This document shows, one piece after another, positions 1 to 64,000 of a DNA stretch of 64,000 bases. The first letter of the stretch is position 1, and each line of letters opens with the position of its first letter. The position numbers were made by a program, and so were the translations under genes. The DNA is taken from the NCBI GenBank assembly GCA_005882215.1, contig VBCK01000123.1, positions 1 to 64,000 on the forward strand. Reading direction: 5' to 3'. Below the pieces are notes generated by a model. That model did not search any database. It saw only the letters and a list, made by a program, of their open reading frames with translations, and was not told where the DNA came from. Source of the stretch: Betaproteobacteria bacterium. Its GTDB lineage: Bacteria; Pseudomonadota; Gammaproteobacteria; Burkholderiales; Burkholderiaceae_F.

Positions 1-1
1 C

Positions 2-832
2 TGGGGATCGACCTGGCTGGCGATCAAGTTCCAGCTCGGAATCGTGCCGCCGGCGGTGTCGGTCGCCTGGCGATTCGCGGCGGCCGCGCTGATCCTGATG
101 GTCTATGCGAGGCTCAAGCGCCTGCCGCTGCGCTTCGATGCCCGCACCCACCTGTGGCTGGCGCTGCAGGGGCTGCTGCTGTTCGGGGTCAACTACGTGC
201 TGGTGTACCTGTCCGAGCAGTCGCTGACCTCCGGCCTGGTTGCGCTGATTTTCTCGCTGATCGCGTTCTGCAACATCCTGGGACTGCGCCTGTTCTTCTC
301 GGTGCCGGTCAAGCCGGCCGCGTTGTCGGGAGCGATCCTTGGGGTGATTGGCGTCGCCCTGGTGTTCTGGCCGGAGCTCGCGCATTTCTCGACCTCGCCT
401 GCGCGACGCTTGAGCGTGCTCTTCGCGCTGCTCGGTACCGCGGCCGCGTCGCTGGGCAACATGACGGCCACGCGCAATCACAACTACCGGCTGCCGGTGA
501 TCCAGGCGAACGCGTGGGCCATGATGTATGGGGCAATCTTCGTGGCCGCTTACGCGATGATGGACGGGCAGCACTTCATCTTCGATCGCTCGCCGCAGTA
601 CGTCGCTTCGCTGTTGTACCTGGCGCTGTTCGGGTCCGTGCTTGCGTTCGTCGCCTATCTGACATTGCTGGGCCGGATCGGCGCGGACCGCGCCGGCTAC
701 GCCGGCGTCGCCATTCCGATCGTGGCGCTCGCCCTGTCGACGCTGTTCGAGGACCTGCGCTGGGACGCGACGATGGTTAGCGGCATCGCGCTGTGCGTCG
801 CCGGCAATGTGCTGGTGCTGCGCCGCATGTGA
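2..832 (+). CDS. EamA/DMT-family permease, 5' end outside window
   Basis: The reading frame is open from the first bases of the window (WGSTWLAIKFQLG), so the gene starts upstream; about 277 codons are visible, close to a full EamA protein. The product is a very hydrophobic multi-span membrane protein with repeated glycine- and alanine-rich helices and two halves of similar character, as in drug/metabolite transporters. Near the C-terminus VAIPIVALALSTLFEDLRW matches the conserved end of the second EamA repeat. It probably exports or imports a small metabolite; the substrate cannot be read from sequence. It ends 11 bases before the convergent sulfotransferase gene. Confidence 0.85.
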   Translation, partial: WGSTWLAIKFQLGIVPPAVSVAWRFAAAALILMVYARLKRLPLRFDARTHLWLALQGLLLFGVNYVLVYLSEQSLTSGLVALIFSLIAFCNILGLRLFFSVPVKPAALSGAILGVIGVALVFWPELAHFSTSPARRLSVLFALLGTAAASLGNMTATRNHNYRLPVIQANAWAMMYGAIFVAAYAMMDGQHFIFDRSPQYVASLLYLALFGSVLAFVAYLTLLGRIGADRAGYAGVAIPIVALALSTLFEDLRWDATMVSGIALCVAGNVLVLRRM

Positions 833-843
833 AGACCACTGAG

Positions 844-2601
844 TTACTCCCGCACCAGATCCCCGAGACCTGCACGCAGTTCGCCCAGAAACGGATCGAA
901 GTCGCGCCACTGATCGACTCCGTCTCCGAAAATCGGGCGGCGCACCTGTTCCGAACTGGCAGTCTGGACCGCACGGTCCGTTTCCCAGAAGCGCAGGCAA
1001 GCCGGCTCGAACGGCAGGCCCAGCGATTCCAGCAGCAGGCGTACCTGAGCATCCGTATCCGCCACCATGGCCTCGTGCCTCACCCGATGCACAGCGCCGG
1101 GCAGCACGTGGTCGATGTGTGACATGAAGCGGACATAGGCCTTGTAGTAGCGCGCCAAGTGATCGAGACGGTAGCTGAAAGCCTGACCGCGCGCGAAATG
1201 CTGCTTGAAGTTCGAAAAACAGCAGGCCATCGCGCTGCGTCTCGCATCGGCGATCTTCGCGTTCGGCAGGATCAGGCGGATCATCGGTACGAAGGCCCAG
1301 TTGTTGGGCATCTTGTCGATGAAGAGCGGCCGGCTCGTCTTGCGGTAGACGCGCGTTGCCTTCAGGTATTGAGCGCCGAGCATCGCCAGCTGCCGTGGCT
1401 CGCACCGGGCCAATGCGTCGACGAAGCCGACATTAAGGTACCCGGAGTCACCGGGCTCGAGGCTGCGCGCCAGCAACTCCAGGTCGGGCAGCTCGTGCGT
1501 TCCTTCCACCATCGAATGGCTGGCGAGGATCTGCTCCACCAGCGTCGAGCCCGAGCGCGGCATGCCGACGATGAAGATCGGGTCCGGCGCGAGATCGCCC
1601 TGCTGGTGTCGCGCGGCGAAGAAAGCGCCATCGAATCTTTCGATCGCGGCGGCTACCAGCGCCTCCACCAGTGCGGGATCGTAGTGCAGTTGTCTCGCGC
1701 GGATCGCGTTGCCGGTCGCATAGTGGCCAAACGCGGGCTGCGGCGCCTTCGCGTCTTCATGCGCCTTGCCCAGCGCGAAATGCAGGTGCAGGCGGTCGTC
1801 GTCGGACATCCGGGCGCCAGCCTGCAAGGCGCGTTCCATCGCTTCGATGTCGGAGGCCTCGAAGCGGATCGACTTCAGATTGGCGAGGCTCCACCAGGCC
1901 TCGCCCAGCGTCGGCTGCAGCTCGATCGCGCGGCGGTAGGCATCCACGCTCTCGTTGCTCCGGCCGACGGTCTTCAAGGAATGTCCGTAGCTCAGCCACA
2001 TGCGTGCATTCTTCGGACGTCGCTTCAGGACGGCTTCGAACCGGAGTGTGGCATCCGTGTAGTCCCCGAGCTTCGCCAGGGCCACGCCCTCCAGGTTGAT
2101 GAAGGCCGGATTGTCCGGCTCCTGCTCCAGCAATCCCTGGGCTTCGGCCAGCGCTTCAGGAACCCGGTGCGTGCGCAGCAGCAGCATCGCCATATTCTGG
2201 CGTGCTCCGAGGAATCCCGGCGCGAGCTCGATCGCCCGCATCAGCAGCGCTTCGGAGTCTTCGAGTCGGCCGATCCGGGCAGCAAGCTCGGCGAGCATGC
2301 GTATCGCCGCGACGTCAGTCGGGTGGGCTTTAAGATGGGGCTTGATCAGACGCTCGGCGACATCGAGCCGGTTGGACGCGAGTGCCAACGCCGCTTCGCG
2401 CAGCACCGGATCATTCACCGACACCAGCATCGCGCGCTGGTAGGCGGCGTCGGCCTCAACGGAAAGGCCCGCACGGAAACAGGCGTCCGCCAGCGCGCGC
2501 CACGCGACAGGGTCGGCAGGAGCGCGCCGGGCCGCCTCTCGCAGGGCCTCGATGAACTCGCCTGGGTTGGAGGAATACTCGCCCGCCGCCTCGATGCCCA
2601 T
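844..2601 (-). CDS. TPR-repeat sulfotransferase family protein
   Basis: About 585 residues. The N-terminal ~320 residues are tandem tetratricopeptide repeats (motifs such as AWRALADACFRAG and NPAFINLEGVALAKLGDY). The C-terminal part is a sulfotransferase domain with the 5'-phosphosulfate-binding loop VGMPRSGSTLVEQIL near residue 340 and the 3'-phosphate region further on (DARRSAMACCFSNFKQ). It would transfer sulfate from PAPS to an unknown acceptor, perhaps a peptide held by the TPRs. The frame opens as far as 2790, but ATG 2601 after a GGGGCG ribosome site begins the conserved part, and the longer N-terminus is basic and low-complexity. Upstream lies the divergent TonB-receptor gene. Confidence 0.83.
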   Translation of the reverse strand: MGIEAAGEYSSNPGEFIEALREAARRAPADPVAWRALADACFRAGLSVEADAAYQRAMLVSVNDPVLREAALALASNRLDVAERLIKPHLKAHPTDVAAIRMLAELAARIGRLEDSEALLMRAIELAPGFLGARQNMAMLLLRTHRVPEALAEAQGLLEQEPDNPAFINLEGVALAKLGDYTDATLRFEAVLKRRPKNARMWLSYGHSLKTVGRSNESVDAYRRAIELQPTLGEAWWSLANLKSIRFEASDIEAMERALQAGARMSDDDRLHLHFALGKAHEDAKAPQPAFGHYATGNAIRARQLHYDPALVEALVAAAIERFDGAFFAARHQQGDLAPDPIFIVGMPRSGSTLVEQILASHSMVEGTHELPDLELLARSLEPGDSGYLNVGFVDALARCEPRQLAMLGAQYLKATRVYRKTSRPLFIDKMPNNWAFVPMIRLILPNAKIADARRSAMACCFSNFKQHFARGQAFSYRLDHLARYYKAYVRFMSHIDHVLPGAVHRVRHEAMVADTDAQVRLLLESLGLPFEPACLRFWETDRAVQTASSEQVRRPIFGDGVDQWRDFDPFLGELRAGLGDLVRE

Positions 2602-2871
2602 CGCCCCAATAATACTGCCCGCCTGCGGCGAGGCGCTCGGACGTTGCCTGCTGCGGCACGCTTTCGGGGCGCGGAAGGGCCGTTTGGAGCGGGACCGGTT
2701 CTTGCTTCGGATCTTAGTGACGGCGGCGGCGGATTCGCTGTGCGGGCTCGGCGGACCGGAAACGGGTTGTTGAAACCGTCCCCGCCGCAACCTAAACTGC
2801 CTATATCCGTCCGGCGAATATAAATTCCAACAGGGCGGATTTCACAAGAAGAGAAAAGCGAGGGGAGGTCG

Positions 2872-4859
2872 ATGTACAAGCACTTATGTGGTTCTCGGCA
2901 GAGGGACCGGATCGAGCAGATCGCGCGTCGCGTGGCGGCCATGGTGATCGCGGTGCCGGCCGCGCCATTGGCCATTTCGCCGGCGATGGCCCAGCAGGTG
3001 GCGCAGGAGAGTGCCGCCAGCCCCGAGTCGATCGTCGTCACCGCCAGCAAGCGGGCGGAGAGCCTGCAGAGCGCGCCTCTGAGCGTCACGGCGCTGACCG
3101 GCGAGGCACTGAGCGAGCATCAGGTCACGTCATTGGACGACTACGTGAAGTTGCTGCCGTCCGTCAGCTACCAGTCGTTCGGTCCAGGCCAGTCGCAGAT
3201 CAATTTCCGCGGCATCACCACCGGCGGCGATGGCATCGTCACGGGCCCCTTGCCGACGGCGGGCGTCTATGTCGACGAGACGTCGGTCACGACGATCGCC
3301 AACGCGCTCGACATTCACGTCTACGACATGGCGCGGGTGGAGGCGCTGTCCGGCCCGCAGGGCACGCTGTATGGCGCCAGCTCTCTGTCAGGCACGCTGC
3401 GCCTGATCACCAACAAGCCGGTGATCGGCAAATGGGAGGGCGGCGTGGACGCTGGGGGCAGCAAGTACGGGCCCGGCGATGGTGGCGGCAGCCTGGAGGG
3501 TTTCCTCAACGTCCCGATCAACGACCGTATGGCGCTGCGCGTGGTCTTCTATGGCGAGCACAAGGGTGGCTACATCAGCAATACGTTTGCGAACCGCACC
3601 TACCAGCGGCCGGTTTGGGTCGATCCCGCCAATCCGAATTCCGTGGTCAACGATTTCCCGCTGACGGTCAACAACGGCAAGTACGTCGACAACAACTTCA
3701 ATTCGGTCGACTCCGCCGGCGGGCGCGCGCTGCTGAAGGTCAACCTCGACGAGAACTGGACGCTGACGCCGGCCGTGTTCCTGCAGAACCAGCTGGCACA
3801 CGGTTCGTTCCTGGAGGACCCGCGCCTCGGCGATTTGCAGGTGCACGACTTCACGCGGGACTTCAACAAGGACAATTGGGAGCTCGCCTCGTTGACGCTG
3901 CAGGGCAAGGTCTCGGACTGGGACCTGACCTACAACCCCGCCTATCTGAGCCGCCGGGTCGACAACATCTCCGACTACTCGTACTTTGTGGTCGCCTACG
4001 ACAAGCTCGCCCAGACCGTGGGCTCGCTCTCCGGTTATACCTATCTGAAGGACTCGCTAGGTCACGACATCGATCCGACGCAGGTCGTGCATACGGCCGA
4101 CCACTACACGAAGCACAGCCACGAGCGCCAACAACACGCTGTTCGGCTTCTCGGGCGGCGCCGGCTCCCTGGTCAATTCCGTGACCGTGAACCACTGCGC
4201 GGTCGCGGCCGCGACCGCCTGCGCCAACACCGACAAGTCCTATCAGGAATCGGGCGAGACCCACAAGATCGAGCTCAAATGGCAGATCGATCCGTCGAAG
4301 ATGACGTACTTCATCTACTCGACCGGGTTCCGACCGGGGGGAAACAACCGCCCGGTGTACATCACCACAGCCACGGGGCCCAGGAGGCAGGACCTGCCAC
4401 CCTTCGCGGCCGACACGCTGACCAACTACGAAATCGGCTGGAAGACCAGCTGGCTCGACCGCCAGCTTTACGTCAACGGAGCGATCTTCTGGGAGCAGTG
4501 GAACAAGATCCAGTACAGCGAGCCGGGGATCCTCGGCATCTTCTACACGGTGAACGCCGGCGATGCCCGCTCCCGCGGCTTCGAGACGCAGGTGCTCTGG
4601 AGGGCCACGCCCGCCACCACGCTGACGCTCAACGGCACCTATGCCGATGCGCGCCTGACGACGTCGTTCTGCAACCAGCAGTTCGGCTGCGATCCGGCCA
4701 ATGGCGGGCAGTTGCTCGCGCCGGCCGGGACGCCGCTGCCGGTCACGCCCAAGATCAAGCTGAACGGCACGGCCAGGTACAACTTCGAAGGGACCTTACG
4801 AGCGCAACTACGTCGTCAAGCCGCAGGAGTTCGGGGTGAAGGTCGGCTACAGGTTCTGA
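2872..4859 (+). pseudogene. TonB-dependent receptor, broken by two internal deletions
   Basis: A good ribosome site (GGGGAGGT) precedes ATG 2872. A signal peptide ending PAMA is followed by the TonB-box-like SIVVTASKRAE and the plug domain (GVYVDET, VEALSGPQGTLYGASSLSGT). The frame is continuous to KHSHE (about 4120). Barrel sequence then resumes one frame over with NNTLFGFSGGAG and runs through GFRPGGNNRP to TARYNFEGT (about 4790). It then jumps again to a third frame that ends with the typical C-terminus VKVGYRF, stop 4857-4859. At each jump a stretch of barrel normally present is missing, so these are deletions and not single-base slips. Total 1,988 bp against about 2.3 kb expected. If real, it makes no functional receptor. 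Confidence 0.85.
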
Positions 4860-4880
4860 ACCGACGCCATCGCATCGGCT

Positions 4881-6161
4881 TTGGTGACATCGAAGGCCCA
4901 GCTGCCAGGATCCAGCACCAGCCCTGATCGACGCGGCTTCCTGCGTCAGGGCCTGGCGCTGTCCGGAGCGGGACTGGTTGCCACAGCCAGTCCCAGCCCG
5001 GCGGGCACCGATGCCGTGCAGGAGCAGTCGCGGCCGGCGTGGATGAAAACGCCCGGCCAGCCGTTTTCGAACTACGGGCAGCCGTCGCTACAGGAGCGCG
5101 GCGTCGTGCGCTGGATCTCCGCTAACCGGGGCGTGCCGGGCAACGGCGTTTCGTGGACCCCGCTGCACGATCTGGAAGGCACGATCACGCCCAGCGGTCT
5201 GCATTTCGAACGGCACCACAACGGCGTCCCGCAGATCCCGATCGATCAGCACCGGCTGCTGATCCATGGCCAGGTCCGGCGCGCACTCACCTTCTCGATG
5301 GGGGAGCTGGCGCGCTATCCGATCCGCTCCGACATTCTGTTTATCGAATGCGGTGGAAACAGCAATGCCGGTTGGCACCAGCTTCCGCAGCAGACGCGAG
5401 CCGGGTTCATGCACGGTCTCGCTTCCTGCAGCGAATGGGCCGGCGTTCCGCTGTCGTTGCTGCTGGACGAGGCAGGCGTCGATGCCTCGGCCTCGTGGCT
5501 GATAGCCGAGGGTGCCGATGCGGCCGCAATCCAGGTCAGCCTGCCGCTTGCGAAGGCGCGCAGGGATTGTTTCGTCGCGCTGTACCAGAACGGCGAACGG
5601 ATCCGACCCGAAAACGGCTACCCGCTTCGGTTGATCGTGCCGGGCTGGGAAGGGGTGCTGAGTATCAAGTGGCTGCGCCGCCTGGAGGTCGCGCGCGAGC
5701 CGGTGATGGCCCGCAACGAAACGGCCCGCTATACCGAGCTGCAGCCGTCCGGCAAGGCCCGGATGTTTACGTTCGTGATGGACGCCAAATCGCTGATCAC
5801 ATCGCCCTCGCCGGGCCAGCGCCTCGACGGCAAGGGCGTCTACGAGATCCGGGGGCTGGCCTGGTCCGGGCGGGGCCGCATCCGGTCGGTCGAAGTGTCG
5901 ACCGACGGCGGTGCGCACTGGGCGGCGGCTCAGTTGCAGCAACCGGTACTGCCGCTGGCGTTCACGCGCTTCCGGACCGGATGGACCTGGTCCGGTGCGC
6001 CGGCGGTCCTGAAGAGCCGCGCCAGCGACGACAGCGGATATGTGCAGCCCGAGCGATCCGCGCTGATCGCCGAGCGGGGCCGGCACGGCTATTTTCATTA
6101 CAACGCAATCGTCTCGTGGCAAGTGGACGAGGATGGCGAGATCTCGCACGTGTACACGTGA
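4881..6161 (+). CDS. soxC: SoxC-type sulfite dehydrogenase, molybdopterin subunit
   Basis: About 426 residues with a twin-arginine signal (DRRGFLRQGLALSGAG), so it is exported folded to the periplasm. The molybdopterin oxidoreductase domain includes FIECGGNSNAGW near residue 157, where Cys would ligand molybdenum, then the dimerisation domain with SVEVSTDGG and GWTWSGAP. WTPLHDLEGTITPSGLHFER is characteristic of SoxC and distinguishes it from SorA. It oxidises sulfur at the sulfane/sulfite level with a cytochrome partner, the next gene, which overlaps it by 29 bases. The start is uncertain: TTG 4881 or GTG 4884, neither with a strong ribosome site. No soxXYZAB genes lie in the window. Confidence 0.87.
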   Translation: MVTSKAQLPGSSTSPDRRGFLRQGLALSGAGLVATASPSPAGTDAVQEQSRPAWMKTPGQPFSNYGQPSLQERGVVRWISANRGVPGNGVSWTPLHDLEGTITPSGLHFERHHNGVPQIPIDQHRLLIHGQVRRALTFSMGELARYPIRSDILFIECGGNSNAGWHQLPQQTRAGFMHGLASCSEWAGVPLSLLLDEAGVDASASWLIAEGADAAAIQVSLPLAKARRDCFVALYQNGERIRPENGYPLRLIVPGWEGVLSIKWLRRLEVAREPVMARNETARYTELQPSGKARMFTFVMDAKSLITSPSPGQRLDGKGVYEIRGLAWSGRGRIRSVEVSTDGGAHWAAAQLQQPVLPLAFTRFRTGWTWSGAPAVLKSRASDDSGYVQPERSALIAERGRHGYFHYNAIVSWQVDEDGEISHVYT

Positions 6162-6717
6162 GCTTCGGTGTGCGCTGCTGGTTGCGCAGTTTGCGGTGTT
6201 GCAGTCCGGCGCGGCGGCGGCAGGACCGGTTTTGACGCCTGAGCTGGGGCATCCGGCCAGCGCGGAGCTGGTTGCGCGCTGGAATCTGAGCATCTATCCG
6301 GACGGCCGCGGGCTGCCCGCGGGTCACGGAACTGCCGCGCAGGGCCGTCCGATCTACCAGGCGCGCTGCGCGAAGTGCCACGGCACCGATGGCGAGGGAG
6401 GCTCCGGTGGGGCGCTGGCCGGGCGCGGTCCGTTGACGGATCCGGACCCGGACCAAACGGTGGGCAACTACTGGCCCTACGCGACGACGCTGTTCGACTT
6501 CATCCGGCGCGCGATGCCGATGGACGCTCCCGCGACGCTGAGCGATGATGAAGTCTTCGCGGTCAGCGCATTCGTGCTCTATCTGAACCGGATCGTCGGG
6601 CTCGACGACCGGCTCGATGCGGACAGCCTGCCCCGGATCCGGATGCCGAACCGCGACGGCTTCATCGGGATCGACGCCGAACTGCCGGCGTCACCGGCAA
6701 GTTTGCCCGGACGCTGA
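6133..6717 (+). CDS. c-type cytochrome, SoxD-like subunit
   Basis: 194 residues. An N-terminal signal peptide is followed by one class I cytochrome c domain with the haem-attachment motif CAKCH at residues 79-83 and a likely methionine ligand in RRAMPMDAP. Its start lies inside the end of soxC, so the two are translationally coupled and almost certainly form the electron-accepting subunit of the sulfite dehydrogenase. Classical SoxD is longer and carries two haems; this is the short single-haem version. SorB is an alternative name, but the soxC-like partner argues against it. Confidence 0.83.
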   Translation: MARSRTCTRELRCALLVAQFAVLQSGAAAAGPVLTPELGHPASAELVARWNLSIYPDGRGLPAGHGTAAQGRPIYQARCAKCHGTDGEGGSGGALAGRGPLTDPDPDQTVGNYWPYATTLFDFIRRAMPMDAPATLSDDEVFAVSAFVLYLNRIVGLDDRLDADSLPRIRMPNRDGFIGIDAELPASPASLPGR

Positions 6718-6750
6718 TGGTCGTTCGATCTGCCTTGCCCTGACTCTGCG

Positions 6751-7047
6751 GTGATCAGCATGCCCGAAACCTTGTACATGGTCATCGAGCGCTTCAAGAA
6801 CGGTGGTCCGCTACCCGTTTACCGCCGCTTCCGCGCTCAAGGGCGCATGGCGCCCGAAGGACTCCATTACGTCTCGAGTTGGGTCGATCTCGACCTGGGC
6901 ACGTGTTATCAGATCATGGAAACGGCCGACCGCGGATTGCTCGATCAATGGATGGCGAACTGGGAAGATCTCGTGGAGTTCGAGATCCATCCCGTGATGA
7001 CATCGGCCGAAGCGGCAGAAAAGGTCGCCGCACTACCGCCTGCGTGA
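6751..7047 (+). CDS. DUF3303 domain-containing small protein
   Basis: 98 residues, soluble, no signal peptide. The opening LYMVIERFKNG and the following GLHYVSSWVDLDLGTCYQIMETAD match the DUF3303 family, small ferredoxin-like alpha/beta barrel proteins of unknown role. GTG 6751 gives the longest form; ATG 6760 (MPETLYMV) is an equally likely start. It sits 33 bases after the cytochrome gene and may be in the same transcript, with no clear functional link. Confidence 0.75.
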   Translation: MISMPETLYMVIERFKNGGPLPVYRRFRAQGRMAPEGLHYVSSWVDLDLGTCYQIMETADRGLLDQWMANWEDLVEFEIHPVMTSAEAAEKVAALPPA

Positions 7048-7130
7048 GCGTGCCGCGGGCCTGCGCTCGCCGTCCTCGAACACGTCCGCAGGCTGTCGCA
7101 AGACCACTGGCGCCCCGCGGCCTGCGCCAG

Positions 7131-8318
7131 TCAAACCCGCGCCAGCGCCTGCTGCAGATCCGCGCGCAGATCGTCGACGTCCTCGATCCCGACCGAAAGA
7201 CGCACCAGCGCATCGCCGATACCGAGCTTCTGGCGCGTCTCAGCCGGAATGGTCGCGTGGGTCATGATGGCCGGGTGCTCGACCAGGCTCTCGACGCCGC
7301 CGAGGCTTTCGGCGAGCGCGAAGATCCGCACCGCTTCCAGAAAACGACGCGTGCCGGCAAGGTCGGTGCGCAGGGTCGCCGAGATCATGCCGCCGAAGCC
7401 GCCGCTCATCTGCCGCCGCGCCAGCCCGTGCTGCGGGTGCGACTCGAGTCCCGGGTAATGCACCCGCGCGACCTGCGGCTGCGCTTGCAGCCAGTGTGCA
7501 AGCTCGAGCGCGCTGGCGCAATGCCGTTGCATGCGCAGCGCCAGCGTTTTTACACCGCGCAAGGCAAGAAAGCTGTCAAACGGACTCGCAATTGCGCCGA
7601 CCGCGTTCTGAAGGAAGCCCAGGCGCTCGCGCAGGGCAGCCAGTCGCGGCTCCCGCCCGACCACCGCGATGCCTCCGATCACGTCCGAGTGGCCGTTCAG
7701 GTACTTGGTGACCGAGTGCACGACGAGGTCGAAGCCCAGTTCGAGGGGGCGCTGCAGATAGGGACTCGCGAAGGTGTTGTCGGCTACCGTGATGATGCCG
7801 CGCGCCCGGCACACCTGCGCGATCGCCCGCAGGTCGGCCAGCCGCAGCAGGGGATTGGTGGGTGTCTCGACCCAGACCAGCTTGGTGTCGGGCTGCAGCC
7901 TGCGTTCCAGCTCGTGCGGATCGGTCAGGTCCGCGTAGCTGAACCGCAGCCCGGCGCTGCGCTCGCGCACTTGGTCGAACAGCCGGAAGGTGCCGCCATA
8001 CAGATCGTCGCTGGCGACGATGTGGGCCCCTGTATCGATCAGCTCGAGCACAGTCGAGATCGCCGCCAGCCCGGAGGCGAACGCGAACGCCTGGGCGCCA
8101 CCTTCCAGGTCGGCGACGCAACGCTCGAAGGCCCAGCGTGTCGGGTTGTGAGAGCGGCCATAGTCCAGGCCCTTGTGGACGCCAGGGCTGCTTTGCACAT
8201 AGGTCGACGTCGCGAAGATCGGAGGCATGATCGCGCCGGTACTGGGGTCGGGCGCCTGGCCGGCATGGATTGCGCGGGTCGCGAAGCCCAGGCCCGTGGT
8301 GTCTCGATGCTGGCTCAT
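7131..8318 (-). CDS. Cystathionine gamma-lyase/synthase-type PLP enzyme
   Basis: 395 residues of the Cys/Met-metabolism PLP family, full length. Visible motifs are [23 protein letters not shown], split across the substrate and phosphate-binding region, [26 protein letters not shown] and the lysine site [15 protein letters not shown] near residue 205. It overlaps the upstream cystathionine beta-synthase gene by 4 bases, so the pair most likely runs reverse transsulfuration and this enzyme cleaves cystathionine to cysteine, 2-oxobutyrate and ammonia. The family cannot be split into gamma-lyase, gamma-synthase or beta-lyase by eye; the assignment rests on context. Confidence 0.87.
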
Positions 8319-9697
8319 ACGAGCGTTCTCCTCAGGTGGTTCAGCAGGTCAGACCGGGTAATCAATCCGTGAAAGCCTCGCTCATCGGCAATGATTGCGA
8401 CCAGCCCGCGATCGAGCATCGCCCGCAGTTCGGCCAGGCTCGCCTGCGGCGGCAAGGTCGATGGGGCCTGGGTCATCGCGCTGGCGACCGGTGCCCGAAA
8501 ACGCGTCGGATCCGTGTGCACGGTCAGCAACAGGTCCGACTCGTCAATGACCCCGACGAGTCGGGTACCGTCGAGCACGGGCAACTGCGATACGTCGGCC
8601 AGGCGCATGCGCTGGAACGCGGTGAGCAGCGTGTCGTCAGGGGCCACGCTGACCACGCTGCCGTCCTCCGCGCGGCGCGAAACCAGGTCGCGCAGGTCGC
8701 CGTATTGGCGCCGATGCAGCAGACCCTGATCGACCATCCACGCATCGTTGTAGACCTTGGACAGGTAGCGGGTGCCGGTGTCGCAGACGAAGGTAACGAC
8801 GCGCTTGGGCTGCGTTTGCTCGCGGCAGTAGCGTAGCGCCGAGGCGAGCAGCGTGCCGGTCGATGAGCCGCCCAGGATGCCCTCGCGCCGGAGGAGCTCG
8901 CGGGCGGTCCCGAAGCTTTCCTCATCGGAGATGGAATAGGCGGCATGCACGGCGGACAGGTCGGCAATCGGGGGCACGAAGTCCTCGCCGATCCCCTCGA
9001 CCGCCCATGACCCTGCCTGGCCGATCACGCCGCTGCGCGTGTACTCGGCCAGGATCGAGCCGACCGGATCGGCGAGCACGAACGCAAGCACGGGCTGCAC
9101 GGTGCGGAAATAGCGGGTCAAGCCGGTCAGCGTGCCCGAGGAACCGACCCCGACGACGATCGCGTCGACATCGTGCTTCATCTGCTCCCAGATCTCCGGG
9201 CCGGTGCCGGTCTCGTGCGCGCGCGGGTTGTCCGGGTTGCCGAACTGGTTCGCGTAAAACGCGCCAGGGATCTCGCGCGCCAACGCGGCCGCCCGATCCT
9301 GGTAGTAGTCGGGATGCCCCTTGCCGACGTCCGAGCGGGTCATGTGCACCTCGGCGCCCATCGCCTTCAGATGGAGCACCTTCTCGGTCGACATCTTGTC
9401 GGGCACGACCAGCACGACCCGATAGCCCTTGGCACGCGCCACCAGCGCCAGACCGAGGCCGGTATTGCCGGCGGTCGCCTCGACCACGGTGCCGTCGACT
9501 TTCAAGCGCCCGTCGCGCTCGGCCGATTCGATCATCGACACACCGATGCGGTCCTTGATCGAACCGCCCGGATTCTGAGACTCGAGCTTCAAGTACAGGG
9601 CGCACACACCGGTATCGAACCGCGTCACGCGCACCAGCGGCGTATTTCCGATCAAGTCGAGCACGGCAGGGTTCGTGGCCAGGGGCGCCGTGGTCAT
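8315..9697 (-). CDS. Cystathionine beta-synthase
   Basis: 460 residues. The N-terminal ~320 residues form a fold-type II PLP domain with the lysine site NPGGSIKDRIG, the phosphate loop GVGSSGTLTG and GGSSTGTLLASA. The C-terminal ~120 residues hold a pair of CBS domains (VISVAPDDTLLTAFQRM-like repeat, then LVGVIDESDLLL and GFHGLITRSDLLNHL), which regulate such enzymes through adenosyl ligands. It condenses serine with homocysteine to cystathionine. The downstream PLP gene overlaps by 4 bases. In a serine-cycle organism this ties the serine pool to cysteine. A CBS-domain O-acetylserine sulfhydrylase is the alternative. Confidence 0.87.
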   Translation of the reverse strand: MTTAPLATNPAVLDLIGNTPLVRVTRFDTGVCALYLKLESQNPGGSIKDRIGVSMIESAERDGRLKVDGTVVEATAGNTGLGLALVARAKGYRVVLVVPDKMSTEKVLHLKAMGAEVHMTRSDVGKGHPDYYQDRAAALAREIPGAFYANQFGNPDNPRAHETGTGPEIWEQMKHDVDAIVVGVGSSGTLTGLTRYFRTVQPVLAFVLADPVGSILAEYTRSGVIGQAGSWAVEGIGEDFVPPIADLSAVHAAYSISDEESFGTARELLRREGILGGSSTGTLLASALRYCREQTQPKRVVTFVCDTGTRYLSKVYNDAWMVDQGLLHRRQYGDLRDLVSRRAEDGSVVSVAPDDTLLTAFQRMRLADVSQLPVLDGTRLVGVIDESDLLLTVHTDPTRFRAPVASAMTQAPSTLPPQASLAELRAMLDRGLVAIIADERGFHGLITRSDLLNHLRRTLV

Positions 9698-9848
9698 AGC
9701 GTCTCCTTGCGAAGCGGCTGGCGTGATGGTAGTCGCGTGTCGGGCGCAGCGTGTGCCTCGCCACGAGTCCAGCGGCCGATGCCCTCGTCCGCTCGGGTGC
9801 GTGCCGAGGATCGGCCCGCCGGGATCGCGCGCGACCGAAATAAGCCGT

Positions 9849-10832
9849 TCAGCGAGCAGCTGTGGTCGAGATCGCGTCCGCCTTGGCCAGCAGTGCCTCG
9901 GCCATCCGGATGCTGGCGATGTCGATCAGCCGGCCGTCGAGCGACACGGCGCCTTTGCCTTCGCGCGCGGCCTGCGCCATCGCTTCCATGATGCGGCGGG
10001 CCTTCGCGACTTCGGCCGGCGACGGCGTGAAGACGCGGTTGGCCGGTTCGATCTGGGACGGGTGAATGGCCCACTTGCCCTCGTACCCGAGCACCGCCGC
10101 GCGGTTGGCGGCGGCTACGTACCCGTCCGGATCGCCGAAGTCCCCGAACGGACCGTCGATCGGGCGCAGGCCGTACGCCCGACAGGCGACCATCATCCGG
10201 GTCTGCGCCGCATGCCACGGATCGGTCCAGAAATACTGCCGGTTGCCCTGTTCGTCCCGGTCGGTCAGCACGCCGCTGTCCCGGTGTACACCGCCGATCA
10301 CGGTGGTGCGGGCACGGGTCGATGCGGCGTAGTCGGCGACGCCAAAGCTCATCGCTTCCAGGCGCCGGCTCGACTGGGCGATCGCCTCCACGTTGGCCAT
10401 CCCCAGCGCGGTCTCGATCAACACCTCGAAGCCGATCCGCTTGTCGCGCCTTTTCGCGGCCTCGATCTGCGTGACCAGTACGTCCACCGCGTACACGTCC
10501 TGCGGCACGCCGACCTTCGGGATCAGGATCATGTCCAGCCGCGGACAGGCCTCGACGACGTCGACCACATCCCGGTACATGTAGTGCGTGTCCAGCCCGT
10601 TGATCCGGATCATCATCGTCCGGCTGCCCCAGTCGACCTCGTTCAGGGCCTGGATGATGTTGCGGCGCGCCTGCTCCTTGTCGTCAGGCGCGACCGCGTC
10701 CTCCAGATCGAGGAACACGATGTCGGCCGCGCAGCGTGCGGCCTTCTCGAACATGCTCGGATTGGATCCGGGCACCGCCAGCTCGGAACGGTGCAGGCGC
10801 GGCGTCGCCTGCTCGATAGTCGTGAAGCTCAC
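9849..10832 (-). CDS. mcl: Malyl-CoA lyase (serine cycle)
   Basis: 327 residues of the HpcH/HpaI aldolase superfamily, CitE/malyl-CoA lyase branch: RSELAVPGSNPSMFEKA at the N-terminus, DIVFLDLEDAVAPDDK with the acidic metal/CoA-site residues, MILIPKVGVPQDVY, and GYEGKWAIHPSQIEPANRVF near the end. It splits malyl-CoA into glyoxylate and acetyl-CoA, closing the serine cycle. It is the last gene of the long minus-strand operon, 21 bases after ppc. Related lyases act on methylmalyl-CoA or citramalyl-CoA; the neighbouring mtkAB decides for malyl-CoA. Confidence 0.93.
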   Translation of the reverse strand: MSFTTIEQATPRLHRSELAVPGSNPSMFEKAARCAADIVFLDLEDAVAPDDKEQARRNIIQALNEVDWGSRTMMIRINGLDTHYMYRDVVDVVEACPRLDMILIPKVGVPQDVYAVDVLVTQIEAAKRRDKRIGFEVLIETALGMANVEAIAQSSRRLEAMSFGVADYAASTRARTTVIGGVHRDSGVLTDRDEQGNRQYFWTDPWHAAQTRMMVACRAYGLRPIDGPFGDFGDPDGYVAAANRAAVLGYEGKWAIHPSQIEPANRVFTPSPAEVAKARRIMEAMAQAAREGKGAVSLDGRLIDIASIRMAEALLAKADAISTTAAR

Positions 10833-10853
10833 GTTGAGTGCTCCTTGAGTCGA

Positions 10854-13583
10854 TTATCCCGTGGCGCCGAAACCGGCGGCAGCGCAGTTGATGGTCAGCA
10901 GCAGCGCATTGCGCACCTCCTCATCGCCGCCGGCCCGAAACTGGCGCAGCAGGCCGATCTGCTCGCGGCTGACCTGGTTCAGGGTCTTGAGCCGGCGCTG
11001 CAGGCGGCGGCGGAACTGAGGAAAGCGCTCCGCGATTTCGGCGCCGCCCGAGACCCGCAGCACCATCTCGCAGGTCAGGTGGTATTCGCGCTCGATGCAC
11101 CCGAAGATCGAATCGCGCAACACCGGGTCGTCGACCAGCTCGGCGTACGATCGTGCGATGTCCAGGTCGACCGCGAGCAGCGTTTTTTCGACTTCGTCCA
11201 GGATGATCCGGAACAGCCTCGCATCGCGAAACATCCGCCGCAGCAGATCGAGGCCCTGCTCGCGCCGCACATCCAGAAACGCCTTCACGGCACTGCCCAC
11301 GCCGTACCAGCCGGTGACCAGGTGGCGGTTCTGCGTCCAGGCGAAAACCCACGGGATCGCGCGCAGATCCGACAGGGTCCTGGCCTGGGTGCGGCGCGCG
11401 GGACGCGATCCGATGTTCAGCAGCGCCAATTCCTCGAGCGGACTGGCGGCAGCCAGGTATTCGAGCATCCGCTCCGAACGCATCAGGTCGTGGTAGGCGG
11501 TCCACGACAGTCCGGACAGGGACTCCATCGCCTCGTCGAACTCGTGCACCGGTATCAGCGCCCGCTCCCGCTCCGACACGAGCGCGTGCTCGATCACCGA
11601 GGCAGCCAGCAACTCGGCCTGATAGGCCGCGGTGCCGCGATTGGCGTACTTGAACGACACCACTTCGCCCTGCTCGGTCACGCGGAACTGCCGCTTGATC
11701 GAGCCGGCCGGGGCCGCGGCGATGGCGCGGCCCGTGGGCGCGCCGCCGCGGCTGACGGAGCCGCCGCGCCCGTGAAAAAACGTGATCGTGACGCCGTGTT
11801 CCCGGCCCAGGCGGGTCAGCGCCGTCTGTGCTTTCGCGAGTTCCCAGTTGGCCGCGAAGTAGCCGCCGTCCTTGTTCGAATCCGAGTAGCCGATCATCAC
11901 TTCCTGCATTGCGCCCTGCCCGTGCAGGCTGCGTTGCACCAGCGGAACCGCCAGCAGCTCCTTCAGGATCGCCGGTGCCCGCTTCAGATCGGAGATCGTC
12001 TCCAGCAGCGGCACGACCGGCAGCGTGCAACGTTCGACTGCGCGCAGGTCCGAGAACAGGCCCGCCATTTTGGCCATCAGGTAGACCCCGAGCACGTCGG
12101 CGGCGCTGTGCGTCATGCTCAGGATCAGCGCGCCGAAGGCCTCGCGGTCGACTTGCTGGCGCAGCTGAGCAATGGTGCGAAACGTCTGCAGCGTCTCGCG
12201 CGCATCCGGGGCCAGCAGCTGCGGCTCGAGCGGGGCTTCGCGCGGCATCGCCAGCTCCGCCAGCAGCCATCGCTTCCACTCGGCGGTATCGGGCTCGGGC
12301 GGCTCGCGCCCCGGTTGGGTCGCCCGGTAGATAGCGGTCAGCGCCTGGTTCATCCGGATCGTGTTTTCCCGCACATCGAGCCGCACGGTGCAGAAACGGA
12401 ACACGGCGACCTCGCGCTTGAACGGCAGCAGCAGCGAACGCGCAAGCGATCCGGCCCCGGCTTCGGTCAGAGCCTGGATCATCAGATCCAGGTCGGCGAT
12501 CATCTGCTCCGCGTTGCGGTAGCCGGCCGCATCCAGCGTCGGCCGCTGCTCGAGGCAGTCACGCGCAGTTCGTTCCACGCAGCCGAGCATCGCGCCCAGG
12601 TACTGGCGAAACGGCTCGCCGGCGTTGCGTGCGGCCACAGCCGCTCCGTCGGGCAATCCGGCCAGACGCTCGCGCAGCGCCTGCAGGAACGCGGGCGGCA
12701 GCGCGTGCTCGGCGATGCTCAGATGGCGGATCAGGTCGAGCAGGCGCTGGCGATAGCGGTTCAGGGCAGCCAGCCGGTTGGACCAGACCGTTTCGCGCGT
12801 GACTTCGCTGGTGACATACGGATTGCCGTCCCGATCGCCGCCGATCCAGGATCCGAACTGGAAGAACAGCGGAATTTCGAATTCGACGTCCGGAAAACTG
12901 CGTTCGAGCGCGCTTTGCGCCTTCGCCAGCAACTGCGGCACGACGTCGAACAGGTTCTCGTTGAAGAAATAAAGCCCCCAGGCCACCTCCTGCGCCACCG
13001 AGGGCTTTTCCAGCTTCAGCTCTCCGGTGAGCCATAGCAGCTCGATTTCGTCGCGCAGCGAGCCGATCAGCTCATCGCGTTCGCGCTGCGTCCAGCGCGG
13101 CGACTCCAGGTCGAACAGGCGCAGGTAGATGCGCCGATGGCGCTCGAGCACCGTGACCCGCTTGGCTTCGGTCGGATGCGCGGTGATCACCGGTCGGATC
13201 CGGATCGACTGCAGCAGCTCGCGGATTCTCTCGTCCGGAATGCCGTCGGCCGCCGACTTCTCGAACACCGCCGCGAACGTACCCTTGACGGCTGCGCGGC
13301 CGTGCTCGCGCTCGAGTTCGCGCCGGTTGCGCATGTCGCGATTCTGTTCGGCGATCGCCAGCAGCTGGAACAGGATTCCCTGCGCCTGCAGCGTGCGGGC
13401 GAGCAGCCGCGGCGCCAGGTTCCCGGTCGTCGCTTCCCCGCGCAGCACCCGTGCCGCTTCGGGCTCATGGCACTCGACCACATCGGTCAGCAGGCGCGCA
13501 AGCAGCTCCCAGCGCGAGAAGCCGTCCGCCGGCGTTGCGCCGGGTGCAGTGACAGCCGGCTCTTCCGTGGCAGCGGCGCTCAT
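10854..13583 (-). CDS. ppc: Phosphoenolpyruvate carboxylase
   Basis: 909 residues, full length. It carries the catalytic TAHPTEAKRVTVLERHR, the signature GYSDSNKDGGYFAANWEL and the glycine/arginine loop FFHGRGGSVSRGGAPTGRA. It carboxylates PEP to oxaloacetate, the CO2-fixing step of the serine cycle. The C-terminus reads AAAGFGATG where most PEP carboxylases end in QNTG or RNTG; that tail contributes to the active site, so the change may tune regulation (inference). It lies between mtkB (34 bases) and mcl (21 bases) in the operon. Confidence 0.95.
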   Translation of the reverse strand: MSAAATEEPAVTAPGATPADGFSRWELLARLLTDVVECHEPEAARVLRGEATTGNLAPRLLARTLQAQGILFQLLAIAEQNRDMRNRRELEREHGRAAVKGTFAAVFEKSAADGIPDERIRELLQSIRIRPVITAHPTEAKRVTVLERHRRIYLRLFDLESPRWTQRERDELIGSLRDEIELLWLTGELKLEKPSVAQEVAWGLYFFNENLFDVVPQLLAKAQSALERSFPDVEFEIPLFFQFGSWIGGDRDGNPYVTSEVTRETVWSNRLAALNRYRQRLLDLIRHLSIAEHALPPAFLQALRERLAGLPDGAAVAARNAGEPFRQYLGAMLGCVERTARDCLEQRPTLDAAGYRNAEQMIADLDLMIQALTEAGAGSLARSLLLPFKREVAVFRFCTVRLDVRENTIRMNQALTAIYRATQPGREPPEPDTAEWKRWLLAELAMPREAPLEPQLLAPDARETLQTFRTIAQLRQQVDREAFGALILSMTHSAADVLGVYLMAKMAGLFSDLRAVERCTLPVVPLLETISDLKRAPAILKELLAVPLVQRSLHGQGAMQEVMIGYSDSNKDGGYFAANWELAKAQTALTRLGREHGVTITFFHGRGGSVSRGGAPTGRAIAAAPAGSIKRQFRVTEQGEVVSFKYANRGTAAYQAELLAASVIEHALVSERERALIPVHEFDEAMESLSGLSWTAYHDLMRSERMLEYLAAASPLEELALLNIGSRPARRTQARTLSDLRAIPWVFAWTQNRHLVTGWYGVGSAVKAFLDVRREQGLDLLRRMFRDARLFRIILDEVEKTLLAVDLDIARSYAELVDDPVLRDSIFGCIEREYHLTCEMVLRVSGGAEIAERFPQFRRRLQRRLKTLNQVSREQIGLLRQFRAGGDEEVRNALLLTINCAAAGFGATG

Positions 13584-13617
13584 GTGCGGGAATCCGGCGA
13601 TCCGGAGCGGCCGCGGT

Positions 13618-14508
13618 TCAGGTGACCTTCGCCAGCGCCTTTGCGACCGATGATCCGAGCTCGGCGGCGCTCGGCGCCACCAGCAGGCCGTAGGAACGCA
13701 TGATGTCGGCCTTCTCGGCCGCGGTATCGCCCTCGGCTGAAATGATGGCGCCGGCGTGTCCCATCCGCCGCCCCTTGGGCGCCGTGAGGCCGGCCACGTA
13801 ACCGACCACGGGCTTCTTCATGTTGGCCTTGATCCAGGCCGAGGCTTCGGCCTCCTGCGGCCCGCCGATCTCCCCGATCATGATCACCGCCTGGGTGTCC
13901 GGATCCTTCTCGAACAGCGCCAGGTGATCCAGGAACGAGCTGCCGTTGATCGGATCCCCGCCGATCCCGACACTGGTCGTGACACCGATGCCGAGCGCCT
14001 TCATCTGCGCCGCCGCCTCGTACCCCAGCGTGCCGGAGCGCGACACGACGCCGACATTGCCGCGTACGTAGATGTTCCCGGGCATGATCCCCAGCATCGC
14101 GCGTCCGGCGCTGATGATGCCGGCGCAGTTGGGTCCGACCACCATCGTGCGGCTTTCGCGCGGATAACGCATCAGGTAGCGCTTCACGCGCATCATGTCC
14201 TGCGCGGGGATGCCGTCGGTGATGATGCACACCAGCCGCAGGCCGGCATCGGCCGCTTCCATCAGCGCGTCGCCGGCGTACGGCGGTGGAACGAACGCGA
14301 GGCTGGCCTCGGCTGCGGTTGCTTCGACGGCCTCCTTCACCGTGTCGAACACCGGGCGGTCCAGGTGCGTCTGGCCGCCCTTACCGGGGGTCACGCCGCC
14401 GACCACGCGAGTTCCGTAAGCGATCATTTCCTTCGCGTGAAAGCTGGCCTTGTCGCCGGTGAATCCCTGAACGATCACGCGCGTCTTTTCGTCGATCAGA
14501 ATGCTCAT
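13618..14508 (-). CDS. mtkB: Malate-CoA ligase alpha subunit
   Basis: 296 residues, homologous to succinyl-CoA synthetase alpha: CoA-binding Rossmann region [38 protein letters not shown], and the phosphohistidine loop [12 protein letters not shown]. With MtkA it makes malyl-CoA from malate, ATP and CoA. It could be read as sucD, but its place between mtkA and ppc in a serine-cycle operon makes malate thiokinase much more likely. 18 bases separate it from mtkA, whose ribosome-binding context it shares. Confidence 0.93.
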
Positions 14509-14526
14509 GCTTCGGCTTCTCCTTGT

Positions 14527-15684
14527 TCAGGTGCGCGCGGCCGCGACCGCTTTTTGGGCGGCATCGGCCAGATCGCTCGCGCTGATGATCGGCAGGCCGC
14601 TGTCGCGGACGATCCGGTTGCCCTGCTCGGCGTGGGTGCCGGCCAGCCGCACGATCAGCGGCACTTTCAGTCCCGCGGCCGCCTGGACCACGCCCTGCGC
14701 GACCCAATCGCAGCGATTGATGCCCGCGAAGATGTTGACCAGGATCGCCTTGACGTTCCGATCCGACAGCACGAGCCGAAACGCCTCGGCCACGCGCTCG
14801 GGCGAGGCGCCGCCCCCGACGTCCAGGAAGTTGGCCGGCTCGCCCCCGGAGTACTTGATCATGTCCATCGTGGCCATTGCGAGTCCGGCGCCGTTGATGA
14901 TGCAGCCGATGTCGCCGCTCAGCCCGACGTAGTTGAGTCCATGCTGGCTGGCCTGGGCCTCGCGGGGATCCTCCTGCGCTGCGTCTCGCATCTCGGCGAC
15001 CGCAGGACGCCGAAACAGCGCGTTGTCGTCGAACGACATCTTGGCGTCCAGCGCCAGCAGTCGGTTGTCCTTGGTGACGACCAGCGGGTTGATCTCGACC
15101 ATCGTCGCATCCAGGTCGCGGAAGGCCCGATAGCATCCGAGGATCGCGGTCACGGCGCGGCTCACCTGTTTGATGTTCAGGCCGAGCCCGAAGGCGATCT
15201 CGCGGGCCTGGAACGGCTGCATCCCGACGGCCGGCTCGACCTGGATCTGGCGGATCGAATCCGGCTTCTTCTTCGCGACCTCTTCGATTTCGATGCCGCC
15301 TTCGTTTGACGCGAACACCCGGATGCGCTGCAGCTTGCGGTCCAGCACCAGACCGAGGTACAGCTCGCGCTCGTACGGCTCGGCGACCTCCACATAGACG
15401 CGCTGGCACATCTTTCCCTCGGGGCCGGTCTGGCTGGTCACCAGGCGCTTGCCCAGCATCTCCTTGGCCGCCTCGGAAACCTCGTGATAGGTCCGGCACA
15501 GCTTGACGCCGCCGGCTTTGCCGCGACCGCCGGAATGGACCTGGGCCTTGACGGCCCAGTGCCAGCCGCCGAGCTCGGTCGCGACGAACACCGCCTGGTC
15601 GGGGCTGTAGGCGACGCTGCCGCGCGCGATCGGAACGCCGAACCCGGATAGCAGTTCCTTGGCCTGGTACTCGTGAACGTCCAT
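14527..15684 (-). CDS. mtkA: Malate-CoA ligase beta subunit
   Basis: 385 residues with an ATP-grasp domain ([35 protein letters not shown]) and a C-terminal CoA-ligase domain ([16 protein letters not shown]). The catalytic partner of MtkB, it forms malyl-CoA for cleavage by malyl-CoA lyase. Sequence alone resembles sucC; the operon assigns it. The gene follows fchA by 39 bases and precedes mtkB by 18. Confidence 0.93.
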
Positions 15685-15723
15685 CGACCGTCTCCCTCAG
15701 GAATTCGTGAATGCCCCCTGGCT

Positions 15724-16350
15724 TTACCCCAGGCGGGTGAGTACCGTGTTGTAGGCCTGCTCGCTGGCGGTGGCGCAGCGCGCCAGCATCTGGTCGAGCC
15801 GCTCGCGCCGGGAGCGCACGAATTCGGCGTCCTTGATCGACGGCGCGTTGATGTACACGTTCAGTGCCGCGCTTCGAAGCGCGGCGTAAGCGGCCAGCGA
15901 CGCCACGCCGGCGTCGGAGATCACGGCGCGATTTCCGATCGGGGCCACGCGCCGTGCCAGCTCGATCACCTGCGCGCACGCCTCGGCGCACGCGAGCGGC
16001 ACGTCGGTGGCCTGCTTCAGTGCGTCCTGGATCACGCGATCGCGCGCCATCTTGTCCTCGTCGCTCGTTCGGGGCAGCTTGTAGGCCGCCATCAGCGCGT
16101 CGAACGCCTGCGCGTCGGCCGCGATCATTCCGTTCAGGCGCTGCCTCAGAGCTTCGGCCTCGCCCAGCGCCTGGCACATGTCGGCCTCGACACCGTCGTA
16201 ATTCTTCTTCCCGATCGTCAGGTTGCAGACCATCGACACCAGCGCGGCTCCCATGGCCCCCATCACGGCTGCCGCGCTGCCCCCTCCGGGAGTGGGTGCG
16301 GAGCTCGCCAGCTCGTCCAGGAAGCGGCGCAGCGATTGCTCTGCGATCAC
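15724..16350 (-). CDS. fchA: Methenyl-tetrahydrofolate cyclohydrolase FchA
   Basis: About 208 residues of the formiminotransferase-cyclodeaminase C-terminal family: FLDELASSAPTPGGGSAAAV near the start, then long alanine-rich helices and ALRSAALNVYINAPS near the end. It converts methenyl-H4F to formyl-H4F reversibly, linking FtfL with MtdA. GTG 16350 is chosen because it puts the conserved segment about 10 residues in, as in the family, and leaves 17 bases after the mtdA stop; the open frame further upstream is just antisense-like sequence overlapping mtdA. Confidence 0.91.
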   Translation of the reverse strand: MIAEQSLRRFLDELASSAPTPGGGSAAAVMGAMGAALVSMVCNLTIGKKNYDGVEADMCQALGEAEALRQRLNGMIAADAQAFDALMAAYKLPRTSDEDKMARDRVIQDALKQATDVPLACAEACAQVIELARRVAPIGNRAVISDAGVASLAAYAALRSAALNVYINAPSIKDAEFVRSRRERLDQMLARCATASEQAYNTVLTRLG

Positions 16351-16367
16351 GGGACCGGCGCTTTCAC

Positions 16368-17234
16368 TCAGCTCTTGCCGACCATCGTCTTGGCGATCGC
16401 GTAGATCTGCTCGGCATCCAGCACCACGTCGTTGGACTCGAACAGGCGCGCAATGCAGGCCCGATGCAGCGCGATCTTCAGGGACCCGAAGCCGATGGCG
16501 CCGAACACCGTCTTGCCGTTCTTGACGGCCCCCTTGTCCATGATGTCGATGCCCTCGATCCCGGCCGGCGGTGTCGCATTGGCGTCGCACAGCAACTGCA
16601 GCGTCGGGCTGTCCTTCCAGCTGCGTTCGGCCAGAAGCTGGGCACCGGCGGCGCCGGTCGACAGGACGACGTGCGCGTTGGCGGCGTCGCGCGCGCGCGA
16701 CCGCTCGTCGGCGCCTTCCAGCGGCGTCACGTCGACCCCGAATCTCGTCTTGATCGCCTGGCAGGCGGCCTGCGCGCGTGCCAGCGTCCGCGAAGACAGG
16801 CCGACCTGCGCACCCTCGCGGCTCAACATGAAAGCGGCGCGCATTCCGACCGGGCCGGTCCCGGCCAGCACGACCGCCTTCTTGCCGGCCAGCGGGGCCG
16901 AATGCGCCAGGCAGGCCACGGCGGCCGCAGCGGTCGTGTTCGATCCGTTGCTGTCGAGCATCACCGACACCCGGAAACCGGCAAAGAACTTCTTGCGCAC
17001 GGCCTCCAGCAGCGCTTCGCCCGCCGCCATGTCGCTGCCGCCGATGAAGATCGCGGTGAACTTCTTGTCCTTCGGGGCGCGCGTGAAAATCGTGCCGTCG
17101 ACCAGCCCGCCGACATTGCGAGGATCGACCCCGCCGTAAGCGCTCACCTGGTCGGCGCCCCCGTCGTATGCGACCACGTTGTCGAACGATGACGGCATCG
17201 GGTCGGTGTCGAACTGATACAAGAGCTTTTTCAT
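16368..17234 (-). CDS. mtdA: NADP-dependent methylene-H4F/H4MPT dehydrogenase MtdA
   Basis: 288 residues, the usual length. It begins MKKLLYQFDTDPMPSSFD after a GGGAGA ribosome site; the substrate domain contains VVAYDGGADQVSAYGGV, and the nucleotide domain has VVLAGTGPVGMRAAFML and LSSRTLARAQ. It oxidises or reduces methylene-tetrahydrofolate, supplying C1 units to serine hydroxymethyltransferase. Placement hprA-mtdA-fchA is the classical serine-cycle order. The open frame extends to 17276, but ATG 17234 is clearly the family start. Confidence 0.94.
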   Translation of the reverse strand: MKKLLYQFDTDPMPSSFDNVVAYDGGADQVSAYGGVDPRNVGGLVDGTIFTRAPKDKKFTAIFIGGSDMAAGEALLEAVRKKFFAGFRVSVMLDSNGSNTTAAAAVACLAHSAPLAGKKAVVLAGTGPVGMRAAFMLSREGAQVGLSSRTLARAQAACQAIKTRFGVDVTPLEGADERSRARDAANAHVVLSTGAAGAQLLAERSWKDSPTLQLLCDANATPPAGIEGIDIMDKGAVKNGKTVFGAIGFGSLKIALHRACIARLFESNDVVLDAEQIYAIAKTMVGKS

Positions 17235-17276
17235 CGCATCTCCCACGTGCAGCCCTGACCGCCCTTCCCTGCCCAA

Positions 17277-18227
17277 CTAGACGACCAGGTTCTGCGGCTT
17301 ACCCTCGGCCCAGGCGTCGATGTTGTCGATCAGCTGGTCGGCCAGAAATTGCATCGCTCCATCCGAGGCCCAGGCGACGTGCGGCGTCAGGATGAAGTTG
17401 GAGCGGCGCACATCCAGCAGCGGGTTGCCTTCGCGCGGCGGCTCCACGGTCAGCACGTCGAAGCCGGCGCCGGCGATCAGTCCTTCGTCCAGTGCCCGGA
17501 TCAGGGCCCGCTCGTCGACCAGCCCGCCGCGTGCCGTGTTGATCAGCAGGGCGTTGCGCTTCATCCGCCGCAACTGCTCGAGGCCGATCATATGGCGCGT
17601 GCCCGCCGTCAGCGGCAGATGCAGCGAGATCACGTCGGAGGTCTCCAGCACCTGCTGCAGCGGCGTGAATTCCACGCCCGGCGCCTTGGGCGGCTCGTGG
17701 TCGGCGAACAGCACCTTCATCCCGAATCCGCGCGCGATGCTCGCCGTGCCCTGCCCGATCGCCCCCTCGCCGATGATTCCGATCGTTGCGCCGAACAGAT
17801 CCCCGATCGGGTGCGTAAAGAAGCAGAACTGGTCCGAGCGCTGCCACTCGCCCTGCTCGACATCGTGCCGGTACGCGAGCAGGTTGCGGCGCAACGCCAG
17901 CACCATCGCGAACACGTGCTCGGGCACCGTGTGCACCGCGTAGTTGCGGATGTTGGCCAGCGCGATGCCGCGGCGGCGGCACGACTCCACCTCGATGCAG
18001 TCGTAGCCGGTGGCCGCCATCGCGATCAGCTTCAGCTTGGGCAGTTGCGCCAGTGTCGCGTCGCGCAGCACGACCTTGTTGATGATCGCCACTGTCGCAT
18101 CCCGCAGCCGTTCGACGACCTGATCGGGAGCGGTCTTGTCGTATTCGGCATAGGCTGCGGCGCACCGTGGGCGCCGCACGTTCGCCTTGACCGACCGGCG
18201 CTCCAGGAACACGACATGCTCGCTCAC
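17277..18227 (-). CDS. hprA: Hydroxypyruvate reductase (glycerate dehydrogenase)
   Basis: 316 residues of the D-2-hydroxyacid dehydrogenase family. The NAD loop is IGIIGEGAIGQGTASIARGFG, split by one substitution from the usual GxGxxG; catalytic segments are INTARGGLVDE (Arg), FDVLTVEPP (Glu) and ILTPHVAWAS (His). It reduces hydroxypyruvate to glycerate. Its ATG overlaps the stop of sga by 4 bases, so translation is coupled. Glycerate made here is the substrate of the divergent kinase gene. Confidence 0.93.
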   Translation of the reverse strand: MSEHVVFLERRSVKANVRRPRCAAAYAEYDKTAPDQVVERLRDATVAIINKVVLRDATLAQLPKLKLIAMAATGYDCIEVESCRRRGIALANIRNYAVHTVPEHVFAMVLALRRNLLAYRHDVEQGEWQRSDQFCFFTHPIGDLFGATIGIIGEGAIGQGTASIARGFGMKVLFADHEPPKAPGVEFTPLQQVLETSDVISLHLPLTAGTRHMIGLEQLRRMKRNALLINTARGGLVDERALIRALDEGLIAGAGFDVLTVEPPREGNPLLDVRRSNFILTPHVAWASDGAMQFLADQLIDNIDAWAEGKPQNLVV

Positions 18228-19230
18228 GTGTGCGCGCCCTCCGTCGAGCCGGTCGAATGCGAGGCATAGATGACCTCGCTGCGCGCTACCTTCTTCTTCG
18301 CGATCTGATCGTTGGCCCGCCAGTAGCGCTGCGCAGCCCCCACTCCGCTACCCGGCTCGATACGGATGCCCACGTCCAGCATCGCCATCTCGGCGCCGCC
18401 GAGCGCGCCCACCAGCATCAGCTCGTTCAGGTCTCCGAGGTGCCCGATCCGGAATACCTTGCCGGCGACCTTGCTCAGTCCCGCCCCCAGCGCCAGGTTG
18501 TAGCGGCGGAACGCGACGTCGATCACGTCCGCGCCGTTGATCCCCTCCGGCACCATGATCGCGCTCACCGTGTCGACTGGCGCGCCGCCAGAGCCTTGGG
18601 ACTCACGCACGACACGCCCAGGCCCGCCGGAAGCATCAGCCCCTTCTGCGAGCCGGTAATGCACACGTCCACGCCCCACTCGTCCATCCGGAAGTCGATG
18701 CTGGCGAGCGAGCTCACTGCATCGACGAACAGCAGTGCCGGATGCTTGGCCGCATCGATCGCCCGTCGCACCGCGGCAATGTCGCTGGTTACGCCGGTCG
18801 CCGTCTCGTTGTGGCAGGCAAGCACCGCCTTGATCTTGTGCGATTTGTCCGCCTCCAGCAGCGCCAGGTAGCGCTCCACCGGCACGCCGGTGCCCCACTC
18901 GCAGTCGAGCGCCTCGACCTCGAATCCGAGGCGCTGGCACATATCGATCCAAAGGTGACTGAATTGCCCGAAGCGGGAAGCGAGCACCTTGTCGCCCGGG
19001 CTCAGGCAGTTGGTCAGTGCGGCTTCCCAGCAGCCGGTTCCAGAGGACGGAAAGATGATCGGCGTGCCGGTGGTCGTCTTGAAGATCTTCTTCAGGCCCT
19101 TCAGGATGCCCAGCGTGAGTTCCGGAAACTTGGAAGAGCGGTGATCCTCCATTGCGACGACCATCGCGCGCTGCACCCGGTCCGGGACGTTGGTTGGACC
19201 CGGAACGAAAAGAAAATTGCGACCAGCCAT
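18224..19230 (-). pseudogene. sga: Serine-glyoxylate aminotransferase, internal deletion with frameshift
   Basis: The gene starts at ATG 19230 after AAGGAGATAAGG (MAGRNFLFVPGPTNVPDRV). It keeps the PLP-lysine site CITGSQKGLMLPAGLG and continues to VSPKALAARQ near 18590. There the frame shifts, and the next recognisable family sequence is DTVSAIMVPEGINGADVIDV, running normally to the stop at 18224. Compared with family proteins of about 400 residues, some 60-70 residues of the central/large domain are absent and the two halves are out of frame. The enzyme transfers the amino group of serine to glyoxylate, giving hydroxypyruvate and glycine, and is indispensable for the cycle. All other genes of the operon are intact, which makes an assembly collapse plausible. 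Confidence 0.9.
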
Positions 19231-19283
19231 CCTTATCTCCTTCCTGATAATCCTTGTGGGTGGACGATTCGCTTCGGCTGCCG

Positions 19284-20531
19284 TCAGCCGTACACCGGCA
19301 GTTTCGCGCACAGGCGCTGCACTTCCTGCGCCACGCGCGAGTTGATGGCTTCATCCCGCGGCGCTTCGAGCACGTCGGCGATCAGGTGCGCGACCCGGGT
19401 GGCCTCCTCGACGCCGAAGCCGCGAGTCGTCATCGCCGGCGCCCCGATCCGGATTCCCGAGGTGACGAACGGCTTCTCGGGGTCGTTCGGGATCGCGTTC
19501 TTGTTCACCGTGATGTGCGCGCGGCCCAGCACGGCCTCCGCATCCTTGCCGGTGATTTTCCTGGCGCGCAGATCCACCAGGAACAGGTGGCTCTGGGTGC
19601 CGCCCGAGACGATCCGCAGGCCGCGTTGCGTCAGCGTCGCGGCCATCGCACTGGCGTTCGCTTTCACGCGCTGCTGATACGTCTTGAACTCGGGGCTCAG
19701 CGCCTCTTTGAACGCCACCGCCTTGGCCGCGATCACGTGCATCAGCGGCCCGCCCTGGATGCCCGGAAAGATCGTCGAGTTCAGCGGCTTCTCGAACTCG
19801 GCGCCGGACAGGATGATTCCGCCGCGCGGGCCGCGTAGCGTCTTGTGCGTGGTGGAGGTGACGAAATGCGCGATGCCGACCGGGTTCGGATACTCGCCAG
19901 CCGCCACCAGCCCTGCGTAGTGGGCCATGTCGACGAACAGGTACGCCCCGACGCGATCGGCGATCGCCCGCAACCGGCGCCAGTCGATTTCGAGCGAATA
20001 CGCGGAGGCGCCCGCGACGATCATCTTCGGGCGGTGTTCCTGCGCCAGGCGCTCGACCTGGTCGTAATCGATCTGCTCGGTCTCCGGGTGCAGGCCGTAT
20101 TGGACGGCGCGGTACATCTTGCCGCTGAAGTTCACCGCGGCGCCGTGCGTCAGATGGCCGCCGTGCGCCAGCGACATGCCCAGGATCGTGTCGCCGGGCG
20201 ACAGCATCGACATGTAGACCGCCGCATTGGCCTGCGAGCCCGAATGGGGCTGAACGTTGGCAAACTCGGCCCCGAACAGCTGCTTGGCCCTATCGATCGC
20301 GAGGCGCTCGGCCTCGTCGACGTACTCGCAGCCGCCGTAGTAGCGCTTGCCGGGATAGCCTTCCGCATACTTGTTGGTGAGCACCGTGCCTTGCGCCTGC
20401 AGCACGGCGGGACTGGCGTAGTTTTCCGAGGCGATCAGCTCGAGGTGATCTTCCTGCCGTTGCACTTCGTGCTGGATCGCGGTCCACAGCTCCGGATCGG
20501 TCTGCGCGATCAGGCGTTTCGGGTCAAACAC
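19284..20531 (-). CDS. glyA: Serine hydroxymethyltransferase
   Basis: 415 residues, full length. Recognisable segments are [47 protein letters not shown] and the PLP-lysine site [15 protein letters not shown]. It joins glycine with methylene-H4F to give serine, the entry step of the serine cycle. It is the first gene of the minus-strand operon, 53 bases upstream of sga, and its promoter must lie in the AT-rich spacer shared with the divergent kinase gene. Confidence 0.96.
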
Positions 20532-20625
20532 GTCTCCTCCTCGGGCTGTTCGGGCCCATCACGTTGCGCCGCGGAGCCCTATTTTCACCGCGCAGCGTAG
20601 AAGCAGACCAAGTGCCCGAATAGTC

Positions 20626-20657
20626 AAAGTTTTTTGAGGCTGGTATCAAAAAACTTT
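20626..20657. promoter_or_regulatory. Perfect inverted repeat in the glyA/gck divergent promoter region
   Basis: Two 12-base arms, AAAGTTTTTTGA and its exact complement TCAAAAAACTTT, flank an 8-base spacer. The repeat lies in the 215-bp AT-rich spacer between glyA (minus) and the kinase (plus), about 95 bases before one start and 90 before the other. Between divergent starts it cannot serve as a terminator, so it looks like an operator. A TTGACT sequence on the minus strand begins at the edge of the glyA-proximal arm and could be a -35 box. No regulator gene is adjacent. Confidence 0.55.
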
Positions 20658-20746
20658 ATGGATTGTGAATTCCAAATAAGAAAGTCGCAACATATTTGGC
20701 TTCGGGCCATTAACCGCCAGAATGGCGCCGGTCAAGAGGAAGGGCG

Positions 20747-22012
20747 ATGAACACAGGCGGCGAACGCGATCTGCTGATGTCATTGTTCCGGGCGGCTGTC
20801 GAGGCGGCCGATCCGATGCAGATCGTGCCGCCGCATCTGCCGGCGCCGCCGCGTGGCCGCACGCTGGTGATCGGGGCTGGAAAAGCGTCGGCCCAGATGG
20901 CTCGCGCGGTCGAGCTGAACTGGCCAGGGCCCTTGGAGGGATTGGTTGTGACCCGCTATGGCTACAAGGTCCCGACCGAGCGAATCGAGATCGTCGAAGC
21001 GGCGCACCCGGTTCCCGACCGGGCCGGGCTGGACGCGGCCACCAGGATCTTGCAACTGGTGCGCGGTCTGACTGCGGACGATCTGGTGCTATGCCTGATT
21101 TCCGGTGGTGGGTCGTCCTTGCTGCCGCTTCCGGCGAGCGGCCTGACGCTGGCGGATAAGCAACTCGTGAACCGGACCCTGCTGCGCTCGGGTGCCACGA
21201 TTTCCGAGATGAATTGCGTGCGCAAGCACCTGTCGGCGATCAAGGGCGGGCGACTCGGCGCTGCGTGCGCGCCGGCGCGGGTGGTGACGCTGCTGATCTC
21301 CGACGTGCCGGGCGACGATCCGTCGGTGATTGCATCGGGTCCGACCGTACCGGATCCGACCACCTGCGCGGACGCGTTGGCGATTCTGCAGAAGTACTCG
21401 ATCAGCGAGCCGGCCGCCGCGCTCGAACATCTTCGGCGCGGACAGGACGAAACGCCCAAGCCCGGCGACCCGAGGCTGGTCGGTGCGGAAGCGATCCTGA
21501 TCGGTACGCCGCAGGCTTCACTGGAGGCGGCGGCCGAGCTGGCACAGGCGGCCGCAGTGACGCCGCTGATTCTGGGCGATGCCATCGAAGGCGAAGCGCG
21601 CGACGTGGCGCTGGTGCATGCGGCGATCGCGCGCCAGGTCGCTGCGCACGGGCAGCCGGCGCGCGCCCCATGTGTGCTGCTGTCGGGCGGCGAGACGACC
21701 GTGACCATTCGGGGCAAAGGGCGCGGCGGACGTAACGCCGAGTTCCTGCTGGCGCTCACGATCGCGCTGGAGGGGCACCCGCGGGTGCATGCGATCGCGT
21801 GCGACACGGACGGAATCGATGGTACCGAGGACAATGCCGGCGCGATCGCAGGGCCCGATTCGCTGCAACGCGCAGCCGCCCTGGAGCTGCGCGCCAAGGA
21901 CTTTCTGGCCGACAACGACGGCTACACGTTCTTTTCCCGGCTCGGCGATCTGGTCGTCACCGGGCCGACGCTGACGAACGTGAACGACTTCCGCGCAATC
22001 CTGATCCGGTGA
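20747..22012 (+). CDS. gck: Glycerate 2-kinase (MOFRL family)
   Basis: 421 residues. The N-terminal DUF4147 domain contains LVIGAGKASAQMARAVE and LCLISGGGSSLLPLP; the C-terminal MOFRL domain has VLLSGGETTVTIRGKGRGGRN and DTDGIDGTEDNAGAI. It phosphorylates D-glycerate to 2-phosphoglycerate, feeding enolase and PEP carboxylase. A GAGGAAGGG ribosome site precedes the ATG. It is transcribed divergently from the glyA operon but completes the same pathway. Confidence 0.93.
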   Translation: MNTGGERDLLMSLFRAAVEAADPMQIVPPHLPAPPRGRTLVIGAGKASAQMARAVELNWPGPLEGLVVTRYGYKVPTERIEIVEAAHPVPDRAGLDAATRILQLVRGLTADDLVLCLISGGGSSLLPLPASGLTLADKQLVNRTLLRSGATISEMNCVRKHLSAIKGGRLGAACAPARVVTLLISDVPGDDPSVIASGPTVPDPTTCADALAILQKYSISEPAAALEHLRRGQDETPKPGDPRLVGAEAILIGTPQASLEAAAELAQAAAVTPLILGDAIEGEARDVALVHAAIARQVAAHGQPARAPCVLLSGGETTVTIRGKGRGGRNAEFLLALTIALEGHPRVHAIACDTDGIDGTEDNAGAIAGPDSLQRAAALELRAKDFLADNDGYTFFSRLGDLVVTGPTLTNVNDFRAILIR

Positions 22013-22093
22013 GGGGGACCACGGCGAGACCGAATCTCCTCTACAGCGCTTGGCTCACGCACTACCTGGGATAGTCAACAGCGAAGGGTGCCG

Positions 22094-22441
22094 TCAAACC
22101 TCGCTGGCCAGGAGCGGCACCAGGTCGCGAAGCCGGTGAATCGTCGGGAGCCCCTGTGGATCGACAAGCTGCCGATTGTCCTGGTTGAACCAGACTGAGA
22201 AGACGCCGACGCGGCGAGGCGCGATGACGTCCGGTTCAAGCGAATCGCCAACCATCGCCAAGTCGCGGGGGCTGGCCTGAAGGGTCGAGATGACCGTGTT
22301 CCAGAATTGCGCGGATTCCTTCCGTTCCCCAATCTCCATGAAGCAGAAGATTTCGGAGATCGGGACGTCTTCGGGCCCGTCCTCCAACATCAGCGTCCCA
22401 CCCCAGTCGAAGAGGATCCACTGAAATCGGGGCTGTGCCAT
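22094..22441 (-). pseudogene. HAD-superfamily hydrolase, in-frame internal deletion
   Basis: 115 residues. The N-terminus has HAD motif I (WILFDWGGTLM, with the nucleophile Asp), then after PEDVP (about 22360) the sequence jumps to ISEIFCFMEIGERKESAQFW and the C-terminal motif IV region AMVGDSLEPDVIAPRR. Normal members have some 55-60 further residues between these segments, containing motif II and part of the cap. The reading frame is kept, so a shortened protein could be made, but it would lack essential parts. Convergent with the kinase gene. Confidence 0.72.
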
Positions 22442-22499
22442 CGGTCCTAGGAAAACGGAACCACGCGTCAGAACTGGGTTATTCCAATGGAGCGCTCGG

Positions 22500-22721
22500 T
22501 CAGAGGTTCACCCACGCGACCCAGCTAGTCAGGGCAACGGTAACCACGTAGCCGGCGACGAGCCATGCTTTGGAGTGTCGACGCCATGCAGCGATGAAGC
22601 AGGACATGAATCCCGCGACGACGAAGAACTGCCAACCTTCCGTGGTGTGCATCGCCAGGTACAGAAGGAGCAGCGAGCTGGGGAAAGCCGTAGCCAAGGC
22701 AAAGGTGGATGGCCGTCTCAT
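22500..22721 (-). CDS. Small two-span membrane protein, unknown
   Basis: 73 residues. Two or three hydrophobic segments (FALATAFPSSLLLLYLAM, FFVVAGFMSCFIAAW, WLVAGYVVTVALTSWVAW) are separated by short basic turns, suggesting an inner-membrane protein. I do not recognise a family. It lies 58 bases upstream of the shortened HAD gene on the same strand, in a stretch that interrupts the serine-cycle genes. It could be spurious; the well-formed helices are the only support. Confidence 0.45.
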   Translation of the reverse strand: MRRPSTFALATAFPSSLLLLYLAMHTTEGWQFFVVAGFMSCFIAAWRRHSKAWLVAGYVVTVALTSWVAWVNL

Positions 22722-23058
22722 TTGAAACTCCCGGGGATTCTGACCCGGCGCTTCGCGATGTGAACCTCAAGCCGCGCGCGGAAACCAGACGCAATAATCC
22801 GCCGAGCGACCGTTCACGACAACGTAGCTGTCCGCAGGACTCCCAGTGAAATGAAGCGGCGTGGCCTCCTGCTGTGAGGCCTTTAAGCAATGACGGAAGT
22901 CACCGGGCCGGGGTGGGTGATTCAGTTTGCGGTGGGGCCGCGGAGTGTGACTGGGTGCGGTGGAGCGAGGTCAGCACGCCCGAGCCCCCGGCATGGCGAA
23001 GGGCGTAACGCGAGCGGAACCGCACCCAGTCACACTTCGCGGCCCCACCGCAAACTGC
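22722..23058. other. Intergenic stretch with large inverted repeat
   Basis: 337 bases with no convincing gene, between the small membrane protein gene and the end of ftfL. The right-hand 135 bases are dominated by a 38-bp inverted repeat described separately. The left part (22722-22920) has short open frames without family resemblance or codon bias. It may contain the remains of a deleted gene, given the damaged HAD gene nearby. Confidence 0.6.
22924..23056. repeat. 38-bp near-perfect inverted repeat, 57-nt loop
   Basis: The left arm 22924-22961 and right arm 23019-23056 are complementary over 38 bases with a single mismatch (AGTTTGCGGTGGGGCCGCGG against CCGCGAAG on the other side). The loop of 57 bases is GC-rich. 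The right arm ends 3 bases before the stop codon of ftfL on the minus strand. There is no T-run after either arm, so it is not a simple intrinsic terminator. It could be a small non-autonomous mobile element, a transcript-stabilising hairpin for ftfL mRNA, or a recombination remnant. Confidence 0.8.
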
Positions 23059-24732
23059 TCAGAACAATCCGACCACGCGCCCCTTCTCGTCGATGTCGAT
23101 CGCGTGGGCGGACGGCACCTTGGGCAGCCCGGGCATCGTCATGATGTCGCCGCAGATCATCACGATGAACTCGGCCCCCGCCGCCAGCCGCACCTCGCGG
23201 ATGTCGACCACGTGTCCGGAAGGCGCGCCGCGCACGGACGGATCGGTCGTAAACGAGAACTGGGTCTTCGCGACGCACACCGGATAGTGGCTGAACCCGG
23301 CCTGCTGCAGGCGCTCGATCTCGGCCTTGACCTTGCTGTCGGCCGCGATGTCCGCAGCGCCATACACCCGGGTGGCGATGGTGCGCATCTTGTCCCACAG
23401 CGATGCGCGCTCGTCGTACACGAATTTCATCTGGCTGGGCTGCTCGCTGAGCCGGACCACCTCGTGGGCCAGCTCCTCGGCGCCGAGCCCGCCCTGCGCC
23501 CAGTGGCGCGCGATGATCGCGCGGCAGCCTTTTTTCGCCACCCGCTCCGTGACCAGCGCGAGCTCGGCGTCGGTGTCGTGGCTGCGGTGATTGATCGCGA
23601 CCACGCACGGCAGTCCGTAGACGTTGCGCACGTTGTCGACGTGCCGCTCCAGGTTCGCAAGCCCCCGCTCCAGCGCGGGCAGGTTCTCCTTCGACACGGC
23701 GGCCACCTCGACCCCGCCGTGAAACTTCAGCGCTCGCAGCGTCGCAACCAGCACCACCGCGGACGGCCGCAGGCCGGACTTGCGGCACTTGATGTCGATG
23801 AATTTCTCGGCCCCCAGATCGGCGCCGAAGCCGGCCTCGGTGACCACGTAATCGGCGAGTTTCATCGCGCTGCGGGTCGCCAGCACCGAATTGCACCCAT
23901 GCGCGATGTTGGCGAACGGACCGCCGTGGATGAACGCCGGGTTGTTCTCGAGCGTTTGCACCAGGTTCGGCGCCAGCGCATCTTTCAGCAGCACCGTCAT
24001 CGCGCCGGCTCCGTGCAGATCGCGCGCCATGATCGGGGTGCGGTCCGCGGTGTACGCGACCACGATGCGGCCGAGCCGCTCCTTCAGGTCGCGCAAGCCG
24101 GTGGCCAGGCAGAAGATCGCCATCACTTCGGAGGCGACCACGATATCGAAGCCATCCTGGCGCGGAAAGCCGTTGCCGGGGCCGCCCAGTCCGACCGTGA
24201 TATCGCGCAGCGCGCGGTCGTTCATGTCGACCACGCGACGCCAGGCGATGCGCCGCACGTCGATGCCGAGGCTGTTGCCATGGTGCACGTGGTTGTCGAT
24301 CAGCGCCGCCAGCAGGTTGTTGGCCGCGGCGATCGCCGCGAAGTCGCCGGTGAAGTGCAGGTTGATGTCTTCCATCGGCACCACCTGCGCATACCCTCCT
24401 CCGGCCGCGCCGCCCTTCATCCCGAATACCGGGCCCATCGACGGCTCGCGCAGGCAGATCACCGTTTTCTTGCCAAGCCGGTTCAGGGCGTCGCCCAGTC
24501 CGACGGTGGTGGTGGTCTTGCCTTCGCCGGCCGGCGTGGGCGACATCGCGGTGACCAGGATCAGCTTGCCGTCGGGGCGCGACTGAATCGTGTCCAGGTA
24601 CTCCAGCGATACCTTCGCCTTGTAATGACCGTACGGCTGCAGGTGCTCCGCCGAGATACCCAGCGCCTCCTGCGCCACCTCGGCGATGCGCTTGAGCTTG
24701 CCCTGTTGTGCGATTTCGATATCACTCAGCAT
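23059..24732 (-). CDS. ftfL: Formate-tetrahydrofolate ligase
   Basis: 557 residues, the standard length. It has the ATP loop [39 protein letters not shown] and the C-terminal [20 protein letters not shown]. It activates formate as formyl-H4F, the entry of formate carbon into the serine cycle via FchA and MtdA. A strong ribosome site (CAGGAGGG) stands before ATG 24732. It is separated from the main operon by the kinase and a disturbed stretch, and may be transcribed with, or just downstream of, tatD. Confidence 0.96.
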
Positions 24733-24832
24733 GTGCTCCCTCCTGACGAGCTTTCCTTGGATTTATTTTGCAACCAAGCTTCGACGGCGTCGAAGCGCAG
24801 AATGACCCGATGGCGCTGCCTCAACCGCAGGT

Positions 24833-25460
24833 TCAGATTATCCGGTTTCCCTCGATGGCTGGGAACAGTTCAGCTGCCAAGGATTCCGAAGATGCCGGCC
24901 GGAACAAATTCAGGAAGTTTTCGCTGGTCGCGCGTGCGATGGCTGTTATCGGCTGCGACCTCAGCTCGGCCAGCTTCTGCGCGACCGTCACCACCCGCGC
25001 CGGTTCGTTGGTCTTGCCCCGATAGGGCACGGGCGAGAGGTACGGCGAGTCGGTTTCGATCAGCAGCCGCTCGATCGGGACGTGCGGCACGATCGCCTGG
25101 AGCGCTTCCGCATTACGAAAAGTCACGATCCCCGAAAACGAGATGTAAAAGCCCAGCTCGAGCGCCTCGCGCGCAAATGCCAGCGATTCGGTAAAGCAGT
25201 GCATCACGCCGCCCGCTTCGGCCGCGCGCTCCTCCTTCAGGATCTTCAGCGTGTCTTCAGGCGCGCTCCGCGTGTGCACGACCAGCGGCTTGCCCGCTTC
25301 GCGCGCCGCACGGATGTGCACCCGGAAGCGGTCGCGCTGCCAATGCAGCGGCTCCTTAAGCCGGTAGTAATCCAGTCCGGTTTCGCCGATCGCAAGCACC
25401 TTCGGATGCGCGGCCAGTGCGACCAGCCGTTCGACCGTGGGCTCCTGCGTCTCGGTCGGG
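24833..25460 (-). pseudogene. tatD: TatD-family hydrolase, 5' end deleted
   Basis: About 200 residues from TVERLVALAAHPKVLAIGETGLDYYRLKEP to the normal C-terminus. Catalytic-site segments GKPLVVHTRSAPEDTL, GGVMHCFTES and LLIETDSPYLSP are present. The first 60 or so residues, including the metal-binding HxH motif that begins every TatD protein, are missing. Upstream the frame runs straight into the reversed reading of pilZ with no start or conserved sequence. The deletion joins the end of pilZ to codon ~60 of tatD. The family comprises 3'-5' DNA exonuclease/metal-dependent hydrolases. Confidence 0.85.
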
Positions 25461-25832
25461 GCGCGCCGATCGAAGGGCCGCGCCCAGCGCGTCCTCGATC
25501 CGCTTGCGGGCGCCGAATCCGGAATCGTCGGCCGGAAACTGGACACCGATCCCCGGCGTCTTGGAAGCGCCGCCTCCGGACGGGCTGACCCAGACGACTC
25601 TGCCCGCGACCGGAATCTTGGTCGGATCGTCCAGCAGCGTCAGGATCAGGTACACCTCGTCGCCCAGCTGGTACTGGCGGTTGGTCGGCACGAAAATCCC
25701 GCCGTTTCTAACGAACGGCATGAAGGCCGCGTACAGCGCCGCCTTCTCCTTGATCGAGAGGGACAGCACTGCCGGCCGGCCGGCGGCCTGACCGCCGGCG
25801 CCGACCTGCGCCGCAAACACGTTCGCGCTCAT
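25460..25832 (-). CDS. pilZ: PilZ-domain protein (type IV pilus assembly), 3' end lost
   Basis: About 120 residues of pilus PilZ sequence: VLSLSIKEKAALYAAFMPFVR, then GGIFVPTNRQYQLGDEVY, IPVAGRVVWVSP and GIGVQFPADDSGFGARKRIED. These proteins assist type IV pilus biogenesis and mostly lack the c-di-GMP-binding arginines. Only the last residues and the stop appear to be lost in the deletion that fuses it to tatD near 25460; the frame runs on to 25356 with a meaningless tail. The holB-pilZ-tatD order is the usual betaproteobacterial one. Confidence 0.8.
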
Positions 25833-25910
25833 GATCCGGATCTCACGTTCGGGTCCATCGCCAGCTCCGCGCCGGGAAGATTCCTGCGTCCCACGCTGAC
25901 GTCGCGACGC

Positions 25911-26978
25911 TTACGCCCCATTAATCGACCGCACATAAGAAAGCAGGATACCCTCGATCGCCAGCTTCGCGTTCAACGGGTGGTCGGCAAAGGATCGTGC
26001 AATTCGTAGTTCCGACATCCACGAACAGGCCTGAGGGACTTGCCACTTGGCTCCAAGCTGCCGCATTGCCGGTATTTCGTCCGGATGATAACGAACAGTG
26101 CCGGCCAGGCTAAACGCTAAAAAGTCCCATCCCCAGCGTTGAAACAAAGCGACCGAACCGGCAACCGGAACGTCGCGCGGCACCGTGGCGACCACCTCCG
26201 CCGCCGCCAGCCGGGCGCCCTTGCGCAGCAAGGCGAGCAGCCGATCGCGCAACTCGGGGGCGAGTCCGCTGCGCTCGGCCTGCGCCGCCACGAGCGGGGC
26301 ACCGCCGGCCTCGATCAGCCGCTGCTGCGGCTGTGCGACGCCTTGCTGCTGGAGCCAGCCAAGCGCGATGGCCGGCGCCGGCAGGCGCACCCGAAGCAGA
26401 GCGCAGCGTGAGCGCAGCGTCGGCAGCGTTTCGTCGACCCGGTGGCTGACCAGCAGGAACAGGGTTCGCGCCGGCGGCTCCTCCAGGACTTTCAGCAGCG
26501 CGTTGGACGCCGGCGTATTCATCGACTCGGCCGGCTCGATCACGATCACTCGCGCCCCGCCGCGGTGGGTGCTCAGCGTGATCCATTCCGAAAGGTCGCG
26601 GATCTGCTCGATCCGGATCCCACGGCTCGCGCGGCCCCTGGCTTCCGCCGGCGCACCGGCCGAGGCGCCTTCAGCGGGCTCCTCGCCCGGTGCCTGGCCG
26701 ATGCGCGAGTCGGCCTCGGCCAGCGCCTCGGGTCGGACGATTCGAAGATCCGGGTGGTTACCGGCCGCGACCAGCGTGCACCCGGGACAACGTCCGCACG
26801 GGCTGCCGTCCTGAACGCGCCGCTCGCACAGCAGCGCCTCGGCCGTGTCCAGCGCGAGGTCCAGCTTGCCGGTGCCGGCCGCGCCGTGCAGCAGCACCGC
26901 GTGAACCTGGCGCGCCAGCAGCTGGCCGATCGCTGCGCGGGCCGCGTCGTGCCATGGGAGCGCCTTCAGGCGCGCCAT
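25911..26978 (-). CDS. holB: DNA polymerase III delta' subunit
   Basis: 355 residues of the clamp-loader AAA+ family: HAVLLHGAAGTGKLDLALDTA (degenerate P-loop, as normal for delta'), the zinc cluster CERRVQDGSPCGRCPGC, VIVIEPAESMNTPASNALLKV and EEPPARTLFLLVSH. A glycine/alanine/glutamate-rich linker of about 35 residues stands before the RIEQIRDLSEW segment. It overlaps the start side of tmk by 13 bases. It opens the sliding clamp with the other clamp-loader subunits. Confidence 0.93.
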   Translation of the reverse strand: MARLKALPWHDAARAAIGQLLARQVHAVLLHGAAGTGKLDLALDTAEALLCERRVQDGSPCGRCPGCTLVAAGNHPDLRIVRPEALAEADSRIGQAPGEEPAEGASAGAPAEARGRASRGIRIEQIRDLSEWITLSTHRGGARVIVIEPAESMNTPASNALLKVLEEPPARTLFLLVSHRVDETLPTLRSRCALLRVRLPAPAIALGWLQQQGVAQPQQRLIEAGGAPLVAAQAERSGLAPELRDRLLALLRKGARLAAAEVVATVPRDVPVAGSVALFQRWGWDFLAFSLAGTVRYHPDEIPAMRQLGAKWQVPQACSWMSELRIARSFADHPLNAKLAIEGILLSYVRSINGA

Positions 26979-27577
26979 GGCTTCACGCGCTCGACGATGC
27001 GTTCTAGGATTTCCGCGCTCGGGCGGGCGCCGTCGATCAGCAGAATGCGGTTCGGCTCGGCACGGGCGCGCGCGGCATAGACCTCACGCACGCGCTCGAA
27101 AAAAGCCACGTCCTCCGCCTCGAAGCGGTCCGGCGTGCGGACCCGTGCCCGGCGCATCGCCGCCTGCTTCGGATCGAGGTCGATCACGACGGTCAGGTCC
27201 GGCTGCAGCGTCGGGTGAGCCCAGGTCTCGAGGTTGGCGATCCATTCGGCGGGGATGCCGCGACCGCCCGACTGGTAGGCGTAGGACGCGTCGGTGAAGC
27301 GATCGCATAGCACCCAGTGGCCGGTGCCGAGCGCGGGAACGATCACCTCGTCGACGTGTTCGACACGTGCGGCGAACATCAGCAGCGTCTCGGTCAGCGG
27401 CGACATGGTCCGCCCGAGCAGGATGGTGCGCAGCGATTCGCCCAGCGCCGTGCCGCCGGGTTCGCGCGTTTCCAGAACATCGATACCGCTGGCGCGCAGC
27501 GCCGAGGCCGTTGCGGTCAACTGCGTGCTCTTGCCGCTTCCGTCGATGCCTTCGAACGTGATGAAGCGGCCTCGCAT
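26966..27577 (-). CDS. tmk: Thymidylate kinase
   Basis: 203 residues: MRGRFITFEGIDGSGKSTQ at the start with the P-loop, DVLETREPGGTALGESLR with the catalytic DR(E)-type arginine, and the lid region RARVRTPDRFEAE. It phosphorylates dTMP to dTDP. It sits between mltG (4 bases upstream) and holB (overlap of 13 bases), the usual operon. Confidence 0.96.
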   Translation of the reverse strand: MRGRFITFEGIDGSGKSTQLTATASALRASGIDVLETREPGGTALGESLRTILLGRTMSPLTETLLMFAARVEHVDEVIVPALGTGHWVLCDRFTDASYAYQSGGRGIPAEWIANLETWAHPTLQPDLTVVIDLDPKQAAMRRARVRTPDRFEAEDVAFFERVREVYAARARAEPNRILLIDGARPSAEILERIVERVKPWRA

Positions 27578-27581
27578 CGGC

Positions 27582-28640
27582 TCAGTCGGCGACCGGATGG
27601 CGAGACTCGGATGCAGCGGGCCTGGCTCCGGTCCGCTGAAACCGGTCGACCGCGCGCTGATGCTCGGCGAGCGTCGCTGAAAACTGGGAGGTGCCGTCGC
27701 CGCGCGCGACGAAATACAGATCGCGCGTCGTCTCCGGATTCAGTGCGGCTTCGATCGAGGCCTGACCGGGCAAGGCGATCGGGGTCGGAGGCAGCCCGGG
27801 TCGGGTGTAGGTGTTGTACGGAGTGTCCGCACCCAGGTCCTTGCGGTGCAGGCGGCCCTCGAAGCGATCGCCCAGCCCGTAGATCACCGACGGATCGGTC
27901 TGCAGCGGCATTCCCAGCCGCTGGCGATTGACGAACACGCTCGCCACGCGCCGCCGTTCGTCGGGCTGTCCGGTCTCCTTCTCGACCAGCGAGGCCATGA
28001 TCAGCGCCTCGTATGGACTGCGGTACGGCAGATCCGGCAAGCGCGCGTCCCAGGCGTGCGCGACCCGCTCGGCCTGCATCCGATAGGCGCGCCGGTACAG
28101 ATCCAGATCACTGGAACCGGGATCGAACAGGTAGGTGTCTGGCGCAAACAGACCCTCGGGGTCCTTCTCGGGGGCGCCGATCGCCCGCAGCAGCTCCGCA
28201 TTGCCCAGTTTGGCGCTCTGGTGCTGCAACTCGGGCGTCGAATCGAACTGTTCCCGCAGGTCCCGAAACGTCACTCCTTCCGGGATCGTCAGCCGTTCCA
28301 GCAGAACGTCGCCTTGTTGGATCATCTCGACCACCGAGCGCATCGACATGCCGTTTTCGATCGCGTACCGCCCCGCGCGCAACGATCGCGTCGCCCCGCT
28401 GGCGCGGACGGCGGCAACGAATTCGAGCTCGTTCAGGTCGACGCCGGCCGCGCGGATTGCGCGCGCAATGGCCCGTGCCGACGCGCCGTTGGCGATCCGG
28501 ACTTCCACCCGATCGGCGCTCATCGGAAGTGGGCGTTCGAAACCGCGCCAGAGATACACTGTGGTAGCGCCGGCTGCGGCGGCGAGCACTACCGCCAGCA
28601 CGATCCATCGCGATGCGCGCAGCATGTCCCTGATCCGCAT
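27582..28640 (-). CDS. mltG: Endolytic murein transglycosylase MltG
   Basis: 352 residues. One N-terminal membrane span (WIVLAVVLAAAAGATTVYLW) is followed by a LysM-like region and the YceG domain with LIMASLVEKETGQPDERR carrying the catalytic Glu, LQTDPSVIYGLGDR and YNTYTRPGLPPTPIALPG. It cleaves nascent glycan strands and sets their length. First gene of the mltG-tmk-holB-pilZ-tatD operon, divergent from ygfZ. Confidence 0.95.
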   Translation of the reverse strand: MRIRDMLRASRWIVLAVVLAAAAGATTVYLWRGFERPLPMSADRVEVRIANGASARAIARAIRAAGVDLNELEFVAAVRASGATRSLRAGRYAIENGMSMRSVVEMIQQGDVLLERLTIPEGVTFRDLREQFDSTPELQHQSAKLGNAELLRAIGAPEKDPEGLFAPDTYLFDPGSSDLDLYRRAYRMQAERVAHAWDARLPDLPYRSPYEALIMASLVEKETGQPDERRRVASVFVNRQRLGMPLQTDPSVIYGLGDRFEGRLHRKDLGADTPYNTYTRPGLPPTPIALPGQASIEAALNPETTRDLYFVARGDGTSQFSATLAEHQRAVDRFQRTGARPAASESRHPVAD

Positions 28641-28660
28641 CGTTCAGTTCCATCGACCCA

Positions 28661-28688
28661 TTGGCGGATTTTACGGTGTTCATATAAT
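28661..28688 (+). promoter_or_regulatory. Sigma-70-like promoter for ygfZ
   Basis: A consensus -10 box TATAAT (28683-28688) stands 16 bases after TTGGCG (28661-28666). The start codon of ygfZ is 54 bases downstream. It lies in the divergent spacer between mltG and ygfZ, where a plus-strand promoter is required. Confidence 0.6.
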
Positions 28689-28741
28689 GACGACATCGGC
28701 GCCGCGTGCCCAAGGGCGCCAGAAAAGAACGGTGCAAAGCG

Positions 28742-29755
28742 ATGCCTGAAGATCCGCGCCCCGGCCCTCGAGGAGGTGCCTGGTCGGCCCCCGTCGAGCA
28801 GCTGCGCCTGGCGCTGCGGCAACCGGTGCTGGCCGCGCTTCCCGAATTGGGAGTCGTGGCCGTGCAGGGGGCCGACGCCGCGCCGTTTCTGAACGGCCAG
28901 CTGACCGTCGATGTGACAGCGATCGACGCGCAGCGCTGGCAGCTGGGCGCGTACTGCTCCGTCAAGGGACGCGTGCTGGCGCTGTTCGAGATGTGGCGGG
29001 TCGACGATGGCTTCTGCCTGATGCTGCCGGCCGAGCAGTCCGAGCTGTTGCGCACGCGCCTGGCGCGCTTTGTGCTCAGATCCAAGGCGAAGCTGGCGGA
29101 CCTCAGTGACCGATGGGCCGTGTTCGGCCTGACAGGACCCGGCATCGAAGCAGCACTGGTCGCGACGGGACTGCAATGCCCGGATGCAGCCTGGAGCTGC
29201 CGGGTACTGGACGACGGTACGCGGCTGGTACGCGTACCGCCCTCGCCCCGCACGGGAGCACGTCTGATGCTGGTGGTGCCGTCCGCAGCCAGCGAGTCAT
29301 GGCGGCGCCAGCTGGGAGCCGTCGAAGAGGTTGACGCGGGCGTGTGGTGGTGGTCGAAAGTCGATGCCGGCCTGCCCGACGTGTTTACGGTCACGCAGGA
29401 GCGCTTCGTCCCGCAGATGTTGAACCTCGACGTGCTCGGTGGAGTGCATTTTCGCAAGGGCTGCTATCCGGGGCAGGAGGTGGTCGCGCGCAGCCAGTAT
29501 CTGGGCAAGCTGCGCAGGCGGATGATGCGCGGCCATGCCGAGGGGGCGTCGGCGGCCGAAGACCTGTTCGGCGAGGATGGCGCGCCGGTGGGGACGGTCG
29601 TGATGGCGGCGGCATCGCCGGACGGCGGGGTCGACCTGCTGTTCGAGTGTCCGACCGAGTTGGCCGGCGCCGTGCAGCTACGGATCGGCGCAGCTCAATC
29701 GTCCCGCGTGAGCCCGCGCGAGCTGCCTTACCCGATGATCAATCCGACCGCCTGA
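28742..29755 (+). CDS. ygfZ: Folate-binding protein YgfZ
   Basis: 337 residues. The family signature KGCYPGQEVVARSQYLGK is present near residue 240, with an aminomethyltransferase-like N-terminal fold (FLNGQLTVDVTAI, GAYCSVKGRVLALF). It supports repair or synthesis of certain iron-sulfur enzymes using tetrahydrofolate. ATG 28742 gives MPEDPRP; an in-frame upstream start (28706) would overlap the promoter region and is less likely. Confidence 0.93.
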   Translation: MPEDPRPGPRGGAWSAPVEQLRLALRQPVLAALPELGVVAVQGADAAPFLNGQLTVDVTAIDAQRWQLGAYCSVKGRVLALFEMWRVDDGFCLMLPAEQSELLRTRLARFVLRSKAKLADLSDRWAVFGLTGPGIEAALVATGLQCPDAAWSCRVLDDGTRLVRVPPSPRTGARLMLVVPSAASESWRRQLGAVEEVDAGVWWWSKVDAGLPDVFTVTQERFVPQMLNLDVLGGVHFRKGCYPGQEVVARSQYLGKLRRRMMRGHAEGASAAEDLFGEDGAPVGTVVMAAASPDGGVDLLFECPTELAGAVQLRIGAAQSSRVSPRELPYPMINPTA

Positions 29756-29839
29756 CCGGTAGGGTCGCTCAACGATGCCACAGCGGCGATACTTACGAAA
29801 ATACGCGGACTGCCTTTCGGGGCGGAACGCCCGACCACG

Positions 29840-30688
29840 ATGTGCCTGATCCTGTTCGCGTGGCAGACTCACTCGGAGTATCCGCTGATCATCGCGGCCA
29901 ACCGGGATGAGTTCTACGCTCGCCGTACCCGAGCGGCCTCCTGGTGGGGCCAGGCGGTTTCGCTGCTGGCAGGGCGCGACGAGGAAGCCGGCGGGACCTG
30001 GCTCGGCATCAATCGGCGCGGTCGATTTGCGGTGGTCACGAACGTGCGGGCTCCGAACGAGCGCAATCCGCATGCCACTTCGCGCGGGCTGCTCGTGCTG
30101 TCGGCGCTCCAGACTTCGCAACCGATGCGCGAGTGGATCGACGACTGCCTGTCGCGCGCGCATACGTTCAACGGGTTCAACCTGATCGTGGCCGAGCCGG
30201 TCGCCCTTGGATCGCGCGGCGCCGGCGCCGAGCTGGCGTACATCAGCAATCGGGTCGGCGACCCCGTGCGCCGCTTGCAGCCGGGAATCTACGGCCTTTC
30301 GAATGCATCCCTGGACACCCCGTGGCCGAAGGTCACGCGCGCTGTGAGCGCCTTTGCCTGTCAGATCGCGCAGCGTGTCAGCCCCGACAGCCTGCTGCGG
30401 CTGATGGCGGACCGTGAAGTCGCCGGGGAGCTCGAGCTGCCGTCGACCGGTATTCCTCGCGACTGGGAACGGGCGCTATCGGCAATTCAGATTCGCGCCA
30501 ACGGGTACGGCACGCGGGCCACCACGATCTTGACGGTCCGGCGCGACGGGCTGGTTGGCTTCGTCGAGCGCTCGTTCGACGCGGCGAACCCGGATGATCA
30601 TTCCGACCGTCGCTACGAGTTCATGATCGATGGTGTAACGCCCAGCGCGGCCGGATTCGGCGACCGCACCAAGGGCCAGCACCGCTGA
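29840..30688 (+). CDS. NRDE/TANGO2-family protein
   Basis: 282 residues, starting MCLILFAWQTHSEYPLIIAA followed by the hallmark NRDEFYARRT, then GGTWLGINRRGRFAVVTN and GFNLIVAEP. The N-terminal cysteine after Met resembles an Ntn-hydrolase nucleophile, but no reaction is established; animal TANGO2 has been linked to lipid and haem handling. It follows ygfZ by 84 bases. Confidence 0.88.
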   Translation: MCLILFAWQTHSEYPLIIAANRDEFYARRTRAASWWGQAVSLLAGRDEEAGGTWLGINRRGRFAVVTNVRAPNERNPHATSRGLLVLSALQTSQPMREWIDDCLSRAHTFNGFNLIVAEPVALGSRGAGAELAYISNRVGDPVRRLQPGIYGLSNASLDTPWPKVTRAVSAFACQIAQRVSPDSLLRLMADREVAGELELPSTGIPRDWERALSAIQIRANGYGTRATTILTVRRDGLVGFVERSFDAANPDDHSDRRYEFMIDGVTPSAAGFGDRTKGQHR

Positions 30689-30756
30689 CTCGCAGTCCCG
30701 GGCCCGCTGTATTCGGGCTCAGGGCGGGCGGCTTCGACGCCCGCGCGCCCTGGCCC

Positions 30757-31191
30757 CTAGAGCGATGCTCGCATCGTGACGTGCGCGATGCCGGCGTCGT
30801 CGAACTGCGGGCCGACCGTGATGAAGCCGAACCGCTGATAGAAGCGCTCGGCGTGCACCTGCGCGAAGAGCTCGACCTGCCGGTGGCCCCGTTGCCGAGC
30901 AGCCTCCATCAGACTCAGCAGCAGGGCTGCACCGACTCGCTGCCCGCGCGCTTCGCGCGTCACCGCGATCCGCCCGATGTGCCCGTCCGGCAGCAAGCGT
31001 CCCGTTCCCAACGCGGCACCCGCAGGTCGCGACGCCAGCGCATGAACGCTGACCGGATCCATCGAGTCGAATTCCAGTTCGAGCGGAACGCGCTGCTCCG
31101 CGACAAACACCTCCAAACGGATGCGTCGCGCCTCCTCTCCAAGCTCGTCCCACGAGCCCAGCCGGACCTGAAAATTCCCCGCGGCCGCCAC
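30757..31191 (-). CDS. GNAT-family acetyltransferase
   Basis: About 145 residues: FQVRLGSWDELGEEARRIRL at the start, the acetyl-CoA loop IGRIAVTREARGQRVGAALL and FYQRFGFITVGPQFDDAGI at the end. It is an ElaA/PhnO-like small acetyltransferase with unknown substrate. The frame is open up to 31317, but that part reads through a palindromic terminator region (31211-31257) and overlaps the protease gene; GTG 31191 (VAAAGNFQ) is the more sensible start. The exact start is uncertain. Confidence 0.82.
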   Translation of the reverse strand: MAAAGNFQVRLGSWDELGEEARRIRLEVFVAEQRVPLELEFDSMDPVSVHALASRPAGAALGTGRLLPDGHIGRIAVTREARGQRVGAALLLSLMEAARQRGHRQVELFAQVHAERFYQRFGFITVGPQFDDAGIAHVTMRASL

Positions 31192-31224
31192 CCTCAGCCC
31201 CGGCCCCTGTCCCACTAGCGTGGG

Positions 31225-31257
31225 AGAGGGGAGCTCAACGCTCGCAGGCTCCCCTCT
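31225..31257. terminator. Hairpin between M16 protease and GNAT genes
   Basis: Arms AGAGGGGAGC (31225-31234) and GCTCCCCTCT (31248-31257) give a 10-bp perfect stem with a 13-base loop. A second small hairpin CCCAC/GTGGG lies at 31211-31224. Together they form the C/T-rich hairpin cluster that often separates transcripts in GC-rich proteobacteria; a similar one lies at 40356. No strong T-run follows, so termination strength is unclear. Confidence 0.55.
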
Positions 31258-31285
31258 GCCGCTGGCGGGGTCGGGGATGAGGGTT

Positions 31286-33819
31286 TCAATGCGCTCCCTT
31301 CTTTGCATCGCCCGCAACCACCACCGTCATCTTCGACAGATCGAGGTACTTGTGCACGACCGAAAGCAGCTGTTCGGCCGTGACCGCATCCACGCGGGCC
31401 TCGAACTGCCGGCTGAATTCGTACGTCCGGTCCAGATCGAGATTGCCGACCCAACCGGCCGCCAGCGCGCCGTCCTCGGAGCGACCGAGCACACGCTCTT
31501 GCCGATAGCCTTGTTTTGCCTGCTGGATCTCCTCGTCGGTGAAGCCGTCGCGCAGCACGCGCTCCAGCTCTTCCCTGACCTCCTGCTCGACCCGGTTCAC
31601 GTTCTGCGGGGCTGCGATCGCACCGACTCCCCAGGAGGCGGCCCGGTCGCGGCCGTTCACCACCAATCCGGCCCCGATGCCGTAAGACAGTCCGTCCTTC
31701 TGCCGGATCCGGTCGACCAGGCGGTTGTGCAGGCCGGAGCCGCCCCCGATGATGCGCGTAGCCAGAGCAAGAGCGGGCGCGTCCGGGTCGTCGTCGCGTA
31801 GATCCAGGCCGATCCGCGCCCGGTAGACCGCGTTCTCCTTGTCGGTGGTATCGATGAAAATCCGCGTTGCCGGCACGTCCACCACGTCGTTCAGCAGGCG
31901 TTGATACGGCGCTTTCGATTTCCAGGAGGCGAACCGCTCCGTCACCAGCGGCTCGACCTGATCCGGGTCGAAGTCGCCCACCAGCGCGATCTCGCCGCGC
32001 GCCGTGCCCCAGAATCGATCGAAGAAACCCTCGCCGGAAAGCTCGCCTCCTGCAGAACGGACTCGACCAGTTTCAAGGCGTCTGCGACCGTCGCGCGGCT
32101 CGCCTGGAAGTTCATCAGGTCACCGGTGACTTTCAGGCGGGTGAGCTCGTCATCGATCTGCTGGCGGGTCATATTCGCCGTACCGCGCCCGAGCATGGCC
32201 CGTGTCAGCTCGGCAGCGATCACCTGCCCGTTCAGTGTTTTCAAGTCGCCGAAGCGGAACGCCATCGACACGTTGACGGTTCCGCCCTTGGTCTTCTTCG
32301 GCAGCAGCGCGATCTTCAGATCGCCTGCGTGCACCAGGCGGGTCCGCGCGTCGATGTTCTGCGGGCTCGGATCGAATCGCTCGCCCGCCTCGGTGGCCGC
32401 GCGCGGCGTGAAATCCTTCAGCATCTGATCCACCGCCAGCGGCGCCGGGATCTCGGCGCGCTGCGGCGCGTCCTCCGGCAGGAAGATGCCGACCGTGCGG
32501 TTGTCGCGGCGCAGGTAGCGCTGCGAGGCCGCCGCCACTTGGGGCGCGTCGACGCGCTCGGTGGCGTCGCGAAACAGGAAGAACAGCCGCCAGTCGCCCT
32601 GGGCGATGTAGTCCGACAGCACGACACCGAAGCCCTGCGGATCGGCCAGCGCGCGCTCGGCCTCGGTTTCCTCGGACCGGCGCATCCGATCCATCTCGGC
32701 CTGGGTCGGCGCGGTCTGCCCCAGAGAATGCTCGACCACGTCGATCAGCCGGTCGCGCGCGCGCTCGACCGAGTCGCCCGGCTTCACGATGGCGCCGAAG
32801 ATAATCACGCCTGGATCGTGCAGGAACATCGGTTCGGCGAACACCTGCGCCGCCAGGCCGGTCTCGACCAGCTCGTGGTGCAGCCGCCCGCTGGGCGTCT
32901 CGCCCAGGATGTCGGACAAGGCGGACAGTGCCGCCGCATCGGCGCTGCGGCCCGCCGGAATGTGATAGCCGACCAGCACGATCTGCGAGTCGCCCTTGCG
33001 GCGCACAGTGACGCTGTGCTCGCCATCCTGCGTCGACTCGACCGTCCATTGCGGCGGCAGCGTGCGCTTGGGACGCGGAATGCGGCCGAACGTATCCGCC
33101 ACCAGCCGTAGCGTACGGTCGACGTCGAAATGCCCGGCGATGACCAACACCGCGTTGTCGGGCTGGTAGTAGATCCGGTAAAACGCCCTCAGGTTCTCGA
33201 TGCGGACGTTTTCGATGTCGCTGCGGGCCCCGATCGTTTCCTTGCCGTACGCATGCCACTGGAACATGGCCGACAGCAGCCGCTTGAACAGCACGTCGAT
33301 CGGGTCGTTCTCGCCTTTTTCATACTCGTTGCGCACCACCGTCATCTCGGAATCGAGATCCTTGCGGGCGATGAAGGAGTTCGTCATCGCGTCGGCCTCG
33401 CGGCGCAAGGCCCAGCTCAGGTTGTCGTCGCTCGCCTGGAACGTCGAGAAATAGTTGGTCCGGTCGTAGCCGGTCGATCCGTTGTTCCGAAAACCGCGCG
33501 CAGCGAATTCGCGGTCCGGCTTGGGAAAGTGGGTCGAGCCCTTGAACATCAGGTGCTCCAGCAGGTGCGCCATCCCGGTCTCGCCGTAGCTTTCCATCCG
33601 CGATCCGACCAGGTACGTGACGTTCACGGTGACGGTCGGCTTGGACAGATCGGGATACAGCAGAACGCGCAGGCCGTTGGCCAGGTGGTATTCGGTGATG
33701 CCTTCAACCGAGGCGGTCTGATTGACGCCGGCCGGCGGCGCCGCCCAGGCGGCAACGGCCAGCTGCAGCCCGAGCACTGTCAGGCCTGCCCACAGCTTCA
33801 CGGAACGGATCGTTCGCAT
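31286..33819 (-). pseudogene. M16 zinc metallopeptidase, internal deletion with frameshift
   Basis: A signal peptide (VLGLQLAVAAWAA) and a first M16 domain with the inverted zinc motif HLLEHLMFKG near residue 85 and a downstream Glu-rich helix (VVRNEYEKGEND) are intact. The second M16 domain proceeds to VESVLQEASFP (about 32030), then resumes in another frame with RFWGTARGEIALVGDFDPDQ and continues to the stop at 31286. Roughly 60-70 residues that normally connect these are gone. The complete protein would be about 900 residues, a periplasmic PqqL/YhjJ-like peptidase. As written, the second half is not translated in frame. Confidence 0.88.
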
Positions 33820-33888
33820 TGGAGTCGGTCGTGTCGGGGCTCGCCAGGCGAGCGCCGCAGGTGTTTTCGAAGGCGCGATTGTGCCGCA

Positions 33889-35508
33889 TCAGGCACCGGG
33901 CCACCGGTGCTCGCGAAAGCGCTCGCGCAGCTGTCCCTTCAGCATCTTACCGGTGGCACCGAGCGGGATCGCGTCGACGAACACAACGTCGTCCGGAACC
34001 TGCCAGCGGGCGACTTTGTCTGCAAAATGCGCCAGCACCTGCTCGCGAGTGACGGTCTGACCGCTCTTGCATACGATCACCAGCAGCGGACGCTCACCCC
34101 ACTTCGGGTGGGCCACTGCGATGCAGGCCGCGTTTGCGACGCCCGGATGCGACAGCGCGATGCACTCCAGCTCGATCGAGCTGATCCATTCGCCGCCCGA
34201 CTTGATGACATCCTTGCTGCGGTCGGTGATTCGCATGAAGCCTTCCTGATCGATGTTGGCCACGTCACCGGTTGAGAACCAGCCACCCCGCAGCGCCGAT
34301 CCGCCCTGGAAGTACTCGCTGGCGACCCAGGGGCCGCGCACCATCAGGTCTCCGCTGCTGTTACCGTCCCACGGCAGCTCCTGGCCCTGCTCGTCCACGA
34401 CCTTCATGTCGACCGGGTACAGCACGCGACCCTGCCGGCTCCGGATCGCCAGCTGCTCGGTTGGCGTCAAGTTCAGTTGACTCGCCTTTAGCGAACAGAC
34501 CGTGCCCAGCGGGCTCATCTCGGTCATGCCCCAGGCGTGCAGCACCTGCACGCCACGGTCCTGCAGCCTCTGCAACATCGACGGCGCGCACGCCGCCCCG
34601 CCGATCACCATGCGCTTCAACGTGGACAGCTTCAGTCCGTTCGCCTCCAGGTGCGCCACCAGCCCCTGCCACACGGTGGGCACGCCGGCCGACATCGTGA
34701 CGCCCTCGGCCTCGAACAGCTCGTACAACGACGGCCCGTCCAGGCGCGCTCCGGGCAGCACCAGCCTGGCTCCGACCATCGGCGCCGCGTACGGCAGGCC
34801 CCAGGCATTGACATGGAACATCGGCACCACCGGCAGCACCGTGTCGCGCGAGGAGAGGTTGAATGCGTCCGGCAAGGCACAGGCGAGCGAGTGCAGCACC
34901 GTGGATCGATGGCTGTACAGGACGCCCTTCGGGTCTCCCGTCGTGCCGGAGGTGTAGCACATCGAGGAGGCGGTGGTTTCGTCCAGCGCGGGCCATTCGA
35001 AGGCGTCAGTACTTGCTTCCAGCAGCTCTTCGTAGCACAGCGCCGGTTCGGGTCCGGCATCGGCCATCCGGTCGCGATCCGTCATGGCGACGAAATGGCG
35101 CACCTGCGGGGCGGCGCGGCGAACCGCCTGTGCCAGCGGGCCGAAACACGAATCGAAGAACAGGACCTTGTCCCCCGCGTGGCGCGCAATCCACCCGATC
35201 TGCTCAGGGTGCAGCCGCGGATTGATCGTGTGCAGGACCGCACCGGAGCCTGACACGGCAAAGTACAGCTCGAGGTGGCGGTATCCGTTCCAGGCGAGCG
35301 TGGCGACGCGATCGCCCGGGCCGATTCCGAGCGTAGCGAGCGCGTTGGCCAGTTGCCGCGCGCGACGATGCAGCTCGCGGTAGGTCGTGCGGTGAAGATC
35401 GCCCTCGACGCGGCGCGAGACGATCTCGACCGAACCGTGATGCCGATCCGCGTGCTGGATCAGCGTCGCGATGTTCAACGGCATCGACATCATCAGACTC
35501 TGAATCAT
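33889..35508 (-). CDS. Acyl-CoA synthetase (AMP-forming)
   Basis: 539 residues of the ANL superfamily. The AMP loop [20 protein letters not shown] is followed by [29 protein letters not shown] (A5), [25 protein letters not shown] (A7-A8 segment, read in pieces) and the C-terminal lysine region [14 protein letters not shown]. It activates a medium- or long-chain fatty acid, probably as AlkK/FadD-type enzyme. It is upstream of, and on the same strand as, the M16 gene, and divergent from yciB. Confidence 0.9.
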
Positions 35509-35685
35509 CGTCCCTCTCCTGCGGCCGATCCGGGCGCGAAAAATCGCTTACCGTGTGAAACCTTGATCAGGTTCACTCGCTAGAATGCGCCTCGGTGAGG
35601 TTTCGGCCTTGAGCGAACCAACACCGGGATGGACCCGCGGCGGTTGCGAACCGCATCGGTCCCTTGTCTTTCGCGAGAACCGAAC

Positions 35686-36312
35686 TTGAAGATTTTGCTT
35701 GATCTGCTGCCGGTCGTCGTCTTTTTTGTCGCGTTCCGGCTGGCCAAGGCCGCTCCGCAGCTGGCGCATGCCTGGGCCGCTGCGGTTCTGGGTTCGGTGC
35801 CGGCGGCCGCGAGCGCGGCCTCCGACATCGTGCCGGTGATCGTCGCGACGGCGTGTGCGATCGTGGCCACCTTGATCCAGGTAAGCTGGCTGCTGTTGCG
35901 ACGCGCCACGGTGACCGCGTCGGTCTGGCTCAGCGCCGCGCTGATCGTGGTGTTCGGAGGATTGACGGTCTGGCTGCACAACGAGTGGTTTATCAAGTGG
36001 AAGCCGACGTTACTGTATTGGGCATTTGCTGCGGTGCTCGCATGCGGTCAATGGATCTGGAAACGCAACCTGCTCGGCGTGCTGTTTTCCAGTGAACTGC
36101 AGCTGCCGCAGGCTGCCTGGGACCGGCTGTTGATCGCCTGGGCCGCCTTCTTTCTCGTGCTCGGCTGCATGAACCTGGTGGTCGCCTATCAATTCAGTAC
36201 CGAGGCCTGGGTCAACTTCAAGACCTTCGGCCTGCTGGGGCTGACATTCGCCTATTCGGTTTCGACCGGCATCTACGTGGCTCGACACTTGAAGGCGCCG
36301 AGCAATGGCTGA
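35686..36312 (+). CDS. yciB: Intracellular septation protein A family (YciB)
   Basis: About 208 residues with five or six membrane spans; family features are KILLDLLPVVVFFVAFRLAK at the start, GGLTVWLHNEWFIKWKPT and a C-terminal VNFKTFGLLGLTFAYS. It influences cell-envelope integrity and septum formation. TTG 35686 matches the usual start (M-K-x-L-x-D-L-x-P); an ATG at 35629 would add a 19-residue hydrophilic leader not seen in the family. The 3' end overlaps bolA by 8 bases. Confidence 0.9.
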   Translation: MKILLDLLPVVVFFVAFRLAKAAPQLAHAWAAAVLGSVPAAASAASDIVPVIVATACAIVATLIQVSWLLLRRATVTASVWLSAALIVVFGGLTVWLHNEWFIKWKPTLLYWAFAAVLACGQWIWKRNLLGVLFSSELQLPQAAWDRLLIAWAAFFLVLGCMNLVVAYQFSTEAWVNFKTFGLLGLTFAYSVSTGIYVARHLKAPSNG

Positions 36313-36607
36313 AGCCATGATCGATCGGATACGCAGCCTGCTGGCTCCTCTGCAGCCGCTCGAGCTGCAGATCGAAGACGAAAGCGATCGTCACGCCGGC
36401 CATCCCGGCGCGCGCGACGGCGGTGGCCACTACAGGCTGCGCGTTGTCAGTCCCCGTTTTCGGGACCTGGCCCCGTTGCAGCGCCACCGCATGGTGTATG
36501 ATTGTCTGGATAGTCTGATCCCGCGGCAAATCCATGCGCTGGCGATGACCTTGCTGAGCCCCGAGGAGGCGGCTGCGGCAGGATTCCACCCACCCTCTCG
36601 AGAGTAA
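36305..36607 (+). CDS. bolA: BolA-family protein
   Basis: 100 residues: AMIDRIRSLLAPLQPLELQI, then DESDRHAGH with the conserved His, YRLRVVSPRFRDLAPLQRHR and the C-terminal helix IHALAMTLLSPEEA. BolA proteins work with monothiol glutaredoxins in iron-sulfur handling and affect morphology. It overlaps yciB by 8 bases and is 6 bases before the parvulin gene, a common betaproteobacterial arrangement. Confidence 0.93.
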   Translation: MAEAMIDRIRSLLAPLQPLELQIEDESDRHAGHPGARDGGGHYRLRVVSPRFRDLAPLQRHRMVYDCLDSLIPRQIHALAMTLLSPEEAAAAGFHPPSRE

Positions 36608-36613
36608 TCCCAG

Positions 36614-37411
36614 ATGTCCCGATTCCTTCTTTTCTTCGTCGTGTCATTGGCGACCGGATCCGTCGTGTCACTGGCGGCCGGACCCGCGCTAGCGCAGAAC
36701 AAGGCGGAGAACAACGTCGCCATGGTCAACGACAAGGCGATCAGCAAGGCGACGGTCGATCAGTTCATTCAACAACTCGGTCAGCCCGATACGCCCGAAC
36801 TGCGCGACCGGATCAAGGAACAGTTGATCGAGCGCGAAGTCTTCCTGCAGGAGGCGACGAAGCGCGGAATACCGGAGCGCCCCGACGTCAAATTCCAACT
36901 CGACTTCGTGCGCAAGACGGCGATCATTCAGAACCTGTTCCGGGACGAGGCGAAGAAGCACCCGGTCACCGACCAGCAGGTGCAGACCGAGTACGACAAG
37001 CAGAAAGCAACGCAGGGCGACAAGGAGTATCACGCGCGTCATATCCTGGTCGAGAAGGAAGATGAGGCGAAGGACGTCATTGAGCAGCTGAAAAAGGGCG
37101 CCAAGTTCGAAGATCTGGCGAAAAAATCGAAGGATCCCGGTTCGGGAAGCCGGGGCGGGGATCTGGGCTGGGCGGCGCCGAGCGCCTATGTGAAGGGCTT
37201 CTCCGACGCGATGGTGAAGCTCGACAAGGGCAAATACACCGAGACGCCGGTCCAGACGCAGTTCGGATACCACGTGATCCTGCTGGAGGATGTTCGCAGC
37301 ACGCAGTTCCCGGGGCTCGACCAGGTCAAAGGGCAGATCACCGAATCGATCCAGAATAAGCAGGCCCAGGCCTTTGCGGACGACCTGAAGAAGAAGGCGA
37401 AGATCCAGTAA
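36614..37411 (+). CDS. Parvulin-type peptidyl-prolyl isomerase
   Basis: 265 residues. A signal peptide ends ALAQN, then a SurA-N-like helical region (VDQFIQQLGQPDTPELRDRI) is followed by one rotamase domain: YHARHILVEKEDEAKDVIEQ, GSGSRGGDLGWAAPSAYVKGF and QTQFGYHVILLEDVR. It is a periplasmic folding catalyst for exported or outer-membrane proteins. A strong hairpin follows. Confidence 0.93.
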   Translation: MSRFLLFFVVSLATGSVVSLAAGPALAQNKAENNVAMVNDKAISKATVDQFIQQLGQPDTPELRDRIKEQLIEREVFLQEATKRGIPERPDVKFQLDFVRKTAIIQNLFRDEAKKHPVTDQQVQTEYDKQKATQGDKEYHARHILVEKEDEAKDVIEQLKKGAKFEDLAKKSKDPGSGSRGGDLGWAAPSAYVKGFSDAMVKLDKGKYTETPVQTQFGYHVILLEDVRSTQFPGLDQVKGQITESIQNKQAQAFADDLKKKAKIQ

Positions 37412-37434
37412 GTAATCGGTCGCTGCGAATTGGC

Positions 37435-37460
37435 ACAGGGGGCGCTTGGGCGCCCCCTGT
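37435..37460. terminator. Bidirectional hairpin between convergent genes
   Basis: An 11-bp perfect stem (ACAGGGGGCGC / GCGCCCCCTGT) with a TTGG loop lies in the 87-bp spacer between the parvulin gene and the convergent oxidoreductase gene. There is no clear T-run, but the position and stability suggest a terminator for both strands. Confidence 0.7.
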
Positions 37461-37498
37461 CGCATCTGGAAGCATCCCCGCGGTGTCCGCGCCGACGA

Positions 37499-39742
37499 TC
37501 AGTCCAGCGTCAGCGGCAGCGATCGGCGCCGCGCGCCGGTCAGCGCGAACAGCGCGTTGGCCACCGCCGGTGCGATCGGCGGCGTACCCGGCTCGCCCAC
37601 CCCCGCAGGAGCGCGTTCGCTCGGCACCAGGTAGGTCTCGACGATCGGGGCCTGGTCCATCCGCAGCAGCGGATACTGCGGAAAGTTCTGCTGCTCGACG
37701 CGGCCCGCGCGGATCGTGATCCGCTCGCGAAGCGCGGCGCTGAGCCCGAAGTTCACGGCCCCTTCGATCTGCTGCTCGACAATGCGCGGGTTGACCGCGA
37801 TTCCGCAGTCGACCGCGCACACCACGCGGTGAACGCGCGGCTGCCCGTCCTGCATCGACACCTCGGCCACCTGGGCCACGATCGAACCGAACGACTCGTG
37901 CAGCGCCAGGCCGCGGGCGCGCCCCGGAGCCAGCGGACCGCCCCAGTCGCCTCTCTGCGCGGCCACCTCCAGCACTGCGCGGTGAAGAGGGTGATGCTGC
38001 AAAAGAGCGAGCCGGAACTGCAAAGGGTCGGTTGCGGTCGCATGCGCCAGCTCGTCGATGAACGATTCGGTGAAAAACGCGTTGTGCGAATGACCTACCG
38101 AGCGCCAGTTTCCGATCGGCACCGCGGAGGCGACCTTGACGTGGCTGCAGTGTCGCAGCTCGAACTCGTAGGCCTGATCGAAGTGGCCCTCGGCGGTCGT
38201 CGCATCCGGCGTTTCGAAGGTCATAAACGGAAAGGCTCGTCGCAAAAATTGGGGGCCGATCGCATCGGATGCGGTGCGGCTGACCCAGGCGAGCACACGG
38301 CCGGAGGCGTCGATCGCGGCCTGGAAACGAGCCACTGCGGCGGGCCGATAGAAGTCGTGGCCAAAATCCTCCTCTCGCGACCACAGGACCTGCACCGGCA
38401 CCGGCCCCAGCTGCATGGCCAAGCGGATCGCGGGCACCAGAAAGTCGCTTTCCAGCCTTCGTCCGAAGCCGCCGCCGAGCTGTGTGACGGTCAGATCGAT
38501 GCGGTCCAGGGCCACACCGCTGGCCCGCGCAGCGACCCTGCGCGCAACGCTGGCGACCTGCGTCGGCGCCCACAGCTTCAGCCGCCCGTCGATCCACTGC
38601 GCAGTGCAATTCATCGGCTCCAGCGTCGCATGCGCGAGCCAAGGCGCTTCGTACTGCGCCTGCACGACGCGGTGGGCCGATCGCAGCGCACCGATCGCAT
38701 CGCCCTGCGCGTAGAACACCCAGCCGTCCGGTGCATCGAGCGCCTGGCGCATCTCGCGCACCAGGCGTTCGCTGTCCGCTGGATCGCCGATGCCGCCGTC
38801 CCACTCGATCCGGATGGCGGACAGCGCCTGCTGGGCCTCCCAGTGGCTGCGTGCAACGACAGAGACCCCCGGCGCGCAACCGCTTATGCCTTCGTAAGGA
38901 ATGACGCGGATCACGCCGGCCATCTGTTCGGCTTCGCGCGGATCGAACGATCGAAGCCTGCCACCGAACTGCGGGCAGCCGCGGACCGCCGCATGGAGCA
39001 TTCCGGGCAGGCGGACGTCGATCCCGTACGTCGCGCGCCCAGCGACCTTGTCGGCGCTATCGACGCGCGGGATCGGACGGCCGATCAGGCGGAACTGGGC
39101 CGGCTGCTTCAGCTCGATGCGCGCCGGCGGTGCCAGGCGGGCGGCCTGTGCCGCCAGCTCGCCGTAGCCGAGCACGCGCCCCGTCGCGTCGACCACCGTC
39201 CCATCGCGCGCCGAGCAGGCCGATGCCGGCACGTGCCAGCGGCGCGCGGCCGCCTCGATCAGCATCTGGCGGGCCGCCGCGCCGGCCTGTCGCATCGGGA
39301 TCCACGCATCGCGCACGCTGCTGCTGCCGCCGGTGATCTGCAGACCCAGATCCCGGGCGATCTTGGAGACGAACCATTCGGCAATCCGCGCGCCGGGTGC
39401 GCCGGCCCGATCCGGGTGAAACGGAAGTGACTCGAGCATGACCGCGACGTTCGCGTAGATTGCATCGTCGCCGGTCGGCACGGCCTGTACCTGTGCCAGT
39501 GGCGCTTCCAGCTCTTCGGCCACCAGCATCGGCAGCGCGGTCAGAACGCCCTGCCCCATTTCGCTGCGCGGAACCGCAATCGCGATCGTGCCGTCGGCTG
39601 CGATCCGAACCCACCCGTTCAAGGCGACAGGCGGCCAGAGCGAGGGCGATCCGAGCCGGCCTGCCGGGGGCGCAAGCGCCCAGCCGACGATCAGCGCGCC
39701 GGAAGCACCCAGACCAGAGAGCAGAAACGTGCGGCGTTTCAA
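37499..39742 (-). CDS. Molybdopterin-binding oxidoreductase subunit (IorB-like)
   Basis: 747 residues of the xanthine dehydrogenase/aldehyde oxidase family, single-chain large-subunit type. A twin-arginine-like signal (MKRRTFLLSGLGASGALIVG) is followed by duplicated molybdopterin domains with TQLGGGFGRRLESDFLVPA, GNWRSVGHSHNAFFTESFID and the catalytic-Glu region APAGVGEPGTPPIAPA. The closest type is isoquinoline 1-oxidoreductase beta subunit. The matching small 2Fe-2S subunit and cytochrome, normally adjacent, are not in the window, so the electron path is unknown. The substrate cannot be inferred. Confidence 0.86.
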   Translation of the reverse strand: MKRRTFLLSGLGASGALIVGWALAPPAGRLGSPSLWPPVALNGWVRIAADGTIAIAVPRSEMGQGVLTALPMLVAEELEAPLAQVQAVPTGDDAIYANVAVMLESLPFHPDRAGAPGARIAEWFVSKIARDLGLQITGGSSSVRDAWIPMRQAGAAARQMLIEAAARRWHVPASACSARDGTVVDATGRVLGYGELAAQAARLAPPARIELKQPAQFRLIGRPIPRVDSADKVAGRATYGIDVRLPGMLHAAVRGCPQFGGRLRSFDPREAEQMAGVIRVIPYEGISGCAPGVSVVARSHWEAQQALSAIRIEWDGGIGDPADSERLVREMRQALDAPDGWVFYAQGDAIGALRSAHRVVQAQYEAPWLAHATLEPMNCTAQWIDGRLKLWAPTQVASVARRVAARASGVALDRIDLTVTQLGGGFGRRLESDFLVPAIRLAMQLGPVPVQVLWSREEDFGHDFYRPAAVARFQAAIDASGRVLAWVSRTASDAIGPQFLRRAFPFMTFETPDATTAEGHFDQAYEFELRHCSHVKVASAVPIGNWRSVGHSHNAFFTESFIDELAHATATDPLQFRLALLQHHPLHRAVLEVAAQRGDWGGPLAPGRARGLALHESFGSIVAQVAEVSMQDGQPRVHRVVCAVDCGIAVNPRIVEQQIEGAVNFGLSAALRERITIRAGRVEQQNFPQYPLLRMDQAPIVETYLVPSERAPAGVGEPGTPPIAPAVANALFALTGARRRSLPLTLD

Positions 39743-39821
39743 ACCGATTCTCCCCTACAATCCGGACCAACCGTTGCCGCGTCGGCCGGTGCGGGAAACA
39801 AAACGATAACGGGAGATTCCG

Positions 39822-40325
39822 ATGACTCTATCGCTGGTCCGCCGCGCGGCTGTCGGCCTTGCAGTTGGGCTGCTTGCAACGAGCGGCTTTGCCGCCAACG
39901 TGCTTTCGCTGAAGGAAAAGGTGGAGCTTACGGCACCGCCACAAAAGGTCTGGGAGCTGATCAAGGATTTCGACGGATGGCAGAACTGGCATCCGGCGGT
40001 GGCCAGCACCGAGATCACGTCCGGCAAGGGCAACACGCATGGAACCGTGCGCGTGCTGACGACCAAGGATGGCGCCAGGATCACCGAACGGCTGGATCGT
40101 TATCAGCCCAAGATCTTCTCGTACACGTACCGGATCACGGACAGCCCGCTGCCGGTCGCGGACTATGTCTCGACGCTCCAGGTGAAGGCCACCAAGTCAG
40201 GATCGGTCGTGACCTGGAGCTCGCATTTCAAGGCCAAGGAAGGCACCCCGGACGCCGATGCCCTCAAGACGATGCGCGATATCTACACCGCCGGGCTGAA
40301 CAGCCTGAGAGATAAAGTTAAGTAA
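39822..40325 (+). CDS. Secreted SRPBCC protein, MxaD-like
   Basis: 167 residues. A clear signal peptide (GLAVGLLATSGFAANVLSL) precedes a polyketide-cyclase/START-like domain: VELTAPPQKVWELIKDFDGW, NWHPAVASTEI, YTYRITDSPLPVADYVSTL and VTWSSHFKAKEG. This is the pattern of MxaD, a periplasmic protein from methanol-dehydrogenase clusters that affects electron transfer to its cytochrome. No methanol dehydrogenase genes are in the window, so the role is a suggestion only. Divergent from the oxidoreductase gene. Confidence 0.8.
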   Translation: MTLSLVRRAAVGLAVGLLATSGFAANVLSLKEKVELTAPPQKVWELIKDFDGWQNWHPAVASTEITSGKGNTHGTVRVLTTKDGARITERLDRYQPKIFSYTYRITDSPLPVADYVSTLQVKATKSGSVVTWSSHFKAKEGTPDADALKTMRDIYTAGLNSLRDKVK

Positions 40326-40355
40326 GAAAGATCGCGCAGGACCCTCAGCCCCGGA

Positions 40356-40376
40356 CCCTCTCCCTAAGGGAGAGGG
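40356..40376. terminator. C/T-rich hairpin between SRPBCC and aceB genes
   Basis: A 9-bp stem, CCCTCTCCC pairing with GGGAGAGGG around a TAA loop, in the spacer between two convergent genes. It belongs to the same C/T-rich hairpin type as 31225-31257. No T-run follows. Confidence 0.55.
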
Positions 40377-40429
40377 CAGGCTGCTCGTCCTTCGTCGAGG
40401 AGAGACCACCGGCCTCGCCCTAGCGGGCG

Positions 40430-42016
40430 TCACTCGAGTTCCTCGTACAGCGCGAGCGTCAGGAACTCCGGGAACTGTTCGCTGGTCGACATCGCCTCGA
40501 AGATCCTGGCCGCCCGCTCGTAATTGCCCGATTCTCCTTCGACCTCGCCCTTCACCTTCGCGAGTTCTTCGGGGATCAAGGCGCGCACCAGATCCACGGT
40601 TACTTTGCGGCCGTCCTGCAGACGCCCCTTGGGCGAGCGTATCCACTGCCAGACCTGCGAGCGCGAGATCTCGGCCGTGGCCGCATCTTCCATCAGGTCG
40701 TGGATCGGCACGCACCCGTTGCCGCCGAGCCAGGAGCCGAGGTAATGGATGCCCACGTTGATGTTCATCCGTAGCCCGGCCTCGGTGATCGGCGCCTCGG
40801 GCTCGAAACGCAGCAGATCGGCCGCGCGGGCCTGGACGTCTTCGCGCTGCTTGCCGATCTGGTTCGGACGATTGTCCAGCACGCGCGTGAATTCGAGCAT
40901 TGCGACCTGCACCAGGCCGGGGTGCGCTACCCAGCTGCCGTCATACCCATCACCCGCTTCGCGCGCCTTGTCGGCGCGTACGCCCGCCAACGCCCGCTCG
41001 TTGGCGACCGGGTCCCTCTTGATCGGAATCAGCGCGCTCATTCCGCCGATCGCCGGCGCGCCGCGCCGGTGGCAGGTCTTCAGCAGCAGCAGCGAGTAAG
41101 CGCGCATGAAGGGGGCCGTCATCGTGACCAGTGCGCGGTCGGCCAGGCAGAACTGGCTGTCGCTGCGGAATTTCTTGATGCACGAAAAGATGTAATCCCA
41201 CCGGCCGGCATTCAGCCCGGCCGAGTGGTCACGCAACTCATACAGGATCTCGTCCATTTCGAAGGCGGCCAGCAGCGTCTCGATCAGCACCGTCGCCTTG
41301 ATCGTTCCGTGCGCGATGCCCAGCTCGCGCTGCGCCAGCACGAAGATGTCGTTCCACAGGCGCGCTTCCTGATGGGATTCCAGCTTCGGCAGGTACAGGA
41401 ACGGCCCCTGCCCGCGCTCGGCCAGCTCGCGGCCGTTGTGGTAAATGAACAAGGCGAAATCGAACAGGCCGCCGGAGACGCGTTCACCATCGACCCGCAC
41501 GTGCTTCTCATCCAGATGCCACCCCCGCGGCCTGACCAGCAGCGCCGCGATCTTGTCGTTCAGCCGGTAGATGCGACCGTCGGGCGAGGAAAACGAGATC
41601 CGGCGGCGGATCGCGTCGAGCAGGTTCACCTGGCCCTGGATCTGGTTGTCCCAATTGGGCGTGTTGCTGTCCTCGAAATCCGCCATGTAGGCGTCGGCAC
41701 CGGAGTTCAGCGCGTTGATGATCATCTTGCGCTCGACCGGACCCGTGATCTCGACGCGGCGGCATTCGAGCGCGGGCGGAAGCGGGGCGATCTGCCAGCT
41801 GCTCTCTCGTACCGAGCGCGTCGCCGGCAGGAAGTCGGGCCGCTGGCCGCGGTCGATCTGCCCGGCCCGTTCGGCTCGCGCCGCCAGCAGCTGACGGCGG
41901 CGCGGTTCGAATTCGCGGTGCAGCCTGGCCAGGAACTGCAGCGCAGCCGGCGTCAGAATCGCGTCGAAGCCCGGCTTGATCAACGCCTGGACGACGACGG
42001 CCGAAGGGACACTCAT
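40430..42016 (-). CDS. aceB: Malate synthase A
   Basis: 528 residues, full length for isoform A. Key segments are NSGADAYMADFEDSNTPNWD, LFDFALFIYHNGRELAERG, IKATVLIETLLAAFEMDEIL (catalytic Glu region), RWDYIFSCIKKF and GDGYDGSWVAHPGLVQVA. It joins glyoxylate and acetyl-CoA to malate. Together with aceA it completes the glyoxylate shunt. The gene overlaps the end of the upstream dehalogenase gene by 4 bases, so they share a transcript. Confidence 0.95.
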   Translation of the reverse strand: MSVPSAVVVQALIKPGFDAILTPAALQFLARLHREFEPRRRQLLAARAERAGQIDRGQRPDFLPATRSVRESSWQIAPLPPALECRRVEITGPVERKMIINALNSGADAYMADFEDSNTPNWDNQIQGQVNLLDAIRRRISFSSPDGRIYRLNDKIAALLVRPRGWHLDEKHVRVDGERVSGGLFDFALFIYHNGRELAERGQGPFLYLPKLESHQEARLWNDIFVLAQRELGIAHGTIKATVLIETLLAAFEMDEILYELRDHSAGLNAGRWDYIFSCIKKFRSDSQFCLADRALVTMTAPFMRAYSLLLLKTCHRRGAPAIGGMSALIPIKRDPVANERALAGVRADKAREAGDGYDGSWVAHPGLVQVAMLEFTRVLDNRPNQIGKQREDVQARAADLLRFEPEAPITEAGLRMNINVGIHYLGSWLGGNGCVPIHDLMEDAATAEISRSQVWQWIRSPKGRLQDGRKVTVDLVRALIPEELAKVKGEVEGESGNYERAARIFEAMSTSEQFPEFLTLALYEELE

Positions 42017-42711
42017 GACTTGCCTCCGCTGTGCAACCGAAGTGCGAAATCGACGGCGTCGCTCAGCGAGCGTCCGATTCCGTCAGGCTGGCCGTCCAGC
42101 CGCTCGATCGGTGCCGAAGAACGGTTGACCCAGAAGCTGCGATAGCCGTACCACTTGGCCCCGATCGCATCCCAGCCGTTGCTGCTGATCAGCAGCAGCT
42201 CCGCAGCCGGATGACCCAGCGTCAGCGGGCCCAGCTCGTACACCGCCGGAGCCGTCTTGTAAGCGCGCGCCTGGTCGGCGGACAGCAGCACGTCGAAGTA
42301 GTCGTCCAATCCGGCCCCGTGCAGCGCATCCTCCATCTGGCCCGGGTCACCGTTGGTCAGCACCCCGACCGTAAGGTCGGCCGCCAGCAAGCGTTGCAGC
42401 GCGGGAACCGCGTCGGCAAACGGCGTGAGCTGGGTGAACTCGTGCATCAGCAAGCCCCGCCCCGCCGAATCCAGCGGAAGATGCAGCGCGTCGCACGCGT
42501 ACTGCAGAGCGTCTTCGACCACCTGGGTGAACGGAACGTAACGGCTCGACATCGTGCGCAGGCGGGTGTACTCGAGCTGCTTGTCGCGCCACAGTTGCGA
42601 CAGCGCCGAGCCTCGGCCCGGGAACAGCTGGTCGGCGCGGCCGGCAACCGAATGCACGTCAAGCAGGGTTCCGTAAAGATCGAACAGAACCGCGCTCAAT
42701 GCCTTCCCCAT
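42013..42711 (-). CDS. Haloacid dehalogenase type II (HAD)
   Basis: About 232 residues. Motif I is AVLFDLYGTLLDVHSV (nucleophile Asp), motif II region VGVLTNGDPGQMEDAL, and LISSNGWDAIGAKWYGYRSFWVNR contains the SSNxWD signature of L-2-haloacid dehalogenases. These hydrolyse 2-haloalkanoates to hydroxyacids. ATG 42711 (MGKALSA) follows a GGAGGCGA ribosome site; the longer open frame is antisense-like. The product overlaps aceB by 4 bases. Whether a halogenated substrate is really used is not known. Confidence 0.88.
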   Translation of the reverse strand: MGKALSAVLFDLYGTLLDVHSVAGRADQLFPGRGSALSQLWRDKQLEYTRLRTMSSRYVPFTQVVEDALQYACDALHLPLDSAGRGLLMHEFTQLTPFADAVPALQRLLAADLTVGVLTNGDPGQMEDALHGAGLDDYFDVLLSADQARAYKTAPAVYELGPLTLGHPAAELLLISSNGWDAIGAKWYGYRSFWVNRSSAPIERLDGQPDGIGRSLSDAVDFALRLHSGGKS

Positions 42712-42812
42712 GATTCGCCTCCCTTGGCCGTTTTGCGCCCGCGCTTTGCACCCGGTCCGTACCGCGGTCAGTATATTGGAGCGACCGTCCCTTCCAGTGC
42801 GGCCTCGTTGAT

Positions 42813-43829
42813 TTAGGCGGCGAACCGATCCAGGTCCAAGGTCGATCGCCGGCCCAGCGCGGCGCCGTTCTCGGCCAGCCACGATTCGGCCCGACTCCGC
42901 CCCTCTCCCTTCAGTCGCTGCAGAAACGGCAGACTGGTATTCAGTGTCTTTTCGATTTCCAGCTGATTGACCTTCTCGTCGGTTTCGATCATGTGCAGGT
43001 TCAGTTCGAGCAGCCGCTGTTCCAGCCTTCCGCGGATCAGCGCGGGGGGCCTGGCTGCGCGCAGGCTCAGCGCGAGGTCGCGCATCTCGGTCAGGAAGGT
43101 CGTGTTGAAATGGATCTCGGTCAGGCGCGAGCGGATCGCGTCAGCGCTGGTCGGTGTCGCCGGCCGCCACAGGGGAAGCAGCAGCACGATCACCAGGTCT
43201 CGACTCTTGCAACTGTTCACCAGCGGATGCAGTGGCGGGTTGCCGGTGTAGCCGCCGGCCCAGTAGGCCTCGCCGTCGACCAGAACCGCCTGATTCAGGG
43301 CGGGCAGGCAGGCCGAGGCTAGAAGATGTTCGGCCGCCAGTTCGCGCTCGCGGAAGATGCGCAGCGCACCCGTTTTCACCTGTGTGGCCCCCACGAACAG
43401 GCGCACCGGGCTGGCGCGGCGAATCAAGTCGAAATCGAACAGCCGTTCGATGATCGAGCGCAGCGGATTGATATCGAACGGATTGAGCTGATACGGCGAG
43501 AAGAAACGGGTCAGTCCGAGCAGGAATTTCGAGGGCGTCGCAATCAGGCCGGTGGACGCCGATGGCTCGCTGGCCAGCGTGGCCTGCACCGGGTACGACG
43601 CCGCTCCGACCGCGGTCCAGAGCGCTTCGAGCTTCTGCCTTGCGCCCTCGGGGCCGCCTTCGGCCAGCCCGTGTGCCAGCGCGAGCGCGTTCATCGCGCC
43701 GGCGCTGGAACCGCTGATGGCCTCGTAGCTCAGGTGCGGTACCTCGAGCAGGCGATCCAGCACGCCCCAGGTGAATGCACCCAGGGCGCCGCCGCCCTGC
43801 AGGGCGAGGTTGATGGTGTGCTGACGCAA
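42813..43829 (-). CDS. Patatin-like phospholipase
   Basis: About 338 residues. The patatin features are LALQGGGALGAFTWGVLDRL (oxyanion glycines), the nucleophile motif ISGSSAGAMNA and the Asp in the segment AVLVDGEAYWAGGYTGNPPL. It would hydrolyse membrane lipids or polyhydroxyalkanoate; the exact substrate is unknown. Frame is open to 43913, but that part reads through an intrinsic terminator; TTG 43829 (MRQHTIN) is a reasonable start, with only a weak ribosome site. Start confidence is low. Confidence 0.82.
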   Translation of the reverse strand: MRQHTINLALQGGGALGAFTWGVLDRLLEVPHLSYEAISGSSAGAMNALALAHGLAEGGPEGARQKLEALWTAVGAASYPVQATLASEPSASTGLIATPSKFLLGLTRFFSPYQLNPFDINPLRSIIERLFDFDLIRRASPVRLFVGATQVKTGALRIFRERELAAEHLLASACLPALNQAVLVDGEAYWAGGYTGNPPLHPLVNSCKSRDLVIVLLLPLWRPATPTSADAIRSRLTEIHFNTTFLTEMRDLALSLRAARPPALIRGRLEQRLLELNLHMIETDEKVNQLEIEKTLNTSLPFLQRLKGEGRSRAESWLAENGAALGRRSTLDLDRFAA

Positions 43830-43884
43830 GGAGGAGCCGACCGGTCGGCAGATGCCGGATTGGGGGTTCGCGCAAACTCGGGAT

Positions 43885-43911
43885 AAAAAGAAGCCGCCAT
43901 AAGGCGGCTTC
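43885..43911 (-). terminator. Intrinsic terminator downstream of aceA
   Basis: On the minus strand the stem GAAGCCGCC / GGCGGCTTC, 9 bp with a 4-base loop, is followed by TTTTT (43889-43885). This is a textbook Rho-independent terminator. It sits 188 bases beyond the aceA stop and just upstream of the patatin gene, separating the two transcripts. Confidence 0.88.
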
Positions 43912-44098
43912 AAACTCTTCGTATTCTATCTTTCTGTTTGTTCTGGAGGCGTCCCCAGGTACCTCGCCCCGCCCGTCTCCCTCCGGCGCTCACGCGCAAT
44001 TTTTGAAGCGCGGCGCAGCATAGGGCGGCGCTGCGCGCTTCACAAGTCGCGTTGCAAACGCACGTTGCTTTCGCACAACGGGCCGGCAAGACGCTTGC

Positions 44099-45160
44099 TC
44101 AGGCAGCTTTTCGGTCGTCATCGCCAGCGAAGAATTGTTCGTCCTCGGTCGAGCCCGACAGTGCGGTCGTGGAGGACTCGCCGCGGTGAATGGTCTGGGT
44201 GACTACATCAAAATAACCGGTTCCCACTTCGCGCTGATGTTTGACGGCAGTGAAGCCTTGCTCGGCCGCGGCGAATTCGGCCTCCTGCAGTTCCACGAAT
44301 GCACTCATCTGGCTGTGCGCATATCCATACGCCAGTTTGAACATCGAGTAGTTCAGGCTATGGAAGCCGGCCAGCGTGATGAACTGGTACTTGTAGCCCA
44401 TCGCTTCGAGCTCGTGCTGGAAGCGCGAGATCGACCCATCGTCCAGATTTTTCTTCCAGTTGAATGAGGGGGAGCAGTTGTAGGCCAGCATTTTGCCGGG
44501 AAACTGCCGGTGGATCGCCTCCGCGTACTCCTTGGCAAAGGCCAGATCCGGCTTGCCCGTCTCGCACCAGAGCAGGTCCACGTACGGCGCGTAGGCCAAT
44601 CCGCGCGACACCGCCTGCGCGATACCGGCCTTGGTCCGATAGAAGCCCTCGACGGTGCGCTCGCCGGTCAGGAACGGGCGGTCGTTCTCGTCTACGTCGG
44701 ACGTCAGGAGGTCGGCGGCCTCCGCATCCGTGCGAGCGAGCAGAACGGTCGGCACTCCCAGCACGTCGGCTGCAAGCCGCGCAGCCGTGAGCTTTTCAAT
44801 CGCTTCGCGGGTTGGCACCAGCACCTTGCCGCCCATATGCCCGCACTTCTTGGCGGACGCCAGCTGGTCCTCGAAATGCACGCCGGCCGAGCCCGCCGCG
44901 ATGAGCGACTTGGTCAGCTCGAATGCGTTCAACACGCCTCCGAATCCGGCTTCCGCGTCGGCAACGATCGGCGCGAAGTAATCGATGTAGCCGGGATCGT
45001 CGGGATTTTTACCCTCCATCCACTGGAACTGGTCGCAGCGAGCCAAGCCGCGCAGACGAATTACGTCGTCCGCGGTGTAGCCTCTGCGTATGCCCTTCCA
45101 GCGCGCGTTGTCGGTCCAATCGTTCTGCAGGCGCTGGGCTTCTTGCTTGCGAGCAGTCAT
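44099..45160 (-). pseudogene. aceA: Isocitrate lyase with in-frame deletion near the N-terminus
   Basis: 353 residues instead of about 430. Starts [15 protein letters not shown] and runs normally to [12 protein letters not shown] (about 45047); the next residues are [19 protein letters not shown], which in family members come about 80 residues later. From there everything is normal, including the catalytic signature [13 protein letters not shown] and [17 protein letters not shown]. The frame is kept, but the deleted part builds the first strands of the barrel and the glyoxylate pocket, so activity is unlikely if the deletion is real. A GGGGAGAT ribosome site is present. Normal function: split isocitrate to glyoxylate and succinate. 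Confidence 0.88.
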
Positions 45161-45564
45161 CAGATCTCCCCTGGGTCGTTACTGGTGTGTCCGATCGATG
45201 AATGCATCGTAGGGTGCTCGAAGCAGCGCAGCAAGTCTCATATCATATAGAAGACACACAATTAAACTTAACTAACTCAACATGTTATGAACTTGGTTCC
45301 ACATTGGAAAATTGTTTTGGTGACTTTGAAATGCAAACTGTTGCTGCGCAGCAGGGACGTTTCGTATCGCAAAACGCGCTTCGCGGACTGAAACAGCCGC
45401 GGTTTGCAGCGGAGCGAAACAGGCCCGCGTCGAGCAAGCGCCCGAACAGAAGCGGCGTCAACGCCATGCCGGCGGCGTTTCATCGATCGGCGCTGCGCGA
45501 TGCACCGAAAACGCGATCGGGCCGGCGGATGGGATAATAGCGATTGCAAATCACCGTAACTCGT
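45161..45564. other. Intergenic region between aceA and DUF2863 gene
   Basis: 404 bases between divergent genes. The first ~150 bases beyond aceA are strikingly AT-rich (45240-45330, including ATATCATATAG and AATTAAACTTAACTAACTCA) and should hold the aceA promoter. A 12-base palindrome TGCTGCGCAGCA lies near 45344. The remaining part is GC-rich with no gene I can support. Confidence 0.6.
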
Positions 45565-46755
45565 ATGCGCCGTAATCGTTTCATCTCGCGCGCCCGCCAT
45601 CAGGCGGATGCGGACACGCTGGCCAAACTGGCGCGCCGCCTGTCGGAATCCGGCAGCCGGATCGAGGACCGGCTGTGGGAGCGACGCCTGGTCGAGCTGG
45701 TCAACGACCGGCTGGCGCGCGGTTTTGGCGATGCGATCGAGGCCGCGCTCGAAGAACTCGGCTCCGAACATCCGCGCGCCTATGATGACCTCGCCGATCT
45801 TGCCGAATCGTGCGCCGAAAGCACGACCGTGGAAATCGACGGCAAGCCGCATGACGCGCTGCTGCTGGCGATTCCGCTGCTCGCCTGGTCGCGCTACCGG
45901 CTGCCGGCGACCAAACTGAGCCCGACCGTCGTCGAAAACGTGCTGGCGCAGGTGGTGGGCCACCTGGCGCCCCGGGGCGCGCGCTGCGCGGTCGCCGATT
46001 ACCTGTTCTCGATCGATCAGCTGCCCGAGTCGCTGGGCGAGGTGCGCGATACGGCCGATCAGCTGTTCTCGGCGGCAGTGCAGGACGGGCGACACAAGGT
46101 CGACGCCAAGAGCCTGCGCGAGCCGATCGCGATGCTGGCGGACGCGCGCTACCTGCTGGCGGCCATCGTGGTGGCGCAAGGCAGCCCGCTGTTTCACTGG
46201 CAACAGACCGGCGTGGATCCGGATTCCAAGCTGAGCGCGATGCAGGCCTTTCGCGAGCAGCTGGACAACGTGGTGACGCCGGTGATGACCGGATGCAAGT
46301 TCCGCACCCTGCCCCCGAACGCGTTTCACGCAGCGCTGCGCCAGGGCGACCGCGAGCTTCGGGAGTTCTCGCTGGAGGCGGCCATCTTCTACCTGAAGCT
46401 GTCTTTCGATCTGTCGCCGTCTGCGCTGCAGGCGACGATCGCGCCCTACGATGAAAAGCGCGAACGCTCGGCTCCGGAGATCCGGATCGGTATTTCGCGG
46501 GCCGGTGAAGACGACCTGGTGATCGAAGGCGTCGTGTGGCCGCTGCTGGGTGACGACGAGGAGCGTTCGGTGGAGGAAATCGAGGCCGCGTTGCGCCGCT
46601 TGGGGGTTGTTCGCATCGTCGCGCACGCGCACCGCTTTCCGCTCGAATTCTGCGACGACTGCGGCGCTCCGATGTTCCCCAATGCGGCCGGTCACTCGGT
46701 CCATACCGAGCCGCCCGACGAGGGCGAAGAGCAGCCCTCGACGCCGTTGCACTGA
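45565..46755 (+). CDS. DUF2863 family protein
   Basis: About 396 residues, soluble, starting MRRNRFISRARHQADADTLA. This family is found in Betaproteobacteria and has no established function; the protein has helical N-terminal repeats, a central region (YRLPATKLSPTVVENVLAQV) and a C-terminal C-x2-C pair (FCDDCGAPMFPN) with possible metal binding. ATG 45565 is preferred to the earlier in-frame start at 45544. It supports the taxonomic placement of the window. Confidence 0.82.
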   Translation: MRRNRFISRARHQADADTLAKLARRLSESGSRIEDRLWERRLVELVNDRLARGFGDAIEAALEELGSEHPRAYDDLADLAESCAESTTVEIDGKPHDALLLAIPLLAWSRYRLPATKLSPTVVENVLAQVVGHLAPRGARCAVADYLFSIDQLPESLGEVRDTADQLFSAAVQDGRHKVDAKSLREPIAMLADARYLLAAIVVAQGSPLFHWQQTGVDPDSKLSAMQAFREQLDNVVTPVMTGCKFRTLPPNAFHAALRQGDRELREFSLEAAIFYLKLSFDLSPSALQATIAPYDEKRERSAPEIRIGISRAGEDDLVIEGVVWPLLGDDEERSVEEIEAALRRLGVVRIVAHAHRFPLEFCDDCGAPMFPNAAGHSVHTEPPDEGEEQPSTPLH

Positions 46756-46837
46756 GCCACCTTCGCCCTGCGGGCTTCGGCGGCCGAGCCCGCTTCGACG
46801 CCTCGCGTTTCGGGCGAGCTGATCGCATTTCCGCCAT

Positions 46838-46859
46838 TTCGGCGGGCCTGCCCGCCGAA
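46838..46859. repeat. Intergenic palindrome of the GGGCNNGCCC family
   Basis: TTCGGCGGG / CCCGCCGAA pair over 9 bases with a 4-base loop, and are followed by AGCGCGCACAGCGCGCGAAGGCGGG. The same core, with flanking GAAGCGCG, occurs in frame inside mobB (54556-54659) and phoH (60000-60180). It therefore belongs to a dispersed family in this genome. Confidence 0.65.
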
Positions 46860-46968
46860 GCGCGCACAGCGCGCGAAGGCGGGGAATTTTCCGGCTCCTT
46901 GCCCGGTACTACATCCGGGAGCGGCCGCAAATGCGCGGCTGTCGTTGTTGGTTACGAAAGGAGTCCTC

Positions 46969-47880
46969 ATGGAACAGCAGATCGATCGGCGCGATTTCCT
47001 CCGGCTGGCCGGTTACGGTGGCGTCGTCTTCGCGTCTGGGCTCGTCACCGGCGGTTGCGCGTCCCCGAGCGGCGGCGCCCGCGCCGGGGATGCCGCCGCC
47101 GAGTTTCACTTCGTCCAGCTGTCGGACCTGCACTGGGGATTCGAAGGTCCGCCCAATCCGGACGCGCGCGGCACGCTGCCGAAGGCGATCGCGGCCGTCA
47201 ACGGGCTCGCGCAGGCCCCTGACTTTGTCGTGTTTACCGGCGACCTGACCCATACGACCGACGATCCGAAGGAGCGGCGCGTGCGGATGGCGCAGGTGCG
47301 CGACCAGATCGGGAAGCTGAATGTGAAGACCGTCCACCTGATGCCCGGCGAGCACGATGCCGCGCTGGACCGCGGCGAAGCGTTCCAGGAGGTCTTTGGC
47401 AAGACGCATTACACGTTCGATCACAAGGGCGTGCACTTCATCGTGCTCGACAATGTCTCGGATCCGGGCGCAGTGATCGGCGACGAGCAGTTGGGCTGGC
47501 TCGCCAGCGATCTGTCGGATCGGCCGCGCAACGCGCCGATCGTGGTGCTGACCCATCGGCCGCTGTTCGACCTGTACCCCCAGTGGGACTGGGCCACGCG
47601 CGACGCGTCGCGCGCAATCGCGCTGCTGGAGCCGTTCGAGCACGTCACCGTGTTCTATGGCCACATTCACCAGGAACACCACCAGATGACCGGCCGGATC
47701 GCGCACCATGCCGCCAAGTCGCTGATCTTCCCGCTGCCGCCGCCTGGATCGCAGCCGAAGCGGACGCCGATTGCATGGGATGCGGCGGCGCCTTACCGCG
47801 GCCTGGGTTGGCGCGATATCGAGGCCGACGCCGCGCGCGCCTACTACGAACTGCAGGAACGTCCCGTCCAGGGAGCCTGA
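46969..47880 (+). CDS. Exported metallophosphoesterase
   Basis: About 303 residues. The start MEQQIDRRDFLRLAGYGG is a twin-arginine signal with a possible lipobox (VTGGCAS). Calcineurin-like metal-binding motifs are FVQLSDLHWG, VVFTGDLTHTTDD, MPGEHD, VVLTHRPLFDL and VFYGHIHQEHH. It would hydrolyse a phosphate ester or phosphodiester in the periplasm. The next gene, for a CuA protein, starts 3 bases after its stop, so the two likely act together. Confidence 0.87.
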   Translation: MEQQIDRRDFLRLAGYGGVVFASGLVTGGCASPSGGARAGDAAAEFHFVQLSDLHWGFEGPPNPDARGTLPKAIAAVNGLAQAPDFVVFTGDLTHTTDDPKERRVRMAQVRDQIGKLNVKTVHLMPGEHDAALDRGEAFQEVFGKTHYTFDHKGVHFIVLDNVSDPGAVIGDEQLGWLASDLSDRPRNAPIVVLTHRPLFDLYPQWDWATRDASRAIALLEPFEHVTVFYGHIHQEHHQMTGRIAHHAAKSLIFPLPPPGSQPKRTPIAWDAAAPYRGLGWRDIEADAARAYYELQERPVQGA

Positions 47881-47883
47881 GCC

Positions 47884-48264
47884 ATGGCGATCGGAACGAA
47901 ACTTCCCCGCCGGCGCGCGCTGGCCGTCGCCGCGGCCGGCGGGCTCGGCCTGGCGCTTGTGGCGTGGCGCGTTCAGGCGCAGGGCGGACCACGGGTGATT
48001 CCGGTCGTCGCCAAGAGGTTCGTCTACGAACCGAACGAGATCCGCCTGAAGCGCGGCGAAGCGGTCGTGCTGGAGCTAAGGTCGCTCGACGTCGTGATGG
48101 GCTTCAATGCGCCGGACTTCAAGGTCCGCACCGACATTCCGCCCGGCAAGCTGATGCGCGTGGAGCTGACGCCCGACAAGGCCGGCACCTTCACGTTCTT
48201 CTGCGACGTCTTCTGCGGTTCGGGCCACGAGGAGATGAACGGCACCTTCATCGTGGAGGCGTGA
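47884..48264 (+). CDS. Periplasmic CuA-type cupredoxin protein
   Basis: 126 residues. The N-terminus PRRRALAVAAAGGLGLALVA is a twin-arginine-type signal or anchor; the rest is one cupredoxin domain with the binuclear CuA motif FCDVFCGSGHEEM (C-x3-C-x3-H-x2-M) plus an upstream His-equivalent region (FNAPDFKVRTDIPPG). CuA is normally the electron-entry site of cytochrome oxidase subunit II or nitrous oxide reductase; here it is a separate small protein with neither enzyme nearby. Coupled to the phosphoesterase gene. Confidence 0.87.
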   Translation: MAIGTKLPRRRALAVAAAGGLGLALVAWRVQAQGGPRVIPVVAKRFVYEPNEIRLKRGEAVVLELRSLDVVMGFNAPDFKVRTDIPPGKLMRVELTPDKAGTFTFFCDVFCGSGHEEMNGTFIVEA

Positions 48265-48296
48265 GGCTACGGCGGGCAAGCCCCGCCGTAGCCTCA
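48262..48296. terminator. 15-bp bidirectional hairpin between CuA and clpB genes
   Basis: A perfect 15-bp stem starts at the CuA stop codon (TGAGGCTACGGCGGG pairing with its complement at 48282-48296) with the loop CAAGC. It lies between convergent genes. The apex GGGCAAGCCC is the same as in the dispersed palindromes, so this terminator may have been made from one. Confidence 0.8.
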
Positions 48297-48333
48297 TCGC
48301 CCTCCGTAGCTCGGCGCGCGGAGGAGGGCCGTT

Positions 48334-50916
48334 TCAGTGGACGGTTCGCTCGAACCGGAACCCTCCGTCCTTGAAGTCGACCGGAACCACGTCCTTCGGG
48401 CCGACCTTGCCTTCCAGCAGCAGCTTGGCGATCGGGTTTTCGATCTGCTGCTGGATCGCCCGTTTCAGCGGCCGTGCCCCATACAGCGGATCGAATCCGA
48501 CCTTGGCCAGCTCGGCCACCGCCGCGTCGCTGACGACCAGCTTCAGGTCCTGCGCTGCCAGCCGCGCCTCCAGGCGACGCAGCTGGATTCTGGCAATCGC
48601 TTCGATCTGGCGCCGGTCCAGCGCCTGGAACACCACGATCTCATCGATCCGGTTGACGAACTCCGGCCGGAAGTGCTTGCGCACCTCGCCCATCACGGCT
48701 TCCTTGATCAGGTCCGGATCCTGGCCCGCCATCCGCTGGATCTCGTGCGATCCCAGGTTCGAGGTCATCACGATCACGGTGTTCTTGAAGTCGACTGTGC
48801 GGCCCTGTCCGTCGGTCATCCGGCCGTCGTCCAGCACCTGCAGCAGCACGTTGAAGACGTCGCTGTGCGCTTTTTCGACCTCGTCCAGCAGGATCACGCT
48901 GTACGGTTTGCGCCGCACCTGTTCGGTGAGCTGGCCGCCTTCCTCGTAACCGACGTAGCCGGGCGGCGCACCGATCAGCCGCGCCACCGAATGGCGCTCC
49001 ATGTATTCGGACATGTCGATCCGGATCAGGTGATCCTCGCTGTCGAACAGGAATTCGGCCAGCGCCTTGCACAGCTCGGTCTTGCCGACGCCTGTGGGCC
49101 CGAGGAACAGGAACGAGCCGTATGGCCGGTTGGGATCGGCCAGGCCCGCTCGCGAGCGGCGGATCGCATCGGCGACCAGCCGAACCGCTTCGTCCTGCCC
49201 GACCACCCGCGCGTGCAAGTGCTCTTCCATCTTCAGCAGCTTCTCGCGCTCGCCCTGCATCATCTTGGACACCGGAATGCCGGTGGCGCGCGAGACGACC
49301 TCCGCGATTTCCTCGGCTCCGACTTCCTTGCGCAGCAGCTTGAACTCGCGCTTGCCGCCTCCCGATTCGGCCTCCTTCAGCTGGCGCTCCAGCGCCGGCA
49401 GCCTGCCGTACTGGATCTCGGCCAGCTTGTCGAATTGGCCGCGACGCTGCAGGTCCGCCATCTGGGCCTTGAGCCGGTCGATCTCGGCCTTGATCTGAGC
49501 CGCCCCCTGCACGGCGGCTTTCTCGGCCCGCAGCACCTCGTCGAGGTCGGCGTACTCGCGCTCCAGCCGTTTGATCTCGGCCTCGATCAGCTCGAGCCGC
49601 CGGCGCGAGGCCTCGTCGCTTTCCTTCTTGACGGCCTCCCGCTCGATCTTCAGCTGGATGATGCGCCGGTCCAGCTTGTCCATCACCTCGGGCTTGGAGT
49701 CGATCTCCATCTTGATCCGCGCTGCGGCCTCGTCGATCAGATCGATCGCCTTGTCCGGAAGGAAGCGGTCGGTGATGTAGCGGTGCGACAACTCGGCGGC
49801 AGCGACGATCGCCGGATCGGTGATCTCGACGCCGTGGTGCAGCTCGTAGCGCTCCTGCAGCCCGCGCAGGATCGCGATGGTCGCCTCCACGCTGGGTTCG
49901 TCCACTATCACTCTCTGGAAGCGGCGCTCCAGCGCCGCGTCCTTCTCGATGTTTTTGCGATACTCGTCCAGCGTGGTGGCGCCGATACAGTGCAGCTCGC
50001 CGCGCGCGAGCGCGGGCTTCAGCATGTTGCCGGCGTCGATCGCTCCTTCGGCCTTGCCGGCGCCCACCAACGTGTGGATCTCGTCGATGAACACGATCGT
50101 CCTGCCTTCATCGGCCGCGATGTCCTTCAGGACCGCCTTCAGGCGCTCCTCGAATTCGCCTCGGTACTTCGCCCCGGCCAGCATGGCCGCCAGATCGAGC
50201 ACCAGAACGCGCTTGCCCTTCAGGGTCTCCGGCACTTCCTCGTTGACGATCCGCTGCGCCAGCCCCTCGACGATCGCGGTCTTGCCCACGCCCGGCTCGC
50301 CGATCAGCACCGGATTGTTCTTGGTTCGCCGCTGCAGGATCTGGATCGTGCGACGGATCTCGTCGTCGCGCCCGATCACCGGATCGAGCTTGCCCTGCCG
50401 CGCGCGCTCGGTCAGGTCGATCGTGTACTTCTTCAGCGCTTCCCGTTGGCCTTCGGATTCGGCCGAGTCGACGCTGGCGCCGCCGCGCACCGCCTCGATC
50501 GCCGCATCCATCGCCTTGCGCGTCAGGCCGTGCTCGCGGGCCAGACGGCCGGCTTCGCTCTTGTCGTCGGCCAGCGCCAGCAGGAACATCTCGCTGGCGA
50601 TGTAGGCGTCGCCGCGCCGTTGGGCTTCCTTGTCGGCCTGGTTCAGCAGGCCGACAAGGTCGCGCCCGACCTGGACCTGGCCGTCGATTCCCTGCACCTG
50701 CGGCACCCGCTTCAGCGCCGCGTCGACCGCGGCGGCCAGGGGCCCGACGGCCACCCCCGCGCGCTGCAGCAGCGAGCGGGCCCCTCCATCGGACTGGCGC
50801 AGCATCGCCGCCAGCACGTGCACGGGCTCGATGTACTGGTGATCGTTGCCCGCCGCAATCGACTGCGCGTCGGCGAGCGCCTCCTGAAACTTGGTGGTCA
50901 AGCGGTCCTGTCGCAT
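48334..50916 (-). CDS. clpB: ATP-dependent chaperone ClpB
   Basis: 860 residues, full length: N-domain, first AAA+ module (Walker [28 protein letters not shown]), coiled-coil M-domain rich in Arg/Glu/Lys, and second AAA+ module ([33 protein letters not shown]). It disaggregates proteins with DnaK. Starts [19 protein letters not shown]. No heat-shock promoter motif was recognised upstream. Confidence 0.97.
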
Positions 50917-50988
50917 GGCACGGCCCCGTTTCGGGTTTCCCCCAGAGGCCTAGTTTGGGCGTCCGGGGGCCGTTTTCAATCGCCTGCG

Positions 50989-52053
50989 CTAGGAGAAGGT
51001 CGGGTGCCCCGAAAAGTCCAGCCAGCGCTGCGTCGCAAAGTCGTACAGCTTGCAGCGCCGCGCAGTGTCGAAATACCAACGCCAGGAGAAGGCCTGAACG
51101 ACGATACGGCCCGGCATCAACTGCTCGAGCTTCGCCTGGGCGCGCTTCAACCGATACAGCGGGATGGACATGTCCAGGTGATGGGCGGTGTGCTCCATGA
51201 TGTGGTGCATCAGCGCGCCAAACCCGCGACGAAACTTCAGGTGCACGGTGGTGCTGACGGCGGGGTTCGACGCGCTCCAGGCCAGCTTGTCGGCGAACCA
51301 GCTGACCGACGTGTGGGTATGGTGCACGTACACGACGAACCCGATCATTCCGTTCCAGAAGATGAACGGCACCACGAAGGCGACCAGTAGCAGCAAGGCC
51401 ACGGACTGGCCGGTCGACGTGGCCACCCAGACCACGCCGCCAATCCAGGCCAGGCCCGCAATCAGCGCCAGCGCACAGTCGGCGCGGAAGATCGGCCGGC
51501 GGCTCGGCATGTGCCGCTGGCTGGGGAAGAACATTCGCAGCCACCAGATCTCGACCAGGTAGTAAAGCCAGGGGGCCCAGCCGCTTCGATAGACGCGTTC
51601 CAGGCCGCGGCGCCACGCCGGCATCGCTGCATATTCCTCGGCGGATTTCGGCGCCCACACGAAATCGAAGCCGCGCAGATTGGTGTAGCCGTGGTGCACG
51701 ACGTTGTGACCGACTTCCCACAAGCTGTACGGAGTCAGCGACGGCAGGAACGCGATGCGGCCGATCCAACGGTTCAGGCCACGGTGCTGCGTGTAGCTCT
51801 GGTGGCAGGCATCGTGGCCGATGATGAAAAGACGCCCGATCACGAAGCCGCAAGCCAGGGCCGACAGCAGTTTCAGGACCGGGCTGGCCGCCAGCAGCGC
51901 GCCGGTCAGCGCCGCCGAATACAGCGCGAGGTCCACCAGCAGCAGCCCGATGGCCAGCGGTGTGGAGCGCTTTACGAGCGGCGCAAGCTCGCTGCGCAAC
52001 TGCTTGCGCGACGGAAGCGGCGCGGTCGTGTCGTTCGCATTAACTAGGGTCAT
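50989..52053 (-). CDS. Membrane fatty acid desaturase
   Basis: About 354 residues with several membrane spans and the three histidine boxes of the integral-membrane desaturase family: GHDACHQ, GHNVVHHGY and HTAHH, plus HHTHTSV. It introduces a double bond in acyl chains, or hydroxylates a related lipid. ATG 52053 is assumed; a GTG 6 codons earlier is possible. It follows crcB by 44 bases on the same strand and may be the tail of the molybdopterin operon. Confidence 0.88.
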   Translation of the reverse strand: MTLVNANDTTAPLPSRKQLRSELAPLVKRSTPLAIGLLLVDLALYSAALTGALLAASPVLKLLSALACGFVIGRLFIIGHDACHQSYTQHRGLNRWIGRIAFLPSLTPYSLWEVGHNVVHHGYTNLRGFDFVWAPKSAEEYAAMPAWRRGLERVYRSGWAPWLYYLVEIWWLRMFFPSQRHMPSRRPIFRADCALALIAGLAWIGGVVWVATSTGQSVALLLLVAFVVPFIFWNGMIGFVVYVHHTHTSVSWFADKLAWSASNPAVSTTVHLKFRRGFGALMHHIMEHTAHHLDMSIPLYRLKRAQAKLEQLMPGRIVVQAFSWRWYFDTARRCKLYDFATQRWLDFSGHPTFS

Positions 52054-52097
52054 CAACAGTCGTCCGGGCACGAGGCAAACTCAATAATAATTGTAGC

Positions 52098-52490
52098 TCA
52101 CGCGATCGCGCGCACCGTAGCCATTCCCAGTGCGGTCAGCGCGAGCGAACCGGCCAGGTGGGCGGCAGCGGTCGCAACCGCCCACTGCGGTTGGCCTCGT
52201 GACAGCAGCGTCACGACCTCGGCCGAGAATGTCGAAAACGTCGTCAGTCCGCCCAGGAAGCCCGTGATCGCGAACAGCCTCCACTCCGGCGCGACTCCCT
52301 GGTTCTGCGCAAAAAACCCCACCGCCACGCCGACCAGGTAACCGCCGATCAGGTTCGACGCCAGTGTGCCGAGCGGAACGGTCGGCAGCAGTGGATTCAG
52401 TCGCAGCCCCAGCCACCAGCGCAGCCAGGCGCCGCCGGCAGAACCCAGTCCGACCGCGCCGAAGGCCATCCACGCGGGCCACGGCCGCAT
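52098..52490 (-). CDS. crcB: Fluoride channel CrcB/Fluc
   Basis: 130 residues, four membrane spans. The family features [34 protein letters not shown] and [17 protein letters not shown] are clear. It exports fluoride. The ATG shares one base with the moaE stop (TGATG), so it is translated by coupling. No fluoride riboswitch was seen. Confidence 0.93.
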
Positions 52491-52963
52491 CACTTGCGCG
52501 GCTCCCCGCGCTGCCAGGCCGCGCGCGCCCGCTCGTCCGATGAGCGCGCCTCGACCCAGCGCGAGCCTTGCGGGGTACTCTCCTTTTTCCAGAACGGGGC
52601 ATCCGTCTTCAGATAGTCGATCAGGAAGCGGCACGCCTCGAACGCGTCGTGCCGATGCAGGCTGGTGACAGCCACCAGCACGATCTGATCGAGGGGAGCG
52701 ATCACCCCGATCCGATGCACGATCAAAGCGTCGATGATGTCCCAGCGCTGGCGTGCCTGCGCCACGATGTCTTCGAGCGCGCGCTCGGTCATCCCCGGGT
52801 AATGCTCCAGCGTGAGGTCCAGCACCTCGCGCCCGTCGTTCACGTCGCGCGCCAGCCCGACGAAACTGGCGATCGCCCCGACCTTGGGGTTGGCGCCTCG
52901 CAGCGCGGCCAGTTCGGCGCCGACATCAAAGTCATTCGATTGGACGCGCACGGTCATCAGCAA
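52490..52963 (-). CDS. moaE: Molybdopterin synthase large subunit MoaE
   Basis: 157 residues: [78 protein letters not shown] and FWKKE with the active-site lysine pair. With MoaD it converts cyclic pyranopterin to molybdopterin. Start may be ATG 52957 (MTVRVQ). It supplies the cofactor used by SoxC and the IorB-like enzyme in this window. Confidence 0.95.
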
Positions 52964-52987
52964 GTCCCGTGTGTCGTTGCGCTGCGG

Positions 52988-53245
52988 TCAGCCGCCCGTG
53001 ACCGGCGGAAAGAACGCGACTTCGGCACCGTCGCGAAGGCGGGTCGCATCGGCGGCCATCGTCTGGTCCATCGCGGCGCGTATCGGCCGCACCTCGGTGA
53101 ACGCCCGGTTCCACGGCGCTCCGCGCTGCGCCAGCCACGTGCGCAGCTCACCGACCGTGGTCACATCGGCCGGGACCTCGATGTCTTCTCCCGAACGTCC
53201 GATCGCGTCCCGGAGGCGAGCGAAGTAAAGCACTGACAGTTTCAA
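52988..53245 (-). CDS. moaD: Molybdopterin synthase sulfur carrier MoaD
   Basis: 85 residues from a TTG start that overlaps the moeA stop by 3 bases. LSVLYFARLRDAIG opens the ubiquitin-like fold, and the C-terminus FFPPVTGG ends in the Gly-Gly needed for thiocarboxylation. The reading frame is open far upstream inside moeA, but only this part is MoaD. Confidence 0.93.
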   Translation of the reverse strand: MKLSVLYFARLRDAIGRSGEDIEVPADVTTVGELRTWLAQRGAPWNRAFTEVRPIRAAMDQTMAADATRLRDGAEVAFFPPVTGG

Positions 53246-54438
53246 CCGAACAGCTCCGAAAACGGAAGATAGGGCACTTCGTCTCCGCGTGCGACACGGC
53301 GCCCGACTTCGATATCGGCCAGCCCGTCGGCCCACGCGGCCGACGTCAGCACGGCCGAATTCTGGACCGCAAAGGCCTGCAGGCAGCCCTGATCCGTCAC
53401 CCGCACGCGCAGCAATTCGCGCCTCGCCCCGGCTTGCCGGACTTCGAAGTCGGCCCGCATCGGGATGGCCCGCGGAAGCAGCTCGATCGCGCCTTGCCGC
53501 TTCAGGATGAACGGGCGCGCCAGCATCGCAAACGTGACGAGCCCCGAGACCGGATTGCCCGGAAGGCCGATGAACGGGACGCCGCGTACCTGCCCGAACG
53601 CGAGCGGCTTGCCGGGCTTCATCGCGATCTGCCAAAGATCGATCGCCCCTTCGGCTTGCACCGCAGCTCGTACGTAATCAGCCTCGCCGACCGACACGCC
53701 GCCGCAGCTGATCACGAGATCGGCTTGCTCGGCGGCCCGCACCAGGGCCTGCCGCGTCGGCTCCAGCCGGTCCGGCACGATGCCCAGGTCGATGACCTCG
53801 CATCCCAGCCCTCGCAGCAGAGCCGAGAGCAGGAAGCGGTTCGAGTTGTAGATGCGGCCTTCCGGCAGCGGATCGCCGGGCATCGCCAGCTCATCGCCGG
53901 TGAACAGCACGCCCACCTTCAGGCGCCGATAGACGGTCAGGTTGGCCAGGCCGACCGAGGCCGCCAGACCGACGTGCGGCGGCCGCAAGCGCGTTCCGCG
54001 CGCCAGCACCTTGGCCCCCGCCGCGATGTCCATTCCGGCTGGCCGGATCCATTGTCCGGGCGTCGGCATCGCCAGCACGACGACCCGATCGGCCTGTAGC
54101 TGCGTGGCCTCCTGCGGCACGATCGCGTCGCAGCCGGCGGGAATCGGCGCGCCGGTGAAAATGCGCGCGGCCGACCCGGCCGCGAGCGGCTGACCGACTT
54201 GCCCTGCCTGGATCCGCTGCGACACCGGCAGGCTGGCCGGCACGTGGGTCAGATCGGCGCTGCGCACCGCATATCCGTCCATCTCGGAATTGTCCAGCGG
54301 CGGCACTGCGATGCCCGAGACGACCGGCTCGGCCAGCACGCGGCCGAGCGCATCGAGTGTCGCAACCGTTTCGACCCGACTAACGGGCGAGGCTTGCCTC
54401 AACAGTGTCTCGATCGCCTGGTCGAGCGCAATCATCAC
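53242..54438 (-). CDS. moeA: Molybdopterin molybdotransferase MoeA
   Basis: 398 residues. Segments PLDNSEMDGYAVRSADL, ARIFTGAPIPAGCDAIVPQE, VGVLFTGDELAMPGDPLPEG, ISCGGVSVGEADYVRAAVQ and FIGLPGNPVSGLVTF define the family. It inserts molybdate into adenylylated molybdopterin. Its start overlaps mobB by 4 bases. Confidence 0.96.
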   Translation of the reverse strand: MMIALDQAIETLLRQASPVSRVETVATLDALGRVLAEPVVSGIAVPPLDNSEMDGYAVRSADLTHVPASLPVSQRIQAGQVGQPLAAGSAARIFTGAPIPAGCDAIVPQEATQLQADRVVVLAMPTPGQWIRPAGMDIAAGAKVLARGTRLRPPHVGLAASVGLANLTVYRRLKVGVLFTGDELAMPGDPLPEGRIYNSNRFLLSALLRGLGCEVIDLGIVPDRLEPTRQALVRAAEQADLVISCGGVSVGEADYVRAAVQAEGAIDLWQIAMKPGKPLAFGQVRGVPFIGLPGNPVSGLVTFAMLARPFILKRQGAIELLPRAIPMRADFEVRQAGARRELLRVRVTDQGCLQAFAVQNSAVLTSAAWADGLADIEVGRRVARGDEVPYLPFSELFG

Positions 54439-55001
54439 TCAATCCCCAGATGCTGAACGATGAAGACCGCAATGGCCGCGACATCGTCGCGCGCAAATCG
54501 CGGCAGCGCGCGATCGACCGGATCATCGCACACGACCGCGATCAGATTCGGATCGCCCTCCTTCGCGCCTGACGGCGCTACGGAGGGCAAGCCCTCCGAA
54601 GCGCGAAGCGCAGACGCAACGGAGGGCAAGCCCTCCGAAGCGCGAAGCGCGAAGGAGGGGCCGCGCACTTCGATGCGCGGGATCGATCCGTCGCTACGAA
54701 AGCCCTCTACCAGCACCAGGTCGCAGGGGGCCAGCTCGGCCAGCAACTGGTCGAACCCGGCGGCCTGGCCGCGCAGCTCGGTCATCAGGGCCCAGCGCTG
54801 GGGCGCGGCGATCATCACCTGGGCGGCCCCCGCGGCCCGCAGGCGAAAGGAATCCTTGCCCGGCCGATCGAGATCGAATCCCTGGTGCGCATGCTTCAGC
54901 GCCGACACGGTCAGCCCGCGCTGCGCCATCAGCGGAATCAGGCGCTCGATCAAGGTCGTCTTGCCGGACCCGGACTGACCGACGAAACCGATGGCCTTCA
55001 C
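54435..55001 (-). CDS. mobB: MobB GTP-binding protein, carrying an in-frame palindromic insertion
   Basis: About 188 residues from GTG 55001 (VKAIGFVGQSGSGKTTLIER with the P-loop). Conserved DLVLVEGFRSDGSIPRIEV and NLIAVVCDDP frame an extra segment of about 34 residues, ALRASEGLPSVA twice plus PSGAKEG, that is not typical of MobB. This segment is encoded by a palindromic repeat (54556-54659), see separate entry. MobB assists guanylylation of molybdenum cofactor. The gene follows thrC by 10 bases. Confidence 0.9.
   Translation of the reverse strand: MKAIGFVGQSGSGKTTLIERLIPLMAQRGLTVSALKHAHQGFDLDRPGKDSFRLRAAGAAQVMIAAPQRWALMTELRGQAAGFDQLLAELAPCDLVLVEGFRSDGSIPRIEVRGPSFALRASEGLPSVASALRASEGLPSVAPSGAKEGDPNLIAVVCDDPVDRALPRFARDDVAAIAVFIVQHLGIE
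54556..54659. repeat. Palindromic repeat element inserted in frame in mobB
   Basis: Outer arms of 13 bases (CCCTCCTTCGCGC at 54556-54568, its complement at 54647-54659) enclose two direct copies of a 32-base unit (54580-54611 and 54619-54650), each with the palindrome CGGAGGGCAAGCCCTCCG. The copies are 39 bases apart, exactly 13 codons, so the frame is preserved and the protein gains a repeated ALRASEGLPSVA. Confidence 0.8.
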
Positions 55002-55011
55002 TGTACTTGCC

Positions 55012-56421
55012 TCAGCTGGATCTGGCCTCGATGTAGCGCCGGATCGCGGCTGCATCGGGGGGCATCTTCTCGAACCGCTGAGGGCGCGCCAGCATTTCGC
55101 TCATCGCGTGGGTGAGCGGCGGCGCCTGGTCGATCGCCTCGACGATCGTTTCCGAGAACTTCGCCGGCTGCGCCGTTTCCAGGCAGATCATCGGAATTCC
55201 GGGCCGGCCCGCATCGCGGGCGACCTTGATGCCGTCGGCGGTGTGCGGATCGACGATCCTGCCGCTCGCGTGGAACACGGACCGGATCGTGGCCAACCGG
55301 TCTGCATGCGTGCTGCGCCCGGAGCCGAATCCGCAAGCTGCCGCACCCTGCCAGTACGGTGTTGCCGTCAGATCGAACTCGCCGCGCTCATCGAGCTGCC
55401 GCCACAGCTGGCGCACGTGGTCCGGAGCGCGCCCCACCAGGTCGAAGACGAAGCGCTCGAAATTCGACGCCTTGGAGATGTCCATCGACGGGCTGCTGGT
55501 GGCGACGGTCTGACGGCGGCTGCGCAGGCGATAGCGACCGGTCCGGAAGAACTCGTCGAGCACGTCGTTCTCGTTGGTCGCAACGATCAGCCGGTCGATC
55601 GGCAGCCCCATGCTGCGCGCGATCCATCCGGCCAGTACGTTGCCGAAGTTGCCCGATGGCACGCAGAACGACACCCGATCGGCGTCGTCGCCGGTAGCGG
55701 CAAAATAGCCGTGGAAATAGTAAACGACCTGCGCCGCCACCCGGGCCCAGTTGATCGAGTTGACCGCGCCCATCCGGTGGCGCCGCTTGAACTCGACGTC
55801 GGAGCCGATCTGCTTGACGATGTCCTGGCAGTCGTCGAACGTACCCTCAACGGCGATGTTGAAGATGTTCGGATCGTTGAGCGAATACATCTGAGCGCGT
55901 TGAAAGGCGCTCATCCGGCCGTACGGCGACAACATGAATACGCGGATTCCAGTCCGGCCGCGCATCGCGTATTCGGCCGACGAGCCTGTGTCCCCGGACG
56001 TCGCGCCCAGGATGTTCAGCGTCCCCGCGCCGGCCGACAGCTCGAACTGGAACAGCGCGCCCAGCAGCTGCATCGCCAGGTCCTTGAACGCCAGCGTTGG
56101 ACCGTTGGACAGCTGCAGCAGCTTCAGCCCCGGCTCCAGGTCTGTCAGCGGTGCGACCTGCTCGCTGCCGAACAACGCCGCCGTGTACACACTGCGCGTG
56201 AGCCTCGCCAGCTCCCCGGCCGGATAATCGTCCGCGAACAGGCTCATCAGTTCGCAGGCAAGCTGCGCGTACGGCAGGCCGCGCCAGGCACGCAGCATGG
56301 CCGCATCGACGCGTGGATACCGCCCGGGCACCATCAGGCCGCCATCGGGCGCAAGGCCCTCGAGCAATACGGCGCGAAAACGCGCCGGCGGCGTCTGCCC
56401 CCGCGTCGACACATACACCAT
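55012..56421 (-). CDS. thrC: Threonine synthase
   Basis: 469 residues: MVYVSTRGQTPPARFRAVLL, the PLP-lysine site SNGPTLAFKDLAMQLLG, ILGATSGDTGSSAEYAMRG and SINWARVAAQVVYYFHGYF. It converts O-phosphohomoserine to threonine. The ATG shares one base with the hom stop (TGATG). No homoserine kinase gene lies in the window. Confidence 0.95.
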   Translation of the reverse strand: MVYVSTRGQTPPARFRAVLLEGLAPDGGLMVPGRYPRVDAAMLRAWRGLPYAQLACELMSLFADDYPAGELARLTRSVYTAALFGSEQVAPLTDLEPGLKLLQLSNGPTLAFKDLAMQLLGALFQFELSAGAGTLNILGATSGDTGSSAEYAMRGRTGIRVFMLSPYGRMSAFQRAQMYSLNDPNIFNIAVEGTFDDCQDIVKQIGSDVEFKRRHRMGAVNSINWARVAAQVVYYFHGYFAATGDDADRVSFCVPSGNFGNVLAGWIARSMGLPIDRLIVATNENDVLDEFFRTGRYRLRSRRQTVATSSPSMDISKASNFERFVFDLVGRAPDHVRQLWRQLDERGEFDLTATPYWQGAAACGFGSGRSTHADRLATIRSVFHASGRIVDPHTADGIKVARDAGRPGIPMICLETAQPAKFSETIVEAIDQAPPLTHAMSEMLARPQRFEKMPPDAAAIRRYIEARSS

Positions 56422-57731
56422 CAGAGCAGCTCTTCCTGACGGATCCGGATCACGGGCGCCAGCACGGTCGGCAGCGTCTCGATGCGGCCAAGGGCGGCGT
56501 TGACGTCGCGTTCGAGCGCTTCGTGCGTCAGCAGGATGATGTCGGTCTGGTTCTCGCCCTCGCTGGGCTCGCGCTGAAACATCGCGTCGATCGAGATCCG
56601 GTGATCGGCCAGGATCCGCGCGATGTCGGCCAGCACGCCCGGCCGGTCGGCCACCCGCATCCGGAAGTAATACGACGTGACGGTGTCTTCGATCCCGAGC
56701 CACGGCAGGTTCACCAGCGCGTCCGGCTGGAAGGCCAGATGCGGAACCCGGTTGTCCGGGTCGGCCGTGTGGGTGCGCGTGACGTCGACCAGGTCGGCCA
56801 CCACGGCCGAAGCGGTCGGCTCGGCGCCCGCGCCGGGGCCGTAATACAGCGTGGTCCCGACCGCGTCGCCCTTGACCAGCACCGCATTCATCGGGCCTTC
56901 CACGCTGGCGAGCAACCGCTGCATCGGCACCAGCGTCGGGTGCACCCTGAGCTCGACTCCATGGCTCGTCCGTTTCGTGATTCCGAGCAGCTTGATCCGG
57001 TATCCGAGCTGCTCGGCATACCGAATGTCGGCGGCCGCCAGCTTGCCGATGCCTTCCATGTACGCGGCCTCGAAGCGGATCGGCACGCCGAACGCGATCG
57101 AGCAAAGGATGGTCAGCTTGTGCGCGGCGTCGACCCCGTCGATGTCGAAGCGAGGGTCGGCCTCGGCGTAGCCCAGCGCCTGGGCCTGCTCCAGCACCGA
57201 TTCGAACGAGGCGCCGGTCGCGCGCATCTGGCTGAGGATGAAGTTGCTGGTCCCGTTGATGATGCCCGCGATCCATTCGATCCGGTTCGCCGTCAGGCCT
57301 TCGCGCAGCGCCTTGATGATCGGGATGCCGCCGGCCACCGCCCCCTCGAACGCCACCATCACGCCGACCCGGTGGGCGGCCGCGAAGATTTCATTGCCGT
57401 GCACCGCCAGCAGCGCCTTGTTGGCCGTGACCACGTGCTTGTGGTTGCCGATCGCCTCCAGCACCAGCGCACGGGCCGGGTCGCAGCCCCCTATCAGCTC
57501 CACCACGATGTCGATGCCGGCGCTGCCGACCAGTTGTTCCGGGCTGTCGGTGACTTCGATGCCCGCGCCCACGACGGTGCGAGCCCTGGCGGCGTCGCGC
57601 ACTGCGATCTTCACGATCTCGATGCCACGGCCGGCGCGGCGCTGGATCTCCTCCTGGTTGCGCCGCAGGATCTCGTAGGTGCCCCGCCCCACGGTTCCGA
57701 AGCCGAGCAAGCCGACCCTGATCGGTTTCAT
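56421..57731 (-). CDS. hom: Homoserine dehydrogenase
   Basis: 436 residues: MKPIRVGLLGFGTVGRGTYE with the NAD(P) loop, VVTANKALLAVHGNEIF, GIINGTSNFILSQM, LGYAEADPRFDIDGVDAAHK and a C-terminal ACT domain (YYFRMRVADRPGVLADIARI) for threonine feedback. The longer open frame overlaps the upstream gene; ATG 57731 is the normal start. Part of alaC-hom-thrC. Confidence 0.95.
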   Translation of the reverse strand: MKPIRVGLLGFGTVGRGTYEILRRNQEEIQRRAGRGIEIVKIAVRDAARARTVVGAGIEVTDSPEQLVGSAGIDIVVELIGGCDPARALVLEAIGNHKHVVTANKALLAVHGNEIFAAAHRVGVMVAFEGAVAGGIPIIKALREGLTANRIEWIAGIINGTSNFILSQMRATGASFESVLEQAQALGYAEADPRFDIDGVDAAHKLTILCSIAFGVPIRFEAAYMEGIGKLAAADIRYAEQLGYRIKLLGITKRTSHGVELRVHPTLVPMQRLLASVEGPMNAVLVKGDAVGTTLYYGPGAGAEPTASAVVADLVDVTRTHTADPDNRVPHLAFQPDALVNLPWLGIEDTVTSYYFRMRVADRPGVLADIARILADHRISIDAMFQREPSEGENQTDIILLTHEALERDVNAALGRIETLPTVLAPVIRIRQEELL

Positions 57732-57753
57732 AGCGGCGCGGGCGACTCGGGCG

Positions 57754-58962
57754 TCAGGCCGCGGCCCTGCCCAGCGAGTCGCGCCGCAGCATGTCACGGA
57801 TGCCGCGCACTGCTTGTCGGATCCGGTGTTCGTTCTCGATCAATGCGAAGCGCACGTGCGTGTCGCCGTATTCTCCGAACCCGATGCCGGGCGACACCGC
57901 GACCCCGGCCTGCGACAGCAGCTTCTTGGCGAACTCCAGCGATCCGGCCGCGCGGTACGGCGCGGGAATCTCGGCCCATATGTACATCGAAGCTTTCGGC
58001 ACCTCGACCGGCCATCCGGCTTCCTGCAGTCCCTTGGCCAGCACGTCGCGCCGGCGCTGATATTGCGCGCAGATGCCGGCGACGCAGTCCTGCGGACCTT
58101 CGAGCGCCGCGATCGAGGCGACCTGGATCGGCGTGAACGTGCCGTAGTCGTGGTAGCTCTTGATGCGCGCCAGCGCGGCCACCAGGTCCCGGTTGCCGAC
58201 CATGAATCCGATCCGCCATCCCGCCATGTTGTAGCTCTTGCTCAGCGTGAAAAACTCGACCGCCACGTCGCGGGCGCCGGGCACTTGCATGATCGAAGGG
58301 GCCTGGTAGCCGTCGAACACGATGTCGGCGTAGGCCAGATCGTGCACGACGTAGATGCCGTGCGCGCGCGCCAGTTCGACCACGCGCCGGAAGAAGTCCA
58401 GATCGACGCACTGCGCGGTCGGATTGCTCGGGAAACCCAGCACCATCATCCGCGGCTTCGGAAAGGATTCGCGGATCGCGCGCTCCAGCTCCCCGAAGAA
58501 GTCCGTCCCGTGAGTGGTCCGCACCGAGCGGATGTCGGCTCCGGCGATGATCGCGCCGTAGATGTGGATCGGATAGCTTGGATTCGGAACCAGGACCGTA
58601 TCGCCGCGGTCCAAGGTGGCGAGCATCAGGTGGGCCAGGCCCTCCTTGGAGCCGATCGTGACGATCGCCTCGAAATCGGGATCGATCCGGACCTGGAACC
58701 GGTTCTGGTACCAGTTGGCAATCGCGCGGCGCAGCCGGGGGATTCCCTTGGACACCGAATAGCCGTGGGTATCCTGCCGCTGTACCGCTTCGATCAGCTT
58801 GTCGACGATGTGCCTGGGCGTGGGGCCGTCCGGATTGCCCATGCTCATGTCGACGATGTCCTCGCCACGGCGCCGGGCCGCCATTTTCAGCTCGGTCGTG
58901 ATGTTGAACACGTACGGCGGAAGCCGCTCGATGCGCGGAAATTCGGGCGAGACGTGCTCCAT
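57754..58962 (-). CDS. alaC: Alanine/glutamate-pyruvate aminotransferase (AlaC type)
   Basis: 402 residues of class I/II aminotransferases: [57 protein letters not shown] and the PLP-lysine site [20 protein letters not shown]. It transaminates pyruvate with glutamate to alanine. ATG 58962 is the family start; the frame upstream is antisense to the Mth938 gene. In Betaproteobacteria this gene regularly precedes hom and thrC. Confidence 0.92.
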
Positions 58963-59007
58963 GGGGGCCTTTCGAAGGCATAATTTACCGCAAATGCAGG
59001 AGCCGCA

Positions 59008-59388
59008 TTGAAGCTGCACGAACAGCGTGTCGCCCACCTGAACACCGTCACCGGTTACGGCCCGGGCTATATCGAGATCAACGGCGCGCGCCACGCTGGA
59101 AACCTGATCGTGGTGGCTGCTGCGGTGCAGTCCTGGGCTGTGGCCGGGTTCGAGTCGCTGCAGCGGCAGGATTTCGATCCGGTGCTCAGTCATGAGCCCG
59201 AGGTGGTGCTGCTCGGCACGGGGCTGCGCCATCGTCTGGTGCACCCCGCGCTGACGGCCTCTCTGGCCCGCGCGGGCGTCGCGCTCGAGGCGATGGACAC
59301 CAGGGCCGCCTGCCGCACCTACAACATCCTGGTGTCTGACGGCCGTCGCGTGGCGGGCGCCCTCCTGCAGGAGGTCGCAGGGTCGTGA
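59008..59388 (+). CDS. Mth938-like domain protein
   Basis: 126 residues from a TTG start: [39 protein letters not shown] and [19 protein letters not shown]. These match the MTH938/NDUFAF3 fold, which in mitochondria assists complex I assembly; bacterial roles are not established. It overlaps bcp by 4 bases and is divergent from alaC. Confidence 0.85.
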
Positions 59389-59849
59389 CGGTCGAGATCG
59401 GCGCCTTGGTGCCCGATTTTTCGGCGCCTTCCACCGGCGGCGAATTCCGCCTGTCCGATGCGCGCGGCTCCCCGCTGCTGATCTACTTTTACCCGAAGGA
59501 CAACACGTCCGGGTGCACGGCCGAAAGCAACGACTTCGCGGCGGCTCACCCCCGCTTCGCGCAGCATCGGATCCGGATCATCGGGGTCTCGCGCGACAGC
59601 ATCAAATCACACCTGGGCTTCAAGGAGAAACTGAACCTTCCGTTCGAGCTGGTATCGGATCCCGACGAGCACCTGTGCGCACTGTTCGGGGTGATCAAGA
59701 ACAAGACGATGTACGGCCGGCCGGTGCGCGGGATCGAGCGCAGCACCTTTCTGCTCGACACTCAGGGCGTGCTGCGTTACGAATGGCGCGGCGTCAACGT
59801 GCCGGGGCACGCGGAGCAGACGCTGGCCGCTGCGCGCTCGCTCGCCTGA
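59385..59849 (+). CDS. bcp: Thioredoxin-dependent peroxiredoxin (BCP/PrxQ)
   Basis: 154 residues from a GTG that overlaps the previous stop. The active-site segment [20 protein letters not shown] holds the peroxidatic Cys; the resolving Cys that many BCPs carry five residues later is absent here (C-x4-N instead of C-x4-C), so it is a 1-Cys-type variant. [20 protein letters not shown] and [19 protein letters not shown] complete the fold. It reduces peroxides. Confidence 0.92.
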
Positions 59850-59898
59850 TTGCCGCCTGCCGTCGCGGCCCACACAACCTCAACTCCTCGCCGATCGC

Positions 59899-61638
59899 AT
59901 GCCACTACCCAAAGCGCCCGACAAGCCCGCCACGATCCTGCTGCCGGCCGACTCGCCTGCCCCGCCGGCGCCTGCGCGCGCGCGCCGCCCCGGCTCCGCG
60001 CTGAACGCTTCGCCGGGCAAGCCCGCCTCCGCGCCGAGCGCTTCGCCGGGCAAGCCCGCCTCCGGACTGCGCGCTTCGCCGGGCCTGCCCTCCGAAGCGC
60101 CCCGCGCGAAGGCGGGCGAGCCCGCATCCGAGTTGCGCGCTCGGACGGGCCAGCCCGCATCGGAGCCGCGCGCGCGCGAGCGCCCGGCAGCCCACCTGGC
60201 GCTGGTCGAAACGCGCACTCGCGCTGCCGGTCGCAAGGTGCGTCCTGCGAGCGGCCGACCCAAGCTGTTCGTGCTCGACACCAACGTGTTGATGCACGAC
60301 CCCACGAGCCTGTTTCGCTTCGAGGAGCACGACATCTTCCTGCCGATGATGACGCTGGAGGAGTTGGACGGCCACAAGAAAGGCCTGTCGGAGGTGGCGC
60401 GCAACGCCCGGCAGGCGAGCCGCTCGCTCGATGCACTGGTGGCGACCTGCCACCACAAGATCGAGGAGGGGATTTTGCTGTCCTCGATCGGCAACACCGA
60501 GGCCACCGGCCGCCTGTTTCTGCAGACGGAGGCGATCGCGGAGGTACTGCCTCCCAGCTTGCCGGTCGGGAAGGCCGACAACCACATCCTCGGGGTCGTG
60601 CGCGCGCTGAGCCAGACGCGCGCCGACTGCGACGTGGTGCTGGTGTCCAAGGACATCAACATGCGCGTGAAGGCGCGCGCGCTCGGCCTGTCTGCCGAGG
60701 ACTACACGAACGACAAGGTGCTGGAGGACACCGACGTCCTGTACACGGGGGTCCTCGCCTTGCCGGACAACTTCTGGGACCGACACTCCAAGGCCATGGA
60801 GTCCTGGCAGCAAAGCGGCGCCACCTACTACCGCATCACCGGACCCCTGGTGCCGGAGCTGCTGATCAACGAATTCGTGTTTCTGGAGGTGGCAACGCCG
60901 CCGTTTTACGCCCAGGTGAAGGAAATCCGCGCCAAGACGGCGGTGCTGCGCGTGCTGCGCGACTACCTGCATGCGAAGAACGCCGTATGGGGCATCACGG
61001 CGCGCAACCGCGAGCAGAGTTTCGCGCTGAATCTGCTGATGGACCCGGATTGCGATTTCGTCACGCTGATCGGGCAAGCCGGCACCGGCAAGACGCTGCT
61101 GGCGCTGGCCGCCGGCCTGGCACAGACGCTGGAATCGCGCCGCTACTCCGAGATCATCATGACGCGGGCCACGGTGCCGTTCGGCGAAGACATCGGTTTT
61201 TTGCCGGGCACCGAGGAAGAGAAGATGGCGCCCTGGATGGGAGCACTCGAAGACAACCTGGAAGTGCTGAACCGCGGCGAGGACGCGGCCGGCGAATGGG
61301 GTCGGGCCGCCACCAACGATTTGATCAGAACGCGAATCCGGATCAAGGCGATGAGCTTCATGCGCGGACGCACGTTCATCAGCAAGTACCTGATCATCGA
61401 CGAAGCGCAGAATCTGACGCCCAAGCAGATGAAGACGCTGATCACGCGCGCCGGGCCCGGCACCAAGGTGGTGTGCCTGGGCAACATCGCGCAGATCGAC
61501 ACCCCGTATCTGACCGAGGGCAGCTCGGGCCTGAGCTACGTGGTCGATCGCTTCAAGGGCTGGCCGCACGCGGGCCATGTGACGCTGCAGCGCGGCGAGC
61601 GCTCAAGGCTGGCCGACCACGCGGCCGAAGCGCTTTAG
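59899..61638 (+). CDS. phoH: PIN-PhoH family ATPase with repeat-expanded N-terminus
   Basis: 579 residues. Residues 1-120 are a proline/alanine-rich low-complexity extension containing iterated ASPGKPAS units, coded by the GGGCAAGCCC palindromes. A PIN domain follows (KLFVLDTNVLMHDPTSLF from residue 122), then the PhoH ATPase domain with Walker A GQAGTGKTLLALAAG near 391 and Walker B YLIIDEAQNLTPKQMK. PhoH2-type proteins are reported to combine RNA helicase and ribonuclease activity. An internal 58-bp segment (60974-61031) recurs upstream of the Sir2 gene. Confidence 0.92.
   Translation: MPLPKAPDKPATILLPADSPAPPAPARARRPGSALNASPGKPASAPSASPGKPASGLRASPGLPSEAPRAKAGEPASELRARTGQPASEPRARERPAAHLALVETRTRAAGRKVRPASGRPKLFVLDTNVLMHDPTSLFRFEEHDIFLPMMTLEELDGHKKGLSEVARNARQASRSLDALVATCHHKIEEGILLSSIGNTEATGRLFLQTEAIAEVLPPSLPVGKADNHILGVVRALSQTRADCDVVLVSKDINMRVKARALGLSAEDYTNDKVLEDTDVLYTGVLALPDNFWDRHSKAMESWQQSGATYYRITGPLVPELLINEFVFLEVATPPFYAQVKEIRAKTAVLRVLRDYLHAKNAVWGITARNREQSFALNLLMDPDCDFVTLIGQAGTGKTLLALAAGLAQTLESRRYSEIIMTRATVPFGEDIGFLPGTEEEKMAPWMGALEDNLEVLNRGEDAAGEWGRAATNDLIRTRIRIKAMSFMRGRTFISKYLIIDEAQNLTPKQMKTLITRAGPGTKVVCLGNIAQIDTPYLTEGSSGLSYVVDRFKGWPHAGHVTLQRGERSRLADHAAEAL
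60000..60180. repeat. In-frame palindromic repeats in the phoH 5' region
   Basis: Three units of CGCTTCGCCGGGC(AA/CT)GCC-type sequence begin at about 60006, 60039 and 60072, spaced 33 bases (11 codons), followed by degenerate copies and an inverse copy (CGCGAAGGCGGGCGAGCCCG at 60104). They encode ASPGKPAS-like units in a probably disordered linker. The core is that of the intergenic palindrome at 46838 and the mobB insertion. Confidence 0.7.
60974..61031 (+). repeat. 58-bp direct repeat, copy 1 (inside phoH)
   Basis: This exact 58-base sequence, coding KNAVWGITARNREQSFALN in phoH, occurs again at 62591-62648. Bases on both sides differ between the copies. Here it is part of an intact gene, so this is the original copy. 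Confidence 0.95.
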
Positions 61639-61919
61639 GATCCGCTACAAGACCATAGCGTCCTCACCACATCCGCGCTGCGCCCGTGCAGCCCGCTGCA
61701 CCATGACCACAATCGAAGCTCGCATATTGATTCGCGCGCCGGCGACGCGGTGACGGAGGCCATGTTCGGGTCCGGGTGACTGATGCACCGCCGAACGAAT
61801 GCCGCCAATATAATGATGCAGGAACAGGCCGACCCGCCTGCTTCTATGGGTGAGCCGAACGGTCGGCAGGTTCACCGGCTCGAACACCCGGAAAGAAATC
61901 AAGACGGAAGGAACCGCAG
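61639..61919. other. Spacer before the spanin genes
   Basis: 281 bases without a gene I can support. It holds a consensus -10 box TATAAT (61809-61814) but no matching -35, and a ribosome site GGAAGGAAC just before the next start. A promoter for the spanin genes is plausible. No clear terminator for phoH is seen. Confidence 0.5.
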
Positions 61920-62483
61920 ATGAGCGATGAACAGTTTACTCGTGAACCGCCGAGGAACCGGGCGCGTGAAATTCTGATCTATTTCGCAGTCACGGTGGCG
62001 GCGTTCGGCGCGGGCATGCTGCTGGAGTCGCAACTGGCTGCGCACACAGCGGCCTCGCTGAAGCTCGCTCACGAACAGCAACTGAAGCAGGCCGCGGAAA
62101 GGGCGGAACAGGACAAGCAGACGTTGACCGACACACTGGCGAAGGAGCGTGAAGAACATGCAAAAGATATTCAAGCAAAAGATCGGCATCTGGCTGCTTT
62201 TAGTGGCCGTGCTGCCGGGGTGCGCCGTAGTCTCGAAGCCGGCCTGTCCGCCGCCCGAAGCTCAGGAGAAGCCTGTACCGCCCGAATTGCTGGAATCTCC
62301 GAAGCCATCGGTGGAGTCTTCGACAGTATCGGAGAAGTTACCGGAATCGCTCAAGACCTTGGACGAGAGAATCAACAACTTAAAGAAGATAATAAGTCTC
62401 TCTCCACAAAGCTAGCCGGCTGGCAGAAGTGGAACGCCGAGCGACCCCAACGGGTCACGATCGTCGGCGAAAAGAGCGATTGA
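61920..62483 (+). CDS. Rz-like inner-membrane spanin (i-spanin)
   Basis: 187 residues. A short cytoplasmic head is followed by one N-terminal membrane span (ILIYFAVTVAAFGAGMLLES) and a long charged coiled coil (residues ~45-85, rich in Glu, Lys, Gln) in the periplasm, then a weaker second coil (GRENQQLKEDNKSLSTKLAG). This is the architecture of phage Rz proteins, which with Rz1 fuse the two membranes at the last step of lysis. Wholly nested in it in the +1 frame is a lipoprotein gene with Rz1 features. No holin, endolysin or other phage gene accompanies it. Composition is less GC-rich than the neighbours. Confidence 0.75.
   Translation: MSDEQFTREPPRNRAREILIYFAVTVAAFGAGMLLESQLAAHTAASLKLAHEQQLKQAAERAEQDKQTLTDTLAKEREEHAKDIQAKDRHLAAFSGRAAGVRRSLEAGLSAARSSGEACTARIAGISEAIGGVFDSIGEVTGIAQDLGRENQQLKEDNKSLSTKLAGWQKWNAERPQRVTIVGEKSD
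62149..62415 (+). CDS. Rz1-like outer-membrane spanin lipoprotein, nested in the Rz gene
   Basis: 88 residues read in the +1 frame inside the i-spanin gene. Signal MKNMQKIFKQKIGIWLLLVA leads to the lipobox VLPGC; the mature part is short and proline-rich (KPACPPPEAQEKPVPPE) with a helical end. Small proline-rich lipoprotein, embedded out of frame in a type II single-span coiled-coil gene: exactly the lambda Rz/Rz1 pattern. It would sit in the outer membrane and bind the i-spanin. Confidence 0.78.
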   Translation: MKNMQKIFKQKIGIWLLLVAVLPGCAVVSKPACPPPEAQEKPVPPELLESPKPSVESSTVSEKLPESLKTLDERINNLKKIISLSPQS

Positions 62484-62590
62484 CCCTGGCGACGACGAAC
62501 GCGTCGAGCCCGGCCCGGACCGAAGCCGACATCAGGAATTTCGCTGCCCCTGGCGTCATGGCCGTTCCAGCGTGCTCTGCGGTTTACGAA

Positions 62591-62648
62591 CGAAGAACGC
62601 CGTATGGGGCATCACGGCGCGCAACCGCGAGCAGAGTTTCGCGCTGAA
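62591..62648 (+). repeat. 58-bp direct repeat, copy 2 (phoH fragment upstream of sir2)
   Basis: An exact copy of 58 bases from inside phoH (60974-61031), on the same strand, lying between the spanin genes and the Sir2 gene. In the frame that leads into sir2 it even keeps the phoH reading (KNAVWGITARNREQSFALN). No phoH sequence continues on either side. It bounds, with copy 1, a segment of about 1.6 kb that contains the spanin genes. Confidence 0.95.
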
Positions 62649-62691
62649 CCAGGATGCTCGTTCTGGAGGATTTCGCCGTTGCAGGTACGCC

Positions 62692-63561
62692 ATGGCCGCA
62701 TTCGGAACAGAAATTGACCGAGCCGGTGATCTGATACGGCGTCTGTTCGAGGATGGTTCCGTTGTTGTTCTCGCCGGTGCGGGGTTGAGCACATCAAGCG
62801 GAATTCCGGACTATCGAGACGGTGACGGCCAATGGAAGGGCGCCAGGCCCGTCGATCATCATGACTTCCTGCGATCCGAGAGCACGCGTAGGCGCTACTG
62901 GGCAAGGAGCTTCGTGGGCTGGCCCATCGTCGGTTTGGCGACCCCAGGCCGGGGCCATCGTGCTTTGGCCCGGCTCGAGCATCTGGGCCGCATTGCTCTG
63001 ATCATTACGCAAAATGTGGACGGCTTGCACCAGAAAGCGGGGAGTCGATGCGTACTCGAACTCCATGGGGGATTGGAGCGGGTGATTTGCTTGTACTGCC
63101 ATCGGACATTCCAGCGTGCTTGCGTTCAAACGTGGATGAGCGAGGCCAATCCAGGCTTTACCAGTGACGCCGCGCCGGTTGGCCCGGATGGCGATGCTCA
63201 GGTTGCGGAGAGGTTTCATGCTGATTTTCGCATTCCGGCTTGCCCCTCTTGTGGCGGCATGCTCAAGCCGGATGTAGTGTTCTTCGGCGACAGCGTGCCG
63301 AAGGATCGCGTCAAGGCCGGCATGGACGCCATCGCTGTGGCCCGTGGCCTATTGGTGGTCGGATCCTCCTTGATGGTCTATTCAGGATTCCGATTTGCCG
63401 AACACGCGCATCGGCTCGGTAAGCCCGTCATGGCCATCAACCTCGGGAAAACGCGCGCTGATTGCCTGCTGTATGCCAAGGTTCAAGACGACTGCGACGA
63501 ATTTCTGCACACACTGCAGATGGAGACGGCTGTGGCTGCAGAGGGGCCTTGCTTCCTGTGA
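62692..63561 (+). CDS. Sir2-family NAD-dependent deacylase
   Basis: 289 residues from ATG 62692 (MAAFGTEIDRAGDLIRR). Motifs are VLAGAGLSTSSGIPDYRDGD, IITQNVDGLHQKAG, catalytic His in LELHGGLERV, and zinc cysteines CLYC and CPSCGG; KPDVVFFGD and VGSSLMVYSGFRF complete the fold. It removes acyl groups from protein lysines using NAD. The frame is open upstream through the phoH repeat, but that part is not Sir2. A weak AGG ribosome site precedes the ATG. Confidence 0.93.
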   Translation: MAAFGTEIDRAGDLIRRLFEDGSVVVLAGAGLSTSSGIPDYRDGDGQWKGARPVDHHDFLRSESTRRRYWARSFVGWPIVGLATPGRGHRALARLEHLGRIALIITQNVDGLHQKAGSRCVLELHGGLERVICLYCHRTFQRACVQTWMSEANPGFTSDAAPVGPDGDAQVAERFHADFRIPACPSCGGMLKPDVVFFGDSVPKDRVKAGMDAIAVARGLLVVGSSLMVYSGFRFAEHAHRLGKPVMAINLGKTRADCLLYAKVQDDCDEFLHTLQMETAVAAEGPCFL

Positions 63562-63667
63562 TGCGCCCGCTTACGAAATAGCTCTGAAGGATCCCGCAAC
63601 GGGCTACAGCGTGCGGCGGAGGTCGATCTTCGCCACGCACGGGTCGCGCTTTCCAGGCTTGGAGGCG

Positions 63668-64000
63668 TCAGAAGCGGTAGGACAGGCCCAGCTGCACCTC
63701 ACCCTGCGCCACGGCATCTGCCTTGATCTTGAAGACGCAGCCGCCCGAACAGAACAGCCCGCCGCTGCTTTTGACGAGCGTTACATAGCCTCGCGTTTCG
63801 AGGCGCAGCGCGACATGCCTTCCAAGAGTCGCCTGATAGCCGATGCCGAGGTTCAGCGAAGGCCTGACTTCGTCGCTGTAGCCGCTCGCTCCGGGTTGGA
63901 ACAGCGTGGCGCCAAGCCCGCCGACGAGGTACGGACCCTGGCCGATCGAACCATCGAGGAAGTTGGTGCCGCCGATGTGGAAGTAGATCACCTTGATCGG
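63668..64000 (-). CDS. Outer-membrane beta-barrel protein, 5' end outside window
   Basis: 111 codons visible, open to the right edge of the window. Alternating hydrophobic residues (YLVGGLGATLFQPG, SLNLGIGYQATLGRHVALRL, ETRGYVTLVKS) and the C-terminal GEVQLGLSYRF with final Phe are those of an OmpA/OmpW-like small barrel. A Cys pair (FCSGGCVF) lies in a loop. Function unknown. Confidence 0.75.
   Translation of the reverse strand, partial: PIKVIYFHIGGTNFLDGSIGQGPYLVGGLGATLFQPGASGYSDEVRPSLNLGIGYQATLGRHVALRLETRGYVTLVKSSGGLFCSGGCVFKIKADAVAQGEVQLGLSYRF

Follow-up and report, generated by a model that had tools for sequence, protein, structure and literature searches.

The window, a stretch of 64,000 nucleotides of contig VBCK01000123.1 from a Betaproteobacteria bacterium (assembly GCA_005882215.1), carries two genes close to its right end that share the same DNA in different frames. 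The initial annotation had described an outer ORF with a small proline-rich lipoprotein ORF wholly nested in its +1 frame, and both ORFs are present as described. The features of the locus are the following.

61908-61913, + strand: Shine-Dalgarno-like AAGGAA, 6 nt before the outer ATG, read from the sequence; its counterpart in the congener is GGAGGAAA
61920-62483, + strand: i-spanin-like gene (Rz-type), 187 aa
62142-62147, + strand: Shine-Dalgarno-like AAGGAG within the outer gene, 10 nt before the nested ATG, read from the sequence; identical in the congener
62158-62415, + strand: o-spanin-like gene (Rz1-type), wholly nested in the +1 frame of the outer gene, 85 aa
62221-62223, + strand: codon of Cys22, the predicted lipid-accepting residue of the nested lipoprotein (sequence and congener alignment)
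62245-62247, + strand: codon of Cys30 of the nested lipoprotein, directly before PPP
62274-62276, + strand: codon of Cys119 of the outer protein, at the break between two helices (congener alignment and model)
62591-62648, + strand: 58 bp that exactly repeat an internal part of phoH (60974-61031); a short way downstream of the pair, between it and sir2
61639-64000, no strand assigned: the window portion of a species-specific insert that separates phoH from dnaB, continues to G000:C95:65823 and totals about 4.2 kb

The outer gene is predicted to encode a type II membrane protein, with a basic N-terminus followed by a single transmembrane segment at about residues 17-36 (the hydrophobic peak), N-in. 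In the AlphaFold model, which is of moderate confidence (mean pLDDT 65), long helices cover residues 12-115 (the transmembrane segment plus a first coiled coil, CC1) and residues 120-174 (CC2). The helix is broken at residues 116-119, and Cys119 lies at the break. The layout predicted from the sequence and the model is that of an i-spanin, i.e. a short cytoplasmic N-terminus, one transmembrane segment and a C-out coiled-coil periplasmic domain. No promoter-like site was seen upstream of the pair.

The nested gene most likely starts at the ATG at 62158, giving 85 residues, rather than at the longer in-frame GTG at 62149, because AAGGAG lies 10 nt upstream of the ATG and the GTG is replaced by GCG in the congener. 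Its product is predicted to be a small, proline-rich lipoprotein of the o-spanin type, a call made by reading the sequence: a signal peptide of type II ends in the lipobox VLPG|C22, a second cysteine stands in Cys30-Pro-Pro-Pro, and 17% of the mature part is proline. The nested protein of the congener has the same VLPG|C lipobox and a mature part with 20% proline, and the residue at position +2 is not aspartate in either species. The LPGC motif deviates at position -2 from the strict consensus [LVI][ASTVI][GAS]C, and several published o-spanins likewise deviate from the strict lipobox (PMC6139136).

A single relative of the pair was found by whole-genome searches, in the sole congener (G001, public contig JAFAIM010000012, a Burkholderiaceae MAG). 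The outer proteins of the two orthologues are 72% identical and the nested proteins 71% identical (61/85), in a comparison of two sequences whose assemblies are both fragmented, into 302 and about 100 contigs. The congener keeps the lipobox, both periplasmic cysteines (Cys119 of the outer and Cys30 of the nested protein), both ribosome-binding sites and both unbroken frames. The initial annotation had named the conservation of the nested lipobox as a mark of a genuine pair and the loss of the nested frame in homologues as a sign against it; in the one homologue the lipobox is identical and the nested frame is retained under selection. This selection is visible in the third codon positions of the outer gene, which diverge between the species by 44% ahead of the overlap and by 39% past it, but by only 16% in the overlap itself (inside the nested gene 16%, against 43% in the rest of the outer gene; Fisher p=7e-5). 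The outer gene was also evolved from one species to the other in 5000 simulated trials, which kept its actual amino-acid replacements and took the rate of codon turnover from the parts not overlapped. In these trials, run without selection on the nested frame, the observed nested identity of 61/85 was reached in 0/5000 (mean 44, maximum 60), and a third-position divergence as low as the observed one occurred in 0.02%. When codons were randomised while preserving the outer protein, the nested frame stayed open in both species in only 0.23% of cases. Judged from these comparisons, both frames are real genes under selection, because third-position change is suppressed within the overlap and the simulation never reproduces the conservation of the nested protein.

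In the window genome the pair lies among housekeeping genes, in the order bcp, phoH, spanin pair, sir2, outer-membrane beta-barrel, MFS transporter, dnaB. The genes from the pair to the MFS transporter make up the insert; in the congener, which has no such insert, phoH and dnaB are only about 120 bp apart. The congener pair is found at an unrelated locus, on another contig than phoH and again among housekeeping genes, between threonine aldolase-like and trypsin-like protease genes. The description of phoH and sir2 as neighbours thus holds for the window and fails in the congener, and the expectation that both frames would be conserved next to phoH was refuted, as the congener keeps both of them elsewhere. 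The earlier statement that no holin, endolysin or structural phage genes are visible holds for the neighbours tested on both sides, so that neither a phage or prophage lysis cassette nor a type 10 secretion system was recognised beside either copy. Some parts of the window are syntenic with the congener: the left end (848-4790) with its spanin contig C32, 3 kb from the pair, and the stretch from 48172 onwards with its phoH contig C17, with a synteny break between the left and the right parts. Near the start of phoH, at 59956-60186, a six-fold 33-bp direct repeat encodes an Ala/Pro-rich N-terminal extension, and the DNA alignment with the congener breaks within this repeat region, at 59997-60164.

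Two further elements around the pair were considered. The 58-bp copy of phoH has arisen either by templated insertion where the insert borders on its flank or as an artefact of the assembly; it was rejected as an attachment site, as phoH reaches its normal end after the left copy and no phoH follows the right copy. A link to defence through sir2 was also rejected. The gene encodes an ordinary NAD-dependent deacetylase (PRK05333 above its cut-off) with weak PADLOC matches, and in the congener it does not adjoin the pair. The only Phage_lysozyme gene in either genome is on contig C79 of the congener (G001:C79), unlinked to the pair and beside TonB/ExbB/ExbD-like genes. At about 14600-16450 of the corresponding locus (L032), annotated by eye, it stands between an alpha/beta-hydrolase-like ORF and a lysozyme inhibitor LprI-like gene, and it might encode a secreted lysozyme accompanied by immunity, not a phage endolysin.

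The initial annotation had left the choice between a prophage remnant and a pair kept by the host. The rival that survives best is that of a true spanin pair which is a prophage relic, two related phages having left their spanin genes at different loci, too recently for decay. The difference in loci speaks for such a history, as does the short reach of the homology between the two copies, which extends no further than about 17 bp upstream of the outer ATG and 3 bp beyond the stop codon of the outer gene. The window pair moreover sits in a species-specific insert of patchy content with a stray phoH fragment, only 2/67 family genomes carry the pair, and its GC content (57%) is well below the 67% of the contig, although dual coding accounts for part of this depression (GC3 of the outer gene 0.40 within the overlap versus 0.71-0.78 outside it). 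Against a relic, no residue of an endolysin, holin, tail or integrase gene was seen beside either copy, and the flanking gaps gave no phage match above noise. Terminase_6N and PhageMin_Tail genes, markers that not every phage carries, are absent from both genomes, which are fragmented. The phage, plasmid and viral-contig collections searched yielded no close homologue, the viral-contig scans being based on short patterns that distant viral relatives could escape. It would also be a coincidence if two prophages had independently been reduced to exactly these two genes. The third-position divergence of the pair outside the overlap (0.43) falls within the range of syntenic orthologues (0.36-0.48, leaving out an aminotransferase aligned in the wrong frame), as expected if the pair was present in the common ancestor of both species; since the loci differ, this level of divergence is the one ground for vertical descent. 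The balance leans moderately towards retention, given a divergence like that of orthologues, unbroken frames and no phage genes nearby. We give retention, whether this means a role in the host or just maintenance over a long time, about twice the odds of a relic, a reading that we regard as rather doubtful.

A second alternative is that the pair is not a spanin at all: a chromosomal single-span coiled-coil protein and an unrelated nested lipoprotein, of other function, would have been overprinted in the genus. The family searches leave room for this reading. No family matched above its cut-off, the best Pfam, NCBIfam and PADLOC scores for the pair being generic coiled-coil noise, and Foldseek gave nothing significant, the search against viral structures yielding nothing below E=1, as expected for a low-confidence coiled-coil model. 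The comparison with lambda Rz by hhalign gave a probability of 0.15%, with no pairwise or profile similarity. Beyond the congener, no relatives were found in 67 family, 399 order and 369 class genomes, apart from coiled-coil matches. One candidate (G002) was rejected as an MreC coiled-coil match over the last 63 residues, and a second (G068) matches that same stretch of the query. A third (G484; E=1e-4; residues 57-143, within a frame of 738 aa) was likewise taken for a coiled-coil match. The viral loci L033-L092, picked by DNA patterns for GWQKWN and FDSIGEVT, contained no relative by hmmsearch, and the tblastn matches to Staphylococcus jumbo phages at E=5 were noise. On the other side, the PHROG matches, all sub-threshold (E 0.05-1), are repeatedly to Rz-like spanins for both proteins. 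Some of these families are also matched weakly by lambda Rz itself, and none of ten shuffled controls named a spanin family. The outer gene aligns with no non-spanin family above its cut-off, whereas an alignment of that kind had been named beforehand as evidence against a spanin. The landmarks also occur together: a type II transmembrane segment, two helices separated by a break that carries a cysteine, a lipoprotein nested in +1 where such genes typically lie, and a cysteine before a proline run. This co-occurrence and the recurrence of spanin families, absent from the shuffles, make a non-spanin origin improbable. The spanin reading of the nested anatomy is in this way supported, and the pair is filed as a spanin by anatomy, not by proven homology. 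The weakest alternative, a chance open frame in a GC-rich gene, can draw on the finding that about 16% of the codon-randomised outer genes contain a +1 stretch this long, but it is hardly credible in view of the conserved lipobox and ribosome-binding site, the suppression of third-position change exactly within the overlap, and the simulations, which already contradict it.

Spanin pairs in bacterial genomes are also known from the cryptic prophages of Escherichia coli, i.e. RzpD/RzoD of DLP12 and RzpR/RzoR of Rac. These are located inside recognisable prophage remnants, whereas none was seen around the window pair. The plan of the pair is that of the embedded spanins of phage lambda, Rz/Rz1, in which a type II coiled-coil membrane protein is likewise associated with a lipoprotein wholly nested in the +1 frame (PMC6139136). 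The nested gene spans 0.42-0.88 of the outer gene; for lambda Rz1, compared here by sequence, the span is 0.48-0.87 of Rz, in the same frame. In most of the published embedded pairs the o-spanin begins at 0.4-0.5 of the length of the i-spanin and finishes at 0.9-1, and a periplasmic cysteine is present in nearly all two-component spanins (PMC6139136). Lambda Rz is ordered as a transmembrane domain, CC1, a linker and CC2 (PMC5295617), which parallels the helix-break-helix of the window protein, with its cysteine at the break. In lambda Rz1, Cys29 precedes the proline run as Cys30 does here, although the run is PPPPP in lambda and PPP in the window pair. The window proteins are longer (187 and 85 residues versus 153 and 60), the outer one has no C-terminal cysteine equivalent to Rz C152, and, unlike Rz/Rz1, the pair has no detectable sequence homology to lambda, no upstream holin or endolysin and no phage context. 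The type 10 secretion systems of Yersinia and Serratia are host-used chromosomal holin/endolysin/spanin cassettes (PMC10847048). Like the window pair, they have spanin genes that lie among host genes of a bacterial chromosome and not in a phage; however, their spanin genes form one cassette with the holin and the endolysin, and the window pair stands alone.

Our preferred reading, to which we give a probability of roughly 0.6, is that of an embedded two-component spanin built like lambda Rz/Rz1, which an ancestor of the genus most likely took over from a phage and which has since persisted independently of phages. The outer gene would encode an inner-membrane coiled-coil i-spanin and the nested gene an outer-membrane proline-rich lipoprotein o-spanin. 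As in spanins in general, the two would join through their C-terminal parts across the periplasm, in a complex held by disulfide-linked dimers (Cys30, Cys119) and presumably idle while the peptidoglycan is intact. A breach of the wall would then lead to fusion of the inner and outer membranes and open the envelope. With no linked holin or endolysin, the trigger could be wall damage or an endolysin encoded elsewhere, and the outcome may be the lysis of some cells, as with the chromosomal spanins of type 10 secretion systems. The best reading of the function, by analogy, is outer-membrane disruption or inner/outer membrane fusion. A bolder version is put forward tentatively and appears to us rather unlikely: the genus would have domesticated a stand-alone spanin pair, maintained by selection in the absence of a linked holin or endolysin, and damage to the wall would by itself set off this envelope-fusion device.

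Spanins normally serve phages in breaking open the bacterial outer membrane; they have been described in phage lysis cassettes and, more recently, in the type 10 secretion cassettes of hosts. If the bolder version is true, a domesticated stand-alone pair would serve explosive lysis, vesicle release or altruistic death. The pair is in addition a compact test case of two proteins sharing one stretch of DNA under selection. Overall, the retention of both frames since the split of the two species, with neither holin nor endolysin linked to them, suggests that membrane fusion may have been kept by the host as a separate function.
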